From NCBI GenBank assembly GCA_902609685.1, contig CACLSR010000002.1:186001-250000 (forward strand): a stretch of DNA of 64,000 nt. Reading direction: 5' to 3'. Position 1 is the stretch's first letter. The number at the start of each line of letters is the position of its first letter. A program made the position numbers and the translations under genes. Shown piece after piece: positions 1 to 64,000 of the stretch. A model generated the notes under the pieces. The model was not told where the DNA came from. It worked only from the letters and a program-made list of their open reading frames with translations, and ran no database searches. This stretch comes from an uncultured Pelagibacteraceae bacterium. Lineage in GTDB: Bacteria > Pseudomonadota > Alphaproteobacteria > Pelagibacterales > Pelagibacteraceae.

Positions 1-2
1 AT

Positions 3-386
3 TATTACAAAAATTTATTTGAAAAAAATTTAGATAAAGAGATGGTTTGTACTAATCCTGACTTAATTGTGGATAGAGGTGACAAAAGAGAACTTTGTGC
101 AGGATCAGTCGCTATGGTTTTTGAAAAAATGGGTGGTAAAGTAGTATATTTTGGTAAACCGTATCCTGAGGTTTATAATTTATCAATTAATAATAAAGGT
201 AAAAAAATTCTTTCTGTTGGTGATAATTTAAATACTGATATTAAAGGTGCAAATCTTTTAAATTATGACTCGTTAATTATTTCAAATGGTATTCATAAAA
301 ATGAAATCAAAGAAAAAGGAATTGAAGCAACTGCGAAATCTTATGAAACAATCTGTAACTATATACAATCAGATTTAAAATGGTGA
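3..386 (+). CDS. HAD-superfamily (class IIA) phosphatase, C-terminal part
   Basis: The gene is cut by the left window edge; the frame is open from base 3 through the ATG at 42, so that ATG is internal. The visible part holds the end of a HAD-IIA hydrolase: a GKP-YPEVYN segment, typical of the cap/core junction where substrate binds, then SVGDNLNTDIKGA, the motif IV loop that holds Mg2+ through its acidic residues, then a nucleotide-phosphatase-like tail. Relatives dephosphorylate small sugar or nucleotide phosphates; the substrate cannot be told from this fragment. The stop overlaps the ribF start by 7 bp, which suggests co-transcription with ribF and ileS. Confidence 0.8.
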   Translation, partial: YYKNLFEKNLDKEMVCTNPDLIVDRGDKRELCAGSVAMVFEKMGGKVVYFGKPYPEVYNLSINNKGKKILSVGDNLNTDIKGANLLNYDSLIISNGIHKNEIKEKGIEATAKSYETICNYIQSDLKW

Positions 387-1309
387 AAATGATATTATAT
401 AATAATTTTAATATAAAAAAAAATCATAAAAATTCGATTATTTTAATTGGTAATTTTGATGGTCTCCATCTAGGACATCAAAAATTATTTAGAATAGCAA
501 AAAAATATAAAAAAAAATATTCTTCAAAGATCGGTGTTTTGACCTTTGAGCCGATGCCAAAAATGTTTTTTAACTCCAATTTAAAAAATTTTAGATTATC
601 TAATTTAAATCAAAAAATTGAAAATTTAAGTAAGCTTAATGTTGATTTTGTTATCACTAAGAAATTTAATCGTAAATTTTCAAAAACAAAATCAATTTCT
701 TTTATAAAAGAAACTTTAGGTAGAAAACTTAGTCCTAAATTTATTTTTGTAAGTAATAATTTTAGATTTGGAAACAAAAGAGAAGGAAACGTAAAACAAT
801 TAATACATCACGAGAAATTATGTAATTATAAAATTATTAAACCACAACCTTTATTAATCAAAAAAAAAATTATTTCATCATCATTATTAAGAAAATATTT
901 GCAGAGCGGAAAACTTAATAAAGTTAATAAACTTTTAAATAGAAAATGGTCAATTTATGGAAAAGTTCAAAAAGGTAGACAACTAGGAAAAAAGATTGGT
1001 TTTCCAACAGCCAACATAGATATCAAAGATTATGTTTTAGCAAAACCAGGTGTTTATGCTGTCAAAGCTAAGAAAATTAAAAGTTCAAAATATATTAAAG
1101 GAATAGCCAATTTAGGATATCGACCTACATTTAACGGAAAAAAAATATTATTAGAAGTTCATTTATTTAATTTTTCTGGAAATTTATATAATAAGTATTT
1201 AAGAGTAGAATTTTTAAAATTTATAAGAGCAGAAAAAAAATTCAAAAATATAGATCAATTAAAAAAACAAATTAAAATTGATTTAGTAACTGCAAAAAAA
1301 GCAAAATGA
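380..1309 (+). CDS. ribF: Bifunctional riboflavin kinase / FAD synthetase
   Basis: Makes FMN from riboflavin and ATP, then FAD from FMN and ATP, in the cytoplasm. The N-terminal FAD synthetase (nucleotidyltransferase) domain shows GNFDGLHLGH at about residues 24-33. The C-terminal riboflavin kinase domain begins near residue 190, with GRQLGKKIGFPTANI at about 199 and NLGYRPTFNG further on, followed by the conserved LEVHLFNF and a final FIRAEKKF segment. 309 aa is the usual RibF length. A second ATG lies three codons in (389) and could be the true start. The stop overlaps ileS as ATGA, so translation is probably coupled. Confidence 0.95.
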   Translation: MVKMILYNNFNIKKNHKNSIILIGNFDGLHLGHQKLFRIAKKYKKKYSSKIGVLTFEPMPKMFFNSNLKNFRLSNLNQKIENLSKLNVDFVITKKFNRKFSKTKSISFIKETLGRKLSPKFIFVSNNFRFGNKREGNVKQLIHHEKLCNYKIIKPQPLLIKKKIISSSLLRKYLQSGKLNKVNKLLNRKWSIYGKVQKGRQLGKKIGFPTANIDIKDYVLAKPGVYAVKAKKIKSSKYIKGIANLGYRPTFNGKKILLEVHLFNFSGNLYNKYLRVEFLKFIRAEKKFKNIDQLKKQIKIDLVTAKKAK

Positions 1310-4023
1310 GTAAAAACCAAATTAATTTACCTAAAACAGCTTTTTCAATGAAAGCTAATTTACCAATTAGAGAGCCAGAAATTCTAAAATTTTGGAAAAA
1401 AATTGATCTTTACAAAGAGTTAAGGAATTCAAGAAAAGGAGAAGAAAAATTTGTTCTCCATGATGGTCCTCCATATGCAAATGGAAATATACATATGGGT
1501 ACTGCGTTAAATAAAATATTAAAAGATATTATCGTAAAGTTTCATCAAATGGATGGCAAAGACTCTGTTTATGTTCCAGGTTGGGATTGCCATGGTTTAC
1601 CTATTGAATGGAAAATTGAGGAACAATACAAAAAAAATAAAAAAAATAAAAATGATGTTCCGATTGTAGAATTTAGAAAAGAATGCCGAACGTTTGCTGA
1701 AAAATGGATAGAGGTTCACAAAGACCAATTTAAAAGATTAGGTGTTGTTGGTGATTGGGAAAACTATTATTCAACAATGAGTTATGATGCAGAGGCACAA
1801 ATTGTAAGAGAACTTGGAAAATTTTTAAAAGAAGGAAGTCTTTATAGAGGATTTAAACCAGTTTTATGGTCAACTGTAGAAAAAACTGCCTTAGCTGATG
1901 CCGAGGTTGAATATCAAGACCATAAATCTGATACGATCTATGCTTGTTTTTCAGTTAAATCATCAAAAATAAAAGAACTTAATGATTGTGATATTGTTAT
2001 ATGGACAACCACTCCTTGGACGATACCAGCAAACAAAGCCTTAGCATACAATGAAAGCTTAGATTACTTAATAATTCAAATTAATGATGACAGAAATTTT
2101 AAAAATAAAAAAATTGTTATCGCTGAAGCACTACTAGACTCTGTTTTAAAAGATTGTGAGATTAAAGAATTTGAAAAACTCAAGAAATTTAAAGGTAAAG
2201 ATTTAAAAGATACTATCTGCAAGCATCCATTTTTTGATTTAGGGTACGATTACGATATTCCAATGTTAGAAGCACGTTTTGTAACCACTGAACAAGGAAC
2301 AGGAATTGTTCATTGTGCGCCAAGTCATGGACCTGACGATTTTAATCTTTGTTTAAATAATGGAATAAAGGCCATCGAGACAGTAGATGATGATGGAAAA
2401 TATACAAATAATGTCTCTCTGTTTGAAGGTTTACATATTTTAAAGGCTAATCCAGTTGTGATTGAAAAATTGAAAGATCAAAATAAACTTCTTTCAAATG
2501 GTGAGTTAGTTCATTCATATCCTCACTCTTGGAGATCAAAAGCACCTTTAGTTCATAGAGCGACACCACAATGGTTTATTTCAATGGAAAGTCATAAACT
2601 GAGAAGTAAGGCTTTAAAAGCAATAGATGATACAACCTTTTATCCAAGCAAAGGTAAAGAAAGGTTAAAATCCATGATCGAGACAAGACCAGATTGGTGT
2701 GTATCAAGACAAAGAGTATGGGGCGTACCACTTCCAATTTTTGTAAATAAAAAGTCTAATGAAATTTTAATAGACGATGGAGTATTTGAAAATATTGCTA
2801 ATATTTATGAGAAAGAGGGTTCTGATTGTTGGTTTTCAGATGACCCTCAAAAATTTTTAGGTAGTAAATATAAAGCGGAAGATTTTGAAAAGCTTAGCGA
2901 TATTGTTGAAGTTTGGTTTGATAGTGGATCAACCCATTCTTTTGTATTGGAGAAGAGAAAAGACCTTAAATGGCCTGCATCAATGTATTTAGAAGGTTCT
3001 GATCAACATAGGGGTTGGTTTCATTCCTCATTATTAGAGTCATGTGGAACAAGAGGTAGGGCACCTTTCGAGTCTATATTATCTCATGGGTTTGTTGTGG
3101 ATGGAAAAGGTCTTAAAATGTCAAAATCTCTTGGAAATGTAATTGCACCGGAGGATATTTTGAAAAAATATGGTGCCGATATTTTAAGAATTTGGGTTGC
3201 TGCATCAAATTATGCGGAAGATTTAAGAATAGATTATTCAATTTTGGACCAGCATTCTGAGTCTTATCGTAAAATTAGAAATACATTTAGATATTTATTA
3301 GGAAATATAAATGACAAATATGAGGATGTTAATTTAGATAAAATTGACTTCGAAAGCTTGCCAGAGTTAGAGAAATTTATGTTAAGTAAGATTCATTCTC
3401 TCAACAACAAATTTGAAAACTATTTTAAAAAATATGATTTTCACAATCTTTATAAAGAATTGTTGAATTTTTGTACAACAGATTTGTCAGCATTCTATTT
3501 TGATATAAGAAAGGACACTTTATATTGTGATCCAATTAATTCTGAAAAGAGAAAATCTTGTGTTACAATTTTGAATGTTTTGTTAAAATCTTTACTCAGA
3601 TGGTTCGCTCCGATATTATCTTTTACAACTGAGGAAATATATCAACTGATATCAAAGAATACTAAAAGCATTCATTTAGAAAAATTTCTTACTTTTCCAG
3701 ATAAATTTAAAAATGAACAGCTTACAGAAAGATGGTCTCAATTAATAAAAATTAGAGATGTGTGTAATATAAGTATCGAGGAAAAAAGAGCTAATAAAGA
3801 AATTGGTTCAAGTTTAGAAGCTGAACTCAAAATTAAATTAAATGAGAAATATAAAGATATAATCTCAAAAATTGATTTATCAGAACTTTGTATAGTATCA
3901 AAAACTCAAATCAATTTTGATGAAGGTTCAGATATTCTAGTTGAAACTAAGAAAGCGCAGGGTGATAAATGTCCTGTGTGTTGGAAAATAAGTGTTGAGC
4001 CTTGTGAGCGACATTCTCAATAA
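1306..4023 (+). CDS. ileS: Isoleucyl-tRNA synthetase
   Basis: Charges tRNA-Ile with isoleucine. It is a class I synthetase: the HIGH-type motif GNIHMG lies at about residues 60-65 after PPYAN, the CP1 editing domain includes WTTTPWTIPANKA, and KMSKS is at residues 604-608 inside GLKMSKSLGN. The C-terminal zinc-binding segment CPVCW...CERH starts at about residue 889. 905 aa is a normal bacterial length. Its ATG overlaps the ribF stop and its TAA shares one base with the lspA start. The ileS-lspA order is widespread in proteobacteria. Confidence 0.98.
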   Translation: MSKNQINLPKTAFSMKANLPIREPEILKFWKKIDLYKELRNSRKGEEKFVLHDGPPYANGNIHMGTALNKILKDIIVKFHQMDGKDSVYVPGWDCHGLPIEWKIEEQYKKNKKNKNDVPIVEFRKECRTFAEKWIEVHKDQFKRLGVVGDWENYYSTMSYDAEAQIVRELGKFLKEGSLYRGFKPVLWSTVEKTALADAEVEYQDHKSDTIYACFSVKSSKIKELNDCDIVIWTTTPWTIPANKALAYNESLDYLIIQINDDRNFKNKKIVIAEALLDSVLKDCEIKEFEKLKKFKGKDLKDTICKHPFFDLGYDYDIPMLEARFVTTEQGTGIVHCAPSHGPDDFNLCLNNGIKAIETVDDDGKYTNNVSLFEGLHILKANPVVIEKLKDQNKLLSNGELVHSYPHSWRSKAPLVHRATPQWFISMESHKLRSKALKAIDDTTFYPSKGKERLKSMIETRPDWCVSRQRVWGVPLPIFVNKKSNEILIDDGVFENIANIYEKEGSDCWFSDDPQKFLGSKYKAEDFEKLSDIVEVWFDSGSTHSFVLEKRKDLKWPASMYLEGSDQHRGWFHSSLLESCGTRGRAPFESILSHGFVVDGKGLKMSKSLGNVIAPEDILKKYGADILRIWVAASNYAEDLRIDYSILDQHSESYRKIRNTFRYLLGNINDKYEDVNLDKIDFESLPELEKFMLSKIHSLNNKFENYFKKYDFHNLYKELLNFCTTDLSAFYFDIRKDTLYCDPINSEKRKSCVTILNVLLKSLLRWFAPILSFTTEEIYQLISKNTKSIHLEKFLTFPDKFKNEQLTERWSQLIKIRDVCNISIEEKRANKEIGSSLEAELKIKLNEKYKDIISKIDLSELCIVSKTQINFDEGSDILVETKKAQGDKCPVCWKISVEPCERHSQ

Positions 4024-4529
4024 TGTCTAAATATTTAAAAAAAAGTTTTATCGTTAATTTTTTTATAATCTTAAGTATTTTTGGTCTCGATAGGTTTGCC
4101 AAAGTCTATGTGATATCTGAAAATGAAAAAAGTTTGTCCTCTGAATTATTTGTATCAAAATTTTTGAATATCAATTTAATTTATAATGAGGGAATAGCAT
4201 TTGGTTTATTATCATTTGATCAAAGTCATATGTACAACATCTTAACAATCTTAATTGCAGCTGTAATTCTAATTATTTTTTTTATGACTTTAAAAAGTGA
4301 TGGTTTTAAAAAATATTCACTTTTGATGATATTTGGTGGAGCTTTAGGGAATTTATATGATCGAATATTTTTTAAGGCTGTACCAGACTTTATTGATTTC
4401 CATATCGGAAATTTTCATTGGTTTATTTTTAATGTATCGGATATATTTATTTCATTAGGAGTATTATTTTTGATTATTTTTGAAATAATTGAAAATAAAA
4501 AAAATAAAATTGATGAAAAAAATATTTAA
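4023..4529 (+). CDS. lspA: Lipoprotein signal peptidase (signal peptidase II)
   Basis: Cleaves signal peptides from diacylglyceryl prolipoproteins in the inner membrane, the step after Lgt (lgt lies at about 60 kb in this window). Four hydrophobic segments are visible. Family motifs are present: NEGIAFGLL, GGALGNLYDR with the first catalytic Asp, and FNVSD with the second catalytic Asp. 168 aa is typical. The start overlaps the ileS stop by one base, and the 3' end overlaps the next gene, a putative lipoprotein whose maturation this enzyme would carry out. Confidence 0.96.
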   Translation: MSKYLKKSFIVNFFIILSIFGLDRFAKVYVISENEKSLSSELFVSKFLNINLIYNEGIAFGLLSFDQSHMYNILTILIAAVILIIFFMTLKSDGFKKYSLLMIFGGALGNLYDRIFFKAVPDFIDFHIGNFHWFIFNVSDIFISLGVLFLIIFEIIENKKNKIDEKNI

Positions 4530-4836
4530 ACTAACAACAATAATAATTTCAATTTTAGCTTTAAATTCATGTGGTACTATTAGTGAAGGTTTTAGTTCAC
4601 AGAAAAAAAATAGTATAGATGAATTTTTGGTTGAAAAGAAATCACCTTTAGTGATGCCTCCTGATTTCAATAAATTACCATTACCACAACAAAGTAATCA
4701 AGTAACTGAAAATGAGGAGAACAAAGATATTAAATCATTACTCACTGACAACAAAGACTCTGATTTAGATAATCAAAATACTAATCAAAACACAAATTTT
4801 GAAAATTCCATTATAGAAAAAATCAAAAATAATTAA
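4513..4836 (+). CDS. Small putative lipoprotein, DUF3035-like
   Basis: A 107-residue protein with a short basic N-terminus, a hydrophobic stretch and a lipobox LNSC with the Cys at residue 20, so export, lipidation and LspA cleavage are predicted. After the Cys comes a DEFLVEKKSPLVMPPDF motif followed by PLP, matching the short DUF3035 family of alphaproteobacterial lipoproteins; the rest is Asn/Asp/Gln-rich and probably disordered. An upstream ATG at 4489 is in frame, but the start at 4513 places the signal peptide correctly and reduces the overlap with lspA to 17 bp. Function unknown; the ileS-lspA-DUF3035 order suggests an envelope role. Confidence 0.75.
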   Translation: MKKIFKLTTIIISILALNSCGTISEGFSSQKKNSIDEFLVEKKSPLVMPPDFNKLPLPQQSNQVTENEENKDIKSLLTDNKDSDLDNQNTNQNTNFENSIIEKIKNN

Positions 4837-5990
4837 TGATAACTTCAGGGATTTTTTTTAAAAATTTTAAGGGTAGTAAACAAAATCCTAAAATAAAAAA
4901 AAATCTTAAAAGATTAATCAAAGATAATAATCAAATTCTTCAATCTTTTAGAAAAAATTATAAAGACCAATTTAAGATCAAAAATTTAAGAATTTTTAAA
5001 AGATTTAAAGATATTCGTATAATTGGTATCGGCGGTTCGTCATTGGGTGCAAAAACTATTTATAGTTTTCTCAAAGATAAAATTAAAAAAAACGTATTAT
5101 TTTATGATAATTTATCAACTCTCAACAAAAAATCTGGAAATAAAAAACATCTAAATTTTATCATCTCTAAATCAGGCAATACTTTAGAGACAATAGTTAA
5201 TTCTAATATTTTTATCAAAAAAAGTGATAAAAATATTTTTATCACAGAAAATAAAAAAAATTATTTAAATTTATTAGCTCATAAATTAAAATCAGAAATT
5301 GTTCATCACAATAATTTTATAGGTGGTCGATATTCAGTTTTATCAGAAGTTGGAATGTTGCCTGCAGAATTAATGGGTCTCAATTCAAAAAGTTTTAGAC
5401 AGTTTAATAATTTAATTAAAAATCAAAAATATTTGAATGCGCTCATATCTAATGTGGGATCTACAATAAATTTAATTAAAAAAAGAAAATTTAATTCAAT
5501 TATCATAAATTATGATGAAAAATCTCAAAACTTTTTTTCTTGGTATCAACAACTAGTAGCTGAAAGTTTAGGTAAAAAGGGAAAAGGTTTATTGCCAGTC
5601 GTATCTAACATGCCAAGAGATAATCATAGCGTTATGCAGCTTTATTTGGATGGTTTTAAAAATAATTTTTATACGTTTTTTTATGTCCATGAGAATAATA
5701 CCTCCAAAATTGATAATAAGTTGATTTTACCGTCACAAAATTTTCTTAAAAACAAAAATATTCAAAATATTACTTACGCGCAAAAAAAAGCTACAGAAAA
5801 TGTTTTTACAAAAAAAAATATATCTTTTAGAAGCTTTGAAATTAAAAAAAGAGATGAAAAAACTTTAGGTGAGTTATTTTGTTTTTTTATGTTGGAAACT
5901 ATTTTAATTGGAAGAGCTTTGAAAATAGACCCCTACAATCAACCTGCTGTTGAATTAATAAAAAATGAGACTAAGAAAATTTTAGTTTAA
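4836..5990 (+). CDS. pgi: Glucose-6-phosphate isomerase (short form)
   Basis: Interconverts glucose-6-phosphate and fructose-6-phosphate. Visible motifs are GIGGSSLGAK (sugar-phosphate SIS fold) at about residue 65, ISKSGNTLET (phosphate loop), GGRYSVLSEVG, which corresponds to the first PGI signature, and a LLPVVSNMPRDNHSVMQ segment. At 384 aa it is much shorter than the roughly 550-aa enterobacterial enzyme and closer to compact forms. ATG shares one base with the preceding stop. Its 3' end overlaps convergent rsmD by 9 bp. Confidence 0.87.
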   Translation: MITSGIFFKNFKGSKQNPKIKKNLKRLIKDNNQILQSFRKNYKDQFKIKNLRIFKRFKDIRIIGIGGSSLGAKTIYSFLKDKIKKNVLFYDNLSTLNKKSGNKKHLNFIISKSGNTLETIVNSNIFIKKSDKNIFITENKKNYLNLLAHKLKSEIVHHNNFIGGRYSVLSEVGMLPAELMGLNSKSFRQFNNLIKNQKYLNALISNVGSTINLIKKRKFNSIIINYDEKSQNFFSWYQQLVAESLGKKGKGLLPVVSNMPRDNHSVMQLYLDGFKNNFYTFFYVHENNTSKIDNKLILPSQNFLKNKNIQNITYAQKKATENVFTKKNISFRSFEIKKRDEKTLGELFCFFMLETILIGRALKIDPYNQPAVELIKNETKKILV

Positions 5991-6545
5991 ATTTCCAAAT
6001 ATAATTTTCGATATTCCATATTTCTTCTCATCTAGAATTCTAAAATTTTTTGAAAACCCATCATTTTCTCTTTTATGCCTATGCACAATTATCACCCCAT
6101 CTTTATTGAGAATTTTTTCTTGAAAAATATTATCAATAATATTTGACAATCTTTTTTCTTTATAGGGAGGATCTAAAAATATGATATTGAATTTAGGCTG
6201 AAGTTTTTTCAAAAAGTAATTAGATATTAAGTCTTCCTCTACAATCTCATATTTTTCCCTCATATTTAAATTATTAAGATTACTTTTTAAAATTGGTAAA
6301 ACACCATTATATTTTTCTACAAAAGTAACATGTTTAGCTCCTCTTGAGAGACATTCTAAACCAAATGAACCAACACCTGCAAATAGATCTAAAACTATAG
6401 AGTCTTCAATATTGATCTTAAATTTATTTGAGTGAATAATAATATTAAAAATAGATTCTTTTGCCAAGTCCTTTAAGGGTCTTGTTTCTTTGTCTTTAGG
6501 TTGTAAAATTTTTTTTCCTTTAAATTGTCCACCAATTATTCTCAT
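5982..6545 (-). CDS. rsmD: 16S rRNA (guanine-966-N2)-methyltransferase
   Basis: Methylates G966 of 16S rRNA using SAM. The protein begins MRIIGGQFKGKK, typical of RsmD, followed by PLKDLAKESIFNI, the SAM-binding motif DLFAGVGSFGLE, and the catalytic DPPY inside IIFLDPPYKEKR. 187 aa is the normal size. Its start overlaps the purD stop by 4 bp, so both are probably translated from one message. The 3' end overlaps pgi on the opposite strand. Confidence 0.95.
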   Translation of the reverse strand: MRIIGGQFKGKKILQPKDKETRPLKDLAKESIFNIIIHSNKFKINIEDSIVLDLFAGVGSFGLECLSRGAKHVTFVEKYNGVLPILKSNLNNLNMREKYEIVEEDLISNYFLKKLQPKFNIIFLDPPYKEKRLSNIIDNIFQEKILNKDGVIIVHRHKRENDGFSKNFRILDEKKYGISKIIFGNLN

Positions 6546-7807
6546 TTTTTTATTACTTTATAACCAATATCTTTTCTAAAAAAACCATCTGACCAATTTA
6601 GATTGTTGAGAAGTTGATGAATTCTATTTCTTGATTCTTCAAAACTATCTGATAAAGAAACAAAATTCAAAACCCGTCCACCCACCGCTAAAGTAACATC
6701 ACCTCTATTAATAGTGCCAGCATGAAACAAGTGATCATCAGTGTTTAATTCAATTTTATTAATATTTTTGATTTCAACATTTTTTTGGTAGGTTTCAGGG
6801 TAACCTTTTGAGCACAAGACAACACATATACTTTTTTTATCATTCCAATTAATTTTGATTTCATTTAATCTTCCATTACAGCATGAGTCAATTATTTCAC
6901 CGAAATCTGTATTTAGTTTAGGAAGTATAGTTTGACACTCTGGATCACCCATTCTAACGTTATACTCAATTAAATAAGGTTCATCATTTTTTATCATGAG
7001 ACCTGCATATAAAAAGCCTTTATATGACGATTTTAAATCTTTAAGTGCCCTTAAGGTTGGATCAATTATATTATTCAAAATCTTTTTTTCGAGCTTTTCA
7101 TTTATTAATCTTGATGGTGAATAAGCACCCATACCACCAGTATTTTTTCCTTTATCACCTTCTTGAACTCTTTTATGATCTTGAGCCGTATCAAAATTTT
7201 TGTAAGTAATACCATCACTTAAAATGAAAAAGCTCATTTCCTCACCCTCTAAAAATTCTTCAATAAGAACATTTTTAGCAGCACCAAACTTTCCATCAAA
7301 TATTTCCTTAACTGCTTGATAAGACTCGTCTTTATTTTCACAAATATAAACACCTTTCCCTGCAGCCAAATTGTCTGCTTTAATGACTATTGGAAAATTT
7401 GATTTATCTAAAAAATTTTTAGCTTGATTAATATCATTAAATACACCGAAATTCGCAGTTGGAATATCATATTTTTTGCAAATGTTTTTTGTAAATATTT
7501 TAGACCCCTCTAATTGTGAAGCGACTTTACTAGGTCCAAAAACCTTAATATCAAAACTTTCCAAGTAATCTGTTAGTCCATCAACCAAAGGTTTTTCTGG
7601 GCCGATTACTACTAATTCTATTTTTTTTGAAATAATGAAATTTTTGATTTCCTCAAATCTATTTATGTCTAAGTTTATGTTCTCAGCTATTGTATCAGTC
7701 CCAGCGTTACCAGGAAAACAATAAATCTTATCAATTTTTTTTGACTTATTTAATGCATGACAAATGGCATGCTCTCTTCCCCCGCTTCCTATAATCCCTA
7801 CAATCAT
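6542..7807 (-). CDS. purD: Phosphoribosylamine-glycine ligase (GAR synthetase)
   Basis: Second step of purine synthesis: phosphoribosylamine + glycine + ATP gives GAR. The N-terminal nucleotide-binding-like fold starts with IIGSGGREHAI. The ATP-grasp domain contains IKADNLAAGKGVYIC, FLEGEEMSFFIL, and the conserved DHKRVQEGDKGKNTGGMGAY segment, and ends with EYNVRMGDPECQ. 421 aa matches the family. Upstream (7808-7828) only 21 bp separate it from the divergent DUF2093 gene, so both promoters must be compressed into or beyond this gap. Confidence 0.97.
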   Translation of the reverse strand: MIVGIIGSGGREHAICHALNKSKKIDKIYCFPGNAGTDTIAENINLDINRFEEIKNFIISKKIELVVIGPEKPLVDGLTDYLESFDIKVFGPSKVASQLEGSKIFTKNICKKYDIPTANFGVFNDINQAKNFLDKSNFPIVIKADNLAAGKGVYICENKDESYQAVKEIFDGKFGAAKNVLIEEFLEGEEMSFFILSDGITYKNFDTAQDHKRVQEGDKGKNTGGMGAYSPSRLINEKLEKKILNNIIDPTLRALKDLKSSYKGFLYAGLMIKNDEPYLIEYNVRMGDPECQTILPKLNTDFGEIIDSCCNGRLNEIKINWNDKKSICVVLCSKGYPETYQKNVEIKNINKIELNTDDHLFHAGTINRGDVTLAVGGRVLNFVSLSDSFEESRNRIHQLLNNLNWSDGFFRKDIGYKVIKK

Positions 7808-7828
7808 GTATAAACATATAAACTATAA

Positions 7829-8026
7829 ATGAATAAAAAATTAGCAAAAGTAAAATATTTACCAAATAATTTTCAAGTAATTGAAAAAGGAGACCATGTA
7901 ATTTGTGCAGTTTCGGGTAAAGCAATCAGTCTTGAAAATTTGACTTACTGGAACGTGGAACTTCAAGAGCCGTATTATTCATATGTTGAGGCTTCTAAAA
8001 AAAAAGAGGAATTAGACAATAAATAG
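7829..8026 (+). CDS. DUF2093 family small protein
   Basis: A 65-residue soluble protein of unknown function. It matches the alphaproteobacterial DUF2093 pattern: VIEKGDHVICAVSGKAI near residues 18-34 (the usual GDHVxCAVTG core), then a YWNVELQEPY segment. There is no signal peptide or membrane segment. It is divergent from purD and convergent with the lpxL-like gene, whose stop lies 3 bp away. No function is inferred. Confidence 0.8.
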   Translation: MNKKLAKVKYLPNNFQVIEKGDHVICAVSGKAISLENLTYWNVELQEPYYSYVEASKKKEELDNK

Positions 8027-8028
8027 CA

Positions 8029-8907
8029 TTATTTCCAACGATTATGAGACCATATCCAGTTATTAGGATTAGCAAGTATCATTTTTTCAAGAGTCTTATT
8101 TAATTCATTTGTAATATTTTCAATAGTATCTTCGTTTGAGAAGTGAATTGGTTTATGAACTTTCATTTTAAATTTAATACCCTCATATCTTTCTATAAAG
8201 ATAGGTACAACAGGCATATTAAATTTTTTAATCAATTGTGCAGGAATTGTAGTAGTAAACGCTTTCTCATTAAAAAAATTTGATTTAATACCCTGAGAAA
8301 CTCTTTGATCTATCATAATTGCTGTTGAAAAACCTTGGTTATTAAGTTTTATTAATTCTTTTAATCCACCAATTCCTTTTTTAATTTGATTGTTGCAGAT
8401 ATATTTCTTTCTTATTCGTTCCATGAATTTATTTAAAAAAATATTATTTAATGGTCTATAGATTGCTCCAATTTGAATACCTATTTTGTCTATCTGCATT
8501 GCCATAAGCTCAAAGTTACTGAAATGTCCTGATATAAATACGACTTTTTGATTTTGATCTTTAATATTTAAAAGTATATCTTCACCTTCTATAGAAATAT
8601 TTTTACTAAGTTTACCATTTCTAAAATTTTTCATATAAAGATATTCTGCAAAAACTCTTCCATAATTATTCCACATTGAAGATTTAATTTTATTAAAGTC
8701 TTTAGAATTATAATCTGGAAAAGCTTTTTTTATATTATCATTGATTATTTTTTTTGATCTAAACATTGGACCAATAATTTCAAATAATTTACCACTTAGA
8801 AAAGACGATAGTTTAACTCCAATAATTTTGAATATCACATAAAAAATACAAATTATAAAAAATTGTATTAAGTATTTAATTATTTTCATAAACCTTTGAA
8901 ATATCAT
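8029..8907 (-). CDS. Lipid A biosynthesis late acyltransferase (LpxL/HtrB family)
   Basis: Predicted to add a secondary acyl chain to Kdo-lipid IVA at the inner membrane. A hydrophobic anchor occupies about residues 9-30. The catalytic HX4E motif is seen in GHFSNFE, and later family motifs YRPLNN, MIDQRV (substrate pocket) and the C-terminal WIWSHNRWK are present. 292 aa fits LpxL/LpxM. The start overlaps the lpxK stop by 32 bp, closing an envelope operon waaA-lpxK-lpxL. Whether it adds laurate or another chain cannot be told. Confidence 0.9.
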   Translation of the reverse strand: MIFQRFMKIIKYLIQFFIICIFYVIFKIIGVKLSSFLSGKLFEIIGPMFRSKKIINDNIKKAFPDYNSKDFNKIKSSMWNNYGRVFAEYLYMKNFRNGKLSKNISIEGEDILLNIKDQNQKVVFISGHFSNFELMAMQIDKIGIQIGAIYRPLNNIFLNKFMERIRKKYICNNQIKKGIGGLKELIKLNNQGFSTAIMIDQRVSQGIKSNFFNEKAFTTTIPAQLIKKFNMPVVPIFIERYEGIKFKMKVHKPIHFSNEDTIENITNELNKTLEKMILANPNNWIWSHNRWK

Positions 8908-9817
8908 TAATAAAAGTTTCTTGGTTTAGAATTTTTAATTCTGATTTAATATAAAAAATTTTATCGTTGTTGTTTAGTCTCATGTAATCTTTTTCGGTAG
9001 TCATTACTTTACAATTTAATTTTTTAGACAATGAAATGATATCATCAATCTCTTTTTGTAAGTATTTATAATGATCAGGGAATTCAATTTCTTTAACAAT
9101 ATTTATGTTATTTTTTCTTAACATTGATATAAAAGTCTTATGATTTCCTATACCTGAAAAAACTAAATATTTTTCACTTTTATCAAACTCATTAATATTC
9201 AGTGGAATATATTCTCCTTGATAAATATTTATATTAGGATCTAAGTTGTGAATATATTCTTTAATATTATCAATATTTTCATTATTTCCATTTAAAAAAA
9301 CATTTTTATATTTTTTTAAATTTTTGATATTTTCTCTAAGCGGTCCAGCTGGAATAGTAAAACTATTACCAATCCAATTTTCAATATTAAAACAAACTAT
9401 GTTATAATCATAGTTTATAGAGGGATCTTGTAAACCATCATCAAAAATTGCAAGTTGAAAGTTCTCATTAATTGCCTCCTTAATTGAAGAAGATCTGTCT
9501 TTTGATGTAAACAACTTTCCATGATTGGCTAATATTTTTTGCTCGTCAATTTGATCTGGATAATATTTTTTAATAAAACAAGTCTTGATCTTTTTTTTTA
9601 AAATTTCATTAATCTTCAAGCTTAAAGAAGTTTTACCAGTCCCACCTAAATAAATATTTCCTACACAAATAGTTTTAATTAGTGGATATTTATTTTTTTT
9701 TGTTGTTAAGTCTATGAGTGATTTAATGGTTTTGAGTATTATTGCTACAGGAAAAAATAGATAAGATAAAAAGTTAGGTTTATTATAATCCCAAAATTTG
9801 GGTTTCTTAAATTTCAT
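8876..9817 (-). CDS. lpxK: Tetraacyldisaccharide 4'-kinase
   Basis: Phosphorylates the 4' position of the lipid A disaccharide to form lipid IVA. The P-loop is GGTGKTS at about residues 58-64, preceded by VGNIYLG. A FDDGLQD motif (catalytic Asp region) is present, as is an IPAGPLREN segment. An N-terminal hydrophobic stretch (about residues 16-32) provides membrane attachment. 313 aa is typical. It overlaps waaA upstream by 11 bp and the lpxL-like gene downstream by 32 bp. Confidence 0.95.
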   Translation of the reverse strand: MKFKKPKFWDYNKPNFLSYLFFPVAIILKTIKSLIDLTTKKNKYPLIKTICVGNIYLGGTGKTSLSLKINEILKKKIKTCFIKKYYPDQIDEQKILANHGKLFTSKDRSSSIKEAINENFQLAIFDDGLQDPSINYDYNIVCFNIENWIGNSFTIPAGPLRENIKNLKKYKNVFLNGNNENIDNIKEYIHNLDPNINIYQGEYIPLNINEFDKSEKYLVFSGIGNHKTFISMLRKNNINIVKEIEFPDHYKYLQKEIDDIISLSKKLNCKVMTTEKDYMRLNNNDKIFYIKSELKILNQETFINDISKVYENN

Positions 9818-11051
9818 TATGAATTGATTTATCTAACTCATTTAAGGTTTTTTTGAGTATTCTTGAACCTAGATATTTCATTTTTTTTACTTTTTTCATA
9901 TTTTTTTTAAAAATAACTGAATTTGCACATTTTTTAGGAGAGTTTACTTCAGAGGATATTTTTAGTTGTTTAAGATATTTATATACATCTTTAAAATTGC
10001 TTACACCAGGTCCGTGTAATATTTTCGCTCCAAATCTCGCAGGCTCTAATGGATTTTGGCCCCCTCCTTTTACAATTGATTTTCCCAAAAAAACTGTTGT
10101 TGCAAATTTATAAAATTTTTCTGTTTCTCCAAAAGTGTCTACAATGAAAATATCAATATCTTTCAATTCCACCTTGTTTGAACTTCGAGTGACAACCTTT
10201 AGTCCGAGTTCACTTATTTCAGAAATTATTTGTCCAACTCGATTTATATGCCTTGGTATTATAATTGTAATTATCTTTTTATTTTTTTTATTTAAAAGGA
10301 TATGCGTTCTAGCAGCAAATAGCTCTTCAGATTCATGAGTGCTAGCAGCAATAAATGTTTTGTATTTTTTAAATTGAGAAAAAATTTTTTTATCAGCTTT
10401 TTCAGTTTTAAAATTATCGTTTTCGATAAATTTTAAATTCCCAATAGATTTTATATTCCTCACATTTAATTTATCTAAATAAAAATTTGTCTCTGAGTTT
10501 TGTGAATAAGCTTTATCTATTAAACCAAAAATTGAGTCAGAAAACTCTTTTACTTTTGACCATCGATCAAAAGATTTCTTTGTTATTCTCGCATTTAGTA
10601 GAATTAATTGAATATCTCTTTTTTTTATGGATTTAAACATACTTGGCCAAATTTCAGATTCTAAAAAAATTGCGACATCAGGTTTCCAGTGATCTAAAAA
10701 TTTTTTAGAAAATGATATATGATCTATTGGATAAAATTGATGAATTGTTTTTTTAAATTTTATATTGTCTAATATTTTTGAGGAGCTTAATGTACTTGAT
10801 GTTACTAATATTTTATTAATTTTTTTATCTTTATCATATTTTTTTATTATAGGAATTACACTCAATATTTCACCTACACTGGAACCATGAAACCAAATTA
10901 GTTTTCCACTCCCTCTTTGTTTTGAAATTAAACAAAATTTCTCCTTAAATCTGAATTTATCTTCTTTATTTTTAAAGATCCTTATCAAAATTATAAATGG
11001 AGAAAAAAGCAGTATTATTGAGAGTAAAAATTGATAAACAAAAAAAATCAT
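9807..11051 (-). CDS. waaA: 3-deoxy-D-manno-octulosonic acid (Kdo) transferase
   Basis: Transfers Kdo from CMP-Kdo to lipid IVA. It has one N-terminal membrane anchor (about residues 3-24), then the GT30 motifs WFHGSSVGEILS (with the catalytic Glu), ESEIWPSMF and LLNARIT, and in the C-terminal half KGGGQNPLEPARFG, which binds the nucleotide sugar. 414 aa is normal. It overlaps msbA by one base and lpxK by 11 bp. Longer antisense frames inside this gene (about 9853-10338) are not coding. Confidence 0.95.
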   Translation of the reverse strand: MIFFVYQFLLSIILLFSPFIILIRIFKNKEDKFRFKEKFCLISKQRGSGKLIWFHGSSVGEILSVIPIIKKYDKDKKINKILVTSSTLSSSKILDNIKFKKTIHQFYPIDHISFSKKFLDHWKPDVAIFLESEIWPSMFKSIKKRDIQLILLNARITKKSFDRWSKVKEFSDSIFGLIDKAYSQNSETNFYLDKLNVRNIKSIGNLKFIENDNFKTEKADKKIFSQFKKYKTFIAASTHESEELFAARTHILLNKKNKKIITIIIPRHINRVGQIISEISELGLKVVTRSSNKVELKDIDIFIVDTFGETEKFYKFATTVFLGKSIVKGGGQNPLEPARFGAKILHGPGVSNFKDVYKYLKQLKISSEVNSPKKCANSVIFKKNMKKVKKMKYLGSRILKKTLNELDKSIHNEI

Positions 11052-12787
11052 TACCTCTGAAATTGTTTGTCATGAAAATTTTTATAAGTCTTTGAATTAA
11101 TCAACAAATATTCATGTTTACCACTATCAATAATTTCGCCAGAGTCTATAACGTATATCTTGTTTGAGCTTAAGATAGTTGAAAGTCTATGAGCTATAAC
11201 AATAGTAGTTTTATCTTTTGTTAAAATTTTTAATGCATCTTGAATTTTTGTTTCAGTTTCAGAATCTAATGAGGATGTCGCTTCATCTAAAAGAATTATT
11301 GAACTTTTTTTCAACATTGCCCTTGCTATTGAAATTCTTTGTTTCTCTCCACCAGATAGTCTAACTCCATCTTCACCAATTAATGTCTCATACTTTTCTG
11401 GTAAATTATTGATAAATTCATCACAATATGATAGTTTAGCCGCATTTAAAACTTCTTCATCACTTGCATCTAAATTAGCATATTTAATATTGTTTTTAAT
11501 TGTGTCATCAAACAGAGTTGTCTCTTGACTAACAAGTGAAATATTTTTTCTTAAAGAATGTAAAGTAACACTATAGATAGATTGGTCATCTACAGAAATA
11601 TCACCAGACTTGCAATCATAAAACCTGGGGATTAAACTTAAGATAGTTGACTTACCAGAACCACTATGACCAACCAATGAAGTCATTTTCCCTCCTTCAA
11701 ATTCTAAATTTATATTTTTTAGAACTTCGCCATCTGAATTTTTATAGCTGAATATTACATTCTCAAATTTTATATTTGCCTTACTTATATTAATTTCTTT
11801 GGCATTTTCCTGATTTTTTATTAATTGTTTAGTATCGATTACAGCTAAAATTCTTGACGCAGCTGATAAACCTTGATTAACCGCAACGTTTAATGTCGAT
11901 AAAGATCTGACGGGCTGATAAGCTAGCATCATTGCAGCCAGAAATGAAAAAAAATTATTTACACTTATTTCTCCTAAGGCGATTAATTTTCCTGAATAAA
12001 AAATCAGAATTGCGATCATTATACCAGTTAGAATCTCCATAATTGGTGAAATTCTAACTAGCACATGTGCAATTTTCTTATTTTTTTCATTTAACTGACT
12101 TAAATACTCGTCTGCTCTATTAGTTTCATATTTTTCCTTTTGAAAAATTTTTGTTAACCGATGATTTCTAAATAAATCAACTAAATATTTTGTTAAAAAA
12201 CTGGATTTTTCCTGAGCTTGAGTTGTAACCTTACCCATTCTTTTACCAAATGATCTCGCGGCTGTACTTGCAATTGGTATTAAAACAATTGCAATTAGTG
12301 AAAGTTTCCAATTTTGAAAAAACATTACACCTAGTAGACCGATTAGTGTTAAGCTATCTTTAAAAAGATTTAGAATCCCATGACTAAGAAGGCTTGTAAT
12401 ATGCATAACATCATAGGTAAGATTTGATATAAATTTTCCTGTATGTTTATCATCAATGGACTGAGTATCTGCACTTATCAGCGTATTTAACATATCAAAT
12501 TGAAGTTTCTTTTTTACGTCTTCTCCAACATTAATCATAATTACCTTGGCTATGTAAAGGGAAACACCCTTGGTCGAAAAAGCAATAATAATTAAAAATG
12601 GAATAATTATTAACAGTGATTGATCTTTTTGAATAAAGATTTTTTCGATTGCTGGGTCTAGTAACCAGGCAATTGAGGAAGTGCTAGCAGCAACTAACAA
12701 TGAAAAAAAAACTGCCAATGCAATTTTTTTGATGAATTTTCTTGTGTAATCATTAAAAAGCCTTTTTAATGTAGTCGTCTTATTCAT
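11051..12787 (-). CDS. msbA: ABC transporter, MsbA-like lipid A exporter (fused permease and ATPase)
   Basis: A half-transporter with an N-terminal six-helix permease (about residues 15-315) and a C-terminal ATPase. Walker A GHSGSGKST lies near residue 370, the signature is LSGGEKQRISIARAM, Walker B is IILLDEATSSLD, and the switch His lies in VIAHRLST. 578 aa fits MsbA. Its position directly upstream of waaA-lpxK-lpxL supports flipping of lipid A-core across the inner membrane. By sequence alone a broader lipid or drug export role is possible. It overlaps ubiA by one base. Confidence 0.88.
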   Translation of the reverse strand: MNKTTTLKRLFNDYTRKFIKKIALAVFFSLLVAASTSSIAWLLDPAIEKIFIQKDQSLLIIIPFLIIIAFSTKGVSLYIAKVIMINVGEDVKKKLQFDMLNTLISADTQSIDDKHTGKFISNLTYDVMHITSLLSHGILNLFKDSLTLIGLLGVMFFQNWKLSLIAIVLIPIASTAARSFGKRMGKVTTQAQEKSSFLTKYLVDLFRNHRLTKIFQKEKYETNRADEYLSQLNEKNKKIAHVLVRISPIMEILTGIMIAILIFYSGKLIALGEISVNNFFSFLAAMMLAYQPVRSLSTLNVAVNQGLSAASRILAVIDTKQLIKNQENAKEINISKANIKFENVIFSYKNSDGEVLKNINLEFEGGKMTSLVGHSGSGKSTILSLIPRFYDCKSGDISVDDQSIYSVTLHSLRKNISLVSQETTLFDDTIKNNIKYANLDASDEEVLNAAKLSYCDEFINNLPEKYETLIGEDGVRLSGGEKQRISIARAMLKKSSIILLDEATSSLDSETETKIQDALKILTKDKTTIVIAHRLSTILSSNKIYVIDSGEIIDSGKHEYLLINSKTYKNFHDKQFQR

Positions 12788-13653
12788 TATGAAATTTTTC
12801 CTATAAAAATATTAATTAAAACCAAAAGACCAAAAAAATTATTACTTTTGAAAATTTTTAAACATATAAATGGATTTTTTAAATCAAAAGTTTTTATTTG
12901 ATATAAAAATAAATGTATAAATGGAATTAATAAAAATAAAAAATAATATAAACTAAAATTCATTAAATAACCGCCTGTTAAAAGAGAGATTAATAAAAAA
13001 GAGTAACATATTATCAAAAATATTTTTGCTGTTCCTTTAAACTTAATAGATGTTGATTTTAGTCCTATTATTTCATCATCTTTGATATCTTGATATCCAT
13101 AAATTGTGTCGTATCCTAGTGTCCAAAATATGGCTCCAATATAAAAAATTATTGGTATAAGATTTATATTTCCAGAAATTGACGTCCAGGCAAGTATTAA
13201 TCCGTAATTAAACGTCACTCCTAAAAAAAGTTGTGGCCAATAAGTATACCTTTTCATCAATGGATACGTAAAAGCTAATGGCATTGAGGCTAGTGCTAAT
13301 AAAATTGTAAAAAGGTTAAAGTTAATTAAAACAATAAATGCTAATAAGCATAGTATAGCTGCATAAAATAAACTCAATTTTACAGAAATTTTTCCTGATG
13401 CAATGGGCCTGTCCTTTGTCCTAACAACTAGTTTATCAAATTTTCTATCCAATACATCATTAACAATACACCCCGCAGATCTCATCAATACTGCGCCGAG
13501 AAAAAATAAAATTAGGTAGAAAAAATAAATATTTATATTTTCTGAGAAATCATAAACCAGTGTTAAACCCCATATACAAGGCCAAAACAGTAACATGTAA
13601 CCGATTGGTTTTTTAAGTCTAGTAAGTTCTATAAATAACTTTAACTGGTTCAT
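12787..13653 (-). CDS. ubiA: 4-hydroxybenzoate polyprenyltransferase
   Basis: Attaches the polyprenyl tail to 4-hydroxybenzoate in ubiquinone synthesis, an inner-membrane reaction. Eight or nine hydrophobic segments alternate with two Asp-rich loops: NDVLDRKFD at residues 65-73 with VRTKDRPIASG following, and YGYQDIKDDE further on, which bind Mg-polyprenyl diphosphate. 288 aa is standard. It leads the minus-strand group ubiA-msbA-waaA-lpxK-lpxL; the start lies 52 bp from the divergent DUF2721 gene. Confidence 0.94.
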   Translation of the reverse strand: MNQLKLFIELTRLKKPIGYMLLFWPCIWGLTLVYDFSENINIYFFYLILFFLGAVLMRSAGCIVNDVLDRKFDKLVVRTKDRPIASGKISVKLSLFYAAILCLLAFIVLINFNLFTILLALASMPLAFTYPLMKRYTYWPQLFLGVTFNYGLILAWTSISGNINLIPIIFYIGAIFWTLGYDTIYGYQDIKDDEIIGLKSTSIKFKGTAKIFLIICYSFLLISLLTGGYLMNFSLYYFLFLLIPFIHLFLYQIKTFDLKNPFICLKIFKSNNFFGLLVLINIFIGKIS

Positions 13654-13705
13654 AAAATTTTACTTGTAAATAACAAAGCCAAGATTGATAATCAAATTGA
13701 TTCGT

Positions 13706-14113
13706 ATGAATATAGATTACACTGTTACCGCGTTAATGTTTCCTGCAATTCCACTGATAATGGGAGTGTATTCTAATAGGTTTCATACTTTGAGTTCTTT
13801 GATAAGGAAAATACATGATGAGTACGTATTTGAAAAACACACCCCACCCGAATGGAAAGACCAATTGATAAATTTAGAGAAAAGAATTGGTGTTTTGAAA
13901 TTAAGTATTTTATTTGCTGCTTTTGGATTTTTATTCAATATGCTAACTGTTTTCGGTCTTTATTTACAAGAACTTTTTATTGCAAGAATAATTTTTGGAT
14001 CTTGTTGTTTATCGATGATGATCTCAATCATATTTTTTATAATTGAAATTCAGATCTCAACTAAAGCGCTTCGACTTCACCTGTCCGATATGGATATTCA
14101 ATTTAAGGAATAA
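13706..14113 (+). CDS. DUF2721 membrane protein
   Basis: A 135-residue protein with an N-terminal hydrophobic segment, a soluble middle and two adjacent transmembrane segments (about residues 67-92 and 96-118). The pattern PAIPLIMGVYSNRF followed by LIRKIHDEY resembles the DUF2721 family, whose role is unknown. An in-frame TTG at 13685 would add seven residues; the ATG at 13706 is preferred because the family alignment starts near it. Its 3' end overlaps convergent qor by 11 bp. Confidence 0.72.
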   Translation: MNIDYTVTALMFPAIPLIMGVYSNRFHTLSSLIRKIHDEYVFEKHTPPEWKDQLINLEKRIGVLKLSILFAAFGFLFNMLTVFGLYLQELFIARIIFGSCCLSMMISIIFFIIEIQISTKALRLHLSDMDIQFKE

Positions 14114-15074
14114 TTACCGCTGGACCGATTAACAATCTAGCCTCTAAATCCTTGTGAGCTTGAGTAGCATCTTTCAAAGAATATTTTTTTGAAATTTCTA
14201 CTTTAAACTTATTAGCCAAAAGGGCATCAAAAACTTTTTTTGCTGACTCAACTAACTCTTCTCTTTTGATTGTATAATGTGCAATTGATGGTCGAGTAAA
14301 AAATAACCCTTTAGCATTAATATCTTTTTTTACATCAATAGTATCAACGTAACCAGATGCATTACCAAATGCTACCATCATTCCTCTAACTTTTAATGTT
14401 TCAATTGAACCTTTAAATGTTTTTATCCCGACACCATCATAAACAACATCAATACCATTTTTGCCAACAATTTTTTCAACTTCTTCTGAGAAATTTTTTT
14501 CAGAATAATTAATTACATGATGACAACCATTTTTTTTGGCAATTTCCTCTTTAGCTTTTGAACCAACTGTTCCAATTACTTCTGCACCTAGAGAATTAGC
14601 CCAAGGACATAAGATTTGACCAAGAGCTCCAGCTGCAGCATGATAAAGCACTTTATCACCTTTTTTTAATGGATAGGCTCTATGTAATAGATATTCTGCA
14701 GTGATACCCTTTAGAGTTATACAAGATGCCACCTCATCAGAAATTCCGTCTGGAACAGAAATTAATTTTTCTTCAGGCATAATTTGTTTTTCTGAATATG
14801 CGCCAATCGGCATTGATGCATGAGTAACTCTATCACCAACTTTAAATAATTTTACTTCAGATCCTATTTCCTCAATAACGCCACTAGCTTCAAGGCCAAT
14901 ACCACTTGGTAATGGAATAGGGTAGAGACCTGTTCTGTGATAAACATCTATAAAATTAAGACCTATTGATTTGTTTTTAATTAAGACTTCTTTTGGACCC
15001 GGTTTTCCAATGTCCATATCTTTGATAACCAAAACCTCAGGTCCACCAAATTTCTCTATTTGTATCGATTTCAT
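14103..15074 (-). CDS. qor: NADPH:quinone oxidoreductase, zinc-free MDR family
   Basis: A medium-chain dehydrogenase/reductase of the quinone oxidoreductase class, predicted to reduce quinones with NADPH in the cytoplasm. The N-terminal GroES-like domain contains GLNFIDVYHRTGLYP and GLEASGVIEEIG. The Rossmann domain carries YHAAAGALGQILCPWA, an AAxGxxG nucleotide motif near residue 148, and VYDGVG. No catalytic zinc ligands are visible, as expected for Qor. 323 aa is typical. It lies 3 bp downstream of the pirin gene in a redox-themed trio with doxX. Confidence 0.9.
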   Translation of the reverse strand: MKSIQIEKFGGPEVLVIKDMDIGKPGPKEVLIKNKSIGLNFIDVYHRTGLYPIPLPSGIGLEASGVIEEIGSEVKLFKVGDRVTHASMPIGAYSEKQIMPEEKLISVPDGISDEVASCITLKGITAEYLLHRAYPLKKGDKVLYHAAAGALGQILCPWANSLGAEVIGTVGSKAKEEIAKKNGCHHVINYSEKNFSEEVEKIVGKNGIDVVYDGVGIKTFKGSIETLKVRGMMVAFGNASGYVDTIDVKKDINAKGLFFTRPSIAHYTIKREELVESAKKVFDALLANKFKVEISKKYSLKDATQAHKDLEARLLIGPAVIIP

Positions 15075-15077
15075 TTT

Positions 15078-15914
15078 TTATTTTACAAACGTGCCGTTAT
15101 GATAATCTTGAACGGCCTGTAATATCTCTGCTTTAGTATTCATTACAAAAGGACCACCTCTTGCAATTTCCTCATTTATTGGTTTTCCAGAAATAACTAA
15201 AAATTTAGCCTTCGACAAAGCTTTCACTTTTAAATTTTCACCCCTTGTAAGTAATATCAAGGTGCTATCTTTAACATTTATATGTTTTTGCTCACCAATC
15301 TTTATTTCGCCATCAATTAAATAAACAAAACTATTGTGTGTAGATGGGATAAGATAATTAAAATTCTTATCTTTATTTAGTTCGACATCAAAATAAACTG
15401 GCTCAACATTGTGACCTTTGATTGGACCTTCTGCCTTTTCAAACTTACCAGCTATAACTTTTACTTTTTTATCACTATCTTTATGTACACTCATTTTATC
15501 TGCATCAATATAAATATACTCAGGTTTGCTCATTTTTAATTTTGCTGGCATGTTGATCCATAGCTGAAATCCATGAAGCTTCCCTTCTTTCATTGCAGGC
15601 ATCTCTGAGTGGATAATACCACTTCCAGTTTTCATCCATTGGACATCACCAGCAGTCATTTTACCTTCACCGCCTGTACTATCTTTATGTTCAAAATCAC
15701 CAGCAAGCATGTAAGTCACTGTTTCAATTCCTCTGTGGGGGTGTGGGGGAAAACCAGCCACATAATCATCACTATTTTCAGAGCCAAATTCGTCTAGCAT
15801 CAAAAAAGGATCAAAGTAATTGGGCTCAACTCCAATACTTCTTTTTAATTTTACTCCAGCTCCATCTGAAGCTGGGATCGGATCAATGATTTGTTTTACT
15901 TCAATATTTTTCAT
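15078..15914 (-). CDS. Pirin family protein
   Basis: A bicupin of the pirin family. The N-terminal cupin carries FDPFLMLDEFGSE, then PPHPHRGIETVTYMLAG and TGSGIIHSEMP, which supply the metal-binding His residues (HPHRG, HSE). The C-terminal cupin ends in KPINEEIARGGPFVMNT, a classic pirin ending. Relatives show quercetinase activity or act as redox-sensing binding proteins, so the substrate is uncertain. 278 aa is usual. It lies between doxX and qor on the same strand with short gaps. Confidence 0.92.
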   Translation of the reverse strand: MKNIEVKQIIDPIPASDGAGVKLKRSIGVEPNYFDPFLMLDEFGSENSDDYVAGFPPHPHRGIETVTYMLAGDFEHKDSTGGEGKMTAGDVQWMKTGSGIIHSEMPAMKEGKLHGFQLWINMPAKLKMSKPEYIYIDADKMSVHKDSDKKVKVIAGKFEKAEGPIKGHNVEPVYFDVELNKDKNFNYLIPSTHNSFVYLIDGEIKIGEQKHINVKDSTLILLTRGENLKVKALSKAKFLVISGKPINEEIARGGPFVMNTKAEILQAVQDYHNGTFVK

Positions 15915-15950
15915 CCGCTTTAATTAACGAATTAATTATTAATTTCAACA

Positions 15951-16319
15951 TCACTTTTTATCTAAACAAAAACCTTTTGCACCATTAACTACCAAAAATA
16001 AAAAACCACCAGCTAAAGCAATATTTTTTAGAAAAGCAGTTAGCTGTACCTGATCAGCAAAATCATTGTGAAAAATAATAGCTGTTGCAAAACAAAATAA
16101 GCTTAAAGCTGCTGCAGCAATTCTAGTTTGATAGCCGATTACAATTAGAATGGGTCCAATTATTTCAAGAGCAATTGCAGGTATAATTAAAACACTAGGC
16201 AAACCAAAACTTTCCATCCAACCTATAGTTCCCTCATAATTATTGATTTTAAAAATTCCATTCAAAAAAAATAATGCAGATATTAAAACTCTTCCAAATA
16301 AATCTAGTGCTTTAATCAT
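15951..16319 (-). CDS. DoxX family membrane protein
   Basis: A 122-residue protein with four predicted transmembrane segments. The N-terminal LFGRVLISALFFLNGIFKI, the central IPAIALEIIGPILIVIGYQTR and the C-terminal FLKNIALAGGFLFLV are typical of DoxX/YqjF-like proteins. Their biochemical role is poorly defined; redox or stress association is common. It is the first gene of the doxX-pirin-qor group, downstream of a roughly 97-bp intergenic region. Confidence 0.85.
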   Translation of the reverse strand: MIKALDLFGRVLISALFFLNGIFKINNYEGTIGWMESFGLPSVLIIPAIALEIIGPILIVIGYQTRIAAAALSLFCFATAIIFHNDFADQVQLTAFLKNIALAGGFLFLVVNGAKGFCLDKK

Positions 16320-16340
16320 GTTAAATAAATCTTAGTGAAT

Positions 16341-16363
16341 ACAATGGCGGATTGTAACATTGT
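16341..16363. promoter_or_regulatory. Inverted repeat upstream of doxX
   Basis: In the 97-bp gap between the doxX start and the dehalogenase-like gene, ACAATG (16341-16346) is mirrored by CATTGT (16358-16363) with an 11-bp spacer. It sits 22-44 bp ahead of the doxX ATG, where an operator or part of a promoter could be. The arms are short and could occur by chance in AT-rich DNA. The rest of the gap holds an A-run and nothing else recognised. Confidence 0.25.
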
Positions 16364-16416
16364 TTGCAAGCACAAAAAAAAATATTTTGTCACCTTTGAT
16401 CTTTATTTTAAAAATA

Positions 16417-17079
16417 TTAAACTAATTGAATTATTTTGTTAAGATCTGTAATTTGATATTTTGGTCTAAAATCTAAATTATCAAAAATGTTATTATTTCT
16501 ATTTACCCAAATAGATTGGTAACCATAATTTCCACCACCAGAAACATCCCAAGTGTTAGCACTTAAAAATGCAACTTCACTTTTATTAATATTATATTTT
16601 TTTATAGGCATATCATAAACTCTAGAACTTGGTTTATATACGCCAACTTGTTCTATAGAAAATATATCATCAAATAAGTTCTCCAAATGATTACTTTTAA
16701 CTAATTCGTCCAGTAGTGATGGAGTACCATTAGATAAAATAGCTAATTTAAATTTTTTCTCTTTTAGAGTTTTTAAAGTTTCTGGAACTTCTTTATAGGG
16801 TGATAAAATTTTATATAAATTAAGTAATTCATTTCTCATTGAAGGATCAATATTAAAAACTTTTATTGATTTATCTAAACTATCTTCTGTAACTTGCCAA
16901 AAATCTTTGTGTCGATCCATTAAACTTCTAAGCCAAGTATATTCTAATTGAGTGGTTCTCCAAAAATTTGCAAATCCCTCCCATTTATCTCCAATTTTAT
17001 CTTTACATTTTTCTGCAGCTGAATTGACATCAAACAATGTTCCATATGCATCAAAAATTATTGCTTTAACATTTTCCAT
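16417..17079 (-). CDS. HAD hydrolase, haloacid dehalogenase type II-like
   Basis: A HAD-superfamily enzyme closest in pattern to L-2-haloacid dehalogenases: nucleophile Asp in IFDAYGTLFDV (residue 10), the type II cap segment FWRTTQLEYTWLRSLM, LSNGTPSLL (motif II Ser), a Lys in YKPSSRVYD (motif III), and FLSANTWDVSGGGNYGYQ (motif IV, in place of the usual acidic GD). It hydrolyses 2-haloacids or a related substrate; the actual substrate is unknown. 220 aa is the normal length. It is divergent from rsmE with a 17-bp gap. Confidence 0.85.
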   Translation of the reverse strand: MENVKAIIFDAYGTLFDVNSAAEKCKDKIGDKWEGFANFWRTTQLEYTWLRSLMDRHKDFWQVTEDSLDKSIKVFNIDPSMRNELLNLYKILSPYKEVPETLKTLKEKKFKLAILSNGTPSLLDELVKSNHLENLFDDIFSIEQVGVYKPSSRVYDMPIKKYNINKSEVAFLSANTWDVSGGGNYGYQSIWVNRNNNIFDNLDFRPKYQITDLNKIIQLV

Positions 17080-17096
17080 AAACTAACTTAACACAA

Positions 17097-17798
17097 ATGA
17101 GCAATATTAGATTATTTTTCTCGAGAACATTATCTACAGATATGACCGATATATTAGATAAGTCCCAATCACATTATTTGACTAAAGTTATGCGAATTAA
17201 AGAAAGTGAAGTTTTTTCAATATTCAATCAAAATGGAGAATGGGAAGCAAAAATTTTAAAAATATCAAAAGGTAATGTTGAATTTAAAACAATTAAACAA
17301 TTAAGAAAAAAAGAAAGTTCAAAAGAATTATGGCTAGCATTCTCACCGATTAAATCAAACTATCAAAATTTTATGATTCAAAAAGCAACTGAACTAGGAG
17401 TAACTAAATTCTTACCAATTATTTTTGACAGAACTGTTGTGAGAAAAATTAATAATGAGCGTTTAAAAAAAATAGTTATTGAAGCAAGTGAACAATCTAA
17501 TCGACTAAATGTTCCTGAAATTGAGAAAGCTCAAAATTTGAAAAAATTTTTAAACTCAAATTCAATAAACTTAATTTTTACTGATTTAAATTCTAATAAT
17601 AAAAAAATTGAAATAACAAAGTTTTCAAATAAACCAATTTGCATCATTATAGGCCCTGAGGGAGATTTTTCAGAACACGAAAGGCAGGAGATTCTCACTT
17701 TTAAAGGAGTACAGGCACTAAAAATTAATGATAATATTTTAAGATCAGAAACCGCGGTGATATCTGCGATTTCGATCATAAATTATGTGATTAATTGA
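17097..17798 (+). CDS. rsmE: 16S rRNA (uracil-1498-N3)-methyltransferase
   Basis: Methylates N3 of U1498 in 16S rRNA. It is a SPOUT-fold enzyme: an N-terminal PUA-like domain with SHYLTKVMRIKESE, then the knot region IGPEGDFSEHERQEI and LNDNILRSETAVISA-like C-terminal motif (here INDNILRSETAVISA), where SAM binds. 233 aa is typical. About 60 bp separate its stop from coxB, probably containing the cox operon promoter. Confidence 0.93.
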   Translation: MSNIRLFFSRTLSTDMTDILDKSQSHYLTKVMRIKESEVFSIFNQNGEWEAKILKISKGNVEFKTIKQLRKKESSKELWLAFSPIKSNYQNFMIQKATELGVTKFLPIIFDRTVVRKINNERLKKIVIEASEQSNRLNVPEIEKAQNLKKFLNSNSINLIFTDLNSNNKKIEITKFSNKPICIIIGPEGDFSEHERQEILTFKGVQALKINDNILRSETAVISAISIINYVIN

Positions 17799-17858
17799 TA
17801 AATTGTCGCGAAAACTAAAGTGTAATTTTTACAAAAGGGCTTTATATAGCTAGTAAAA

Positions 17859-18671
17859 ATGAAAAAAATTTTATTTATATTTTCAAGTATTTTTATCTCT
17901 CAAAATGCTTTTGCAAACCAACCTGTTGATTGGCAATTAGGTTTCCAAAAAGCGGCATCAGAATCGATGAGAGACATTGTAGCCTTTCACGATAATTTAT
18001 TATTACCGATTATAATAGCGATAAGTGTATTTGTTTTATTTTTAATGCTTTATGCTTGTGTAAGATTTAGAGCTTCAGCCAATCCTAATCCTTCAAAGAG
18101 AACACACAATGTAACTGTTGAAGTTTTATGGACATTAATTCCTTGCTTAATTTTAATTGTTATGGCGGTTCCATCATTTAAGATTTTATATAAGCAAGAT
18201 ACAATTCCAAAAGCAGATCTAACAATTAAAGCGATAGGCTATCAATGGTATTGGGGTTATGAATATCCAGACGAAAATTTAGAATTTGACTCATACATGA
18301 TTGAGGAAAAAGATTTAAAAGCAAATCAACCAAGATTGTTAGCTGTTGATAATGAAGTTGTTGTTCCAGTTGGCAAAGTAGTTAAAGTTTTAATAACAGC
18401 AAATGATGTTTTACATGCATGGGCTCTACCTTCTTTTGGGGTAAAAAGGGATGCGGTGCCTGGAAGAATTAATGAAACGTGGTTTAAGGCTGAAAAAGTT
18501 GGAACTTATTATGGTCAATGTTCAGAACTTTGTGGTATAAAACATGCTTTTATGCCGATTGCAGTTAAAGTGGTTAGCGAAGATGAATATCAAGAATGGT
18601 TATCTGAGGCACGCGTGAAATTTGCAAAAGAAGAAATAGAAAATGAAAAATTTAAATTAGCGAGTAAATAA
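17859..18671 (+). CDS. coxB: Cytochrome c oxidase subunit II
   Basis: Accepts electrons from cytochrome c through its CuA centre and passes them to subunit I. It has a cleavable signal peptide (about residues 1-19, ending AFA), two transmembrane segments (about 45-65 and 85-110), the aromatic YQWYWGYEY electron-entry motif, and the CuA site C221-x3-C225 with H229 in CSELCGIKHAFM, plus an upstream His in VLHAWALPSFG. 270 aa is normal for an aa3-type oxidase. It is first in the cox operon. The 60-bp leader (17799-17858) contains TTTACA and TATATA-like elements, but no promoter is assigned with confidence. Confidence 0.97.
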   Translation: MKKILFIFSSIFISQNAFANQPVDWQLGFQKAASESMRDIVAFHDNLLLPIIIAISVFVLFLMLYACVRFRASANPNPSKRTHNVTVEVLWTLIPCLILIVMAVPSFKILYKQDTIPKADLTIKAIGYQWYWGYEYPDENLEFDSYMIEEKDLKANQPRLLAVDNEVVVPVGKVVKVLITANDVLHAWALPSFGVKRDAVPGRINETWFKAEKVGTYYGQCSELCGIKHAFMPIAVKVVSEDEYQEWLSEARVKFAKEEIENEKFKLASK

Positions 18672-20306
<1,635 letters not shown>

Positions 20307-20329
20307 TAAAATAAGAGCATTAAGAACCG

Positions 20330-21241
20330 ATGGATAATTCAAGGCTAAAAAAAAGAAGTTTAAGCCAAGAAGATTTATTTAATCTTTCAGAATTGTTTAA
20401 ATTGATGAAGCCAAGAGTTATGTCATTGGTAATTTTTACCTGTGCCGTAGGTTTATTAACAGCACCTAACATTGTTTCTACTAAAGATGCAATTATTGGA
20501 ATTCTTCTCGTTTCATTAGGTGCCGGAGCGGCAGGTGCTTTAAATATGTGGTATGAGTCCGATCTTGATGCTTTAATGACCAGAACCTGTTTAAGACCAA
20601 TCCCAACAGGGAAAGTCAATAGAAATCAAGCTTTGATATTTGGTGTTACATTATCAATAGTTTCAGTTGTGGCTTTAGATTATTTTACAAACAGAGTTTC
20701 TGCAGCAATATTATTATTAACAATATTGTTTTATGTATTTGTTTATACAATCTGGTTAAAAAGAAGAACCCCACAAAATATAGTTATTGGTGGGGCAGCT
20801 GGTGCTTTTCCACCAGTTATAGGATGGACTATTGCCACAGGCTCAATATCACTTGAACCATTAACATTTTTCTTGATTATATTTTTTTGGACACCTTCTC
20901 ATTTTTGGGCACTTAGTTTATACAAGTCCGATGATTACAAAAAAGCCAAAATACCTATGCTGCCACTAACCAATGGAATAGAAAGTACCAAAATCAATAT
21001 ATTCATTTATTCTTTACTGATGATACCAGTAATTATTTTTCCATATCTAATTAACTTTGTCGGCTTAACATTTTTAATTCCATCATTGCTATTAACTTTT
21101 TATTACAATTTTTTATGTTATGAATTGTTGGATTATAAAAAGAATAAATTTAATTCTAAGAAAGCAAAAGCTATCTTTGGATATTCAATATTGTATTTAT
21201 TCTTAGTTTTTGTTCTATTTTTGATTGATAAAATAATATGA
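20330..21241 (+). CDS. ctaB: Protoheme IX farnesyltransferase (heme O synthase)
   Basis: Adds a farnesyl group to protoheme IX, making heme O for the oxidase. It is a UbiA-superfamily membrane enzyme with about nine hydrophobic segments, the first Asp-rich loop NMWYESDLDALMTRT followed by RPIPTG, and a second region TPSHFWALSLYKSDDYKKAKIPMLP characterised by FWTPSHFWALS. 303 aa is standard. Its position between coxA and ctaG fits the alphaproteobacterial cox operon order. The stop overlaps the next small gene as ATGA. Confidence 0.96.
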   Translation: MDNSRLKKRSLSQEDLFNLSELFKLMKPRVMSLVIFTCAVGLLTAPNIVSTKDAIIGILLVSLGAGAAGALNMWYESDLDALMTRTCLRPIPTGKVNRNQALIFGVTLSIVSVVALDYFTNRVSAAILLLTILFYVFVYTIWLKRRTPQNIVIGGAAGAFPPVIGWTIATGSISLEPLTFFLIIFFWTPSHFWALSLYKSDDYKKAKIPMLPLTNGIESTKINIFIYSLLMIPVIIFPYLINFVGLTFLIPSLLLTFYYNFLCYELLDYKKNKFNSKKAKAIFGYSILYLFLVFVLFLIDKII

Positions 21242-21363
21242 TTACACCAGATAAAAAAACAAAAAGAAAAAATATTATTACAGCATTAGCTATTATTGCG
21301 TTTATGATTTTTCTTTTCTTTTTTACTTTATATAACACAGGGGTATTTGATAGGTCGATATGA
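21238..21363 (+). CDS. CoxF-like single-span microprotein of the cox operon
   Basis: A 41-residue frame runs from ATG at 21238, overlapping the ctaB stop as ATGA, to TGA at 21361-21363, which itself overlaps the ctaG ATG at 21360. It reads as a basic N-terminus (KKTKRKN), one transmembrane segment (about residues 13-31) and a short polar tail. Many alphaproteobacterial cox operons hold a small single-span CoxF protein at exactly this place. The double ATGA linkage strongly supports real translation. Its function is unproven; it presumably helps oxidase assembly. Confidence 0.8.
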   Translation: MITPDKKTKRKNIITALAIIAFMIFLFFFTLYNTGVFDRSI

Positions 21364-21893
21364 TAGAAAAAAAGAAATTAACACCATTAGTTCTAGCTGG
21401 GATTTTTGTTTTGATGTTAGGTTTATCATATGCATCAGTCCCTCTTTATGAAATTTTTTGTAGAGTTACTGGTTTTGGAGGAACTACTCAAGTAGCAGAC
21501 AAAGCTCCGAAAATTGTTTTAGATAAAGTAGTTAGTGTAAGATTTGATACCAATGTGAATAATTTACCATGGGATTTTAAAGCAAAATCGAATGTGATGG
21601 ATGTTAAAGTGGGTCAAGTAAACAAAATTGAGTTTGAGGTAACCAATAATAGCAATGAACCAACTGCTGGTGTAGCAAGTTTTAATGTTTCACCTTCAAG
21701 TTTTGGAAAATATTATAGTAAACTTGGTTGTTTTTGCTTTGAAAAACAAGAATTAAAAGCTGGTGAAACTGCTACCTATGTGATGACTTTTTATTTAGAC
21801 CCAGAAATGGTCAATGATGCAACAGTAAAAAATTTACAGGATGTAACTATGTCGTATACTTTTTTCTCGACAGATTACTATAAACAATCATAA
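21360..21893 (+). CDS. ctaG: Cytochrome c oxidase assembly protein CtaG (Cox11 type)
   Basis: Delivers copper to the CuB site of subunit I. It has one N-terminal transmembrane anchor (about residues 8-27), then SVPLYEIFCRVTGFGGT with C34, and the copper-binding CFCFEKQEL motif in the periplasmic Ig-like domain, followed by TYVMTFYLDPEM. 177 aa fits the Cox11 family. The start overlaps the coxF-like stop, so translation is probably coupled through ctaB-coxF-ctaG. Confidence 0.96.
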   Translation: MIEKKKLTPLVLAGIFVLMLGLSYASVPLYEIFCRVTGFGGTTQVADKAPKIVLDKVVSVRFDTNVNNLPWDFKAKSNVMDVKVGQVNKIEFEVTNNSNEPTAGVASFNVSPSSFGKYYSKLGCFCFEKQELKAGETATYVMTFYLDPEMVNDATVKNLQDVTMSYTFFSTDYYKQS

Positions 21894-21902
21894 TCCAAAA
21901 AA

Positions 21903-22691
21903 ATGTCAGCTGAAAAAAAACACGATTACCATTTAGTAGACCCAAGTCCTTGGCCTATCTATGTTTCCTTTTCATGTTTAGTTTTAGCTGTTGGAGCTGT
22001 TTACTACATGCATTATGAGGTTTCATGGGGAATGTATCTTGGATTTGCTTTATTAATTTATGGAGCATACATGTGGTTTAGAGATGTAGTTATTGAAGCT
22101 GAGCATCAAGGACATCATACACCTGTGGTTCAAATACATCATCGTTACGGAATGACTTTATTCATTGCCTCTGAGGTAATGTTTTTTGTTGCTTGGTTTT
22201 GGGCTTACTTTGATGTGAGTCTTTTTCCAAACGATTTCGTTGGAAATGTATGGCCGCCAAAAGATATAGAAACTTTTGATCCATGGGATATACCATTAAT
22301 AAATACATTGGTTCTTTTGTTATCTGGAACCACCGTAACTTGGTCTCATCATGCTCTCTTAGAGAATGATAGAAAAGGATTTATTCAAGGATTGGTTTTA
22401 ACAGTTATATTAGGAGTTTGTTTTACTGCCTTACAAGCTTACGAATATCATCATGCAACGTTTGCTTTTTCAGATCACATATATGGTTCAGTATTTTACA
22501 TGGCAACAGGATTTCACGGATTCCATGTTATTGTAGGTACAATTTTCTTGGCTGTATGTTTGTGGAGAGGAAAGCTAGGTCATTTTAACAAAGATCATCA
22601 CTTTGGTTTTGAGGCGGCAGCATGGTACTGGCACTTTGTTGACGTAGTTTGGCTATTCTTATTTGCTGCGATCTATATTTGGGGAAGCTAA
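21903..22691 (+). CDS. coxC: Cytochrome c oxidase subunit III
   Basis: A seven-helix membrane subunit that stabilises the oxidase. Characteristic stretches are HDYHLVDPSPWPIY at the N-terminus, VIEAEHQGHHTPVVQ, SEVMFFVAWFWAYF with the conserved Glu in the membrane, TTVTWSHHALLEN, and the C-terminal HFGFEAAAWYWHFVDVVWL. 262 aa is normal. It lies 9 bp after ctaG, and its TAA is in frame with and four codons ahead of the next gene's TTG start. Confidence 0.98.
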   Translation: MSAEKKHDYHLVDPSPWPIYVSFSCLVLAVGAVYYMHYEVSWGMYLGFALLIYGAYMWFRDVVIEAEHQGHHTPVVQIHHRYGMTLFIASEVMFFVAWFWAYFDVSLFPNDFVGNVWPPKDIETFDPWDIPLINTLVLLLSGTTVTWSHHALLENDRKGFIQGLVLTVILGVCFTALQAYEYHHATFAFSDHIYGSVFYMATGFHGFHVIVGTIFLAVCLWRGKLGHFNKDHHFGFEAAAWYWHFVDVVWLFLFAAIYIWGS

Positions 22692-22700
22692 TTTTGGACC

Positions 22701-23354
22701 TTGAAACATAAATTTTTATTTTCAGTTTTTATCATATTTTTTATATTTGTTTTTATTGCTTTAGGCACTTGGCAGATAATTCGCTTAAATTGGAAAAACA
22801 ATCTCATTTTAGAAATTGAAAACTCATTGAAAAATCCTCCAGTCCAGCTTTCACAATCTAACCAACAAAATTATCTCAAAATCAAAACATCTGGTCGTGT
22901 AGATTTTGAAAAACAAATTTACTTATATAATTTAAATGATTCTGGAACACCTGGGTTTGAAGTTTTAAATCCTATTCTAATAGATGGTGAAAATTATTTA
23001 CTCAATAGAGGATGGATACCATTTGAAAAAAAAAATACTCCAGAGATAAATATATTGGATCAAAATAATATAGAAGGAACTCTTAAAACCCAGGGAAGAA
23101 AAAATATATTTAAACCAGATAATGATATTAAAGAAAATTACTGGTTTAGTTTGAATAGAGAAGATATCTCAAAATTTACTGGCAAAGAATTTTCTAAGTA
23201 CATAATATATTTAGACGGAAATTATCAGTTTCCTAGACCAAAAAAAATTACTGCTAATATTTCTAACAATCATAAAAAATATGCAATGACATGGTTTTCA
23301 TTAGCGATTTCAATTTTTTTGCTATATCTATATTTTAGAAAAAAGAATTATTAA
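22701..23354 (+). CDS. SURF1 family cytochrome oxidase biogenesis protein
   Basis: Assists heme a insertion into subunit I. It has two transmembrane segments, one at each end (about residues 6-23 and 193-212), with a periplasmic domain between. Motifs are LGTWQIIRLNWKN near residue 21, a GTPGFEVLNPI segment and LLNRGWIPFEKK. 217 aa is typical of bacterial SURF1. The start must be TTG at 22701: the same frame is closed by the coxC stop at 22689-22691, and no ATG or GTG lies between. A TTG start may hold expression of this assembly factor low. Confidence 0.9.
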   Translation: MKHKFLFSVFIIFFIFVFIALGTWQIIRLNWKNNLILEIENSLKNPPVQLSQSNQQNYLKIKTSGRVDFEKQIYLYNLNDSGTPGFEVLNPILIDGENYLLNRGWIPFEKKNTPEINILDQNNIEGTLKTQGRKNIFKPDNDIKENYWFSLNREDISKFTGKEFSKYIIYLDGNYQFPRPKKITANISNNHKKYAMTWFSLAISIFLLYLYFRKKNY

Positions 23355-24728
23355 ATGAATTATATTAGTACAAGAAATAATCAGAAAAACTTTACTTTTA
23401 AAGATGTTTTCCTCAAAGGTTTGGCAGATGACGGGGGACTATTTGTTCCAAAATCAATTAAACCCTTTAAAAAGGAGGAATTAGATAATTTAAAAAATCT
23501 TAGTTACAATGATTTAGCAGCTGAAATAATTTACCCATTTATAGGAGATTTCATGTCTAAAGATGATCTAATCTCTTTGATTTCAAAATCATATTCAAAT
23601 TTCAGATCCGACGATGTTGTTAAAATATCAGATTTAGGAGACTTAAAAGTATTAGAATTGTTTCATGGACCTACACTTGCATTTAAAGATATAGCAATGC
23701 AACTAATAGGTAATTTTTATCAATATCATTTAGGTCGTGATCAAAAAAAAATTAATATAATTGTTGCAACTTCAGGCGATACGGGTGCAGCTGCCATAGA
23801 CGCTTTAAAGGGAAAAAATAATTTAAATGTTTTTGTATTACACCCCAACAATAAAATTTCACCAGTACAAAGAAGACTAATGACAATACATGAGGAGAGT
23901 AATGTATTTAACATTGCGGTGGAGGGTAATTTTGACGATTGCCAAAATTTAGTAAAAGCAATGTTTAATGACGAAAAATTTTCTAAAGTAATTAATATGT
24001 CAGGTGTAAATTCAATTAATTGGGCAAGAATTATTGCGCAATCCGTGTATTATTTTTACGCTTTCTTTAAAGTTGGAAATGGTCAACCTTTGTCCTTTTC
24101 TGTTCCAACAGGAAACTTTGGTGATATTTACGCCGGCTATTTAGCCAAAAAACTAGGTCTTCCAATTGATAAACTAATTGTAGCTACAAATAAAAATGAC
24201 ATACTGCACAGAGCGATATCTGGTGGTGATTATAGTCAAAAGAAAGTTGAGGAAACAAATACACCAAGTATGGATATACAAATTGCAAGTAATTTTGAAA
24301 GGCTTTTATACGACGTCAAAGATTGTAACTCAGAAATTACAAAGGATGTAATGGCTGAAATAAAAAATAATACTTATAAAATTGACAAAAATGACTTAGA
24401 TAAAATTAAAAAAAATTTCATATCTGAAATGCTCGATGAAAACGAAACTGTTGAAATGATAAAAACTGTCAATGATGAGCATCAGATGATAGTTGACCCG
24501 CATACTGCAGTAGGTATTGGTGCAGTGCGAAAACTAGGATTGGAAAAAAATTGTATTGTATTATCAACTGCACACCCATGCAAATTTCCAAAAGCAATAG
24601 AAGATGCAATTTCAAAAACTGAAAATTTACCAGAAAGTCTCAAGTATGTTAATGACAGAAAAGAAAAGTTTGAACTTCTGTCAAATGATATTGAAAAAGT
24701 TAAAAAATATGTAATGAATTCGATATGA
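23355..24728 (+). CDS. thrC: Threonine synthase
   Basis: Converts O-phosphohomoserine to threonine with PLP. The N-terminus MNYISTRN and ADDGGLFVP are typical. PLP Lys lies in GPTLAFKDIAMQL, the phosphate-binding loop is ATSGDTGAAAI, and the C-terminal part has DPHTAVGIGA and LSTAHPCKFP. 457 aa matches the proteobacterial long form. It is joined to the cox genes (its ATG directly follows the surf1 stop) and overlaps the peroxiredoxin gene by 4 bp. The partner homoserine kinase thrB is at 29.5 kb. Confidence 0.96.
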   Translation: MNYISTRNNQKNFTFKDVFLKGLADDGGLFVPKSIKPFKKEELDNLKNLSYNDLAAEIIYPFIGDFMSKDDLISLISKSYSNFRSDDVVKISDLGDLKVLELFHGPTLAFKDIAMQLIGNFYQYHLGRDQKKINIIVATSGDTGAAAIDALKGKNNLNVFVLHPNNKISPVQRRLMTIHEESNVFNIAVEGNFDDCQNLVKAMFNDEKFSKVINMSGVNSINWARIIAQSVYYFYAFFKVGNGQPLSFSVPTGNFGDIYAGYLAKKLGLPIDKLIVATNKNDILHRAISGGDYSQKKVEETNTPSMDIQIASNFERLLYDVKDCNSEITKDVMAEIKNNTYKIDKNDLDKIKKNFISEMLDENETVEMIKTVNDEHQMIVDPHTAVGIGAVRKLGLEKNCIVLSTAHPCKFPKAIEDAISKTENLPESLKYVNDRKEKFELLSNDIEKVKKYVMNSI

Positions 24729-25213
24729 AACTTAAAATAAAAGATCGACTACCAGATACAGAAATTTTCCAACTTATTGATGGAGAGCCTCAAAAAAGTA
24801 AATTAAGAGAAACTATTGGCAATGGTAAGGTTGTTTTGTTTGGTTTACCTGGGGCATTTACATCAACTTGCTCCAAGCTTCACTTACCAGGTTTTGTAGC
24901 AAATGCAGATAAAATAAAAGCAAAAGGAATAGAAAATATATTTTGTTTATCAGTAAATGATCCTTATGTGATGAATGGTTGGGGAGAGATTAATAATACT
25001 GGAGATAAGATTAAAATGTTATCTGATCCATATTTATTATTCACGAAAGCAATTGGAGCAGAAGTTGATCGGAATGCAAAAGGAATGGGAATTAGATCAA
25101 ATCGTTATTTAATGGTAATTGAAAATTTTATAATTGTTAATGTTCATGTTGAAAAAGAAACTAAGGAATGTGGCTTAACCTCAGCAGAAAATTTATTAAA
25201 TAATCTAATCTAG
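24725..25213 (+). CDS. Peroxiredoxin, Prx5-like
   Basis: A thiol peroxidase reducing H2O2 or alkyl hydroperoxides. The peroxidatic Cys lies in LPGAFTSTCSKLHLPGF, matching the Prx5 PGAFTPTCS pattern with Ser for Pro; FCLSVNDPYVMNGWG and the Arg region GIRSNRYLMVIE are also conserved. 162 aa is typical. It is the last gene of the cox-thrC run (ATGA overlap with thrC); a protective role near the respiratory chain is plausible. A direct repeat starts 4 bp after its stop. Confidence 0.92.
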   Translation: MKLKIKDRLPDTEIFQLIDGEPQKSKLRETIGNGKVVLFGLPGAFTSTCSKLHLPGFVANADKIKAKGIENIFCLSVNDPYVMNGWGEINNTGDKIKMLSDPYLLFTKAIGAEVDRNAKGMGIRSNRYLMVIENFIIVNVHVEKETKECGLTSAENLLNNLI

Positions 25214-25217
25214 GTAA

Positions 25218-25239
25218 GGCATTTCTGTTGCTAGGTGCC
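25218..25239 (+). repeat. Direct repeat, left copy bounding the glycan island
   Basis: A 22-bp element that begins 4 bp after the peroxiredoxin stop. It shares the core TCTGTTGCTA and the ends GGC and GTGCC with the copy at 29055-29075 in the same orientation. The ends can pair (GGCAT with GTGCC, including one G-U pair), so it could also fold as a small hairpin in RNA. Confidence 0.6.
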
Positions 25240-25273
25240 CCGAATTTTGTACCATTATTTCTTATATAAGATT

Positions 25274-26494
25274 TTAATCATAAGACTTAAAATATAAAGC
25301 TTTATTCGTAGGCGCCTGAATAGCAGCATCTATTTTCTTGGTAGAAAAGTCTCTGCCATTGCAATAGTTACACGCTGTTAAATATTCTTTCTCATAAACT
25401 AGTTTTTGTATTTGCATTTTAAGATCTTTTAAATCAATTGAACTGTCATAAAGATTTACTATATCAGTATCATCAATTGGTACAGCTTTTAGGTTACTTG
25501 CATTTGCTGAAAATGGGCATCTATATAAATTACCATGGAGCAAGCTTATGATGTCACTGTTACAACAAAAATTAAAAAGGTTTTTTAATTCATCCTCACT
25601 TCTTTTTTGAAAAGGTAAAATTCTACCTGAGTCAGTCCAAGTTTTCATTTTAGCTAAATTATATTTAATATTATTCTTATCTAATAATCTTACCAATTCA
25701 TCTGCTTTTCGCTTTGATTTATCTAGTAGAACATAATCAGAAATATCAAGAATTACTTTTGGATTTTTTAAACATTCAAAATTTTCTCCCTTAGGTATAA
25801 ATTTCACATTGGTATAAATTGCTATTGTTTCAACTTTATAATTAGATAAAAAATTTACTATTTTATACATTTCTTTATTCATAAAAGGATCTCCACCAAT
25901 TACCCTGAACTCATATAGTTGATCGACACAAGACATAAATCTATCAATTGATCTAAACAATATATCGATATTTGAATTTTTAGTTTTTGAATAATATTGC
26001 ATAAGGTTTGAGCAATCTTTACATCTTAGTGAACAATGTTCTGTTACCTGAATATCTAGAGATTTGATATAAAGTTTTCCCTCATTTTTAAAAACTTCTC
26101 TTTTAACCATAGCGTTGTAAAATGAAACCCAACGCTCAACTTTTAAAGCACTTACAGATAAATTAGACTTGGAAAAATCAGTACTATTTAATAGCAGTTC
26201 ACAATCTAGAATATTTTTAAAACCTGAGTTATTAAGTTCTTTTTTTAGAAAAACGTAGTAATTATTTGTAATAAAGATATTTGTATCTTTATCTAAATTT
26301 TTTAATTCTGAAGGTGAGAGTATTTTTAAACCCTCAAAAGTATCACCCGATCTAGCTGTATTAGAATCGCAAAAAAAATCAACTTTGATTTTATGTTGTT
26401 TAAAAGAAAAAAGACAAATTTCACCCACCACCCCAGCACCGTAAAGTACTATTGGCTTGTTTTTTTTTATTTTTGATAAAAATTCAGAAATCAT
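25274..26494 (-). CDS. Radical SAM protein with N-terminal Rossmann-like sugar-nucleotide domain
   Basis: A two-part protein of 406 aa. Residues about 1-110 form a Rossmann-type segment with VLYGAGVVGEI near residue 16 and FFCDSN, like the accessory domains found next to glycan-modifying enzymes. Residues about 145 on carry the radical SAM cluster motif C-x3-C-x2-C in EHCSLRCKDCSNLM, and RVIGGDPFMNKEM (a GGEP-like motif). A C-terminal Cys set, LYRCPFS and CNYCNGRD, suggests an extra SPASM-like iron-sulfur site. The substrate is unknown; the neighbours (glycosyltransferase, sugar methyltransferase) point to surface glycan or peptide modification. It is last in the three-gene island. Confidence 0.8.
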   Translation of the reverse strand: MISEFLSKIKKNKPIVLYGAGVVGEICLFSFKQHKIKVDFFCDSNTARSGDTFEGLKILSPSELKNLDKDTNIFITNNYYVFLKKELNNSGFKNILDCELLLNSTDFSKSNLSVSALKVERWVSFYNAMVKREVFKNEGKLYIKSLDIQVTEHCSLRCKDCSNLMQYYSKTKNSNIDILFRSIDRFMSCVDQLYEFRVIGGDPFMNKEMYKIVNFLSNYKVETIAIYTNVKFIPKGENFECLKNPKVILDISDYVLLDKSKRKADELVRLLDKNNIKYNLAKMKTWTDSGRILPFQKRSEDELKNLFNFCCNSDIISLLHGNLYRCPFSANASNLKAVPIDDTDIVNLYDSSIDLKDLKMQIQKLVYEKEYLTACNYCNGRDFSTKKIDAAIQAPTNKALYFKSYD

Positions 26495-26509
26495 AAATAC
26501 TATATCATT

Positions 26510-27727
26510 TCATATATTATTAATTTTGACAATCATACGTTTATTAAGCCTTGAATTAGCAAGATTTGAAGTGATAGCCCTCGATATTTTATTATTCATA
26601 TGACATATAAGAATTTTATAATCTTTAAAAATTTTATAATTTTTAGATAAATAAGTTTGTTTTTTAATCGTAAAATTATTAATCTTTAAATTGTGATAGT
26701 GTGGATTGTTGTCAATAATTATTTTAATCTCTTGATTAATATTTCTTAGTTTTAAAGAAATAGCTCTACCAAATCTTCCGGCACAAAATATAATAAACTT
26801 ATTTAAAGAGTTTACTTTCATTAAGTCAATTTTGTTTTGAACCTCTAGGTTTTTAGAGAAGATATGACTTAAAAAAGGATAATTTTTCTTATATTTAAGT
26901 ATTCTATTTTTTTTTAATGAAAATAAGTCGACATAAATTATTTTTTTAATATTAGCTATCATCTTCTCTATTGTTTTGTTTTTAAATTTTTTATTAATTT
27001 TTATTAAATAAAAGTAAGTTTTAAATGCATTAGTCACGCTTTTGGAAGAAGTTTTTTTCCCCTCAGAAAAGAAGTTTGTTAATCTATAGGAATATACAAA
27101 CTTATTTATAAGTAAATATTTTGGTTTTTTTGAAATTACTGTAGCTATAAAAACCCAATCTTCAAACTGAAAAAGATTTTTAAAAAAAATTTTGTTTTTT
27201 ATAAGAAATTTTCTTTTTACAATCATCTTCCACACGTTCCAGGAAGAAAAATTATTATTTATTTTCATCAAAGAATCACTAAATGAATTGGTAGATTTAT
27301 CTATTAAGTTTTTATTATATACTTTATTTAATTTCCTTTTGTTTATTTCACTATAAAATAAAAAAATATCTTTTGATTGATTTTTTAAAATTATTTCATA
27401 AACTTTTCTAAAAGCATTTATTTGAATAAAATCGTCAGCATCTACAAAAAAAATATATTCACCTTTAGATTTTTTAATACCCAAATTCCTTGCTAAAGAA
27501 ACTCCACAATTTTTTTTTGTTTTGAAAATTTTTAAATTAGTATTTTTTTTTTTCCATTTATTTAAAATTTTTAAGGAATTATCAGATGAATAATCGTTGA
27601 TGGCTAATACTTCAAATTGCTGATCAAATTTATAATACTTACTCAACTTATAAATTGAGTCTAAACATGAGTTTAAATATTTTTCTTTATTATACACTGG
27701 TATTATAAAAGAAATTTTTATAGACAT
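26510..27727 (-). CDS. Family 2 glycosyltransferase with C-terminal Rossmann-like domain
   Basis: Predicted inverting GT-A transferase acting on a surface polysaccharide or glycolipid. The N-terminal domain has ISFIIPVYNKEKYL, NDYSSDNSL and the metal-binding DADDF motif within YIFFVDADDF. The C-terminal part shows FIIFCAGRFGRAISL and a following IIDNNPHY, a Rossmann segment resembling the N-terminus of the adjacent radical SAM protein. An upstream in-frame TTG (27793) would add 22 residues with no family match, so the ATG at 27727 is preferred, giving 405 aa. The 150-bp gap upstream holds an element similar to that before the methyltransferase gene. Confidence 0.87.
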   Translation of the reverse strand: MSIKISFIIPVYNKEKYLNSCLDSIYKLSKYYKFDQQFEVLAINDYSSDNSLKILNKWKKKNTNLKIFKTKKNCGVSLARNLGIKKSKGEYIFFVDADDFIQINAFRKVYEIILKNQSKDIFLFYSEINKRKLNKVYNKNLIDKSTNSFSDSLMKINNNFSSWNVWKMIVKRKFLIKNKIFFKNLFQFEDWVFIATVISKKPKYLLINKFVYSYRLTNFFSEGKKTSSKSVTNAFKTYFYLIKINKKFKNKTIEKMIANIKKIIYVDLFSLKKNRILKYKKNYPFLSHIFSKNLEVQNKIDLMKVNSLNKFIIFCAGRFGRAISLKLRNINQEIKIIIDNNPHYHNLKINNFTIKKQTYLSKNYKIFKDYKILICHMNNKISRAITSNLANSRLNKRMIVKINNI

Positions 27728-27878
27728 TTTGTATTCAAATGTTGCAAACCTATTAATTTTTGTTTTATAACATGAGGGGTACTCTTTTGCCAAATGACTC
27801 GGTCTATTTGTTCCTAGTTTTTACACACTAAAATAAAAAAACCAATACATTTTAATATAAAACATAGTGTCATTGTTG

Positions 27879-28949
27879 TTAATTAGAAGTTAAATATATT
27901 AATTTTTTTTTATAAACATCTATTAAGCTATTTTTCCAAGAAACGTTTAGTTTATTATCAAAAAAGTTATTTAATTCTTCGGGATTAAAAGTTGTTTTCA
28001 AATCAAAATTATCATACGAAATTAATGATATTTCTTTAGTTTTAAATTTTTTAATAAACTTGACATAATTGTAAATTACTGTTTTAGGCATTTCAACAAA
28101 ACTGGCAGCATTATGAAAATGATCTATTTCAGTTTCTACTTTTTCTATTAACCATGGTGGAATACAAAAAATTTCCAATTCGTTATTTTTAGAAAAATTA
28201 ATCTTGTCTAAATTTCTTAATTCTAGATAGTCTTTGACTTTTTCTTTATAATGATGCCTCAAATATTCTGTACCAACATAAATATTTGGAACTGCATCTA
28301 AATAAAGAATTTTTTTTATATTAGGGAAATTTGTGATTAAAAAATGTATATTTGTTCCAAATCCTCCTCCAATTTCAAAAAAACTTGTGATATTTTCAAA
28401 TTTAAAAGATTTAGATAATTTATCAATCCTATCTGCTATTGCCAAGTAATGACATGAGTAATTTTTATTTAAATATTCAAATGATTGAACACATCCAAAA
28501 TCAGTTGTATTCTTAAATTTAAATTTGTTTATTAAATTTTGAACATTTTGATTATTTTTATAGACGATTGCTTGGTTTTTAATAAATAAATCGAGGTAAT
28601 CTTTTGTTATTTTTAATTGTCCATTGAAAATTTTGTTTAATACAGGTAAGGAAAATAATTTTCCAACAATTCTTCCTTTAATATTGAATTCATTTCTAAT
28701 ATCTAAAACCAAGTTGTCAGCAAAAGAGGTTCCAATCCCGGCGGTTGTTCCTCTAAAATCTGCGAGACCTTTTTTTTTTATTTCAAGTATTGCTCTACTA
28801 TTTTTGTAATCCCAGTATGGACCAGATGAGTAAAGCGTTTTATCAATTTTTTTTTCATCTTTTATCAATTCATTAAGAAGCATAACATTAATAATCTTTA
28901 AAGGGGGCGTTTTGTTGACAGATGCCCTGAACTTTGTATCATTTTTCAT
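27879..28949 (-). CDS. Putative sugar O-methyltransferase
   Basis: A 356-residue protein that matches the pattern of the putative sugar O-methyltransferase family found in polysaccharide clusters. YWDYKNSRAILEI and the GIGTSFADN segment are seen in the N-terminal half, and a SAM-binding loop FFEIGGGFGTNIHFL follows near residue 195, then YLDAVPNIYVGTEYL. It contains no signal peptide or membrane span. It is the first gene of the island, with a 131-bp intergenic region before it. Sugar methylation is inferred from family resemblance and the neighbouring glycosyltransferase. Confidence 0.77.
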   Translation of the reverse strand: MKNDTKFRASVNKTPPLKIINVMLLNELIKDEKKIDKTLYSSGPYWDYKNSRAILEIKKKGLADFRGTTAGIGTSFADNLVLDIRNEFNIKGRIVGKLFSLPVLNKIFNGQLKITKDYLDLFIKNQAIVYKNNQNVQNLINKFKFKNTTDFGCVQSFEYLNKNYSCHYLAIADRIDKLSKSFKFENITSFFEIGGGFGTNIHFLITNFPNIKKILYLDAVPNIYVGTEYLRHHYKEKVKDYLELRNLDKINFSKNNELEIFCIPPWLIEKVETEIDHFHNAASFVEMPKTVIYNYVKFIKKFKTKEISLISYDNFDLKTTFNPEELNNFFDNKLNVSWKNSLIDVYKKKLIYLTSN

Positions 28950-29054
28950 GAGTAATTTAAATTGAAAATCAAGACTTGGTACTCAAATGACACCATCATG
29001 ACGCCTACAAATATAAAAGTAAATATTTTAAAATGATTGTATAGTATTTTTAGA

Positions 29055-29075
29055 GGCGTTCTGTTGCTAAGTGCC
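29055..29075 (+). repeat. Direct repeat, right copy bounding the glycan island
   Basis: A 21-bp element 5 bp beyond the rnhA stop codon (rnhA is on the other strand). It is the same on the plus strand as the copy at 25218-25239 apart from one gap and two substitutions, sharing TCTGTTGCTA and GTGCC. The ends extend to AGGC/GCCT and can pair. The rest of the 131-bp gap (28950-29080) has no recognised gene; it holds a GGTACTC...AAATGAC element close to the methyltransferase start that recurs with a 7-bp insertion at about 27777. Confidence 0.6.
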
Positions 29076-29080
29076 TTTAA

Positions 29081-29503
29081 CTATAAGTTAGCAGCATCTT
29101 TAGCGAGTAAATCTACCTCATTATTTAATTGATCATTTGAATGGGCTTTTACCCAGTTCCAACTTATTTCAAACTCATTATTTAGTAGATCTAATTCTGT
29201 CCAAAGTGCTTTATTGCTCACTTCTTTTCTGTTTGCAGTTTTCCATCCATTTTTTTTCCAATTGTGTATCCACTCTGTTATCCCAGACTTTACGTATTTA
29301 GAGTCTGTAAAAATTTGAACTTTGCTTCCTTTTGGAATTTTTTTAAGGGCTTGTATAGGTGCTAATAATTCCATTTGATTATTTGTCGTATCTTTTTTAC
29401 TTCCTTTGAGTTCAGTTTTTTCTCCGTCATTTAATATTATTGCTGCCCAACCACCATTGCCTGGATTACCAAGACATGAACCATCAGTATAAATTTTAAT
29501 CAT
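29081..29503 (-). CDS. rnhA: Ribonuclease HI
   Basis: Degrades the RNA strand of RNA-DNA hybrids. The four catalytic acidic residues are visible: D7 in YTDGSCLGNPG, E45 in NNQMELLAP, D67 in IFTDSKYV and D131 near the end in NNEVDLLAKDA, with the conserved His in VKAHSNDQ. 140 aa is slightly short, as is usual for compact bacterial forms. Start overlaps the thrB stop by one base. Confidence 0.97.
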   Translation of the reverse strand: MIKIYTDGSCLGNPGNGGWAAIILNDGEKTELKGSKKDTTNNQMELLAPIQALKKIPKGSKVQIFTDSKYVKSGITEWIHNWKKNGWKTANRKEVSNKALWTELDLLNNEFEISWNWVKAHSNDQLNNEVDLLAKDAANL

Positions 29504-30468
29504 TAAACTAAATAATCCCTATAGTTTTTTAAATTATTATGAATTACCAGTTTTTGATAATATTCTCTTGGATCTTTAATTTTTATCAAAGCAGTTTTTG
29601 GAGTATTTGTATAGTCGTAAAGTCTTGTCAGAAAATATCTCATCGCAGCAGCTCGGCATAAAATATTCAATGATTTTTTTTCAATTTCAGAGATCTTTTT
29701 AATACCCTGATATCCTCTAATCAAATTTTTAACCTTTTTTTTATTTAATTGAAATTGTGACTTTTTTTTATCAAAACACAGAGCATTGATACATATTGCT
29801 ATTTCATACATAAAATAATCGTTTGCAGCAAAATAAAAATCAATAATTCCAGATACCTTATTATTTTTGAAAAATATATTATCGATAAAAAGATCACCGT
29901 GTATTAATCCATTCGGCAATTTTTTTGGCCATTTATTTTTAATTTCTCTAAAATTACTTTTGAGAAACTTTTCTAAATTAATGAATTTTTTTGATTTAAA
30001 TTTAATACTTTTTAATAATGGATTTAAATTTCTTATATTCATTGAGTTTTTTCTAAACAATCTTATTTTTTTTGAGGAAGAGTGCATTTGAGCTACAATT
30101 TTTCCAATATCATAACAATTTTTCAAAGTGAGATTTTTTTTATCTTTTCCATCAAGAAATGAAACAATACAAGCAACCTTATTCTTGATTTTAAATAGAT
30201 ATTTTCCATCACGATTTTTCAATGGTTTTGGACATCTTATCTTTAGATCATTTAGTTGATCCATTAATTTCATAAAAAAAGGTATTTCTTTTTTTTGAAC
30301 TCTTTTTTCGAAAATAGTTAGTATAAATTTATTTTTTTTTGATTTTAATAAATAATTAGTATTTTCAATTCCTTGCTTTATACCTTTAAAACTTAAAAAT
30401 TTTTGGTTTTCAAATTTCTTATTAATATACGAAATGTCTTTCTTATTTATCTTTGTGTAAACAGCCAT
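29503..30468 (-). CDS. thrB: Homoserine kinase, ThrB type II
   Basis: Phosphorylates homoserine ahead of threonine synthase. It has the aminoglycoside-phosphotransferase-like fold rather than the GHMP fold: GIENTNYLL near residue 34, catalytic LIHGDLFIDNIFF and the metal-binding IIDFYFAANDYFMYE. 321 aa is normal for this alphaproteobacterial type. Its ATG directly follows the ispH stop and it overlaps rnhA by one base; the ispH-thrB-rnhA order is common in alphaproteobacteria. Confidence 0.93.
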   Translation of the reverse strand: MAVYTKINKKDISYINKKFENQKFLSFKGIKQGIENTNYLLKSKKNKFILTIFEKRVQKKEIPFFMKLMDQLNDLKIRCPKPLKNRDGKYLFKIKNKVACIVSFLDGKDKKNLTLKNCYDIGKIVAQMHSSSKKIRLFRKNSMNIRNLNPLLKSIKFKSKKFINLEKFLKSNFREIKNKWPKKLPNGLIHGDLFIDNIFFKNNKVSGIIDFYFAANDYFMYEIAICINALCFDKKKSQFQLNKKKVKNLIRGYQGIKKISEIEKKSLNILCRAAAMRYFLTRLYDYTNTPKTALIKIKDPREYYQKLVIHNNLKNYRDYLV

Positions 30469-31413
30469 TTAATTCAATTTTTTTGGAACACGAAAAACGA
30501 CGTTTTCTTTTATAATTTCCACTTCTTCTATAGTGACTGTAAATTTATTTTTCAATTCTTTAATGAAATTTTCGACAAGTATTTCAGGGGCAGACGCACC
30601 AGATGAAATTCCGATGATACTTGAATTTTCAATTAAGTTGTATGGAATTTCACTTTGTGAGTGGATAAGTATAGAGTTTTCACACCCGGATTTTTTAGCA
30701 ACTTCAACAAGTCTTACTGAATTAGATGAATTTCGACTACCAATAATGAAAAATAGATCACACTTTTTTGCAATGTTTTTAACAGCCATTTGTCTATTAG
30801 TTGTTGCATAACAAATATCTTCTTTTGCAGGCTCTCTAATATTTGAAAATTTTTCCTTAAGTATTGATATTATTTCTTTTGTATCGTCCACTGATAGGGT
30901 TGTTTGAGTTACATAGGCAATCTTTTCAAAATTTTTTGGATCATAATTATTGGCTTCATCCTCATTTTGGATAAGATCGATAGACCCTTCAGGCAGTTGT
31001 CCCATTGTTCCAATTACTTCTGGATGATTTTCATGTCCTATTAAGATTAAATGGTATCCAGCCTTATGAAGATTTTCAGCCTCTCTATGAACTTTAGAAA
31101 CCAAGGGACATGTTGCATCAACATAGGTCATATTATAGTTTTTTGCATCCTGTGGGATTTTTTTTGGAACACCATGTGCAGAAAAAATAACTGGTCTTGT
31201 TTTGTCTTCAATTTCCTCAAGCTCTTCCACAAATATTGCACCTTTGTTCCTTAGGTCATCAACAACAAATTTATTGTGTACTATTTCATGTCTAACATAA
31301 ACTGGGGAACCATACTTTTGAATTGATTTTTCAACAATTTCAATTGCTCGTTCGACACCGGCACAAAATCCTCGCGGAGCAGATAACAATATTTTAAGTT
31401 CTTTGTTTTTCAT
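30469..31413 (-). CDS. ispH: 4-hydroxy-3-methylbut-2-enyl diphosphate reductase
   Basis: Last step of the MEP pathway, forming IPP and DMAPP on an iron-sulfur cluster. The three cluster Cys lie in PRGFCAGVERAI (C17), VDATCPLVSKVH and EDICYATTNRQ. Further conserved parts are IGHENHPEV and GASAPEILV. 314 aa is standard. Its start lies inside the end of blh (20-bp overlap), so isoprenoid precursor supply is linked to the carotenoid genes that use it. Confidence 0.97.
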   Translation of the reverse strand: MKNKELKILLSAPRGFCAGVERAIEIVEKSIQKYGSPVYVRHEIVHNKFVVDDLRNKGAIFVEELEEIEDKTRPVIFSAHGVPKKIPQDAKNYNMTYVDATCPLVSKVHREAENLHKAGYHLILIGHENHPEVIGTMGQLPEGSIDLIQNEDEANNYDPKNFEKIAYVTQTTLSVDDTKEIISILKEKFSNIREPAKEDICYATTNRQMAVKNIAKKCDLFFIIGSRNSSNSVRLVEVAKKSGCENSILIHSQSEIPYNLIENSSIIGISSGASAPEILVENFIKELKNKFTVTIEEVEIIKENVVFRVPKKLN

Positions 31414-32338
31414 TTTTATCTAAAAGATACTCAAGTAATATATGTGGAAATGTTAAAGACGCCAAACCTATAAAAATGACTTTAATAATCGAGTTATCAA
31501 AATCATATTTAAAATTGAGCAAATAAATACCAACTAAACAAATAATAGCAGTTAATATAGTAAGTGGCATAGCCTTTTGAATAAAAATCAATAACCCATT
31601 TTTAATATTATTTTTATCTAATTCGTAAATTAATGTGATGCTATGTCTTACAGAATGTAAAAAGCAAAAATAAGCCGTAAATGCTACTAAAGGAGAAAGA
31701 TAGTAATTTAAAATCAATATGGAAAAATAATCAAAAAAAATAGAAAAATTCTTAAAATTAAATTTTTTAATAAACAAAATAATACTCGAAATAGAACTTA
31801 AGATTATCCCCAAATCTATTAATTCATTATTCTCAATAAAACTTAAACTTGAATAAAAATTTTCATTATTAATTAATAACAATTTAAATATTGCTATAGT
31901 TTCATCAAAATGAAAATACAATGGTGCCCAAATAACAAGTGATCCTTTTATGAAATATAGTATCCCCATAAAGTGTGAGTTATAGTCATGCAAAAATTGT
32001 GTATCCTCTTTGCCAAAATGATATGAGGCAACCAGTAAAAATATTATTAATAAGATAGAAGGTATTAAAATCCAAAGTGTTACAACCACTACAGCTATAA
32101 AGATATATGAAATATAAAATAGAGCTATATTTTCAATTCTAAAAATCTTTAGAAGTTTACCACCTTTGACATGATCTAAAGACCCATGAGATACACCAAT
32201 AATTAAAATTAAAAATAAGCAAAATATTGGTGACAATATAAAGTTACTAAATTTAAATATTATTAAAGAAAAAATGTTACAGAATAAAAAAAAAATAAAA
32301 GAGTGATTGAGATTTATTTTTTTTATATTCATATTCAT
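31394..32338 (-). CDS. blh: Brp/Blh family beta-carotene 15,15'-dioxygenase
   Basis: Cleaves beta-carotene to retinal, the rhodopsin chromophore. It is a polytopic membrane protein with about eight hydrophobic segments. Iron-binding His candidates are seen in GVSHGSLDHVKGG near residue 50, ASYHFGKEDTQF, and FLHSVRHS, the typical Brp/Blh pattern. 314 aa is usual. The gene follows crtI-crtB-crtY and overlaps ispH. A rhodopsin gene is not in this window, so its use for proteorhodopsin is inference from the family. Confidence 0.92.
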   Translation of the reverse strand: MNMNIKKINLNHSFIFFLFCNIFSLIIFKFSNFILSPIFCLFLILIIGVSHGSLDHVKGGKLLKIFRIENIALFYISYIFIAVVVVTLWILIPSILLIIFLLVASYHFGKEDTQFLHDYNSHFMGILYFIKGSLVIWAPLYFHFDETIAIFKLLLINNENFYSSLSFIENNELIDLGIILSSISSIILFIKKFNFKNFSIFFDYFSILILNYYLSPLVAFTAYFCFLHSVRHSITLIYELDKNNIKNGLLIFIQKAMPLTILTAIICLVGIYLLNFKYDFDNSIIKVIFIGLASLTFPHILLEYLLDKNEKQRT

Positions 32339-32344
32339 TTAGGT

Positions 32345-33412
32345 TTAATAAAATAAAGCTTTGATAAAAATCCATTTTGGCATTTTTAAAATTATAGTCA
32401 AATCCTCAAGAAAATTACTCTTATTGGAAAGAAATTTGATAATTGTTTTAGGTGAACTTTGAAACATTTTAAAAAAAATTTCTGACATTTTTTTTGGATG
32501 TTTTTCAAGAACACGTAAAAATATTTCATCCAAATATTGATACTTTTTACCGATTTCAAATTTTTTAGTATTATGAATATTTTCAATATTTTTTCTAATA
32601 AATTTACTATGTTCTTGTATATTTAAAAAGGTATATCCTGTACTTAATCTTGTCATACCACCAGCAGTTCCAATATTAATTTTATTTTTTTCATTTTGAA
32701 ATGATGGGTAAAAAAGTGGAATTGCGCCCATCTCTTTATAAATAATTTTATAATTTTTTAAATTTAATTTCTTTTCGATATATTCTTTAATTTGTTGATC
32801 ATAATCTTTTTGAGAGTCATCGTTCATTTTTGAAAGCCAAGTACTCTCAATCAATGCTTTTTTTTTTGAGAAGGGAAGTGTGTAAAAAAAATGGACACTT
32901 TCCCTTTGATCACAATCAAAATCCATAAGATTAAAAATGTTTTCATCGAAATAATTATTCTCTGTCTCTATTTCAACTCCACAAAAGTGTTGCCATAAAT
33001 TTTTAAAGTCTTTTTTGATAGTAGGAACACTATTGAATATAAATGAATTTTTGATGTTGATATCTTTCAGTTCCTTTAAAAAAAAGATATTTTTATTTTT
33101 CTTTAATGAATTATTTATTTTCTCATAAAACAAACCACTATCGATGCTTTGATATGGATAATTTTCACATTCAAGAAAATTCGTTTTATTAGGTGCATTA
33201 ACTGAAAAATTTTTCCAATCTTTTATAACACAATCATCAAAATTATGCTCAGATACTCTCCAAAAAGACCAGGTCTTATCTCTTTTGTATTCATCTCGAG
33301 GTTCGATAATTGCCAAGGTTTTATTTTCTAATTTATTATGGATCTCTAATTCATAAGCTAGAGATAAACCAGCACAACCACCCCCAATAATTATGTAATC
33401 AAATTCTTTCAT
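32345..33412 (-). CDS. crtY: Lycopene beta-cyclase (CrtY type)
   Basis: Converts lycopene to beta-carotene. The FAD/NAD-binding start is DYIIIGGGCAGLSLAYEL; then come RDEYKRDKTWSFWR, typical of CrtY, and GTAGGMTRLSTGYTF in the C-terminal half. It contains 355 residues from the ATG at 33412; a TTG directly before it would add one residue. It overlaps crtB by 14 bp and ends 6 bp before blh. Confidence 0.93.
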   Translation of the reverse strand: MKEFDYIIIGGGCAGLSLAYELEIHNKLENKTLAIIEPRDEYKRDKTWSFWRVSEHNFDDCVIKDWKNFSVNAPNKTNFLECENYPYQSIDSGLFYEKINNSLKKNKNIFFLKELKDINIKNSFIFNSVPTIKKDFKNLWQHFCGVEIETENNYFDENIFNLMDFDCDQRESVHFFYTLPFSKKKALIESTWLSKMNDDSQKDYDQQIKEYIEKKLNLKNYKIIYKEMGAIPLFYPSFQNEKNKINIGTAGGMTRLSTGYTFLNIQEHSKFIRKNIENIHNTKKFEIGKKYQYLDEIFLRVLEKHPKKMSEIFFKMFQSSPKTIIKFLSNKSNFLEDLTIILKMPKWIFIKALFY

Positions 33413-34250
33413 CAAGATTAATTTCTTTATTAATCAATAAATGATCATGCTCGATTTGGTCATCATTTTTATTTAATAAAGAAAGTATAATTAGATCATA
33501 AATTGATAAAATCGTCTCTAGAACTTTTTCAAAGTTTGAAACGTAAATTTTTCCAGATTTACTATAATTTTCAAAGGTTTTTTTTTTCAAAATTTTATAT
33601 CCTATTTTTCTGTATATTCGTCTAGCAACTAATATACTAAATCTAAAGCTTAGTGGAATTTCTCTTATGGAATAAAATGAATTTTTATAAAATGTATCTG
33701 CAAGTTCAATAGTTGAATTAATTTCCTCAAAATTTCCATTTATATAAGATCTATTTTTTTTTGAGTCCTCAATCACATCTCTTGATATATTAGTGAGTTG
33801 CATTGCTATACCAAGATCGATTGCAGATTTAAGAGATTGTTTTTTGCTCACATTTAAAATTTTTGCCATCATCAGCCCGACTGTTCCAGCTACTCTATAA
33901 CAATAGATTAAAAGATCTTTTCTAGTATCTATTTTTACATTTTGTTTTATGTCCGACTCTATCCCGTCAAATAAATCATAAATTATTTCTAGAGAGATAT
34001 TGAATTCATTAATAATATTCCACATATTTTGAATAACAGAATTCTCAAAATTTTTTTGTTTAAAATCACTTACAAATTTTTGGAATTTTATTTTTTTTAT
34101 TTCTATTTCATCTTCGTCATCTGCGATATTATCTACAACTCTACAAAAATCGTATAAATAAGAACAATTTTTATAGGTTTTTTTTGGTAAAAAAAAACCA
34201 GCCCAATTAAATGATTTTGCGTAAATAGATAAGTAATTTTTAGAGGACAT
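33399..34250 (-). CDS. crtB: Phytoene synthase
   Basis: Condenses two geranylgeranyl diphosphates to phytoene. The first Asp-rich motif is in YDFCRVVDNIADDEDE and the second in LTNISRDVIED, which bind the Mg-diphosphate groups; SFNWAGFFLP lies near the N-terminus. 283 aa is normal. It overlaps crtI by one base and crtY by 14 bp. The substrate-forming crtE gene is absent from the window. Confidence 0.95.
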   Translation of the reverse strand: MSSKNYLSIYAKSFNWAGFFLPKKTYKNCSYLYDFCRVVDNIADDEDEIEIKKIKFQKFVSDFKQKNFENSVIQNMWNIINEFNISLEIIYDLFDGIESDIKQNVKIDTRKDLLIYCYRVAGTVGLMMAKILNVSKKQSLKSAIDLGIAMQLTNISRDVIEDSKKNRSYINGNFEEINSTIELADTFYKNSFYSIREIPLSFRFSILVARRIYRKIGYKILKKKTFENYSKSGKIYVSNFEKVLETILSIYDLIILSLLNKNDDQIEHDHLLINKEINLDERI

Positions 34251-35710
34251 TATAAAATTTTATCTAAAACCTTTGCTGAGGAAAGTACTCCAGGTACACC
34301 TGCCCCAGGATGAGTTCCCGCACCAACAAAATATAAATTGTTATAAATTTCAGATTTGTTATGAAATCTAAAGTAAGCAGATTGCGAGAATTTTGGTTGT
34401 ATAGAAAAACCAGAACCATATTTTGTATTGAGATCTTTTTCAAAATAGTCAGGTGTCAAATAAAAATCTTCAACAATATTTTCTTTTAAGTTTGGCATTA
34501 AGTCTTTTTCCATTTTTTCTACTACTAAATTTTTCATTTTTTCACCCTCTGACGACCAATCAATTTTTGATTGGTTATTGGGAACAGGAACTAGAACATA
34601 GAAACAATCATGTCCGTCTGGTGCCATGGATTTATCAGTGGCAGTGGGTCTATGTAGATAATAACTAATATCGTTATTTAATTTTTTATGATTAAAAATG
34701 TCATCAAGGTGCTCTTTATATTTATTGCCAAATTTAATGGTGTGATGTTCAACATTATCGTAGATTTTTTTGGTTCCAAAATAATAAACAAATAAACCCA
34801 TTGAATATTCCATTCTATTTTTTTTCCACTTAAACATAAAAGAATTATTACTCTGGCCATTTAACATTTTTTCATAAACACCCGGTGGATCTGCGTTACA
34901 AACAACTTTGTTTGCGCTTATTTTTTTTGAATTGTCTAATTGAACACCTGTAATCTCATTTTGGTTTGAAATTATTTGAGTTACCTCAGAACCTTTTATT
35001 ACCGTGATACCTTCTTCATTCATTAATTTTTCAAAACCACTTATGATATTTCCTGTTCCACCGATAGAATAGTGAATGCCCCATTTTTTTTCTAAGTATA
35101 AAATCAATCCATATATGGAGGTTGTGGTAAATGGATTTCCACCAACTAAAAGAGGATGCATGCTCAACATTCTTCTTAATTTTTCATTTTTAATATATGA
35201 TGATACTAGTGAATATACTGACTTATAGCTTTTGAGTTTGAGTAATGCGGGTAATTGTTTCATCATCACTGAAGGCTTGTCAAAGGGTACATCAGCTAGT
35301 TCTGTAAAACCTTTATCAAAAATTTTTTTGGTGAAATTAACAAGTTTTTCATATCCTTGAGCATCCTCTTTATTAATAAGCTCAATTTGTCTTTTCATTT
35401 CATTTTCGTCACCAGAATAATTAAACTTTGATTTATCCTCAAAAATGAATTGATACCAAACTTTAAGAGGTGTTAATTTAATATAATCATTTGGATTTTT
35501 TTGAAATAATTCAAATAATTCATTAATTAAGTATGGAGCTGTAATTACTGTTGGACCACCATCGTAAATGAACCCATTCTTTTTAAAAACTCTTGCTCTA
35601 CCCCCTAGGTCTTTGTGTTTTTCAATTAATGTAACATTGTGACCCTTAGCTTTAAGGCGAAGAGCAGCTGCTATACCACCAAAACCAGAACCTATAACTA
35701 CAGAATTCAT
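34250..35710 (-). CDS. crtI: Phytoene desaturase
   Basis: Desaturates phytoene to lycopene using FAD. The N-terminal dinucleotide-binding motif is VIGSGFGGIAAALRLKAKG, followed by LIEKHKDLGGRARV and GFIYDGGPTVIT; the C-terminal FAD-contact segment is YFVGAGTHPGAGVPGV. 486 aa matches CrtI. The ATG at 35710 is preceded by an in-frame GTG at 35713. The gene starts about 40 bp after the atpF stop on the same strand, so transcripts from the atp genes may read into it. Confidence 0.96.
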   Translation of the reverse strand: MNSVVIGSGFGGIAAALRLKAKGHNVTLIEKHKDLGGRARVFKKNGFIYDGGPTVITAPYLINELFELFQKNPNDYIKLTPLKVWYQFIFEDKSKFNYSGDENEMKRQIELINKEDAQGYEKLVNFTKKIFDKGFTELADVPFDKPSVMMKQLPALLKLKSYKSVYSLVSSYIKNEKLRRMLSMHPLLVGGNPFTTTSIYGLILYLEKKWGIHYSIGGTGNIISGFEKLMNEEGITVIKGSEVTQIISNQNEITGVQLDNSKKISANKVVCNADPPGVYEKMLNGQSNNSFMFKWKKNRMEYSMGLFVYYFGTKKIYDNVEHHTIKFGNKYKEHLDDIFNHKKLNNDISYYLHRPTATDKSMAPDGHDCFYVLVPVPNNQSKIDWSSEGEKMKNLVVEKMEKDLMPNLKENIVEDFYLTPDYFEKDLNTKYGSGFSIQPKFSQSAYFRFHNKSEIYNNLYFVGAGTHPGAGVPGVLSSAKVLDKIL

Positions 35711-35750
35711 CACGATAACTTATATTTTTTTGGATAAATTGTAAAAAGTA

Positions 35751-36248
35751 TTATGAGTTAATTTTTTTTAACTCTTCTTTAGTTTCTTCTAAATTTTTCT
35801 GAAACAGCGTATCAAGTTTAGATTTATCAACTGAGGTTGTTATTATTTTTTTTACAGAGTCTATGGCTATTTTAACAGATGCATCCTTAATCTCTTTGAT
35901 CGCTACCTCTCTCATTTGATTAATTTTATTTTTAGCCAAATTTTTCTTAATTTCTGAAGATTTATGAAATTTGTCATTAAGCTCAATGATTAATTTATCA
36001 GCATCTTTCTTTGCCTGATCAAGTATTTCTTTACTTTCAGATTGCGCTGTGTCTAATTTTTTCTGAGCATTATCTAATAATATCTTTGCTTCACTTCTCA
36101 GTTTCTCACTTTCATTAATCTCATTTTTTATGTCTGAGATTAATTTATTAAGAATAGTATTAATTTTTTGAGGTACTTTTAAATATATTAGACCCCCAAA
36201 AAATATTATAAAAGAGACTGCGACCCAAAAAGTTGAATCAATGACCAT
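35751..36248 (-). CDS. atpF: ATP synthase F0 subunit b
   Basis: Peripheral stalk subunit. One N-terminal transmembrane segment (about residues 5-24) is followed by a long charged coiled coil rich in Lys/Glu with repeated DxAKKDADK-type heptads. 165 aa is normal. Its ATG lies 11 bp inside the end of the preceding b' gene, showing the paired b'/b arrangement of alphaproteobacteria. It is the last ATP synthase gene before crtI. Confidence 0.92.
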   Translation of the reverse strand: MVIDSTFWVAVSFIIFFGGLIYLKVPQKINTILNKLISDIKNEINESEKLRSEAKILLDNAQKKLDTAQSESKEILDQAKKDADKLIIELNDKFHKSSEIKKNLAKNKINQMREVAIKEIKDASVKIAIDSVKKIITTSVDKSKLDTLFQKNLEETKEELKKINS

Positions 36249-36828
36249 AATATTTATCTCCGTTTTTTTTTACCAGATCATCAACAATCGCGGAGATACT
36301 GCTATTATTAACTTCTGCTCCAATTAATTTTTTTAAAATTTCAGTAGATGTTACTACTGCAATTTTATTAATTTTTTCTGGAGCACTTTGTCTTAAAGTA
36401 TCTATTTCTACTTCAGCTTTTTTAATTTCATCATCAATTTGTTTATCTAAAGTCTCTTTTTTAGAATTAATATTTTTGATTACTTTTTCTCTAGCATCTT
36501 TAAAAATATTTTTTGCTTCAATTTTACTTTTAAGAATAATCCCATCAAATTCTTTAAGTTTAGCTTCACTACTTTCTCTTTGTTTTTCAGCTGCCTCAAT
36601 ATTTTCTTGGATTTGTGATTTTCTTAATTCTAAGTTTGCACTTATCTTGGGCAGTATAAGTTTAGATAAAACAATATACAACACTCCAAAAGTGAGTACG
36701 AGCCAGAAAATTTGTGAAATCCAAAACTCTGGATCTAATTGAGGCATTCCTCCACTCTCCGCTGCAAAAATCTTTTTTGTAAAAAAGAAATTTGTAACTA
36801 ATGAATATAAAAATATTCTTTTAAACAT
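36238..36828 (-). CDS. atpF': ATP synthase F0 subunit b'
   Basis: Second stalk subunit (often called atpG or atpX in related genomes). It contains a hydrophobic start ending near AAES that could act as a cleaved or retained signal, the LDPEFWISQIFWLVLTFG membrane segment typical of b', and a coiled coil (about residues 75-160). 196 aa is slightly longer than b. The extra N-terminal stretch is common in b' proteins. It lies 3 bp after atpE. Confidence 0.9.
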   Translation of the reverse strand: MFKRIFLYSLVTNFFFTKKIFAAESGGMPQLDPEFWISQIFWLVLTFGVLYIVLSKLILPKISANLELRKSQIQENIEAAEKQRESSEAKLKEFDGIILKSKIEAKNIFKDAREKVIKNINSKKETLDKQIDDEIKKAEVEIDTLRQSAPEKINKIAVVTSTEILKKLIGAEVNNSSISAIVDDLVKKNGDKYYGH

Positions 36829-36831
36829 TAA

Positions 36832-37059
36832 TTAAAACGCGAAAAGAATAATCAATGCAACAACTAATCCAAATAATCCTGTTGCTTCTGCAAGAGCAAA
36901 TCCTAAAAGCAAATTAGGAAATTGTTTTTGGGCTGCAGATGGATTTCTCATTGCACCAGATAAATAATTTCCAAAAATTATTCCGATACCTACTCCAGCT
37001 CCAGCTAAAGCTATTGCTGCAAGTCCTGCTCCAATCATTTTTGCTGCTTCTAATTCCAT
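36832..37059 (-). CDS. atpE: ATP synthase F0 subunit c
   Basis: Forms the rotating proton-carrying ring. It has two membrane helices, the glycine-rich first one (AGAGVGIGIIFG) and the second containing the proton-binding carboxylate E58 in LLGFALAEATGLFG. The polar loop is the conserved RNPSAAQK. No Na+-binding residue pattern is evident. 75 aa is normal. The gene has an unusually strong ribosome-binding site for this window, fitting the high copy number of the subunit. Confidence 0.97.
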   Translation of the reverse strand: MELEAAKMIGAGLAAIALAGAGVGIGIIFGNYLSGAMRNPSAAQKQFPNLLLGFALAEATGLFGLVVALIILFAF

Positions 37060-37064
37060 TATAT

Positions 37065-37071
37065 CCTCCTT
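37065..37071 (-). promoter_or_regulatory. Strong Shine-Dalgarno of atpE
   Basis: AAGGAGG on the minus strand, 5 bp before the atpE ATG. Most genes here have no evident ribosome-binding site, so this near-perfect match stands out. Subunit c is needed in many more copies than the other F0 subunits, which fits stronger initiation. Confidence 0.8.
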
Positions 37072-37076
37072 ATAAG

Positions 37077-37811
37077 TTAATGGTGTAAATTTAATGCATC
37101 ATTCAAATAAATGCATGTTAAAATTGCAAAAACATAAGCTTGAAGAAAAGCAACTAGTATCTCCAAACCAGTTAAAGCAACTGAAAAACTCAGTGGAAGC
37201 CATCCACCAACAATTCCGAGACTTACGACAAAGCCTCCGAAAACCTTCATCATAGTGTGTCCAGCCATCATATTTGCAAACAATCTTACTGATAAGCTGA
37301 TAGGTCTACTTAAATATGAAATAATTTCAATGACCACAATTAATGGTAAAAGTACGACAGGAACACCACTTGGAACAAATAGTTTTAAGTAACCAAAGCC
37401 ATGTTTTATAAAACCAATAACTGTAACTCCAATAAAAATAAAAGCTGCTAACATGAAAGTCACAATGATATGACTAGTCACTGTAAAAGTGTAAGGTATC
37501 ATGCCGAACATATTACAAAACAAAACGAACATAAATAATGAAAAGATAAATGAAAAATATGGTTTAGCTTTTGAACCAGCGGTATCGCTGATCATTTTTG
37601 AGACAAATGAATAGCTTAATTCAGCTAAGAGCTGGATCTTATTCGGAAGTATTGAGTTTTTCTTTGAGCCAAGGTTGAATATTATTAAAATCGCAAGAGA
37701 ACTGATGACCATGAATAAACTAGCGTTAGTAAAAGAAATATCAAAAGCGCCTACTTTTATTTCTGGACCAATCCTATAAACTTCGAATTGTGTCATTGGG
37801 TTAGCTGCCAT
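37077..37811 (-). CDS. atpB: ATP synthase F0 subunit a
   Basis: Stator proton channel. Five to six membrane segments are visible; the essential Arg lies in ISLSVRLFANMMAGH, and the C-terminal helix has ILVAFLQAYVFAILTCIYLNDAL with conserved Gln and Glu-region residues. The N-terminus MTQFEVYRIGP and FTNASLF are typical of alphaproteobacterial AtpB. 244 aa is normal. Order atpI-atpB-atpE-atpF'-atpF is the separate F0 operon of this class; F1 genes are not in this window. Confidence 0.97.
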   Translation of the reverse strand: MAANPMTQFEVYRIGPEIKVGAFDISFTNASLFMVISSLAILIIFNLGSKKNSILPNKIQLLAELSYSFVSKMISDTAGSKAKPYFSFIFSLFMFVLFCNMFGMIPYTFTVTSHIIVTFMLAAFIFIGVTVIGFIKHGFGYLKLFVPSGVPVVLLPLIVVIEIISYLSRPISLSVRLFANMMAGHTMMKVFGGFVVSLGIVGGWLPLSFSVALTGLEILVAFLQAYVFAILTCIYLNDALNLHH

Positions 37812-37821
37812 AAATCCTTAT

Positions 37822-38097
37822 CTATTTCTGCATTTTTTTTGCGGATCTAATTACATTAATTATCCCTGCAACTACCCCTACAAAAAAAAATATTAAAATT
37901 AACCATGGTTTAGTACCAAAGGTCTTGTCCAAAAGAAACCCAATAATTGTCCCTACGGCGACTGCTGAAACTAGCTCAGTACTTAGCTTAAAAGCAGTAC
38001 CAATTGGAGATTGATTATCTTTTTTATTTTCTAGATCTCTTTTTGAAACCTTTTTCTTTGCAATCTCTAAGCGAGTTTTGAATGGATCTTTGGACAT
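37822..38097 (-). CDS. atpI: AtpI-like ATP synthase accessory protein
   Basis: A 91-residue protein with a basic N-terminus and two transmembrane helices (about residues 34-55 and 60-83) that matches the AtpI/AtpZ family: TELVSAVAVGTIIGFLLD, then GTKPWLILIFFFVGVVAG. It is thought to help c-ring assembly or Mg transport. It leads the F0 gene set, 10 bp before atpB and 13 bp after smc. Confidence 0.86.
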   Translation of the reverse strand: MSKDPFKTRLEIAKKKVSKRDLENKKDNQSPIGTAFKLSTELVSAVAVGTIIGFLLDKTFGTKPWLILIFFFVGVVAGIINVIRSAKKMQK

Positions 38098-38110
38098 TTT
38101 AATTAATTAC

Positions 38111-40507
38111 TTAAGCAACCATGCTTTCTGCTTTTTGTAAATCAACAGCCACAAGCTGACTTATTCCTTTTTCAGGCATGGTGACGCCATAAAGTCTATT
38201 CATTTTTGACATTGTTAAAGCATGGTGAGTAACTATGATGAATTTGGTATTTGTAATTTTTATTAGTTCCTCAAGTAAACCACAAAATCTTGTTACGTTG
38301 GCATCATCTAAAGGTGCATCAACCTCGTCCAAAACACATATAGGCGAGGGGTTAGTTAAAAAAACTGCAAAAATCAAAGATAGTGCAGTCAAAGCCTGCT
38401 CACCACCTGACAATAAAGTTATTGATTGGAGCCTTTTTCCAGGAGGACTTACTAACATTTCCAAACCAGCTTCTAAAGGGTCATCAGAGTCAACCAATTC
38501 AAGCTTAGCATTTCCACCATTAAATAATTTTGTATAAACCTCATTAAATTTTCTATTTACCTTATCAAAAGCCTCAATAAGTCTTTCCCTTCCTTTTTGA
38601 TTTAATTCATTAATACTATCTTTAAGTTTTATAATTGCTGTAACTAAGTCAGCTCTATCTTGTTCCATTTTCTTAATTTCTGTTTCATATTTTACTGTCT
38701 CTTCGTCAGCCTTTAGGTTGACTGAGCCTAATTTTTCTCTCTCTTGTTTTTTTTTATCTAATAAGTCTTCTTGATTTACAGCATCAGGCAGTTCTTCGAC
38801 ACCAAATAAATTTGAATTTTCTAAAATGTTTTCTTCTGTAAGATTTAGCTCAGAAATTATTCTATCAACTAAATCATTTTTTCTTTTTTTAAGTCCTTCA
38901 ATTGTTGCCCCTGAACTTGCTTTTCGTTCTCTTATCTGAATAGATTGTTCTTGTATCTCGTTTAGTTGATTTCTAAGAGTGTCAATTTTTTCATCTGTGG
39001 CATTGATAATTTGCTCATTCTCATTTTTTTCATTTTCAGAAATTCTCAAATTTTCTGAAATTTGCCCTTTTTTTTCTGCCTGAAATTTTGGTTGATTATC
39101 AAGTTTATCTCGTTGCACATTAAGTTTATTTTTTCTATCACTTAATTCTGCAACCATTTTTTCCGAATTAGATAAAAGATTTTTCCAACTCTCAATCTCC
39201 TTATCAATTATTGCAATTCTCTCATTTCTTTTGACAGACTCTTTTTTGATATTTTGATTTTTACTATAACTATCTGCGTATTCTTCGATGACAAATTGGC
39301 AATCATCTAGTGATTTAATTGCATCATCATTTTTTTGTGAATAAATTAATTGTTTAATTTTATCGATTTCTGATTTTAACTTATTCTTACTGTTTTCCAA
39401 ATCTTCATTTGATTGTTTCTCAGTTTGATAATATTTTGAGTCGATTTCAATAAGCTCACTTTTTTCTTCTTTCAGTCTTTTTTCATTTGAGTTTGCATCA
39501 ATCACTATTCCTCTTTCCCTACTAATATCATCATCTATTGTTTGTAGAGATTTTTTTACGTTTTCTATTTCGTCTTGAATTCTACTATTTTCCTCATCTA
39601 GACTTTTTAGTTCTAAGTTTAGCCTTTGTATCTTCGATAAATTTTCAATATTTTTTTCTCTTAGAGGAGTTATTTTATCAACCTCAGTTTTAATCAGTTT
39701 CTCTAATTCGTTAATTTTATTATTAAAACCACTGACTTCAGTTTCTGCTTCTGTATTAATTTCATTTTCTATTTTAATTTCTTTATCGATCTCTAGTAAT
39801 TTTAGATAATATAGTCCTGCTTCAATTTTTTTTATTTCATCAGAAATATTTTTGTATTTTGTAGCCTCTTCAGCCTGTTTTTGTAAATTTGCTAGTTGCC
39901 TTTCCTGTTGCCTTCTTAATTCATCAGCTCTCTTTAGATTATTTTCTGCAGCGCTCAACCTTAGTTCAGCCTCATGTCTTCTAACATGTAATCCAGAAAT
40001 TCCTGCAGCTTCCTCTAAAATTGCTCTTCTATCAGTAGGTTTTGCAGTAACAAGGGCACCAATTCTGCCCTGACTAATCATTGATGGAGAGTGAGCTCCA
40101 GTTGATAAATCTGCGAAAAACATTTGAGCATCCCTTGCTCTAACTTCTTTATCATTAATATAAAACTTCGAACCTTTATCTTTTTCTATTTTTCTTCTAA
40201 CATTTATTTCGTCTAACTCTCTAAATTGCACTGGACCCTCGTTATTTTCATTGGCAACTGTTACTGAAACTTCAGCAATATTTTTAGAGGGTTTATTTGA
40301 TGTTCCTGAAAATATGACATCTTCCATGCCTGATCCTCGCATGCTTTTTGCAGATGTTTCACCCATTACCCATCTTAAAGATTCAACAATATTTGATTTT
40401 CCGCAACCATTTGGGCCAACAATACCTGTTAAACCATTTTCAATTAAGAAATTAGTTTTATCTGCAAATGACTTAAATCCATTGAGTTGGATTTTTTTAA
40501 ACTCCAT
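38111..40507 (-). CDS. smc: Chromosome segregation protein SMC, short form with no evident hinge
   Basis: Condensin-type ATPase. The N-terminal head has GFKSFADKT, Walker A GPNGCGKSN near residue 33, and LVTAKPTDRRAILEEAAGISGL near 150-170. The C-terminal head has LGSVNLKADEE (about residue 593), signature LSGGEQALTAL (699), Walker B ICVLDEVDAPLDDAN, and the His-switch region IIVTHH. Between them is only coiled-coil sequence of about 420 residues. A normal SMC is about 1150-1190 aa, with a hinge dimerisation domain in the middle; nothing resembling it is seen here. The protein has 798 aa and both ATPase halves are intact, so this is not simple truncation. Confidence 0.93.
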   Translation of the reverse strand: MEFKKIQLNGFKSFADKTNFLIENGLTGIVGPNGCGKSNIVESLRWVMGETSAKSMRGSGMEDVIFSGTSNKPSKNIAEVSVTVANENNEGPVQFRELDEINVRRKIEKDKGSKFYINDKEVRARDAQMFFADLSTGAHSPSMISQGRIGALVTAKPTDRRAILEEAAGISGLHVRRHEAELRLSAAENNLKRADELRRQQERQLANLQKQAEEATKYKNISDEIKKIEAGLYYLKLLEIDKEIKIENEINTEAETEVSGFNNKINELEKLIKTEVDKITPLREKNIENLSKIQRLNLELKSLDEENSRIQDEIENVKKSLQTIDDDISRERGIVIDANSNEKRLKEEKSELIEIDSKYYQTEKQSNEDLENSKNKLKSEIDKIKQLIYSQKNDDAIKSLDDCQFVIEEYADSYSKNQNIKKESVKRNERIAIIDKEIESWKNLLSNSEKMVAELSDRKNKLNVQRDKLDNQPKFQAEKKGQISENLRISENEKNENEQIINATDEKIDTLRNQLNEIQEQSIQIRERKASSGATIEGLKKRKNDLVDRIISELNLTEENILENSNLFGVEELPDAVNQEDLLDKKKQEREKLGSVNLKADEETVKYETEIKKMEQDRADLVTAIIKLKDSINELNQKGRERLIEAFDKVNRKFNEVYTKLFNGGNAKLELVDSDDPLEAGLEMLVSPPGKRLQSITLLSGGEQALTALSLIFAVFLTNPSPICVLDEVDAPLDDANVTRFCGLLEELIKITNTKFIIVTHHALTMSKMNRLYGVTMPEKGISQLVAVDLQKAESMVA

Positions 40508-40515
40508 GGATTAAC

Positions 40516-41091
40516 TTATATCAGCTTTTCCAATGTTTTTTTTAAATTTTTATAATTAAGAGATTTTTCGAACTTTTCGTTATTAATTATTATCGTAGGA
40601 GTAGAATTAACTTTAAAATTTTTTGTCCCCTCGATTCGATCGTTTAAAACATAGTCCTCTATTTCTTTGTTGCTAATACATTTTTCAAAATCAATATCAA
40701 ACCCAGCTTTTTTTAGAAATTCTTTCAAATTATTATTTACTTCTTCTATTCCCTTACCTTTTATCCAAGCTTGTTGATTAGAGTAAAGTTTTTCCAAAAT
40801 TTCTAAGCTTTGATCTTGTTTACACAGAGAAATTTTTGAAGCATTTAAAGCAGCAATATCTAAAGGAAAGTGTCGAAATTCTATTTTGACTAGTCCTGTA
40901 TCTATGAAATCTTTTTTAAGAGAGGGGTAAACATCTTTATGAAAATTTGCACAATGACTACATGTTAGAGACTCGTAAGCAATTATTGTAATCTTTGCAT
41001 TTTGATTTCCTGAAACTATTCTCTTTATTTCTGCGTTAGCACTAGTAGTTAATCCAAAAATTAATATTAAAAATATAAATAATTTATTCAT
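40516..41091 (-). CDS. DsbA-like periplasmic thiol:disulfide oxidoreductase
   Basis: A signal peptide (about residues 1-20, ending ANA) precedes a thioredoxin fold with the active site C44-SH-C47 in ESLTCSHCANFH and the cis-Pro loop in KVNSTPTIIIN. A helical insert carries two more Cys. 191 aa fits the thioredoxin_4/DsbA-like group. Oxidation or isomerisation of exported proteins is inferred. Start overlaps the preceding DUF721 gene by 4 bp, and smc follows after 8 bp. Confidence 0.9.
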   Translation of the reverse strand: MNKLFIFLILIFGLTTSANAEIKRIVSGNQNAKITIIAYESLTCSHCANFHKDVYPSLKKDFIDTGLVKIEFRHFPLDIAALNASKISLCKQDQSLEILEKLYSNQQAWIKGKGIEEVNNNLKEFLKKAGFDIDFEKCISNKEIEDYVLNDRIEGTKNFKVNSTPTIIINNEKFEKSLNYKNLKKTLEKLI

Positions 41092-41576
41092 TTTTCTTTA
41101 AAAACTTTAGTTAATTCAATTAAAGAATTTTTGATTTCTTCATTTTTAACATCATTAAGTTTATTTTTATATTTATTGTTTGTCACAGGTTTGTTCTGAA
41201 TTATCTTCTGATTATCTATTTTATTTTCATCGTTAAAACTTGTAAATTTAATCCGTTTTACAACTTCATCTTTAAAAAAAGCATTCATTCTATCCATAAT
41301 TTCTTTTTTCGAATATTCTAACTCAACTTCATGACCTCTTTGCACCATTATTAAAAGCGTGCTTACACTGAACTTGTTTGTATTCTTAAAAGATTTTGGA
41401 TAACAAACTTTAAATAATTTTTCACCAGCAATGAATTTCCAATTATTGAGTGTTTCGGAATAAATATGACCTCTTTTATTAATAAACTTTTTAATATTTT
41501 TTGGCAAAGTGTCATTGAAAGACCTTAATCCTTGAATGCTACCAGTTCTCTGCTTAATATATTTTTTATATTGCAT
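41088..41576 (-). CDS. DUF721 (DciA-like) protein
   Basis: A protein of 162 residues with a DUF721 domain: WKFIAGEKLFKVCYP followed by LLIMVQRGHEVELEYSKKEI and INAFF-like helices (here RMNAFFKDEVV). Related DciA proteins help load the replicative helicase, so a DNA-replication role is possible. The C-terminal quarter is Lys/Asn-rich and low complexity. The start is taken at the ATG at 41576; a further ATG at 41588 would overlap mutY. Its ATG and the mutY ATG on the other strand abut as CATATG. Confidence 0.75.
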   Translation of the reverse strand: MQYKKYIKQRTGSIQGLRSFNDTLPKNIKKFINKRGHIYSETLNNWKFIAGEKLFKVCYPKSFKNTNKFSVSTLLIMVQRGHEVELEYSKKEIMDRMNAFFKDEVVKRIKFTSFNDENKIDNQKIIQNKPVTNNKYKNKLNDVKNEEIKNSLIELTKVFKEK

Positions 41577-42560
41577 ATGAAAGATCAATTTGTAACAAAA
41601 AAAATTCTCAATTGGTACGATTTAAATAAAAGATCATTACCATGGCGAAAAAATGTTTCACCCACTAAAAAGCAATATTTTACATTAGTAAGTGAATTTA
41701 TGTTACAACAAACTCAGGTTGCAACAGTTATTCCTTATTTTAATCGCTTCATTAAAAAAATTCCAAATCTTAGCTCACTTGCCAAAACTAATGACAAAAA
41801 ACTATATAAACTCTGGGAAGGTCTTGGATATTATTCTAGAGTAAAAAATTTAAGAAAAACTGCTCAAGTTGTTAAAAAAAATTTTCAAGGGAAATTACCA
41901 GATACTTTTGATGATTTAATTTCTTTACCAGGAATTGGAAATTATACTGCAAGTGCAATTTTGGCTATTGCATTTAATAAGTCTTTTATACCGCTAGATG
42001 GAAATGTTGAGAGAGTTTTAAAAAGATATCTTTTTCTAAAAAAAGAAAAAGAAATTACCAAGGAAAATCTACACAAAAAAAAATCAATATTAGGAACATC
42101 CCCAAGGTCTAGCGATTATGCGCAGGCTTTAATGGAATTAGGGGCTTTGATTTGTAAACCTACAAATCCCAACTGTTTAAAATGTCCAATTTCAAAAAAA
42201 TGTAAATCATTTCGTAAAAAAGATTTCAAACTTGTAAAGAATAGTAAAAAAAATATAGATAAGTATTTTATTTTAAATGTTTATAAAAAAGATAAAAAAT
42301 ATCTATTGGTTAAAAATACAAAATTTAAATTTCTCAAAAACTTAAGAATATTTCCAATGCAGGAATTATCTAAACCCAAAAAATTTAATAAAACTATAAA
42401 TTTTAAAATGTCCAACATGAATATGAATATCAAAATTCAATATCCAAAAAATGTTAGAGAAATATCCTCTTCTTTTTGGGTTGATCAAAAAAAAATTGGT
42501 AATTCTATGTTGCCGACATTTACAAAAAAAGTTGTTAAGTATTTAGAGGGCAACTTATGA
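41577..42560 (+). CDS. mutY: A/G-specific adenine DNA glycosylase
   Basis: Removes adenine mispaired with 8-oxoguanine. The N-terminus has LNWYDLNKRSLPWR; then EFMLQQTQVATVIPYF, with the catalytic Glu near it, the helix-hairpin-helix LPGIGNYTASAIL, catalytic Asp in PLDGNVERVLKR, and the iron-sulfur Cys in CKPTNPNCLKCPISKKC. The C-terminal NUDIX-like domain is degenerate. 327 aa is normal. The start at 41577 (rather than 41532) fits the family's N-terminus and sits back to back with the divergent DUF721 gene. Confidence 0.94.
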   Translation: MKDQFVTKKILNWYDLNKRSLPWRKNVSPTKKQYFTLVSEFMLQQTQVATVIPYFNRFIKKIPNLSSLAKTNDKKLYKLWEGLGYYSRVKNLRKTAQVVKKNFQGKLPDTFDDLISLPGIGNYTASAILAIAFNKSFIPLDGNVERVLKRYLFLKKEKEITKENLHKKKSILGTSPRSSDYAQALMELGALICKPTNPNCLKCPISKKCKSFRKKDFKLVKNSKKNIDKYFILNVYKKDKKYLLVKNTKFKFLKNLRIFPMQELSKPKKFNKTINFKMSNMNMNIKIQYPKNVREISSSFWVDQKKIGNSMLPTFTKKVVKYLEGNL

Positions 42561-43699
42561 AAAAAATAGCCATTATCGGAGCTGGTATTTCAGGATTATT
42601 TATTGCTAATTTGTTCAAGAAAAACTCAGATTATCAAGTGGTAATTTATGAGAAAAGTAATTCGATTAATCTTGAGGAAGGTTATGGAATTCAATTATCC
42701 GTCAATAGCGTGAAGCTTTTAAATGAAATTGAATTTAATAAATTTGAAAATGCAAGAAAGTTTAATCCAAAAAAGATTATTTTTTTTTCATCTAAAAACT
42801 TCAAAAAGATATGTGATTTGAATATCTCTGATTTTAATTCAGAGAATTGTAAGTACACTACCTTGAAAAGGTCTGATTTAATAAATTTTTTGAAAAAGGA
42901 TATAGAAAATTTAATTAAATTTAATCACAATGTCTCGAGTATAAATAAAGAAAATCAGAAAATTCAACTTACTTTTAAAAACAATGAAATTTTTGAATGT
43001 GATTATTTAATCATTTCAGATGGAGTTTTTTCAAAAAGTAGAAGTTTGATTTCCAACAATAAAGGTCAACCAAAATACAACAACACACTAGCGATTAGAG
43101 GAAAGATAACAAGTTCTTCCAAAATTGATAATGAAAATATTTCATTATTTTTAGGCTCTGATTTTCATCAGGTAATTTATCCAGTAAATCAAAATGGAGA
43201 CTTAAATTTTATAGCAATTATGAAGTATCAACTTACTTTAGAACAACAAAAAAATTATTCTTTATTTAAAGAAAATTCCTTCATTAGAAAAGTTTTAGAA
43301 AAGGTTCCGAAAGAAAATAAAGAATTTTTTGATAAAATTAAGGAATTAAAAATATTCCCAGTATTTGTTAGTAAAGACTTTTTTAAAACAAATGATGATA
43401 ACATTAATTTTATAGGTGATGCTTTTTTTGCTTTTCCACCTTCATTTGCTCAAGGGGCATCTCAATCCATAGAGGGTGCTTATGAATTATTTAAAAGTAT
43501 TGAAAATAACTTAGAAGGGGATTTCTTTAAAAATAGAATTAATAAAACCAAAATGGTCAATAAAAGATCTAAACTAAATCAATTCGCATTTCATTTGTCT
43601 AATCCTGTGGCTGTTTTTTTTAGAAATATTTTTTTGAAAAAATTTATTAAAAACAAAAAGTTTTTAGATTCTTATTTAGGTAAAATTTATAATAATTAA
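42557..43699 (+). CDS. FAD-dependent monooxygenase (UbiH-like/salicylate hydroxylase family)
   Basis: An aromatic-ring hydroxylase-type flavoprotein: IAIIGAGISGLFIANLF at the N-terminus binds FAD, YLIISDGVFSKSR is the DG motif, and INFIGDAFFAFPPSFAQGASQSIEGAY is the GD motif, quoted here in parts (GDAFFAFPPSFAQGA). 380 aa fits the family. A ubiquinone hydroxylation role (UbiH/UbiF/Coq6 type) or an aromatic catabolic role are both possible; the context gives no choice. ATGA overlap with mutY, and a 4-bp 3' overlap with convergent ccrM. Confidence 0.83.
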   Translation: MKKIAIIGAGISGLFIANLFKKNSDYQVVIYEKSNSINLEEGYGIQLSVNSVKLLNEIEFNKFENARKFNPKKIIFFSSKNFKKICDLNISDFNSENCKYTTLKRSDLINFLKKDIENLIKFNHNVSSINKENQKIQLTFKNNEIFECDYLIISDGVFSKSRSLISNNKGQPKYNNTLAIRGKITSSSKIDNENISLFLGSDFHQVIYPVNQNGDLNFIAIMKYQLTLEQQKNYSLFKENSFIRKVLEKVPKENKEFFDKIKELKIFPVFVSKDFFKTNDDNINFIGDAFFAFPPSFAQGASQSIEGAYELFKSIENNLEGDFFKNRINKTKMVNKRSKLNQFAFHLSNPVAVFFRNIFLKKFIKNKKFLDSYLGKIYNN

Positions 43700-44766
43700 T
43701 TTTTTGAAATTAATCTTTGTCTTAAATTATCTATAGGCACTATTTGCCCATTAAGATTATAATGCCAATAAGTCCAGCCATTACAACTTTCTGCTCCCAA
43801 TATTGATGCAGCTACCTTGTGAATAGAGCCCTCTTTTTTGGCATGTTTTATACTTCCATCAGCCATAATTTTTGCACTGATTTTCTTTTTATTATCAAAA
43901 ATAGTAGTGCCTGGTTTAATTATTCCTAATTCAACTAATGACCCAAAAGGTATTCTTGGCTTAGATCTACCATTTTGCAAAGTATCTAAATAATCATCTT
44001 CTATAGGTTTTGTATTTTTTAGTCGTTGTTCAGCTGCCTTATAATAGGTTTTTTCTTTTTCAATTCCGTAATACTTTCTACCTAATTTTTTTGCAACTGT
44101 TGCTGTTGTTCCTGATCCTAAAAAAGGATCTAAAACTAAATCATTTTTATTTGAGGTTGCTAATAAAATTCTGTGAAGTAGAGCCTCAGGTTTTTGAGTA
44201 GAATGTACTTTTTTGCCATTCCTTTTAAGTCTCTCAGAACCATTACAAATCGGCAACTCCCAGTTTGATCTCATTTGAAGATCATCATTTAAACATTTTA
44301 AGGATTGATAATTAAAAGTGTATTTTGATTTTTCTGATTTTGATGCCCAAATCAATGTTTCATGAGCATTAGTAAAACGTGTCCCTCTGAAATTTGGCAT
44401 AGGATTTTTTTTATTCCAGATGACGTCATTTAAAATCCAAAAACCTAAATTTTGAATAGCAGTGCCAACTCTAAAGATGTTATGGTAACTGCCAATCACC
44501 CAAATAGCTCCATTTTTTTTCAAAATTCTTTTACATTCCGTTAACCACGAGTAGGTAAATTCATCATACTTTTTAAAATTTTCAAATTGATCCCATTTAT
44601 CATTGACTGCATTTACCTTAGACCTATCGGGTCGTATAAGCTCATTCCTTAACTGTAAGTTGTAAGGAGGGTCAGCAAAAATTAAATCAAAAGTCTCACT
44701 GGGGATTTTTTTAAGTTCCCTTAAACTATCTCCATTTATTAATTTATTTTTAAAGTCCAAATTCAT
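43696..44766 (-). CDS. ccrM: CcrM-type adenine DNA methyltransferase (GANTC)
   Basis: Adds N6-methyl to adenine, expected at GANTC as in other alphaproteobacteria. The catalytic DPPY lies in LIFADPPYNLQL, the SAM loop in LDPFLGSGTTATVAKKLG, and RNGKKVHSTQKPEALL is also typical. The C-terminal portion, IPFGSLVELGIIKPGT and SCNGWTYWHYN, is the CcrM-specific tail. The ATG at 44766 gives 356 aa, close to Caulobacter CcrM; a TTG at 44808 would add residues with no match. Three GANTC sites lie upstream. It is a cell-cycle methylase with no cognate restriction gene visible. Confidence 0.93.
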   Translation of the reverse strand: MNLDFKNKLINGDSLRELKKIPSETFDLIFADPPYNLQLRNELIRPDRSKVNAVNDKWDQFENFKKYDEFTYSWLTECKRILKKNGAIWVIGSYHNIFRVGTAIQNLGFWILNDVIWNKKNPMPNFRGTRFTNAHETLIWASKSEKSKYTFNYQSLKCLNDDLQMRSNWELPICNGSERLKRNGKKVHSTQKPEALLHRILLATSNKNDLVLDPFLGSGTTATVAKKLGRKYYGIEKEKTYYKAAEQRLKNTKPIEDDYLDTLQNGRSKPRIPFGSLVELGIIKPGTTIFDNKKKISAKIMADGSIKHAKKEGSIHKVAASILGAESCNGWTYWHYNLNGQIVPIDNLRQRLISKN

Positions 44767-44783
44767 TTTATAAAAATAAATTA

Positions 44784-44832
44784 GACTCCAAAAAGATTCT
44801 TGGGTCAACCTAGGATTGAATTATTTGGATTC
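44784..44832 (-). promoter_or_regulatory. Cluster of three GANTC sites in the ccrM leader
   Basis: The 119-bp gap 44767-44885 between rnhB and ccrM contains GANTC at 44784-44788 (GACTC), 44795-44799 (GATTC) and 44828-44832 (GATTC). At the composition of this genome roughly one site per 400 bp would be expected. In Caulobacter, GANTC sites near the ccrM promoter tie its expression to methylation state. The gap also holds GTTTC and GAAAC arms around 44871-44885. Confidence 0.6.
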
Positions 44833-44885
44833 CATTTGTATGATGGTGGTTCACAACAACTACATCTGGTGTTTCTACGTGAAAC

Positions 44886-45446
44886 CTATTTTAACTTGCT
44901 AATCGGTGAAAAGGTTTTTCTATGATGAGAAGTAATCCCAAATTTTTTTATAGCTTTAAGATGTTGTTTAGTTCCATATCCATAATTTTTACTCCAGTAA
45001 TAATTTTTAAATTTCTTACCTAACCTAGAGATCATTTTATCACGTGTAACTTTTGCTATGATTGATGCTGCAGAAATAGATGGTATTTTTTGATCACCTT
45101 TAATGACTGATTGAAGTTTATAATTTTTTAAATTTGGTGTTTTATTTCCATCGACCAAAATCAGTTTTGGTTTTTTTTTGAGTTTTTTAATTGCTCTTTC
45201 CATAGCCAATAGGCTTGCATGAAGAATATTTATTTTTTCAATTTCTGAGACAGAAGCTTTACCTGTAGCCCAAATAGAGTTTTTTTTTATGTATTTAGCT
45301 AAAAATTCTCGTTTATTTTTTTTTAAACTTTTTGAGTCTTTTAATAACTTCTTATTGATGGTCTTGTTCAATATTACGGCTGCTGCATAAACAGGTCCAA
45401 TTAAGCTACCTCTGCCAACTTCATCAACTCCAGCAATAGTTTTCAT
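44886..45446 (-). CDS. rnhB: Ribonuclease HII
   Basis: Removes ribonucleotides and RNA from RNA-DNA hybrids. The catalytic acidic residues lie in GVDEVGRGSLIGPVYAAA at the N-terminus and LILVDGNKTPNL near residue 100; SISAASIIAKVTRDKMI is the conserved C-terminal part. 186 aa is normal. The start overlaps the upstream glycosylase gene stop by one base. RNase HI is also present in the window. Confidence 0.96.
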   Translation of the reverse strand: MKTIAGVDEVGRGSLIGPVYAAAVILNKTINKKLLKDSKSLKKNKREFLAKYIKKNSIWATGKASVSEIEKINILHASLLAMERAIKKLKKKPKLILVDGNKTPNLKNYKLQSVIKGDQKIPSISAASIIAKVTRDKMISRLGKKFKNYYWSKNYGYGTKQHLKAIKKFGITSHHRKTFSPISKLK

Positions 45447-46162
45447 TAAATCGTAATATTTAAATCTTTAATTTTTTGTTTAATTTTTTTTAGATCTGCC
45501 CACGAAAACTTTTTATTTTCTGGAAATCTAATTAGATAGGAGGGGCTAAAAGAAATCATGATAGGAATAGTTTTGTTCTTTAAAATTATTTCTTTCCACT
45601 TACCTCTTTCATTAGATATTTTGCTTAATCCCGTAATTGCCTCCATTGCTGTGCTGCCCATTAAAATTAAAATTTTTGGATCTATTATCGCAATGTGTTC
45701 TTTTAAAAATATTGCATAACGTTTTATCTCCTGTCCAGTGGGTTTTCTATCTTCTGGTGGTCTGAAATTAATTGAGTAGGTGGTGTAAATATTTTTTCTT
45801 TTTATATCGATTGCTAGCAACATTTTGTTCAAGAGATTGCCCACTTCTCCTTGAAAGCATAAACCTGTTTTATCCTCTATTTCACCTGGGGTTTCTCCAA
45901 TTAACATCAAATCAGCATTAATGTTGCCTTCGCCCAAGACTAAATTTTTAGAATTATTTTTTAAATTACAATTTTCAATTGAATTAATCTTTGTTTTAAG
46001 ATCATTCAGCAATTTATTTTTATTTATTAAAGTTTCGTTATCTTCAGCTGAGTCGATTTTAAATCTATTGATTGGTTTATCGCCAAAAATAAAATCAGTT
46101 TCAATTGTTTTCATGAATTCTTGAGCATAATTAGCATTTTGATTTAAAGTCTTTTTAATCAT
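45446..46162 (-). CDS. Uracil-DNA glycosylase family protein (type 4-like)
   Basis: Shows the type-4/5 glycosylase pattern: LMLIGETPGEIEDKTGLCFQG (catalytic GE.PG loop) split as GETPGEIED and GLCFQGEVG, NFRPPEDRKPTGQE, and a C-terminal FSPSYLIRFPENK (HPS-like motif with F for H). 238 aa with an N-terminal extension of about 70 residues. Unlike classical type-4 enzymes, the four iron-sulfur cysteines are not seen (only single Cys near NCNLKN and in GLCFQG). Uracil removal is the likely role but not certain. It begins 11 bp from the divergent TPR gene. Confidence 0.78.
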   Translation of the reverse strand: MIKKTLNQNANYAQEFMKTIETDFIFGDKPINRFKIDSAEDNETLINKNKLLNDLKTKINSIENCNLKNNSKNLVLGEGNINADLMLIGETPGEIEDKTGLCFQGEVGNLLNKMLLAIDIKRKNIYTTYSINFRPPEDRKPTGQEIKRYAIFLKEHIAIIDPKILILMGSTAMEAITGLSKISNERGKWKEIILKNKTIPIMISFSPSYLIRFPENKKFSWADLKKIKQKIKDLNITI

Positions 46163-46173
46163 ACAATATAGTA

Positions 46174-47859
46174 ATGGTTCTTAAAAATATAAAATTTATA
46201 CTTATTATATTATTATTTTATCAGAGCACTTTGTTTACGAAAAGTAATTCTTTTGAAAAAATTGACTCTAAAAATTTATCAAAATATTTTTCAGGTATAG
46301 TTGCTTTTGGTAATAAAAAAAATTCTGAAGCTCTAGATTTTTTTAATTCATCTAAAATTTTGATTAATGCTCATGATCCATTTTTAAAAAGGTATGTATC
46401 TTCATTAGTATTAGAGAATAAAGTGTTGCAAGCGATTCAAATTATTAAACAAAATTATGAAAATGAAAATATAGATTTTTTCGACTCTTATTTATTATTA
46501 ATAATTGATAGTTTAAAAAAAAACGAGTTAGATATTGCCTATGAATATATTGCTATTGCAAATAATTTTACAGAACAGGATAGGTTTAATTTAGCAATTA
46601 TAGAGAGCTTAAAACAATATGTTTATCTCTTTAAAGAAAAAAAAATTTTAGACGATAAGAAAAACTTTGGAAGACTATCTTATATTTCAGAAACATTTCA
46701 AAAGTGTTATTTAGATGATCTAAATACAGGGCGATATTTTTCAAAATTAATAAATGATCCTGAGTCGGATTTTACTAGGTATATTTATTTTTATATAAGT
46801 TACTTAGTTGAAAACGGCAATTTAAACGAAGCAAAAGTAATTACTGATGAAATAGAATTTTTAAATTCAACATTGCTACTATCACAAGGCAAAAGTTGGA
46901 TTGACAATGGAAACTTGCAAAAATTTGAAGAGGTTTTTTCATGTAAAAATCATAATGATTTAATTGCTGAATTTTTGTTTTTAATATCAAATCTGTATTC
47001 TGCACAAGACAATTACGAGATGTCAAATTTTTACCTAAATTTATCAAATTTTCTTAATCCAAGATTTGTATTTAATTTATCACTAGTTGCGGAAAATCAT
47101 TATTTTAATAAAGATTATGAAAAGGCAAAAAAGGTTCTTAAAAAATTTAAAAAGGGTGATGATTTTTACTATTGGTTTAGATTAAAAAAAGAAGCGCAAA
47201 TAATTTCAGCGCAAAGAAATAATCAAGAGTCTCTTAACTTTATTAAATTTAATTTTGATAAAATTGAAAATCCAAATGAAAAAATATTATTTGATGTTGC
47301 TAATTTTTACAAAAAAGCAAAAAATTACGAAGAAGCAATAAGATATTACTCTAAAATCATTGAAAATTTGGATGATAATTCAGATATCAAGTCAGATATT
47401 CTTTATCGAAGAGGAGGTACATATGAACGAATTAAAAATTATGAAAAAGCCGATAAAGATTTAATTGATGCACTTCAAATTACACCTGATGATGCTTATA
47501 TACTAAATTACCTCGCTTATTCATGGCTTGAGAGGGATTATAAAATTAATGAAGCGATTAAAATGCTTGAAACAGCCTACGAACTTGAGAGTGATGACCC
47601 ATATATAATAGACTCTATTGGTTGGGCTTATTATTTAACTGATGATTATCCAAGAGCTGAAAAATTTTTGAAAAGAGCCGTAGAATTGATGCCGGATGAT
47701 CCAATAGTGAATGACCATTACGGCGATATTTTGTGGAAGCTCAATAGAAAAATCCAGGCTAGATATTTTTGGACCAATGTATTGAAAATGAAAGATACTG
47801 AAAAAGAATTAATTGAAAAAATTAATATTAAGATGATCGAAGGTCTTAAAAGCTCTTAA
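46174..47859 (+). CDS. Exported tetratricopeptide-repeat protein
   Basis: A 561-residue protein with a hydrophobic N-terminus (about residues 7-22) that acts as a signal or anchor. The C-terminal half carries TPR-like repeats, clearest in YEEAIRYYSKIIEN, YEKADKDLIDALQITPDDAY, and YPRAEKFLKRAVELMPDDP; the first half is helical without clear motifs. The pattern resembles proteobacterial periplasmic or inner-membrane TPR proteins sitting upstream of ispE. The partner is unknown. It directly abuts ispE by sharing one base. Confidence 0.82.
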   Translation: MVLKNIKFILIILLFYQSTLFTKSNSFEKIDSKNLSKYFSGIVAFGNKKNSEALDFFNSSKILINAHDPFLKRYVSSLVLENKVLQAIQIIKQNYENENIDFFDSYLLLIIDSLKKNELDIAYEYIAIANNFTEQDRFNLAIIESLKQYVYLFKEKKILDDKKNFGRLSYISETFQKCYLDDLNTGRYFSKLINDPESDFTRYIYFYISYLVENGNLNEAKVITDEIEFLNSTLLLSQGKSWIDNGNLQKFEEVFSCKNHNDLIAEFLFLISNLYSAQDNYEMSNFYLNLSNFLNPRFVFNLSLVAENHYFNKDYEKAKKVLKKFKKGDDFYYWFRLKKEAQIISAQRNNQESLNFIKFNFDKIENPNEKILFDVANFYKKAKNYEEAIRYYSKIIENLDDNSDIKSDILYRRGGTYERIKNYEKADKDLIDALQITPDDAYILNYLAYSWLERDYKINEAIKMLETAYELESDDPYIIDSIGWAYYLTDDYPRAEKFLKRAVELMPDDPIVNDHYGDILWKLNRKIQARYFWTNVLKMKDTEKELIEKINIKMIEGLKSS

Positions 47860-48704
47860 TGCCTTTTTCCAGAATAAAATCACACGCGAAATTAAATTTG
47901 GCATTAAATGTTATAAGCAAAAGTAAATCTTTGCACAATATAGAGAGCATAATAAGCTTCGTAGATTTGCACGACATAATTTTGATCAAAGAAATTAAAT
48001 CAAAAAAACATTTAATTTCATTCAATGGAAAATTTTCTCGAAGGATAGGTAGGAAAAACACTGTTTCTAAATTATTTGAAATCTTAGAAAAAAAAAAAAT
48101 TTTGAAAAACCAAAGATTTCAAATCAAAATCAAAAAATCTATACCTGATAAAGCTGGTCTTGGTGGTGGCTCAATGAATGCAGCAAGTATACTAAGATAT
48201 TTGGCTCATAAGAGAATAATCAATATCAAAAATAAGGAAATGTTAAAAATTTCTAGGTTAATTGGCTCAGATGTGATGTTAGGCTTAAATCATAAAAGTA
48301 AGATTTTAAATTCAAGAAATAAAATAAAGTATTTCAATAATGTAAAAAAAATTTATCCATTAATCGTAAAACCAAATTTTGGTTGTTCGACTAAGGATAT
48401 TTATTCAAAGGTTAGAAAGTTTGATAAAGCAAAATTTGGCAAGGGAGCCAAAAAAATGTTTGATATCAATTTTTTAAAAGATATGAAAAATTCCTTAGAA
48501 ACAATAGCTTTTTTAAAATACCCAAGATTAAAAAATATGAAACTTTATTTAGAGAATTCTCTAAACCCAGTTTTTGTAAGAATGACAGGATCGGGATCAG
48601 CTTTAGTTGCATATTATCAAACAAAAAAAAGATGTGAACGTGCGAAAAAAAGGTTTATTCAAAAATACAAAAATATCTGGTGTATAGCCTCAAAAACTAT
48701 ATAA
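47859..48704 (+). CDS. ispE: 4-diphosphocytidyl-2-C-methyl-D-erythritol kinase
   Basis: MEP-pathway kinase, GHMP family. SHAKLNLALNV is at the N-terminus, the ATP-binding GHMP motif is in IPDKAGLGGGSMNAAS near residue 95, and the C-terminal RMTGSGSALVAYY forms the third motif. 281 aa is normal. It overlaps the TPR gene by one base. With ispH at 30 kb the window holds two MEP steps feeding carotenoid and ubiquinone synthesis. Confidence 0.94.
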   Translation: MPFSRIKSHAKLNLALNVISKSKSLHNIESIISFVDLHDIILIKEIKSKKHLISFNGKFSRRIGRKNTVSKLFEILEKKKILKNQRFQIKIKKSIPDKAGLGGGSMNAASILRYLAHKRIINIKNKEMLKISRLIGSDVMLGLNHKSKILNSRNKIKYFNNVKKIYPLIVKPNFGCSTKDIYSKVRKFDKAKFGKGAKKMFDINFLKDMKNSLETIAFLKYPRLKNMKLYLENSLNPVFVRMTGSGSALVAYYQTKKRCERAKKRFIQKYKNIWCIASKTI

Positions 48705-48737
48705 ATTTGATTTTTTTGTGTTATACGATTTTAATAT

Positions 48738-48811
48738 TGGGGCGTAGCCAAGCGGTAAGGCACGGGTTTTTGGTACCTGCATCCTAGGTTCGAATCCTAG
48801 CGCCCCAGCCA
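48738..48811 (+). tRNA. tRNA-Gln (anticodon UUG), CCA encoded
   Basis: A full cloverleaf: acceptor arms TGGGGCG (48738-48744) and CGCCCCA (48801-48807), D-arm GCC/GGC around AAGCGGTAA, anticodon stem CGGGT/ACCTG with loop TTTTGGT giving anticodon TTG, and T-arm CTAGG/CCTAG around TTCGAAT. The discriminator base is G (48808), followed by an encoded CCA (48809-48811). The next gene, the CCA-adding enzyme, starts 4 bp later. Confidence 0.97.
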
Positions 48812-48814
48812 AGT

Positions 48815-50089
48815 ATGAAAAATTTTTTAGATACAATTTTTTTTAGATCAAATAATTTAAATTATATAAGTCAAAGTATTCGAGATTTAACAAAAAATAC
48901 TCCAGCAAATAAAATATTTAAAGCCATAAATTCTTATTCATCAGATAGTGAAGTAAGATTTGTAGGAGGTTGCATAAGAAAAATCATTAATAAAGAAATA
49001 GTAAATGATATTGATATGGCTACAAATCTTGATCCTCAAAAGGTTTGTGAAGTTTTGAAAGAAAATAAAATTGATTATTACGAAACTGGTATTGAACATG
49101 GAACAATTACAGCACTTATAGAAGGGTACAAATTTGAGATTACCTCATTGAGAGAAGATATTTTAACAGATGGAAGACATGCAAAAGTGAAATTTTCAAA
49201 AAATTGGAAAGAGGATGCATTAAGAAGGGATTTTACCATCAATTCCATTTACGCAGATGAAGATGGAAACTTATTCGATCCTTTTGAGGGTAAAAAAGAC
49301 TTAGAAAACGGTTTCGTAAATTTTATAGGAGACGCTGATAAAAGAATTAAAGAAGATTATTTGAGAATTTTAAGATATTTAAGATTTTTTGCCCATTACT
49401 CAAAGCATCCGCATAATCCAGAATTAATCAGAAAACTTAAAATTAATATCGGTGGTATCTCAAAATTATCTAAAGAGAGACTATTAGATGAGTTAAAAAA
49501 AATAACTCACTTAGAAATATTAGAAAAATTAGCTGATGATAAATTGAGCTCAGAATTATTTTTAATTGTTTTTCCTGAATTAAATAATTTAAAAACTTTC
49601 TCAAAATTAAACTCAAAAAAAAAACAAATAATTAATAAGGCTGATTTTGTCTTTCTATTATCTTTAATGATTATTGATGAGACAGATAATGCGGATTATT
49701 TTATGTACAAATTTAATATTTCTAAAAAAGATCAAAAAAGAATTAAAATTATTGATAATTTTTTTAAAGAAAAAATTGGATCAAAAACTTTTATAGAGGA
49801 AAACTTAAATGGTATTTTTTATTATAATGGAAAACAAGCTGTAAGTGATATTCTCAATTATTATTTAATAAAATCAAAAAAAAATTCTGAAAATATTCAA
49901 AGATTAATTGATTTCTACAAAGATAAAACAATACCAAAAATGCCTGTGGGTGCAGAATTTTTAATGGAAAAATTCAATATTCCTGAGGGTAAACAATTGG
50001 GTGCAAAATTAAAAATAATTGAGGAAGAATGGGTGAAAAATAATTTTCAAATTTCAGATAAACAAGTAAGTCAAATTGTTAACGATTAG
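48815..50089 (+). CDS. cca: tRNA CCA-adding enzyme (tRNA nucleotidyltransferase)
   Basis: Adds or repairs the CCA tail of tRNAs. Class II nucleotidyltransferase: VRFVGGCIRKI near residue 48, the metal-binding NDIDMATNL, EDALRRDFTINSIY, and the RNA-binding RILRYLRFFAHY region. 424 aa is normal. The start is only 4 bp after the tRNA-Gln gene, so both probably share a transcript and the tRNA must be cut out. The 3' end overlaps convergent greA by 4 bp. Confidence 0.95.
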   Translation: MKNFLDTIFFRSNNLNYISQSIRDLTKNTPANKIFKAINSYSSDSEVRFVGGCIRKIINKEIVNDIDMATNLDPQKVCEVLKENKIDYYETGIEHGTITALIEGYKFEITSLREDILTDGRHAKVKFSKNWKEDALRRDFTINSIYADEDGNLFDPFEGKKDLENGFVNFIGDADKRIKEDYLRILRYLRFFAHYSKHPHNPELIRKLKINIGGISKLSKERLLDELKKITHLEILEKLADDKLSSELFLIVFPELNNLKTFSKLNSKKKQIINKADFVFLLSLMIIDETDNADYFMYKFNISKKDQKRIKIIDNFFKEKIGSKTFIEENLNGIFYYNGKQAVSDILNYYLIKSKKNSENIQRLIDFYKDKTIPKMPVGAEFLMEKFNIPEGKQLGAKLKIIEEEWVKNNFQISDKQVSQIVND

Positions 50090-50562
50090 ATATATTTTAC
50101 GTCTTTAATTTCAAAATTTTTGACCCCGGCAGGAGTTTTTATTTCAACTAAATCATTTTTATTTTTTCCTATTAAACCTTTACCTATAGGCGATTGAAAA
50201 TAAATTAATTTTTGTTTGAGATCAGCTTCATCTTTTCCTACAATCTTATAATTTATTTTTTCTCTAGTATCTAAATTTTCTAAAAACACAGTCGAGCCAA
50301 AGATAACTTTTCCATCATTATTTAATTTCGTAACATCAATGACATTTGCTCTAGCAATGATATCATTAATTTCAGTAATCCTTCCCTCATTATGAGACTG
50401 CTCTTCTTTTGCAGCGTGGTACTCTGCATTTTCTTTTAGATCACCATGTGACCTCGCTTCAGCAATCGCCGCTACAATCTCAGGTCTTTTTTTTTCTTTT
50501 AAAAAGATTAATTCATCTTTAAGTTTATTCAGGCCATTTAAAGTAATTGGTTCTTTGTCCAT
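50086..50562 (-). CDS. greA: Transcription elongation factor GreA
   Basis: Rescues backtracked RNA polymerase by stimulating transcript cleavage. The N-terminal coiled coil holds ARSHGDLKENAEYHAAKE with the acidic tip residues (D and E), and the C-terminal FKBP-like domain ends with SPIGKGLIGKNKND and EIKTPAGV. 158 aa is the standard length. The gene is 1 bp downstream of hemF. Confidence 0.96.
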   Translation of the reverse strand: MDKEPITLNGLNKLKDELIFLKEKKRPEIVAAIAEARSHGDLKENAEYHAAKEEQSHNEGRITEINDIIARANVIDVTKLNNDGKVIFGSTVFLENLDTREKINYKIVGKDEADLKQKLIYFQSPIGKGLIGKNKNDLVEIKTPAGVKNFEIKDVKYI

Positions 50563-50563
50563 G

Positions 50564-51391
50564 TTATTTCCATTTTGCTAACGGAGGTAATGACATTAAA
50601 ATACCTTCAACGTTTCCACCAGTTTGCAAACCAAATTTTGTTCCTCGGTCATGGAGTAAGTTAAATTCTGTATAACGACCTCTTTTTAAGAATTGTAATT
50701 CTTTATGTTTTTTAGTCCACTTTTTCTTCATTTTTTTTCTAATGATTTTTTCAAAAATAAATTGAAAAGTGATCCCCACATCTCTTACAAATTTAAAATC
50801 TTTCTCAAAATTATCTTTTTTATAATCAAAAAAAATTCCACCAATACCCCTTGGTTCTTTTCTATGAGGTAAATAAAAATATTCATCACACCATTTCTTA
50901 TATTTTGTGTAATATTTCTTATTGTGTTGATCACACATTTTTTTTAGGGTTTTATGAAATTCTTTTTTTTCCTTATCATCTTTTATTGATGGGGTTACAT
51001 CCATACCACCACCAAACCAGTCCTGAGTTGTACAGATATATCTTGTATTAAAATGCATGGCAGGGATCATGGGATTTTTCATATGCATCACAACGGAAAT
51101 ACCAGAAGCCCAAAAACTGGGATTTTTTTTTGCACCTAAAATATTTTTTTGAAATTGTTTTGGGAATTTTCCATGAACTTTAGAAAAATTTACTCCGACT
51201 TTATCAAATATTTTTCCATTTTCTAAAATTCTAAATTCTCCACCTCCTTCATCTCTTTTTTTACTTCTGTTCCAAACAGTGGTTTTGATATCCGCATCTT
51301 TTCTTTCAAGGTTAGTTATAGTATGCCAAATAGCTTCTTGTAGCATTTTGAACCAATTACTTGTGATGTCCTTTTTAATTTCTAAATCCAT
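50564..51391 (-). CDS. hemF: Oxygen-dependent coproporphyrinogen III oxidase
   Basis: Oxidative decarboxylation of coproporphyrinogen III in heme synthesis, requiring O2. Motifs are MHFNTRYICTTQDWFGGG (substrate loop), PSIKDDKEK, KWCDEYFYLPHRKEPRG and IGGIFFDY, and the C-terminal GRYTEFNLLHDRGTKFGL. 275 aa is typical. It lies between trmL and greA with 1-bp gaps. Consistent with the aerobic terminal oxidase present in this window. Confidence 0.96.
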   Translation of the reverse strand: MDLEIKKDITSNWFKMLQEAIWHTITNLERKDADIKTTVWNRSKKRDEGGGEFRILENGKIFDKVGVNFSKVHGKFPKQFQKNILGAKKNPSFWASGISVVMHMKNPMIPAMHFNTRYICTTQDWFGGGMDVTPSIKDDKEKKEFHKTLKKMCDQHNKKYYTKYKKWCDEYFYLPHRKEPRGIGGIFFDYKKDNFEKDFKFVRDVGITFQFIFEKIIRKKMKKKWTKKHKELQFLKRGRYTEFNLLHDRGTKFGLQTGGNVEGILMSLPPLAKWK

Positions 51392-51392
51392 A

Positions 51393-51866
51393 TTAGATTA
51401 ATTTAGTTTGTTTTAAACTTTCTGCCAATATGATTGCAACAGAAGATGCAATATTAAGTGAGCGCTTATTGTTTTTCATAGGAATTTTGAGTCTATCTTT
51501 AATTTTTTTGTGAACCTCATTTGGAACTCCGGCACTTTCTCTACCAAAAAGAATAGTGTCATTTTTATTAAACTTAAATTTTGTGTAAGAAACAGAGGCT
51601 TTTGTGGTCATTAGAACTATTCTTTGATCTTTTTTCGATTTAAAAAAATCGTCTGAGCTTTGATGGAATTTTATGTCTTTTTCATTCATATAATCCATAA
51701 CGACTCGCTTAAATCTTCTGTCACTCAGCATAAACCCACAAGGCTCTATTATTTCAAGTTTTGCACCTAGGCACGCACAGGTTCTGATTATTGCTGCTGT
51801 ATTTTGAGGTATGTCTGGTTCAAATAAAGCAATTTTAGGGCCATGATTTATCAAATTCTGTGTCAT
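51393..51866 (-). CDS. trmL: tRNA (cytidine-34-2'-O)-methyltransferase
   Basis: SPOUT-fold methylase of the wobble base of some Leu tRNAs. ALFEPDIPQNTAAIIRTC at the N-terminus, LFGRESAGVPNEVH forming the knot, and SLNIASSVAIILAE at the end are characteristic. 157 aa is standard. The start is about 90 bp from the divergent petA gene. Confidence 0.93.
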   Translation of the reverse strand: MTQNLINHGPKIALFEPDIPQNTAAIIRTCACLGAKLEIIEPCGFMLSDRRFKRVVMDYMNEKDIKFHQSSDDFFKSKKDQRIVLMTTKASVSYTKFKFNKNDTILFGRESAGVPNEVHKKIKDRLKIPMKNNKRSLNIASSVAIILAESLKQTKLI

Positions 51867-51896
51867 TCTTTCAGTAGTAAATTTATCATTTTATAT

Positions 51897-51912
51897 TATA
51901 TGAAATCATATA
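51897..51912. promoter_or_regulatory. Perfect palindrome between trmL and petABC
   Basis: TATATGA (51897-51903), AA, TCATATA (51906-51912): both arms match perfectly over 7 bp with a 2-bp spacer. It lies 45-60 bp before the petA ATG and 31-46 bp before the trmL ATG, in the 90-bp divergent control region. An operator for a dimeric regulator is possible; AT-rich composition raises the chance of coincidence. Confidence 0.4.
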
Positions 51913-51956
51913 TTTAAGTAGAAAAAAGCAATATTGAGTATATTTAACTATTATTG

Positions 51957-52466
51957 ATGTCAGAAAAAAAAACTAATAGACGAGATTTCTTATTCACAGC
52001 AACTTATGCAGTTGGTGCGGTTGGTGTTGGTGCAACGATATGGCCAATGATTGATCAGATGAACCCAGACGCATCAGTCAAAGCTTTGGCGAGCACTGAG
52101 GTTGATGTAAGTGCGGTAAATCCAGGTAAAACAATTACAGTTTTATGGAGAGGTAAACCAGTTTTTATTCGTAGAAGAACACAAGATGAGATAGCTGAAG
52201 CAAGATCTGTAAAGTTAGAAGATCTAAAACATCCAGAAAAAGATGAGGATCGTGCAGCGAACCCCGAGTGGTTAGTCATGCTTGGAGTGTGCACTCACTT
52301 AGGCTGTGTTCCTTTAGATCAAAAAGGCGAATACAATGGATGGTTTTGTCCTTGTCATGGTTCGCACTATGATATCTCTGGAAGAATTAGAAAGGGACCA
52401 GCTCCGACTAATATGGAGATCCCTAAATACGAATTTGTTAATGCTAATACAATTAAAATTGGATAA
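51957..52466 (+). CDS. petA: Ubiquinol-cytochrome c reductase Rieske iron-sulfur subunit
   Basis: Carries electrons from ubiquinol to cytochrome c1. A twin-arginine N-terminus [17 protein letters not shown], which forms the membrane anchor, is followed by the cluster motifs CTHLGC and CPCHGSHYD with two Cys and two His ligands. 169 aa is typical. The ATG at 51957 is preferred; a TTG directly before it would add one residue. First gene of petABC. Confidence 0.97.
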
Positions 52467-52471
52467 TTATT

Positions 52472-53734
52472 ATGAGTGATCACGAATACACACCGAAATC
52501 AAAATTTGGAAAATGGTTTAACGATCGTTTACCGTTATTAACTCTTGCAAATCACTTAACCGATTATCCAACACCTAAAAATTTAAATTATTGGTGGACG
52601 TTTGGTGGAATATTAACTTTTTGTTTGATTACTCAAATTGTAACGGGTTTAGTTCTTGCAATGCATTATATTGCTCATGCTGATATGGCTTTTGATAGTG
52701 TCGAGCATATTATGAGAGATGTTAACTATGGTTGGTTAATTAGATACATTCATGCAAATGGTGCTTCAATGTTTTTTTTGGCTGTTTATATTCATATATT
52801 TAGATCATTATTTTATGGTTCTTACAAAGCTCCTAGGGAAATAATTTGGATAATAGGTATCATCATTTATTTATTAATGATGGCAGCTGCATTTTTGGGT
52901 TATGTACTTCCATGGGGCCAAATGAGTTTCTGGGGTGCAACTGTAATTACAAATCTATTTAGTGCAATTCCTTTAGTAGGCGAGGGTATTGTTACTTGGT
53001 TATGGGGAGGTTACTCAGTTGATAATCCTACTTTAACAAGATTTTTTACACTTCACTATTTAATACCTTTTTTAATTTTAGGTTTAGTTGTTCTTCACAT
53101 ATGGGCACTTCATGTTCCTGGAAATAATAATCCAGTTGGAATTGACATTAAAAAACCTTCAAAAGATACAGTACCATTCCATCCATACATTGTAATAAAA
53201 GATGGTTTTGCTTTACTAATGTTTATGATTGTTTTTGCATTTTTTGTTTTTTATACGCCAAATATTTTAGGTCATGCAGATAATTATATTGAAGCTAATC
53301 CGTTAGTTACGCCAGCACATATTGTTCCGGAGTGGTATTTATTACCATTCTACGCAATTTTAAGATCGGTCCCAGATAAACTTTTAGGAGTAGTTGCAAT
53401 GTTATCTGCTATTTTAATTTTAGCAGCTCTTCCATGGCTCGATACCTCAAAAATTAGATCAGCAGTATTTAGACCTTTATACAGACAATTTTATTGGATC
53501 CTTGTCGCTGATGTTTTGATCCTGGGATATGTTGGTGCTATGCCAGCAGAGGGATTATATCTGTTAGTTGCTAGAGTAGCTACAGCATACTATTTCTTAC
53601 ATTTTTTAGTAATACTTCCAGTTTTAGGTTGGAAAGAAAAAACTCTTCCAATTCCATTAAGTATTACCGAACCGATATTAGGTGGTTCACCTAATTTAGC
53701 CACAGCAAAGAACAAGGAAAGTTTAAATAAATAA
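52472..53734 (+). CDS. petB: Cytochrome b of the bc1 complex
   Basis: Eight hydrophobic segments; heme bL and bH ligand His pairs lie on helices B and D, as in [15 protein letters not shown] and [15 protein letters not shown]. The Qo site shows the conserved PEWY in [16 protein letters not shown], and [16 protein letters not shown] is the Qo-side loop. 420 aa fits alphaproteobacterial cytochrome b with intact helices through H. It lies 5 bp after petA. Confidence 0.98.
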
Positions 53735-54514
53735 GTGAAAAATTTTTTTAAAATATTTTCATTTATTATCTTGTTTTCTGGACTTTCATTGAGCACTCAA
53801 GCTGCAGAAAAAGTTGAATATTTAAAAACCGATTGGAGCTTCAAAGGACTCTTTGGAAAGTTTGATCGAGCTGCACTTCAAAGAGGTTATCAAGTTTACA
53901 CAGAGGTGTGCTCTTCTTGTCATTCAATGAAATATTTAAGTTATAGAAACTTAGCTGAGAAAGGGGGACCAGAATTTTCTATAGAGCAAGCAAAAGCTAT
54001 TGCTGCATCTTTTGAAGTCAAGGATGGACCTAATTCAGACGGTGATATGTTTACTCGTCCGGGCAGATTATCAGATAAGTTTGTAATGCCCTATGATAAC
54101 GTTCAAGCTGCTCAAGCTGCAAATGGAGGTGCTTATCCACCAGACATGTCTGTGCTAGTTAAAGCAAGAGGGGGTGGGGTAGATTATATTTATTCATTGC
54201 TTCAAGGATATGAAGACCCACCAGCTGGAGTTACTTTAGATGATGGTGTGTATTATAATAAATATATGTATGGGAATAAAATTAAAATGGCTAATCAGTT
54301 ATCAGATGGATTAGTAGAATACTCTGATGGTACAATAGCTTCTGTTGAGCAAATGTCAAAAGATGTAACAACATTCTTGATGTGGTCAGCTGAACCTCAT
54401 TTAGAGTCAAGACATCAAATGGGTTTTAAAGCTATCGTGTATTTAATTATTTTAACTATCCTAGTTTATTTTAGTATGAAAAGAATATGGTCACGTATTG
54501 AAACGGAAGTTTAG
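53735..54514 (+). CDS. petC: Cytochrome c1 of the bc1 complex
   Basis: Signal peptide (about residues 1-23, ending TQA), heme-binding C-x2-C-H in VCSSCHSMKYLSYRNL, the axial Met in the conserved MANQLSDG or similar region, and a C-terminal membrane anchor IVYLIILTILVYFSM. 259 aa is normal. It starts with GTG directly after the petB stop (no gap). The 3' end overlaps convergent ychF by 24 bp, the largest opposite-strand overlap in the window. Confidence 0.96.
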   Translation: MKNFFKIFSFIILFSGLSLSTQAAEKVEYLKTDWSFKGLFGKFDRAALQRGYQVYTEVCSSCHSMKYLSYRNLAEKGGPEFSIEQAKAIAASFEVKDGPNSDGDMFTRPGRLSDKFVMPYDNVQAAQAANGGAYPPDMSVLVKARGGGVDYIYSLLQGYEDPPAGVTLDDGVYYNKYMYGNKIKMANQLSDGLVEYSDGTIASVEQMSKDVTTFLMWSAEPHLESRHQMGFKAIVYLIILTILVYFSMKRIWSRIETEV

Positions 54515-55564
54515 AACGTCTCCATCTTTAACTATATAATCTTTCCCTTCTAATCTCATTTTTCCATTATTTTTTGAATTTACCCAACCATCATTAGATA
54601 TGAAATCATCGTAAGAAATAGTTTCAGCCCGGATAAATCCTTTTTCAAAATCAGTATGAATTTCACCTGCAGCTTTTGGAGCAGTACAATTTTTTTCAAT
54701 TGTCCATGCTCGAGTTTCTTCGGGCCCAGATGTAAAGTATGTATCTAGGTCAAGAATTTCGTAACCTTTCTTAATTAATTTATTCAATCCTGTTTCCTTT
54801 AATCCAATCATTTCCATATAATTTTTTTTCTCATTACTATCCAATTCATTTATTTGATTTTCTATGTCTGCAGAGACGATTAAAGTATTATTGTTTCCAT
54901 ACTTATCAATAAATGATTGAGTGTAATTATTTCCACTATGAACACTTTGTTCATCTACGTTACAAACAAAAATTTTAGGTTTAAGTGATAATAATCCAGA
55001 TTGATTAAGTTGTTTTTTATTAAATTTGGTTCTTAAATCATCAAAACTTTTATTATTATTTATACAATCCATAGCTATTTCAAGAATTTTGATTTTATCC
55101 TCATCAACATTTTTTTTATTATTTTTTTCTAACCTTTTTTGAATAGATTCAAGATCTGCAAGCATCATCTCTGTTTCTATAATTTCTATATCTCTAATCG
55201 GGTCAACAGAAGGGTTTACATTTTGAATATCATTAGAGTCAAAGCACCTGATCATGTGAATAATTGCATCGACTTCTCTAATATGAGAAAGAAATTTATT
55301 ACCCAAACCTTCACCTTTAGATGCGCCTTTTACCAATCCAGCAATATCAACAAAAGAGATAGTGGTATTGATTATTTTTTTTGATTTTGAAATTTTAGCT
55401 AAATTGTCTAATCTTTCATCAGGAACTATTACAACTCCAATATTTGGATCAATTGTACAAAAAGGAAAATTAGCTGCCTGTGCCTTGCTTGAATTTGTTA
55501 GTGCATTGAAAAGAGTTGATTTACCAACATTAGGTAATCCAACGATCCCACATTTAAAACTCAT
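54491..55564 (-). CDS. ychF: Ribosome-binding ATPase YchF
   Basis: OBG-family P-loop protein that prefers ATP. G1 is GLPNVGKSTLFNAL, G2/G3 region SFVDIAGLVKGASKGEGLG (in parts), and NVDEQS replaces the NKxD guanine motif, as in YchF. The C-terminal TGS domain ends KDYIVKDGDVLNFRF. 357 aa is normal. It overlaps pth by one base and petC on the other strand. Confidence 0.96.
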   Translation of the reverse strand: MSFKCGIVGLPNVGKSTLFNALTNSSKAQAANFPFCTIDPNIGVVIVPDERLDNLAKISKSKKIINTTISFVDIAGLVKGASKGEGLGNKFLSHIREVDAIIHMIRCFDSNDIQNVNPSVDPIRDIEIIETEMMLADLESIQKRLEKNNKKNVDEDKIKILEIAMDCINNNKSFDDLRTKFNKKQLNQSGLLSLKPKIFVCNVDEQSVHSGNNYTQSFIDKYGNNNTLIVSADIENQINELDSNEKKNYMEMIGLKETGLNKLIKKGYEILDLDTYFTSGPEETRAWTIEKNCTAPKAAGEIHTDFEKGFIRAETISYDDFISNDGWVNSKNNGKMRLEGKDYIVKDGDVLNFRFNT

Positions 55565-56124
55565 TATTTATTATTAACTGTGCTTGAAAATAGATCTAAT
55601 TTTTTTTCTACAAGTATCGAAAGTGACTCAGTTATATTTTTGGATATTTTTTCTACACCCATAATTTCTTCATCATCAAAATTTTGCAAAACATAATCAG
55701 ATACTTCAATAGGTCCTTGTGGTTTTCCTATACCAATTCTTACTCTTGAGTAATCTTTTCCGATAAATTTATCAATAGAGGATATTCCATTGTGGCCGGC
55801 ACTTGATCCACCAAATTTCGCTTTTATTTTTCCAAATTCAACATCAAGATCATCGTGAAAAACAATTACATTTTCAGGTTCAATTTTAAAATATTCAATT
55901 AGTTCTCTAATACATATTCCAGAGTTATTCATAAAAGTTAAGGGCTTGATGGCATAAACTTTTTTACTATCAATATTACCAGTTGTTAACAAACCTTTGA
56001 ATTTTGGTTTTTGTTTCGTAAGCCCAAACTTTTTATTGATGGAATCTATAATTTTAAAACCAACATTATGTCTATTATTTTCACTATCTGGAGTTGGATT
56101 ACCTAAACCTACAAATAAAAGCAT
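55564..56124 (-). CDS. pth: Peptidyl-tRNA hydrolase
   Basis: Recycles peptidyl-tRNA. LFVGLGNPTPDSENNRHNVG holds the conserved Asn and catalytic His in NRHNVGF, PLTFMNNSG is near residue 62, and VFHDDLDVEFGKIK and GHNGISSI with the second His are conserved. 186 aa is standard. The rplY-pth-ychF order is common in proteobacteria. Confidence 0.97.
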   Translation of the reverse strand: MLLFVGLGNPTPDSENNRHNVGFKIIDSINKKFGLTKQKPKFKGLLTTGNIDSKKVYAIKPLTFMNNSGICIRELIEYFKIEPENVIVFHDDLDVEFGKIKAKFGGSSAGHNGISSIDKFIGKDYSRVRIGIGKPQGPIEVSDYVLQNFDDEEIMGVEKISKNITESLSILVEKKLDLFSSTVNNK

Positions 56125-56158
56125 AAACTGTTAAAATTAGTTTTTCAAATTTAGTGGA

Positions 56159-56887
56159 TTATTTTTTTTCTTCTGGAGCTTTTTTGTCTGCAGGTTTTTT
56201 ATCGTCACCCTCTTTTTTATCACCCTCCGCAGCTGGTTTATCTCCTTCAGCTGCAGCTGCCTCTGCTCCCTCAGCACCCTCTTCACCCTCTGCGGCTTCT
56301 GCTTCTGCTGGTTTTTCTGGTTCTTTCATTACTGTCGGTGCTGCTAAGGTTGCAATTACGAAATCTCTTCCTTGAATAGTTGGTGTTACTTCTGCATCTA
56401 GTTTTACTGAGGAAATTTTAAAACTTGACCCGATATCGATACCATCCAAATCTAAAGTAATACTTTCTGGTATTTTTTCACTTGGGCATTTTAATTCAAC
56501 TTTTCTTCTTACAATGTTAAGCACTCCACCTCTTTTTAAACCTGGAGATTTTTCATGATTAATAAAGTTAACTGGAACTTCAATCTTAATTTTTACTCCA
56601 GGAAGAACTCTTAGAAAATCTACATGAGTAGGTTCATCACTTATGATGTGATATTTTACTTCTCTAGGTAATACATTTTGAGATTTTCCATCTACATTTA
56701 AAGTAATGATATTTGATAAAAAGTTTTCTTTCTCAATCAAGGTTTTTAATAATTTCTTAGATATAGAAACTTTTTGATTTTGGTCTTTACCTCCATAGAT
56801 AATCCCTGGAACACCACCATCATTCCTGATGGCATTAAGTTGACCTTTAGTTTTGTTATCCCTGATCTTTGCTTCTAAAGAATTCAT
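56159..56887 (-). CDS. rplY: 50S ribosomal protein L25 (Ctc form) with acidic Ala/Glu/Lys tail
   Basis: Binds 5S rRNA. The N-terminal L25 domain begins with a GVPGIIYGGK segment; the Ctc-type C-terminal beta domain contains HVDFLRVLPGVKI and VRRKVELKCPSE. From about residue 190 to 242 the protein becomes a low-complexity run of Ala, Glu, Gly and Lys (AEAAEGEEGAEGAEAAAAEG then Lys-rich), locally G+C-rich compared with its neighbours. Long tails are known in alphaproteobacterial L25. The gene sits between prs and pth. Confidence 0.95.
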   Translation of the reverse strand: MNSLEAKIRDNKTKGQLNAIRNDGGVPGIIYGGKDQNQKVSISKKLLKTLIEKENFLSNIITLNVDGKSQNVLPREVKYHIISDEPTHVDFLRVLPGVKIKIEVPVNFINHEKSPGLKRGGVLNIVRRKVELKCPSEKIPESITLDLDGIDIGSSFKISSVKLDAEVTPTIQGRDFVIATLAAPTVMKEPEKPAEAEAAEGEEGAEGAEAAAAEGDKPAAEGDKKEGDDKKPADKKAPEEKK

Positions 56888-56930
56888 AAAACAGAGGTTT
56901 TTAACCCATGTTCATAAATAATCAAGGTAA

Positions 56931-57863
56931 TTATTTGAATAAATCTGAAACTGATGTTGAATTAGAAATTCTTTTTATAGCTTCTCCCATAAGGCCGGAA
57001 ATAGGTAAAACTTCTATGTTTTTAACATTTTTTGTTTTTTCGCTGTTATCTATCGTGTCTGTAATAACTAAATTTTTAATAACCGAATTTTTAATTTTTT
57101 TAACCGCGTCCCCACTTAATACTCCATGAGTAATATAAACATAAACCTCTTTTGCACCTCTTTGTTTTAATGCCTTTGCGGCATTGACGATAGTACCACC
57201 AGAGTCAATTATATCATCAACCAAGATACACGTTTTACCTTTTACATCTCCAATAATATTCATTACTTGTGATTGTCCAGGCTTTGGTCTTCTCTTATCT
57301 ACAATAGCTAAACCAATGTTTAAAATTTTACCAAGTGCTCTCGCTCTTTCTGTACCACCAACATCTGGGGCAACACAGATTATATTTTTACTTTTAATCT
57401 TTTTTTTAATGTGTCGTGCAAAGATTGGAGTTGCAAAAAGGTTATCAACAGGAATATCAAAAAAACCTTGAATTTGACCAGCGTGGAGATCGACTGTCAC
57501 AACTCTGTCTGCCCCTGCTTGAGTTATTAAATTTGAAACAAGCTTTGCTGATATAGATGTTCTTGGTACAACTTTTCTATCTTGTCTCGCATAACCAAAA
57601 TAAGGAATTACAGTAGTTATATTTTTTGCTGATGATCTTTTTAAAGCATCAATACATAATAATAATTCCATTAAATTGTCATTAGCTGGTGAAGAAATAG
57701 ATTGAATTATAAAAATGCTATTCCCTCTTATATTCTCATTTATTTCAATGTAAATTTCACCATCTGCAAATTTTCTTATACTAGAATTGACAAGTTTAGA
57801 TTTTAAATATTTAGCGATATTTTTACTTAAGATTTTATTACTATTTCCAGTTAATAATTTCAT
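56931..57863 (-). CDS. prs: Ribose-phosphate pyrophosphokinase
   Basis: Makes PRPP from ribose-5-phosphate and [15 protein letters not shown]-type N-terminus (here [13 protein letters not shown]), [15 protein letters not shown] with the flexible-loop Arg/Lys, [17 protein letters not shown] and the PRPP-binding [14 protein letters not shown] are all present. 310 aa is normal. It serves purine synthesis with purD. It starts 8 bp after the end of pgeF. Confidence 0.97.
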
Positions 57864-57870
57864 GAAAAGT

Positions 57871-58629
57871 TTAATTAATCATAATTATTGAAATATTTCT
57901 ACCATAATCATTTAGATTTAATTTTAATGATCTTCTTGCACTAAAAAAATTATTTTTTTTATCGAATGTATCAATTTTAATCATATCAATTTTATTGATT
58001 TTTTGTGATTTAAGTTGAGATTTGACATAATTTGGTAAATCAAAATAAATTAATTCGTTTTTATTTTTAAAGAAAATTTTGTTTTTTTTGTGTTTTTTAA
58101 TAAATTTCTTTTTAAAGTCAGCTTTTACCTCGTAGTTTTTTTGAGTAATTGACGGACCAATTGCTCCTATAATGTTTTTTGGATTACACCCCTTTTTATG
58201 CATAAAATTAATAACATTTTTTATTATCCCTCTATACGCGCCTTTCCAACCAGCATGGATAGCCGCGATAATTTTTTTTTCATAGTCATATAATAACACT
58301 GGTACGCAATCAGCGGTCAATACAGCTATTGGCAGTTTTTTTTGATTAGTTATAATTGCGTCAGCTTTAATTTTTTTTTTTAATTTAGAGTTTTCATTTA
58401 GAAAAACCAACCTATTGCTATGTACTTGATGTACTAAATAAATATTTTTTGCTTTTTTCCCTATTTTATCTTTGACAATCTTTAAATTTTTTAAAATATT
58501 ATTTTTGTTGTCATGAGAACCGGGACCACAATTTAGACTTTTATATATCCCTTTTGATTTACCTCCATTTTTATTAAAAAAACCATGACTTATATTTTTG
58601 TTTTTTAATAATTTTCGAGAGGTGATCAG
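57871..58629 (-). CDS. pgeF: Polyphenol oxidase family protein PgeF (YfiH), probably with CTG start
   Basis: The family includes purine nucleoside phosphorylases and peptidoglycan-editing enzymes. The frame runs well beyond the first TTG (58410): 73 more codons, free of stops, encode the normal N-terminus with [22 protein letters not shown] and LVHQVHSNR, which holds a metal-ligand His. TADCVPVLL and [14 protein letters not shown] supply the remaining Cys and His. No ATG, GTG or TTG exists between the in-frame stop and residue 74. The best start is CTG at 58629, 1 bp after the previous stop, giving 252 aa, the family's usual size. Confidence 0.85.
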
Positions 58630-58630
58630 A

Positions 58631-59674
58631 TCAAAATCCTAAATTAAAATTGTTTTTTTGATTTTTTATTAACATAACTTTAAACAATTTTCCCATTTGT
58701 TTATCATCTGTTAGTCTTTTTAATCTGTAATAAATATCTGCTTTTTTTAAAAAGTTTTGATTTTTTGCAATCATCCCAGCTCTTTCGTAGATACCCATTT
58801 TTGTAAGAAATTCTTTTTGTGTTGTGAAACTATGCTTTAATCCACCCAGTTTTTTTATTATTTTTTCAAATAATCGGAAATTTATATTATGCGTGATATC
58901 TGAGTTCCCAATTTTAGCTAAAACATCTGAATATTCGTGTTTATATAATGCCTGTAAAGTATTTTTCATTTTATCTTCATTATATCCATAATCTATGATT
59001 AAAATTCCCCCAGATCTTACTTTGATTATTTTTGAAATTTGTTTCAGATAATTAATACCAAGCTCTGAATATTCTATAAAACTCTGGTTTTTAGATATTT
59101 TAAAATTAATCTTTTTTTCATAATTTTTCATATTAATCTTTTTTTCTGAGAAAGAGGTTATTTTTTTGTTTAAACTAACAAACTTTTCAAACCAAAGATT
59201 TCCTTTTTTTTCAAATTGTTTAATTGCAAGTGCATCAAAAAACTCATTTGCAACAAATATACTAGGAATTTTTTTAATCTTTTTTAAATCATTTATCCAA
59301 TTTACATCTGAATTTAATAATTCTTTTTTTTGTATTTTCTTTAGAGTAGGACTTATCTCATAAATTACCAACCTACAGGATTTGAAAAACGATGGAAATT
59401 TTTTAAAACTTTCTATAAGAATTTTCATCATTGCAGCATTTCCTGCTCCAAGTTCGATTAAGTTGAATTCTTTTGGTGACCCTATACTTTTCCAAAAACT
59501 GACAACCCAAATAGCAATCATTTCAGAAAATAATCTTGATACATTAGGAGCTGTAATAAAATCTCCTTTTTTGCCGAATGGATTTTTTTTTATGTAATAC
59601 CCAGACTTTTTATTATACAAAGAGATATTGATAAACTTGTCTAAGGGTAAATTAACTATTTTGTCTGTTTTCAT
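58631..59674 (-). CDS. SAM-dependent methyltransferase, MidA/NDUFAF7 family (DUF185)
   Basis: Begins with KFINISLYNKKSGYYIKK and GDFITAPNVSRLF, then the SAM-binding loop LIELGAGNAAMMK near residue 85, and FVANEFFDALAIKQF and LIIDYGYNED. 347 aa fits the family, whose eukaryotic member methylates an Arg of a complex I subunit. The role in bacteria is less clear, and complex I genes are not in this window. It overlaps lgt by 23 bp and precedes pgeF by one base. Confidence 0.88.
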   Translation of the reverse strand: MKTDKIVNLPLDKFINISLYNKKSGYYIKKNPFGKKGDFITAPNVSRLFSEMIAIWVVSFWKSIGSPKEFNLIELGAGNAAMMKILIESFKKFPSFFKSCRLVIYEISPTLKKIQKKELLNSDVNWINDLKKIKKIPSIFVANEFFDALAIKQFEKKGNLWFEKFVSLNKKITSFSEKKINMKNYEKKINFKISKNQSFIEYSELGINYLKQISKIIKVRSGGILIIDYGYNEDKMKNTLQALYKHEYSDVLAKIGNSDITHNINFRLFEKIIKKLGGLKHSFTTQKEFLTKMGIYERAGMIAKNQNFLKKADIYYRLKRLTDDKQMGKLFKVMLIKNQKNNFNLGF

Positions 59675-60434
59675 ATTTAGAGATTAATAAATAACATCCG
59701 ATTATTAAAAAAAAGATACTTATAAGTTGTCCCATAGTTAAGCTGAATAATAAATAGCCCAGTTGGTCATCAGGAACTCTTAAAAACTCAATTAAAAATC
59801 TAAAAATTGAGTAAAAAACTAAAAATATACCAGAGATAAAACCAGGTCTTTTGGAGAAACTCTTATTTTTGAAATATAATAGAACTAAAAATAGAACTAT
59901 ACCCTCAAAAAATGCTTCATATAACTGAGTAGGATGTCGATATAAATTATCTATTTGTGTAAATTGGACTGCCCAAGCAACATTTGTTTCGACACCGTAA
60001 AGTTCTGAATTTATAAAATTTGCTATTCTGCCAAAAAAAATACCAATGGGTGAAACAAAAGACACAATATCTAAATAACTAAATGAATTTTGTGAATTTC
60101 TTTTAGCAAAAAGGTAACTCGCAATTATGATCCCTATAACTCCCCCATGAAATGACATACCACCCTGCCAAATTTTAAAGATATCAAATAAATTATTGAT
60201 ATAAAATTCAAAGTTATAAAATATAACATACCCTAATCTGCCACCAATAATTAAACCTAAAATTAGATAAGTTAAGTAATCGTCAAATTTTTCCCTTACT
60301 TTCAGATCAGAAATAAAAAATTTTTTACTTAAAAACCACCCTAATAAAATACCAACAATATAAGCTAAAGAATACCATCTAATCTCAAATGAAAAAATTT
60401 GAAATGCGACTGGGTCAAAATTATTAATGAACAT
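59652..60434 (-). CDS. lgt: Prolipoprotein diacylglyceryl transferase
   Basis: Attaches the diacylglyceryl group to lipoprotein Cys, before LspA. Seven hydrophobic segments; FEIRWYSLAYIVGILLGW, GGRLGYVIFYN (with the key Arg), WQGGMSFHGGVIG and FGRIANFINSELYG are family motifs. The ATG at 60434 gives 260 aa; an in-frame TTG at 60497 would add 21 residues before the usual start. A 50-bp gap separates it from the divergent ubiK. Confidence 0.96.
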   Translation of the reverse strand: MFINNFDPVAFQIFSFEIRWYSLAYIVGILLGWFLSKKFFISDLKVREKFDDYLTYLILGLIIGGRLGYVIFYNFEFYINNLFDIFKIWQGGMSFHGGVIGIIIASYLFAKRNSQNSFSYLDIVSFVSPIGIFFGRIANFINSELYGVETNVAWAVQFTQIDNLYRHPTQLYEAFFEGIVLFLVLLYFKNKSFSKRPGFISGIFLVFYSIFRFLIEFLRVPDDQLGYLLFSLTMGQLISIFFLIIGCYLLISKYENRQNS

Positions 60435-60484
60435 TTTTATTTTTAAATATAAATTATAATTATAATAAGTTATTAGATAAATAT

Positions 60485-60736
60485 ATGAAAAACTCAAAGT
60501 TTGTAATTGAAAAACTTGCTAAATTATTTGAACAAGGCTTAGTATCGTCAAAAGATATAGCCAATGAAATTATGACTATTTTAAAATCTAAAAGAGATGA
60601 AATAGTTTTTAAAATGAAGTTAACAAGCAAAGATGAGTTTGAAGTTCTTTCAAAAAGAGTTGAAAATTTAGAAAAAAAAATTGATCAATTAAAACTTACA
60701 AAAAAAAAGAAAACTAAAAAGGCAAAAAGATCTTAG
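60485..60736 (+). CDS. ubiK: UbiK-family ubiquinone accessory factor (BMFP domain)
   Basis: An 83-residue helical protein: FVIEKLAKLFEQGLV, then a C-terminal coiled coil RVENLEKKIDQLK ending in a Lys-rich tail, as in UbiK/YqiC. Relatives trimerise and help the ubiquinone Ubi complex. The 3' end overlaps the convergent sensor kinase gene by 23 bp. Neighbouring lgt is divergent. Other ubiquinone genes in the window are ubiA and possibly the FAD monooxygenase. Confidence 0.84.
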   Translation: MKNSKFVIEKLAKLFEQGLVSSKDIANEIMTILKSKRDEIVFKMKLTSKDEFEVLSKRVENLEKKIDQLKLTKKKKTKKAKRS

Positions 60737-62033
60737 CTTCTAACCCACCCATTGGTGACTTAGCTAATTTTATATTTCCCCCGTGTGATCTGATAATGTC
60801 CGAAGCTATGGATAATCCAAGTCCAACGCTTGATTTTGTTTCAGCTCGACCTTTATCAATTTTGTAAAAAGGTTTGAAAACATTATCATATTCTACTTCA
60901 GGTATACCCGGTCCGTTGTCTTCAATTTTAATGAATAAGCTGTTACTACTTTTATTAATATCAATATTTACTTTTTCTGCATATTTAATTGCATTATCTA
61001 TAAGATTGTTAACACATCTTTTGATTAAGTTTTTTCTACCACTTATATAAATTCTAGGTGTAATTTTGGATGATATATTTTCATTTTCATATTTTTTAAC
61101 TATTTCATCAACTAATTCGCTAATATTAAATTCTTCATCTTTTTCAAGATATGACGAGCTGGTAAATTGCAAATATTCATTAAGCATTTTTTCCATTTCG
61201 TTAATATCTTCGGATAATTTTTTACTTAATTCTTTATCTTCTATAAATGCTATTTGTAATTTCATTCTTGTTAAAGGAGTTCTTAAGTCGTGACTGATGC
61301 CAGATAACATTTCTGATCTTTGATTAAGATGTCTTAAAATTCTTTTTCTCATTTTATCAAATTCATAACCAGCTTGTCTGATTTCTGCTGCACCAGAGGG
61401 TTTAAATTCATCAATTTCCTCACCCCGACCAAATTTTTCAGCTGCTTTTGCAAGATTAGTTATTGGTCTCGTTTGATTTTTTAGAAAAATTAGTGAAATT
61501 AAAATCATTATGATTGCAGGAACTGTTATCCATAGTGCAAAGATACGAGCCGAGGAAGTCGTCACTCTATCTCTTGGAACTAAAAACTTAAAATACCCAG
61601 ACTGATATTTTATTCTTATATCAATTAACTCTTTGTATGAGGTTGTATCAAACCAATAATTTTCATTCCCAAACTTTGACTTAAGTTCCCTTCTTAAAGT
61701 TCTATCCATTGGGCTAAACCATCTTTCATCAAAAATATAAGTAAATTTTTTATTATCTATAAAATCTATATTTAAATCCTGGTAAACTGAAAAAACATTT
61801 TTTATTTCATCTTTTTTATAAATTTCATCAGAGTAAACTTCTATGAAAGTATTAATTTCATTTACTAACGCTTTAGTCATACCTTTGTTTGTCTTGATCC
61901 AGAGGCTATCAAAAAAAACAATAGTAATTACTAATTGTAAAACTATGACTGGAACAGCAACAATTAATAAAGCTCTGTAAAATAATCTTTTTGGAAGTAT
62001 ATTTTTAAAAAATTTACTCAATCCATAGAACAT
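60714..62033 (-). CDS. EnvZ-like sensor histidine kinase
   Basis: Two transmembrane segments (about residues 20-45 and 160-185) flank a periplasmic sensor domain. HAMP follows, then the H-box SGISHDLRTPLTRMKLQ near residue 245, N-box NLIDNAIKYAEKV, and G-boxes DNGPGIPEVE and GLGLSIASDII. 439 aa is similar to EnvZ. It overlaps the response regulator start-end by 20 bp and pairs with it. The sensed signal cannot be told. Confidence 0.92.
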   Translation of the reverse strand: MFYGLSKFFKNILPKRLFYRALLIVAVPVIVLQLVITIVFFDSLWIKTNKGMTKALVNEINTFIEVYSDEIYKKDEIKNVFSVYQDLNIDFIDNKKFTYIFDERWFSPMDRTLRRELKSKFGNENYWFDTTSYKELIDIRIKYQSGYFKFLVPRDRVTTSSARIFALWITVPAIIMILISLIFLKNQTRPITNLAKAAEKFGRGEEIDEFKPSGAAEIRQAGYEFDKMRKRILRHLNQRSEMLSGISHDLRTPLTRMKLQIAFIEDKELSKKLSEDINEMEKMLNEYLQFTSSSYLEKDEEFNISELVDEIVKKYENENISSKITPRIYISGRKNLIKRCVNNLIDNAIKYAEKVNIDINKSSNSLFIKIEDNGPGIPEVEYDNVFKPFYKIDKGRAETKSSVGLGLSIASDIIRSHGGNIKLAKSPMGGLEAKIFLPF

Positions 62034-62691
62034 ATCCAGCTCCTCTTATTGTTTGTAAAAACTTTGGATTTTTTGGATCAATTTCAATTTTTTTTCTAAG
62101 TCTTGTGATAATAACATCTATTGATCTCTCTTTATCAAGCTCAGTTAAAATACCAATATCTTCCCGTGAAAAAGTTTTACCAGGATTATTAATCATTTTT
62201 TCTAAAATTTTTTTCTCTGTGTTATTAATTTTGTACTCTGTATTTTTCTTGATTATTAGTTGTTTATTCAAATCGATTTTAATATTTTCAAATTGTATTA
62301 CTCGTTTTTGATCACTTTTTTTTGTTTTTTGAATTATATTTTGAATTCTCAATATTAACTCCTTAGGTTCGAAAGGTTTTGGAAGATAGTCATCAGCACC
62401 AACTTCTAAACCCTCAACTCTTTCATTTGCTCCACCTTTCGCGGTTAATAAAATCACAGGTGTATCCAATTTTTTTTGATTTTCTTTAATAAACTCTAAG
62501 CCACTTTTTCCAGGCATCATAATATCTAGTATGATTAGATCAAATTTGATTATTTGTATTTTTTTAAAAGCATCTTCTGCACTATTTGCAGTTGTAATCA
62601 AGTAATTATTTTCATTTAAATATTTTTTAACAAGAGTTCTGATACCCTCATCATCATCAACAACTAAAATATGAGCTACAAAATTATCCAT
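62014..62691 (-). CDS. OmpR-family response regulator, PetR-like
   Basis: Receiver domain (residues 8-120) with DDDEG, the phosphoacceptor Asp in LIILDIMMPGKSG near residue 55, and Lys in DYLPKPFEPKEL; then a winged-helix DNA-binding domain ending RIDPK-like, with ITRLRKKIEIDPKNPKFLQT and GAGYVLW. 225 aa is normal. It overlaps the sensor kinase downstream by 20 bp and the MarR-type gene upstream by 8 bp. In Rhodobacter a MarR-type PetP and OmpR-type PetR sit together and control the bc1 genes; this pair resembles that. Confidence 0.9.
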   Translation of the reverse strand: MDNFVAHILVVDDDEGIRTLVKKYLNENNYLITTANSAEDAFKKIQIIKFDLIILDIMMPGKSGLEFIKENQKKLDTPVILLTAKGGANERVEGLEVGADDYLPKPFEPKELILRIQNIIQKTKKSDQKRVIQFENIKIDLNKQLIIKKNTEYKINNTEKKILEKMINNPGKTFSREDIGILTELDKERSIDVIITRLRKKIEIDPKNPKFLQTIRGAGYVLWIE

Positions 62692-63121
62692 TAATTATTT
62701 TTTTTAAAACGCTGTCAAAGTTAATGACTTCTTCTGAGCTTGAATTAAGTAAAGCGCTATGAATTCTTTTTTTTTGAATTTCAAAAATTTCATTAAATAT
62801 TTTTTTTCCTTTATCATTAAGAAATACATGTTTTATTCTTGTATCCTGCTCATCTTTTTTAAAAATTATTATGTCTAGTTTAATTAGATCTTTTAAAACT
62901 CTATTAAGGCTTTGCTTGGTTACTTTAAGTCTTTTGAGCAATTCTGAAATAGTTATCCCTTCATACATGGATAACAAATGAATGACCTTTTGGTGTGCTT
63001 GGCCAATTTTATACTTATTTAATATTTTTTTTGAGTCTGAAAATGTTTCTCTGTAACTTATAAAAAGCTTTTCGATCAAATCTTTTAATTGATCATCTTT
63101 TAGATATAAAAGTTGTTTCAT
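62684..63121 (-). CDS. MarR-family regulator, PetP-like
   Basis: A winged-helix protein with DNA-recognition helix in ISELLKRLKVTKQSLNRVLK near residues 60-78 and a wing with KKDEQDTRIKHVFLNDKG. LIEKLFISYRETF at the N-terminus and QAHQKVIHLL are as in PetP. 145 aa is standard. It overlaps the response regulator by 8 bp and is divergent from ilvE with a 70-bp shared control region. The target genes are not known; the bc1 genes petABC, 8-10 kb away, are candidates by analogy. Confidence 0.86.
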   Translation of the reverse strand: MKQLLYLKDDQLKDLIEKLFISYRETFSDSKKILNKYKIGQAHQKVIHLLSMYEGITISELLKRLKVTKQSLNRVLKDLIKLDIIIFKKDEQDTRIKHVFLNDKGKKIFNEIFEIQKKRIHSALLNSSSEEVINFDSVLKKIING

Positions 63122-63136
63122 TATTGGTAAGTTATA

Positions 63137-63165
63137 TTGACATATTACAGATACAAAGATATTTT
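63137..63165 (+). promoter_or_regulatory. Sigma-70-type promoter for ilvE
   Basis: TTGACA (63137-63142), 17-bp spacer, TATTTT (63160-63165); the start of transcription would be about 63172, leaving a leader of about 20 bases before the ilvE ATG at 63192. The -35 matches the consensus exactly, which is rare in this AT-rich window. The same 70 bp must also serve the divergent petP-like gene. Confidence 0.6.
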
Positions 63166-63191
63166 TTCAGTAAGAATTTTTTTATTTCATA

Positions 63192-64000
63192 ATGATACCC
63201 TACGATAAAAGATCAGGTAAAATATGGTACAATGGCGAATTAGTCGATTGGTCTGATGTTAAGGTTCATGTTCTTAGCCATGGGTTACATTATGCAAGCT
63301 GTGTTTTCGAGGGAGAACGTGTGTATGATGGTTCGATTTTTAAATTAGAAGAACATACTTCAAGATTATTTTACTCCGCGAAGAGAATGGGAATTGAAAT
63401 ACCATATAGCGAAGATGAGATTAATAAAGCGAGCAATAAATTAATTTCTACTCAAAAAGTAGAGAATGGATATGTCAGACCTGTAGTTTGGAGAGGTAGT
63501 GAAATGATGGCTATTTCAGCTCAGCAAACAAAAATTCATGTAGCAATTGCAACTTGGGAGTGGGGTTCATATTTTGACCCTAAACTTAAGGTTGAAGGTA
63601 TCAAATTAAATATCTCAAATTGGCGAAGACCCGCACCTAACACTATTCCTTGGGACACAAAAGCTTCTGGATTATATATGATTTGTACCCTTTCAAAACA
63701 CGAGGCTGAAAAGCAAGGTTATACAGACTCACTTATGTTAGATCATGAAGATAATATTGCAGAAGCAACTGGAGCAAATATTTTTTTCAAAGATAAAAAT
63801 GGTGAGCTACATACTCCGATACCAGATTCTTTTTTAGATGGAATTACTCGAAGAACTGTAATTCAAATTGCAAAATCTAAAAATATCAAAGTACATGAAA
63901 GAAAAATAAAACCAGAAGAATTAAAAGATTTTGATGGATGTTTTTTAACAGGAACTGCAGCTGAAGTAACTCCTGTATCTACTATTGCAGAATATCAATT
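63192..64000 (+). CDS. ilvE: Branched-chain amino acid aminotransferase, N-terminal part
   Basis: Cut by the right window edge; about 269 residues are visible. Family features are KIWYNGELVDWSDVKVHVLS, GLHYASCVFEGERVYDG, the PLP Lys in PWDTKASGLYM, and NIAEATGANIFF with GITRRTVIQIA further on. The reaction is reversible transamination of Leu, Ile and Val. It starts at the ATG at 63192; the gene runs divergent from petP-like, an arrangement also seen in other alphaproteobacteria. Confidence 0.94.
   Translation, partial: MIPYDKRSGKIWYNGELVDWSDVKVHVLSHGLHYASCVFEGERVYDGSIFKLEEHTSRLFYSAKRMGIEIPYSEDEINKASNKLISTQKVENGYVRPVVWRGSEMMAISAQQTKIHVAIATWEWGSYFDPKLKVEGIKLNISNWRRPAPNTIPWDTKASGLYMICTLSKHEAEKQGYTDSLMLDHEDNIAEATGANIFFKDKNGELHTPIPDSFLDGITRRTVIQIAKSKNIKVHERKIKPEELKDFDGCFLTGTAAEVTPVSTIAEYQ

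Follow-up and report, generated by a model that had tools for sequence, protein, structure and literature searches.

Copies of a tmRNA 3' hairpin flank tandem gene cassettes in SAR11 and probably mark their site of integration

How three genes of one strand came to lie between matched direct repeats, at the junction of the conserved genes prx and rnhA, is the question raised by this locus of an uncultured Pelagibacteraceae bacterium. Few bacterial groups of the ocean are as abundant as SAR11, and its small, streamlined genomes differ in many small gene insertions, for which the literature consulted offers no mechanism. In a first-pass annotation of the window (the whole stretch of 64,000 nucleotides that was analysed), the interval had been read as one variable cassette that recombination between short repeats had brought in. 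The cassette itself and the filled and empty sites stood up to analysis, while the interval proved to hold two units and the recombination is best read as site-specific instead of generic.

The two flanking repeats (core copies 1 and 2) share one orientation, and their positions, lengths and distances from the prx and rnhA stops were confirmed (Table 1). Their pattern, TCTGTTGCTARGTGCC, matches twice in the window at 0 mismatches; with up to 3 mismatches, 0.25 matches are expected there by chance and only these two copies were found. In the whole 1.19-Mb genome, a search with at most 2 mismatches gave three matches, namely copies 1 and 2 and the tmRNA gene, and a reversed-pattern control gave 0. 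The minus-strand reading of the repeat, GGGGCACCTGGCAACAGAACGCCCC, is the 3'-terminal hairpin, 25 nt long, of the two-piece tmRNA of Alphaproteobacteria. This identity had been missed, together with a third copy inside the interval. Locus L003 scores 225 bits against the Rfam alpha_tmRNA model, CACCTGGCAACAGAA is the conserved 3' end of this model (RF01849), and ARAGORN agrees on a tmRNA with the tag ANESYAIAA. The hairpin belongs to the coding piece of this permuted tmRNA. Furthermore, in genome G028 the tmRNA itself contains a variant core, GGGGCACCGGGTAACAGAACGCCCC, which recurs in the cassette cores of that genome, in two of five with one further change. The direct repeats are thus a fragment of the target RNA gene, although the window insertion lies at rnhA/prx and not in the tmRNA gene itself, where other cassettes are found.

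Table 1. Features of the prx-rnhA interval (positions within the window).
Feature	Position	Strand	Remarks
prx, redoxin family; conserved flank of the integration site	24725..25213	+	
Core copy 1, prx side	25218..25239	-	GGCATTTCTGTTGCTAGGTGCC, 22 bp, prx stop 4 bp away; element-B left half and host-type right arm (..AAATGCC, then TTACCTAGATTAG)
Right end of element B, attP-like arm, ..AATAATGGTACAAAATTCGG, class A	25240..25300	-	alignment score 55; shuffle maximum 41
Radical SAM protein, 406 aa, N-terminal NeuD/Rex-like nucleotide-binding stretch	25274..26494	-	
GT2 glycosyltransferase	26510..27727	-	ATG at 27727; longer TTG ORF to 27793
NanM-type sugar O-methyltransferase (TIGR04371)	27879..28883	-	probable ATG at 28883
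Core copy 3, internal; A/B element boundary	28906..28926	-	GGCGTTTTGTTGACAGATGCC; element-type right arm CGCCCC
Right end of element A: direct repeats GGCGTCATGATGGTGTCATTTGA and TTTTCAATTTAAATTACTCATGAAAAATGATACAAAGTTCAG, class A	28927..29010	-	alignment score 82; shuffle maximum 40
Body of element A, no gene	28927..29054	-	149 bp core to core
Core copy 2, rnhA side	29055..29075	-	GGCGTTCTGTTGCTAAGTGCC, 21 bp, rnhA stop 5 bp away; host left flank and element-type right arm (AACGCC)
rnhA; conserved flank of the integration site	29081..29503	-	
attP-like arm form			..ACAAAGTTCGG and core

With copy 3, the interval consists of two tandem units, A and B, and not of one. Element A appears to be a decayed or miniature element, and element B spans 3.7 kb with the genes for the methyltransferase, the GT2 enzyme and the radical SAM protein, whose earlier gene calls hold. 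Since core copy 3 falls within a longer methyltransferase ORF (to 28949), the shorter start is probably the correct one. The stretch between the methyltransferase and GT2 genes was considered as a further decayed element end; its alignment score was no better than shuffles. The three genes probably concern surface glycans, and their products may alter those of the cell. Such cargo is sporadic and by no means invariably present in close relatives: radical SAM homologues occur in 4 of 349 genomes, and the other three sit elsewhere. This protein had no sequence match in the PDB.

If the interval is an insertion, genomes lacking these genes are expected to have prx and rnhA joined by a single copy, as had been predicted. 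Of 80 rnhA junctions in SAR11, 24 hold no cargo and exactly one core, close relatives of the window genome among them, and 8 are occupied with a core at both ends; a further 10 are occupied with the rnhA-side core only. Cores at these junctions are oriented as rnhA, and in other genomes different, unrelated cargo lies between at least two cores at the same junction. Many occupied sites thus hold at least two cores. With 24 coreless empty junctions and 11 occupied ones that lack a core on both sides, either cores decay or insertions also arrive in other ways.

Empty sites and elements differ in the right arm of the core, which reads CTGCCC in the former and CGCCCC in the latter. The CTGCCC-type arm is present in 19 of 22 prx-type empty sites. 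At occupied sites the arms are exchanged reciprocally: the rnhA-side core is CGCC-type in all five callable cases and in the window, and the prx-side core is T-type in six of seven and again in the window. This difference shows where the crossover would have taken place. It explains the one gap noted earlier between the flanking copies, and their difference in length is not noise, because one carries a host-type and the other an element-type right arm.

These data also bear on the reading that the repeats are RNA 3'-end hairpins, acting in termination or stability and shared by convergent genes, with their place at cassette ends being incidental. In its favour, the examined cores at conserved genes follow the gene in sense, the tmRNA core forms the hairpin GGGGC-CUG-GCAA-CAG-GCCCC, which has a GNRA loop, pairing is restored in the rnhA attB form as GGGCA/UGCCC, and an unrelated hairpin-like sequence occupies the same junction in other genomes. 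However, one core in empty and at least two in filled sites, the polar arm exchange and the shared element ends described below would be left unexplained, and 24 junctions lack a core altogether. The empty/filled and arm-exchange data rule out termination as a sufficient explanation, and we give this reading very little probability; an RNA role may hold in addition.

The right ends of the units are common to unrelated cargo at four loci (tmRNA, rnhA, pnp/fabI and the site after the SCPMM gene), and both window right ends outscore all shuffles (Table 1). Such ends help to weigh a second possibility, in which short-homology recombination between identical 3' hairpins, e.g., after natural transformation, captures and swaps the intervening DNA with no dedicated recombinase. 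A single crossover within the core would leave the same arm footprint. Furthermore, some cassettes look like chromosomal genes that were captured along with a downstream core of their own, e.g., the 342-bp SCPMM gene at L069 and the methyltransferase-like gene at L160, where the core is preceded by about 40 nt like the tmRNA 3' end. However, 25 bp of homology is short for RecA, homologous recombination does not need the specific attP-like arms that unrelated cargo shares, and an integrase gene lies between two cores in G161, while in G242 one follows the core. This route therefore seems quite unlikely to us.

In these two genomes, a phage-type tyrosine integrase directly follows the tmRNA core. 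The G161 element (L192) is complete and runs from the tmRNA core through a 343-aa integrase, a primase-like 733-aa protein and the right end to a second core; it also encodes small genes. PHROGs matches were 9e-56 for the integrase and 8e-25 for DNA primase, and such a set of integrase and replication genes is expected of a phage satellite. In G242 (L193), the integrase is 52% identical. Relatives with more than 50% identity occur in 2 of 399 genomes, and distant relatives of the L192 integrase are situated at tRNA-Met in other SAR11 genomes (L198-L201). No such integrase was found in the window genome, which has one unrelated resident recombinase only, and no integrase gene lies inside the window units, in line with the first-pass annotation, or among the 38 cassettes listed. 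Additional tyrosine recombinases of G056 and G039 were inspected and rejected as prophage-borne drivers, as they lie in phage-like gene sets without a core.

The resident enzyme, a single-copy tyrosine recombinase of about 317-325 aa (G000:C1:11005-11958 in the window genome), might itself act on the dispersed cores, in which case the system would function like a chromosomal integron whose integrase is immobile. Homologues occur in 85 of 94 genomes of the Pelagibacteraceae against 0 of 53 from the sister family, which is also the family-level split of multi-copy cores, but only two families were compared and the match is confounded with ancestry. By its NCBIfam scores it is not a plain XerC or XerD, since it falls far below every Xer cut-off (73 versus 330 bits for XerD). 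Against such a role, it is unlinked to any core, its neighbourhood is conserved between two genomes and not variable, it may simply be the chromosome-dimer recombinase of the lineage, and the G161 and G242 elements carry their own, different integrase next to the core. We consider this role rather unlikely.

Taken whole, the data are in our view best explained by two tandem units that arrived via site-specific recombination at the rnhA/prx core, and we hold this with good, if incomplete, confidence. Because of the reciprocal arm exchange, the shared attP-like ends and the integrase in rare complete elements, the integrase-less window cassette has likely entered a dispersed site of tmRNA origin through conservative site-specific recombination. 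A copy of the hairpin directly after the rnhA stop codon would have served as landing site attB. A circular element, itself an inferred intermediate, would have recombined through the same core (attP) within GGCACCTGGCAACAGAA, leaving one core per end, and a second integration event would have produced the A and B tandem. The units, which carry no recombinase, keep an attP-like right-end arm (..TACAAARTTCRG beside the core), with repeated GGCGTCA-like boxes further out from the core in unit A. Most likely, they were mobilised in trans, and the enzyme would be a phage-type tyrosine integrase akin to those of the rare elements at the tmRNA gene (G161 and G242), which we infer, in preference to the resident recombinase, to have moved the window cassette. 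Against this explanation, the integrase is rare and absent from the window genome, many cassettes lack the conserved arm, and the sense position of the examined cores also fits an RNA role.

The search of this and other SAR11 genomes that had been proposed earlier found the repeat at several loci and tied it to filled and empty sites. The same core occurs at tmRNA, rnhA/prx, pnp/fabI and other SAR11 gene ends, with one orientation per locus. Among genomes that are mostly SAGs and MAGs, it is present in 240 of 300 of the genus (reversed-pattern matches in the same table, 0). At least two copies were found in 44 of 94 Pelagibacteraceae genomes (35 of 76 in the genus, 9 of 18 in the remaining genera), against 0 of 53 in the sister family. 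The reading of the core as a phage attP was rejected: of 9 IMG/VR contigs with the core, 8 have it inside a phage-borne tmRNA gene, that of the ninth (L083) not being resolved by ARAGORN, and the element end and integrase had no match in IMG/VR. We see about an even chance of a family-wide, integron-like cassette system in Pelagibacteraceae, in which the tmRNA hairpin would be a portable recombination site behind a few conserved genes (tmRNA, rnhA, pnp and others), integrase-less cassettes would build up in tandem, neighbouring chromosomal genes could be captured, and rare satellite integrases or a resident recombinase would act in trans as the driver. Such a system would account for a large part of the small-scale turnover of genes in SAR11.

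A defined 25-nt site that can be read in any genome or metagenome makes this turnover countable, with cassettes, landing sites and cargo open to listing. The cargo includes genes for sugar modification, DNA methyltransferases, and restriction- and helicase-like defence genes. This suggests a route by which glycan and phage-defence genes spread in cells without obvious mobile elements.

Several known systems are comparable. In Islander-type tmRNA/tRNA islands, attP brings along part of the target RNA gene and so restores it, the displaced fragment marking the far end (PMC4383910); L192 and L193 likewise have a tyrosine integrase. In contrast, most SAR11 units are integrase-less and span 0.15-5 kb, their cores have spread to several protein-gene ends, and they target the 3' hairpin that ends the coding piece in a permuted tmRNA of two pieces. 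Integron cassettes and CALIN share small-gene arrays, hairpin direct repeats and presumed mobilisation in trans, whereas the SAR11 sites are dispersed and the core has no R (RYYYAAC) or R' (GTTRRRY) box on either strand. No IntI-type integrase was found in the window genome, where the single tyrosine recombinase scores 34 bits against a 265-bit cut-off, and a study of the hypervariable regions of SAR11 likewise found no attC (Wilhelm et al. 2007, PMC2217521). With PICI-like satellites and tycheposons, the complete element L192 has in common its integrase, its primase-like protein and its small genes; the window units carry only cargo, at a protein-gene end. Closer in setting is fGI-2 of 'Ca. 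Methylopumilus', an additive flexible genomic island in which repeats of the last 20 nt of tRNA-Lys recur (PMC10872708). It shares the streamlined aquatic host, additive arrays of mostly unknown genes and RNA-gene 3' fragments as repeats, and differs in that SAR11 uses tmRNA instead of tRNA-Lys, has multiple dispersed landing sites and short units, and provides empty-site and arm-exchange evidence. Finally, the 'polymorphic gene indels' of SAR11, small variable insertions in otherwise conserved core regions, were given no mechanism when they were described (Wilhelm et al. 2007, PMC2217521), and the tmRNA core offers a candidate one for part of them.

Two short repeats of the same orientation had been placed by the first-pass annotation, one 4 bp past prx and the other 5 bp away from the stop codon of rnhA, and this placement proved exact. 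With up to 3 mismatches allowed, the window has no further match to the 16-mer common to both (0.25 expected). A third copy of the core (GGGGCACCTGGCAACAGAACGCCCC) was found within the interval between them, so that the minus-strand order is rnhA, core copy 2, a 149-bp stretch, core copy 3, the genes for a NanM-type sugar O-methyltransferase, a GT2 and a radical SAM protein, core copy 1 and the convergent prx.

Coordinates of the repeats and associated features
Feature	Location	Strand	Remark
Core copy 1	window 25218-25239		prx side
Core copy 3	window 28906-28926
Core copy 2	window 29055-29075		rnhA side
bablM sRNA family match	window 44763-44832	-	79 bits
Sulfatase-like gene, then FkbM-like gene	G000:C3:20894 region		at tmRNA (L003, L109)
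Resident tyrosine recombinase	G000:C1:11005-11958		locus L270
IMES-2 RNA motif	L270:10519-10658	-	143 bits; just upstream of the recombinase gene in G000
tmRNA 3' end-like stretch	L160:7783		~40 nt
tmRNA 3' end-like stretch	L032:788		~40 nt

Beyond the window repeats, this genome (G000) contains only one further copy within 2 mismatches, formed by the 3'-terminal hairpin in the coding piece of its two-piece tmRNA (alpha_tmRNA, 225 bits; ARAGORN tag ANESYAIAA). The core was present in 240 of 300 genus genomes, in which a reversed-pattern control gave 0 matches in the table. In an order-wide sample, with copy counts taken from the search table, at least two copies were carried by 35 of the 76 genomes from the genus and by 9 of the 18 from the family's other genera. 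None of the 53 sister-family genomes did so; these are less complete on average and show one copy at most, presumably that of the tmRNA. In genome G028, one variant core is common to the tmRNA and the cassette array. Since cores at conserved genes come after them in sense, they may also serve as hairpins at RNA 3' ends. The same hairpin also ends two-piece alphaproteobacterial-type tmRNA genes in IMG/VR phage contigs L080-L088 (8 of 9 by ARAGORN, the exception being L083), most with the tag ADENLALAA.

Among 80 named SAR11 loci fetched by rnhA, 24 were empty with one core filling the ~30 bp spacer from rnhA to prx (or thrC), and 24 were empty without a core. Occupied loci had a core at each end (8), on the rnhA side only (10), at the far end only (1) or at neither end (11, some with internal cores), leaving 2 classed as other. 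Core loss is common, and most genomes are partial. The three cargo genes of the window occurred in 0 of the 80 loci within the stretch compared. At five rnhA/prx junctions (L115, L143, L150, L159 and L180), a different hairpin-like sequence of AGCGC..GCGC type stands in place of the tmRNA core.

Empty rnhA/prx sites read ..CAACAGAA-CTGCCCTA in 19 of 22 of this type, and the cores of elements and tmRNA read ..CAACAGAA-CGCCCCTT. Where a site is occupied, the core next to rnhA has the element-type arm in all callable cases (L112, L125, L129, L179, L188), while the core next to prx has the host-type one in 6 of 7, the exception being L188. This pattern, drawn from few informative loci, is what a reciprocal crossover within GGCACCTGGCAACAGAA would predict. 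The window conforms, and the single gap that had been noted between its repeats is real, corresponding to this arm difference (AACGCC in copy 2, AAATGCC in copy 1).

At 33 non-tmRNA sites among 177 distinct core sites collected, ACAAAGTT-type sequence adjoins the core. The commonest end class, TTTTCAATTCAAATTATTCGCGAATAATGKTACAAAGTTCGG, recurs with cargo of unrelated kinds at four places: tmRNA, rnhA, pnp/fabI and the SCPMM site. Both window element ends match it above every shuffle (82 vs 40; 55 vs 41). Some cassettes lack a recognisable arm.

Of 349 genomes, 4 have radical SAM homologues; the three outside the window are 36-46% identical and lie at other places, next to genes for glycosyltransferases or other sugar functions. 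Other cassettes carry DNA methyltransferases (L041, L022), an MrcB_N/NO VEIN protein (L170), a UvrD/GajB-like helicase (L179) or a trypsin-like protease (L120); ORF reading added one peroxiredoxin-like protein, one resembling cold-shock proteins and numerous small ones that look secreted. A 123-aa cassette ('MSPKDLVLQGYKLF..') is shared by two separate loci (L058, L145), as expected for mobile units. The sulfatase-like and FkbM-like genes at the G000 tmRNA have no second core and look like a decayed cassette, because at L075 the same sulfatase-like gene sits at tmRNA as a class-A cassette that has both its cores. At L160 and L032, the tmRNA 3' end-like stretch lies between a methyltransferase-like gene and the core, which suggests capture from the tmRNA locus.

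In locus L192 (genome G161), the gene for a 343-aa tyrosine integrase comes after the tmRNA core, then small genes and one for a primase-like protein; the end ..AGAAACAAAGTTCGG and a second core close the unit, beyond which lie a cassette of two genes and another core, the third. In L193 (G242), an integrase 52% identical to that of L192 directly follows the tmRNA core. Integrases of this kind (>50% identity) were found in 2 of 399 genomes, and G205 retains a 71-aa relic a few kb from tmRNA. Integrases ~30% identical to the tmRNA one lie near tRNA-Met (or tRNA-Cys/Asn/Arg) genes in L197-L201, some sharing satellite-like genes; they perhaps represent a wider satellite family in SAR11.

Our best guess from these sequences is that a satellite integrase would move the cassettes in trans, although the data do not decide between this and a resident tyrosine recombinase. 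The latter is present in 85 of 94 Pelagibacteraceae and 0 of 53 sister-family genomes, a split that is confounded with ancestry. It differs from canonical Xer by score, not reaching the XerC/XerD cut-offs, and its neighbourhood is alike in two genomes. The gene is single-copy in G000 and also in G297 (L271).

No published description of this SAR11 cassette system was found, which is weak evidence of novelty, as most subscription journals and preprints lay outside the search. Genomic islands at tmRNA are known (PMC4383910, PMC11915505), and Methylopumilus has additive islands with tRNA repeats (PMC10872708); for SAR11, published accounts cover genomic islands that show no system of this type (PMC7318151) and gene indels that lack attC (PMC2217521).
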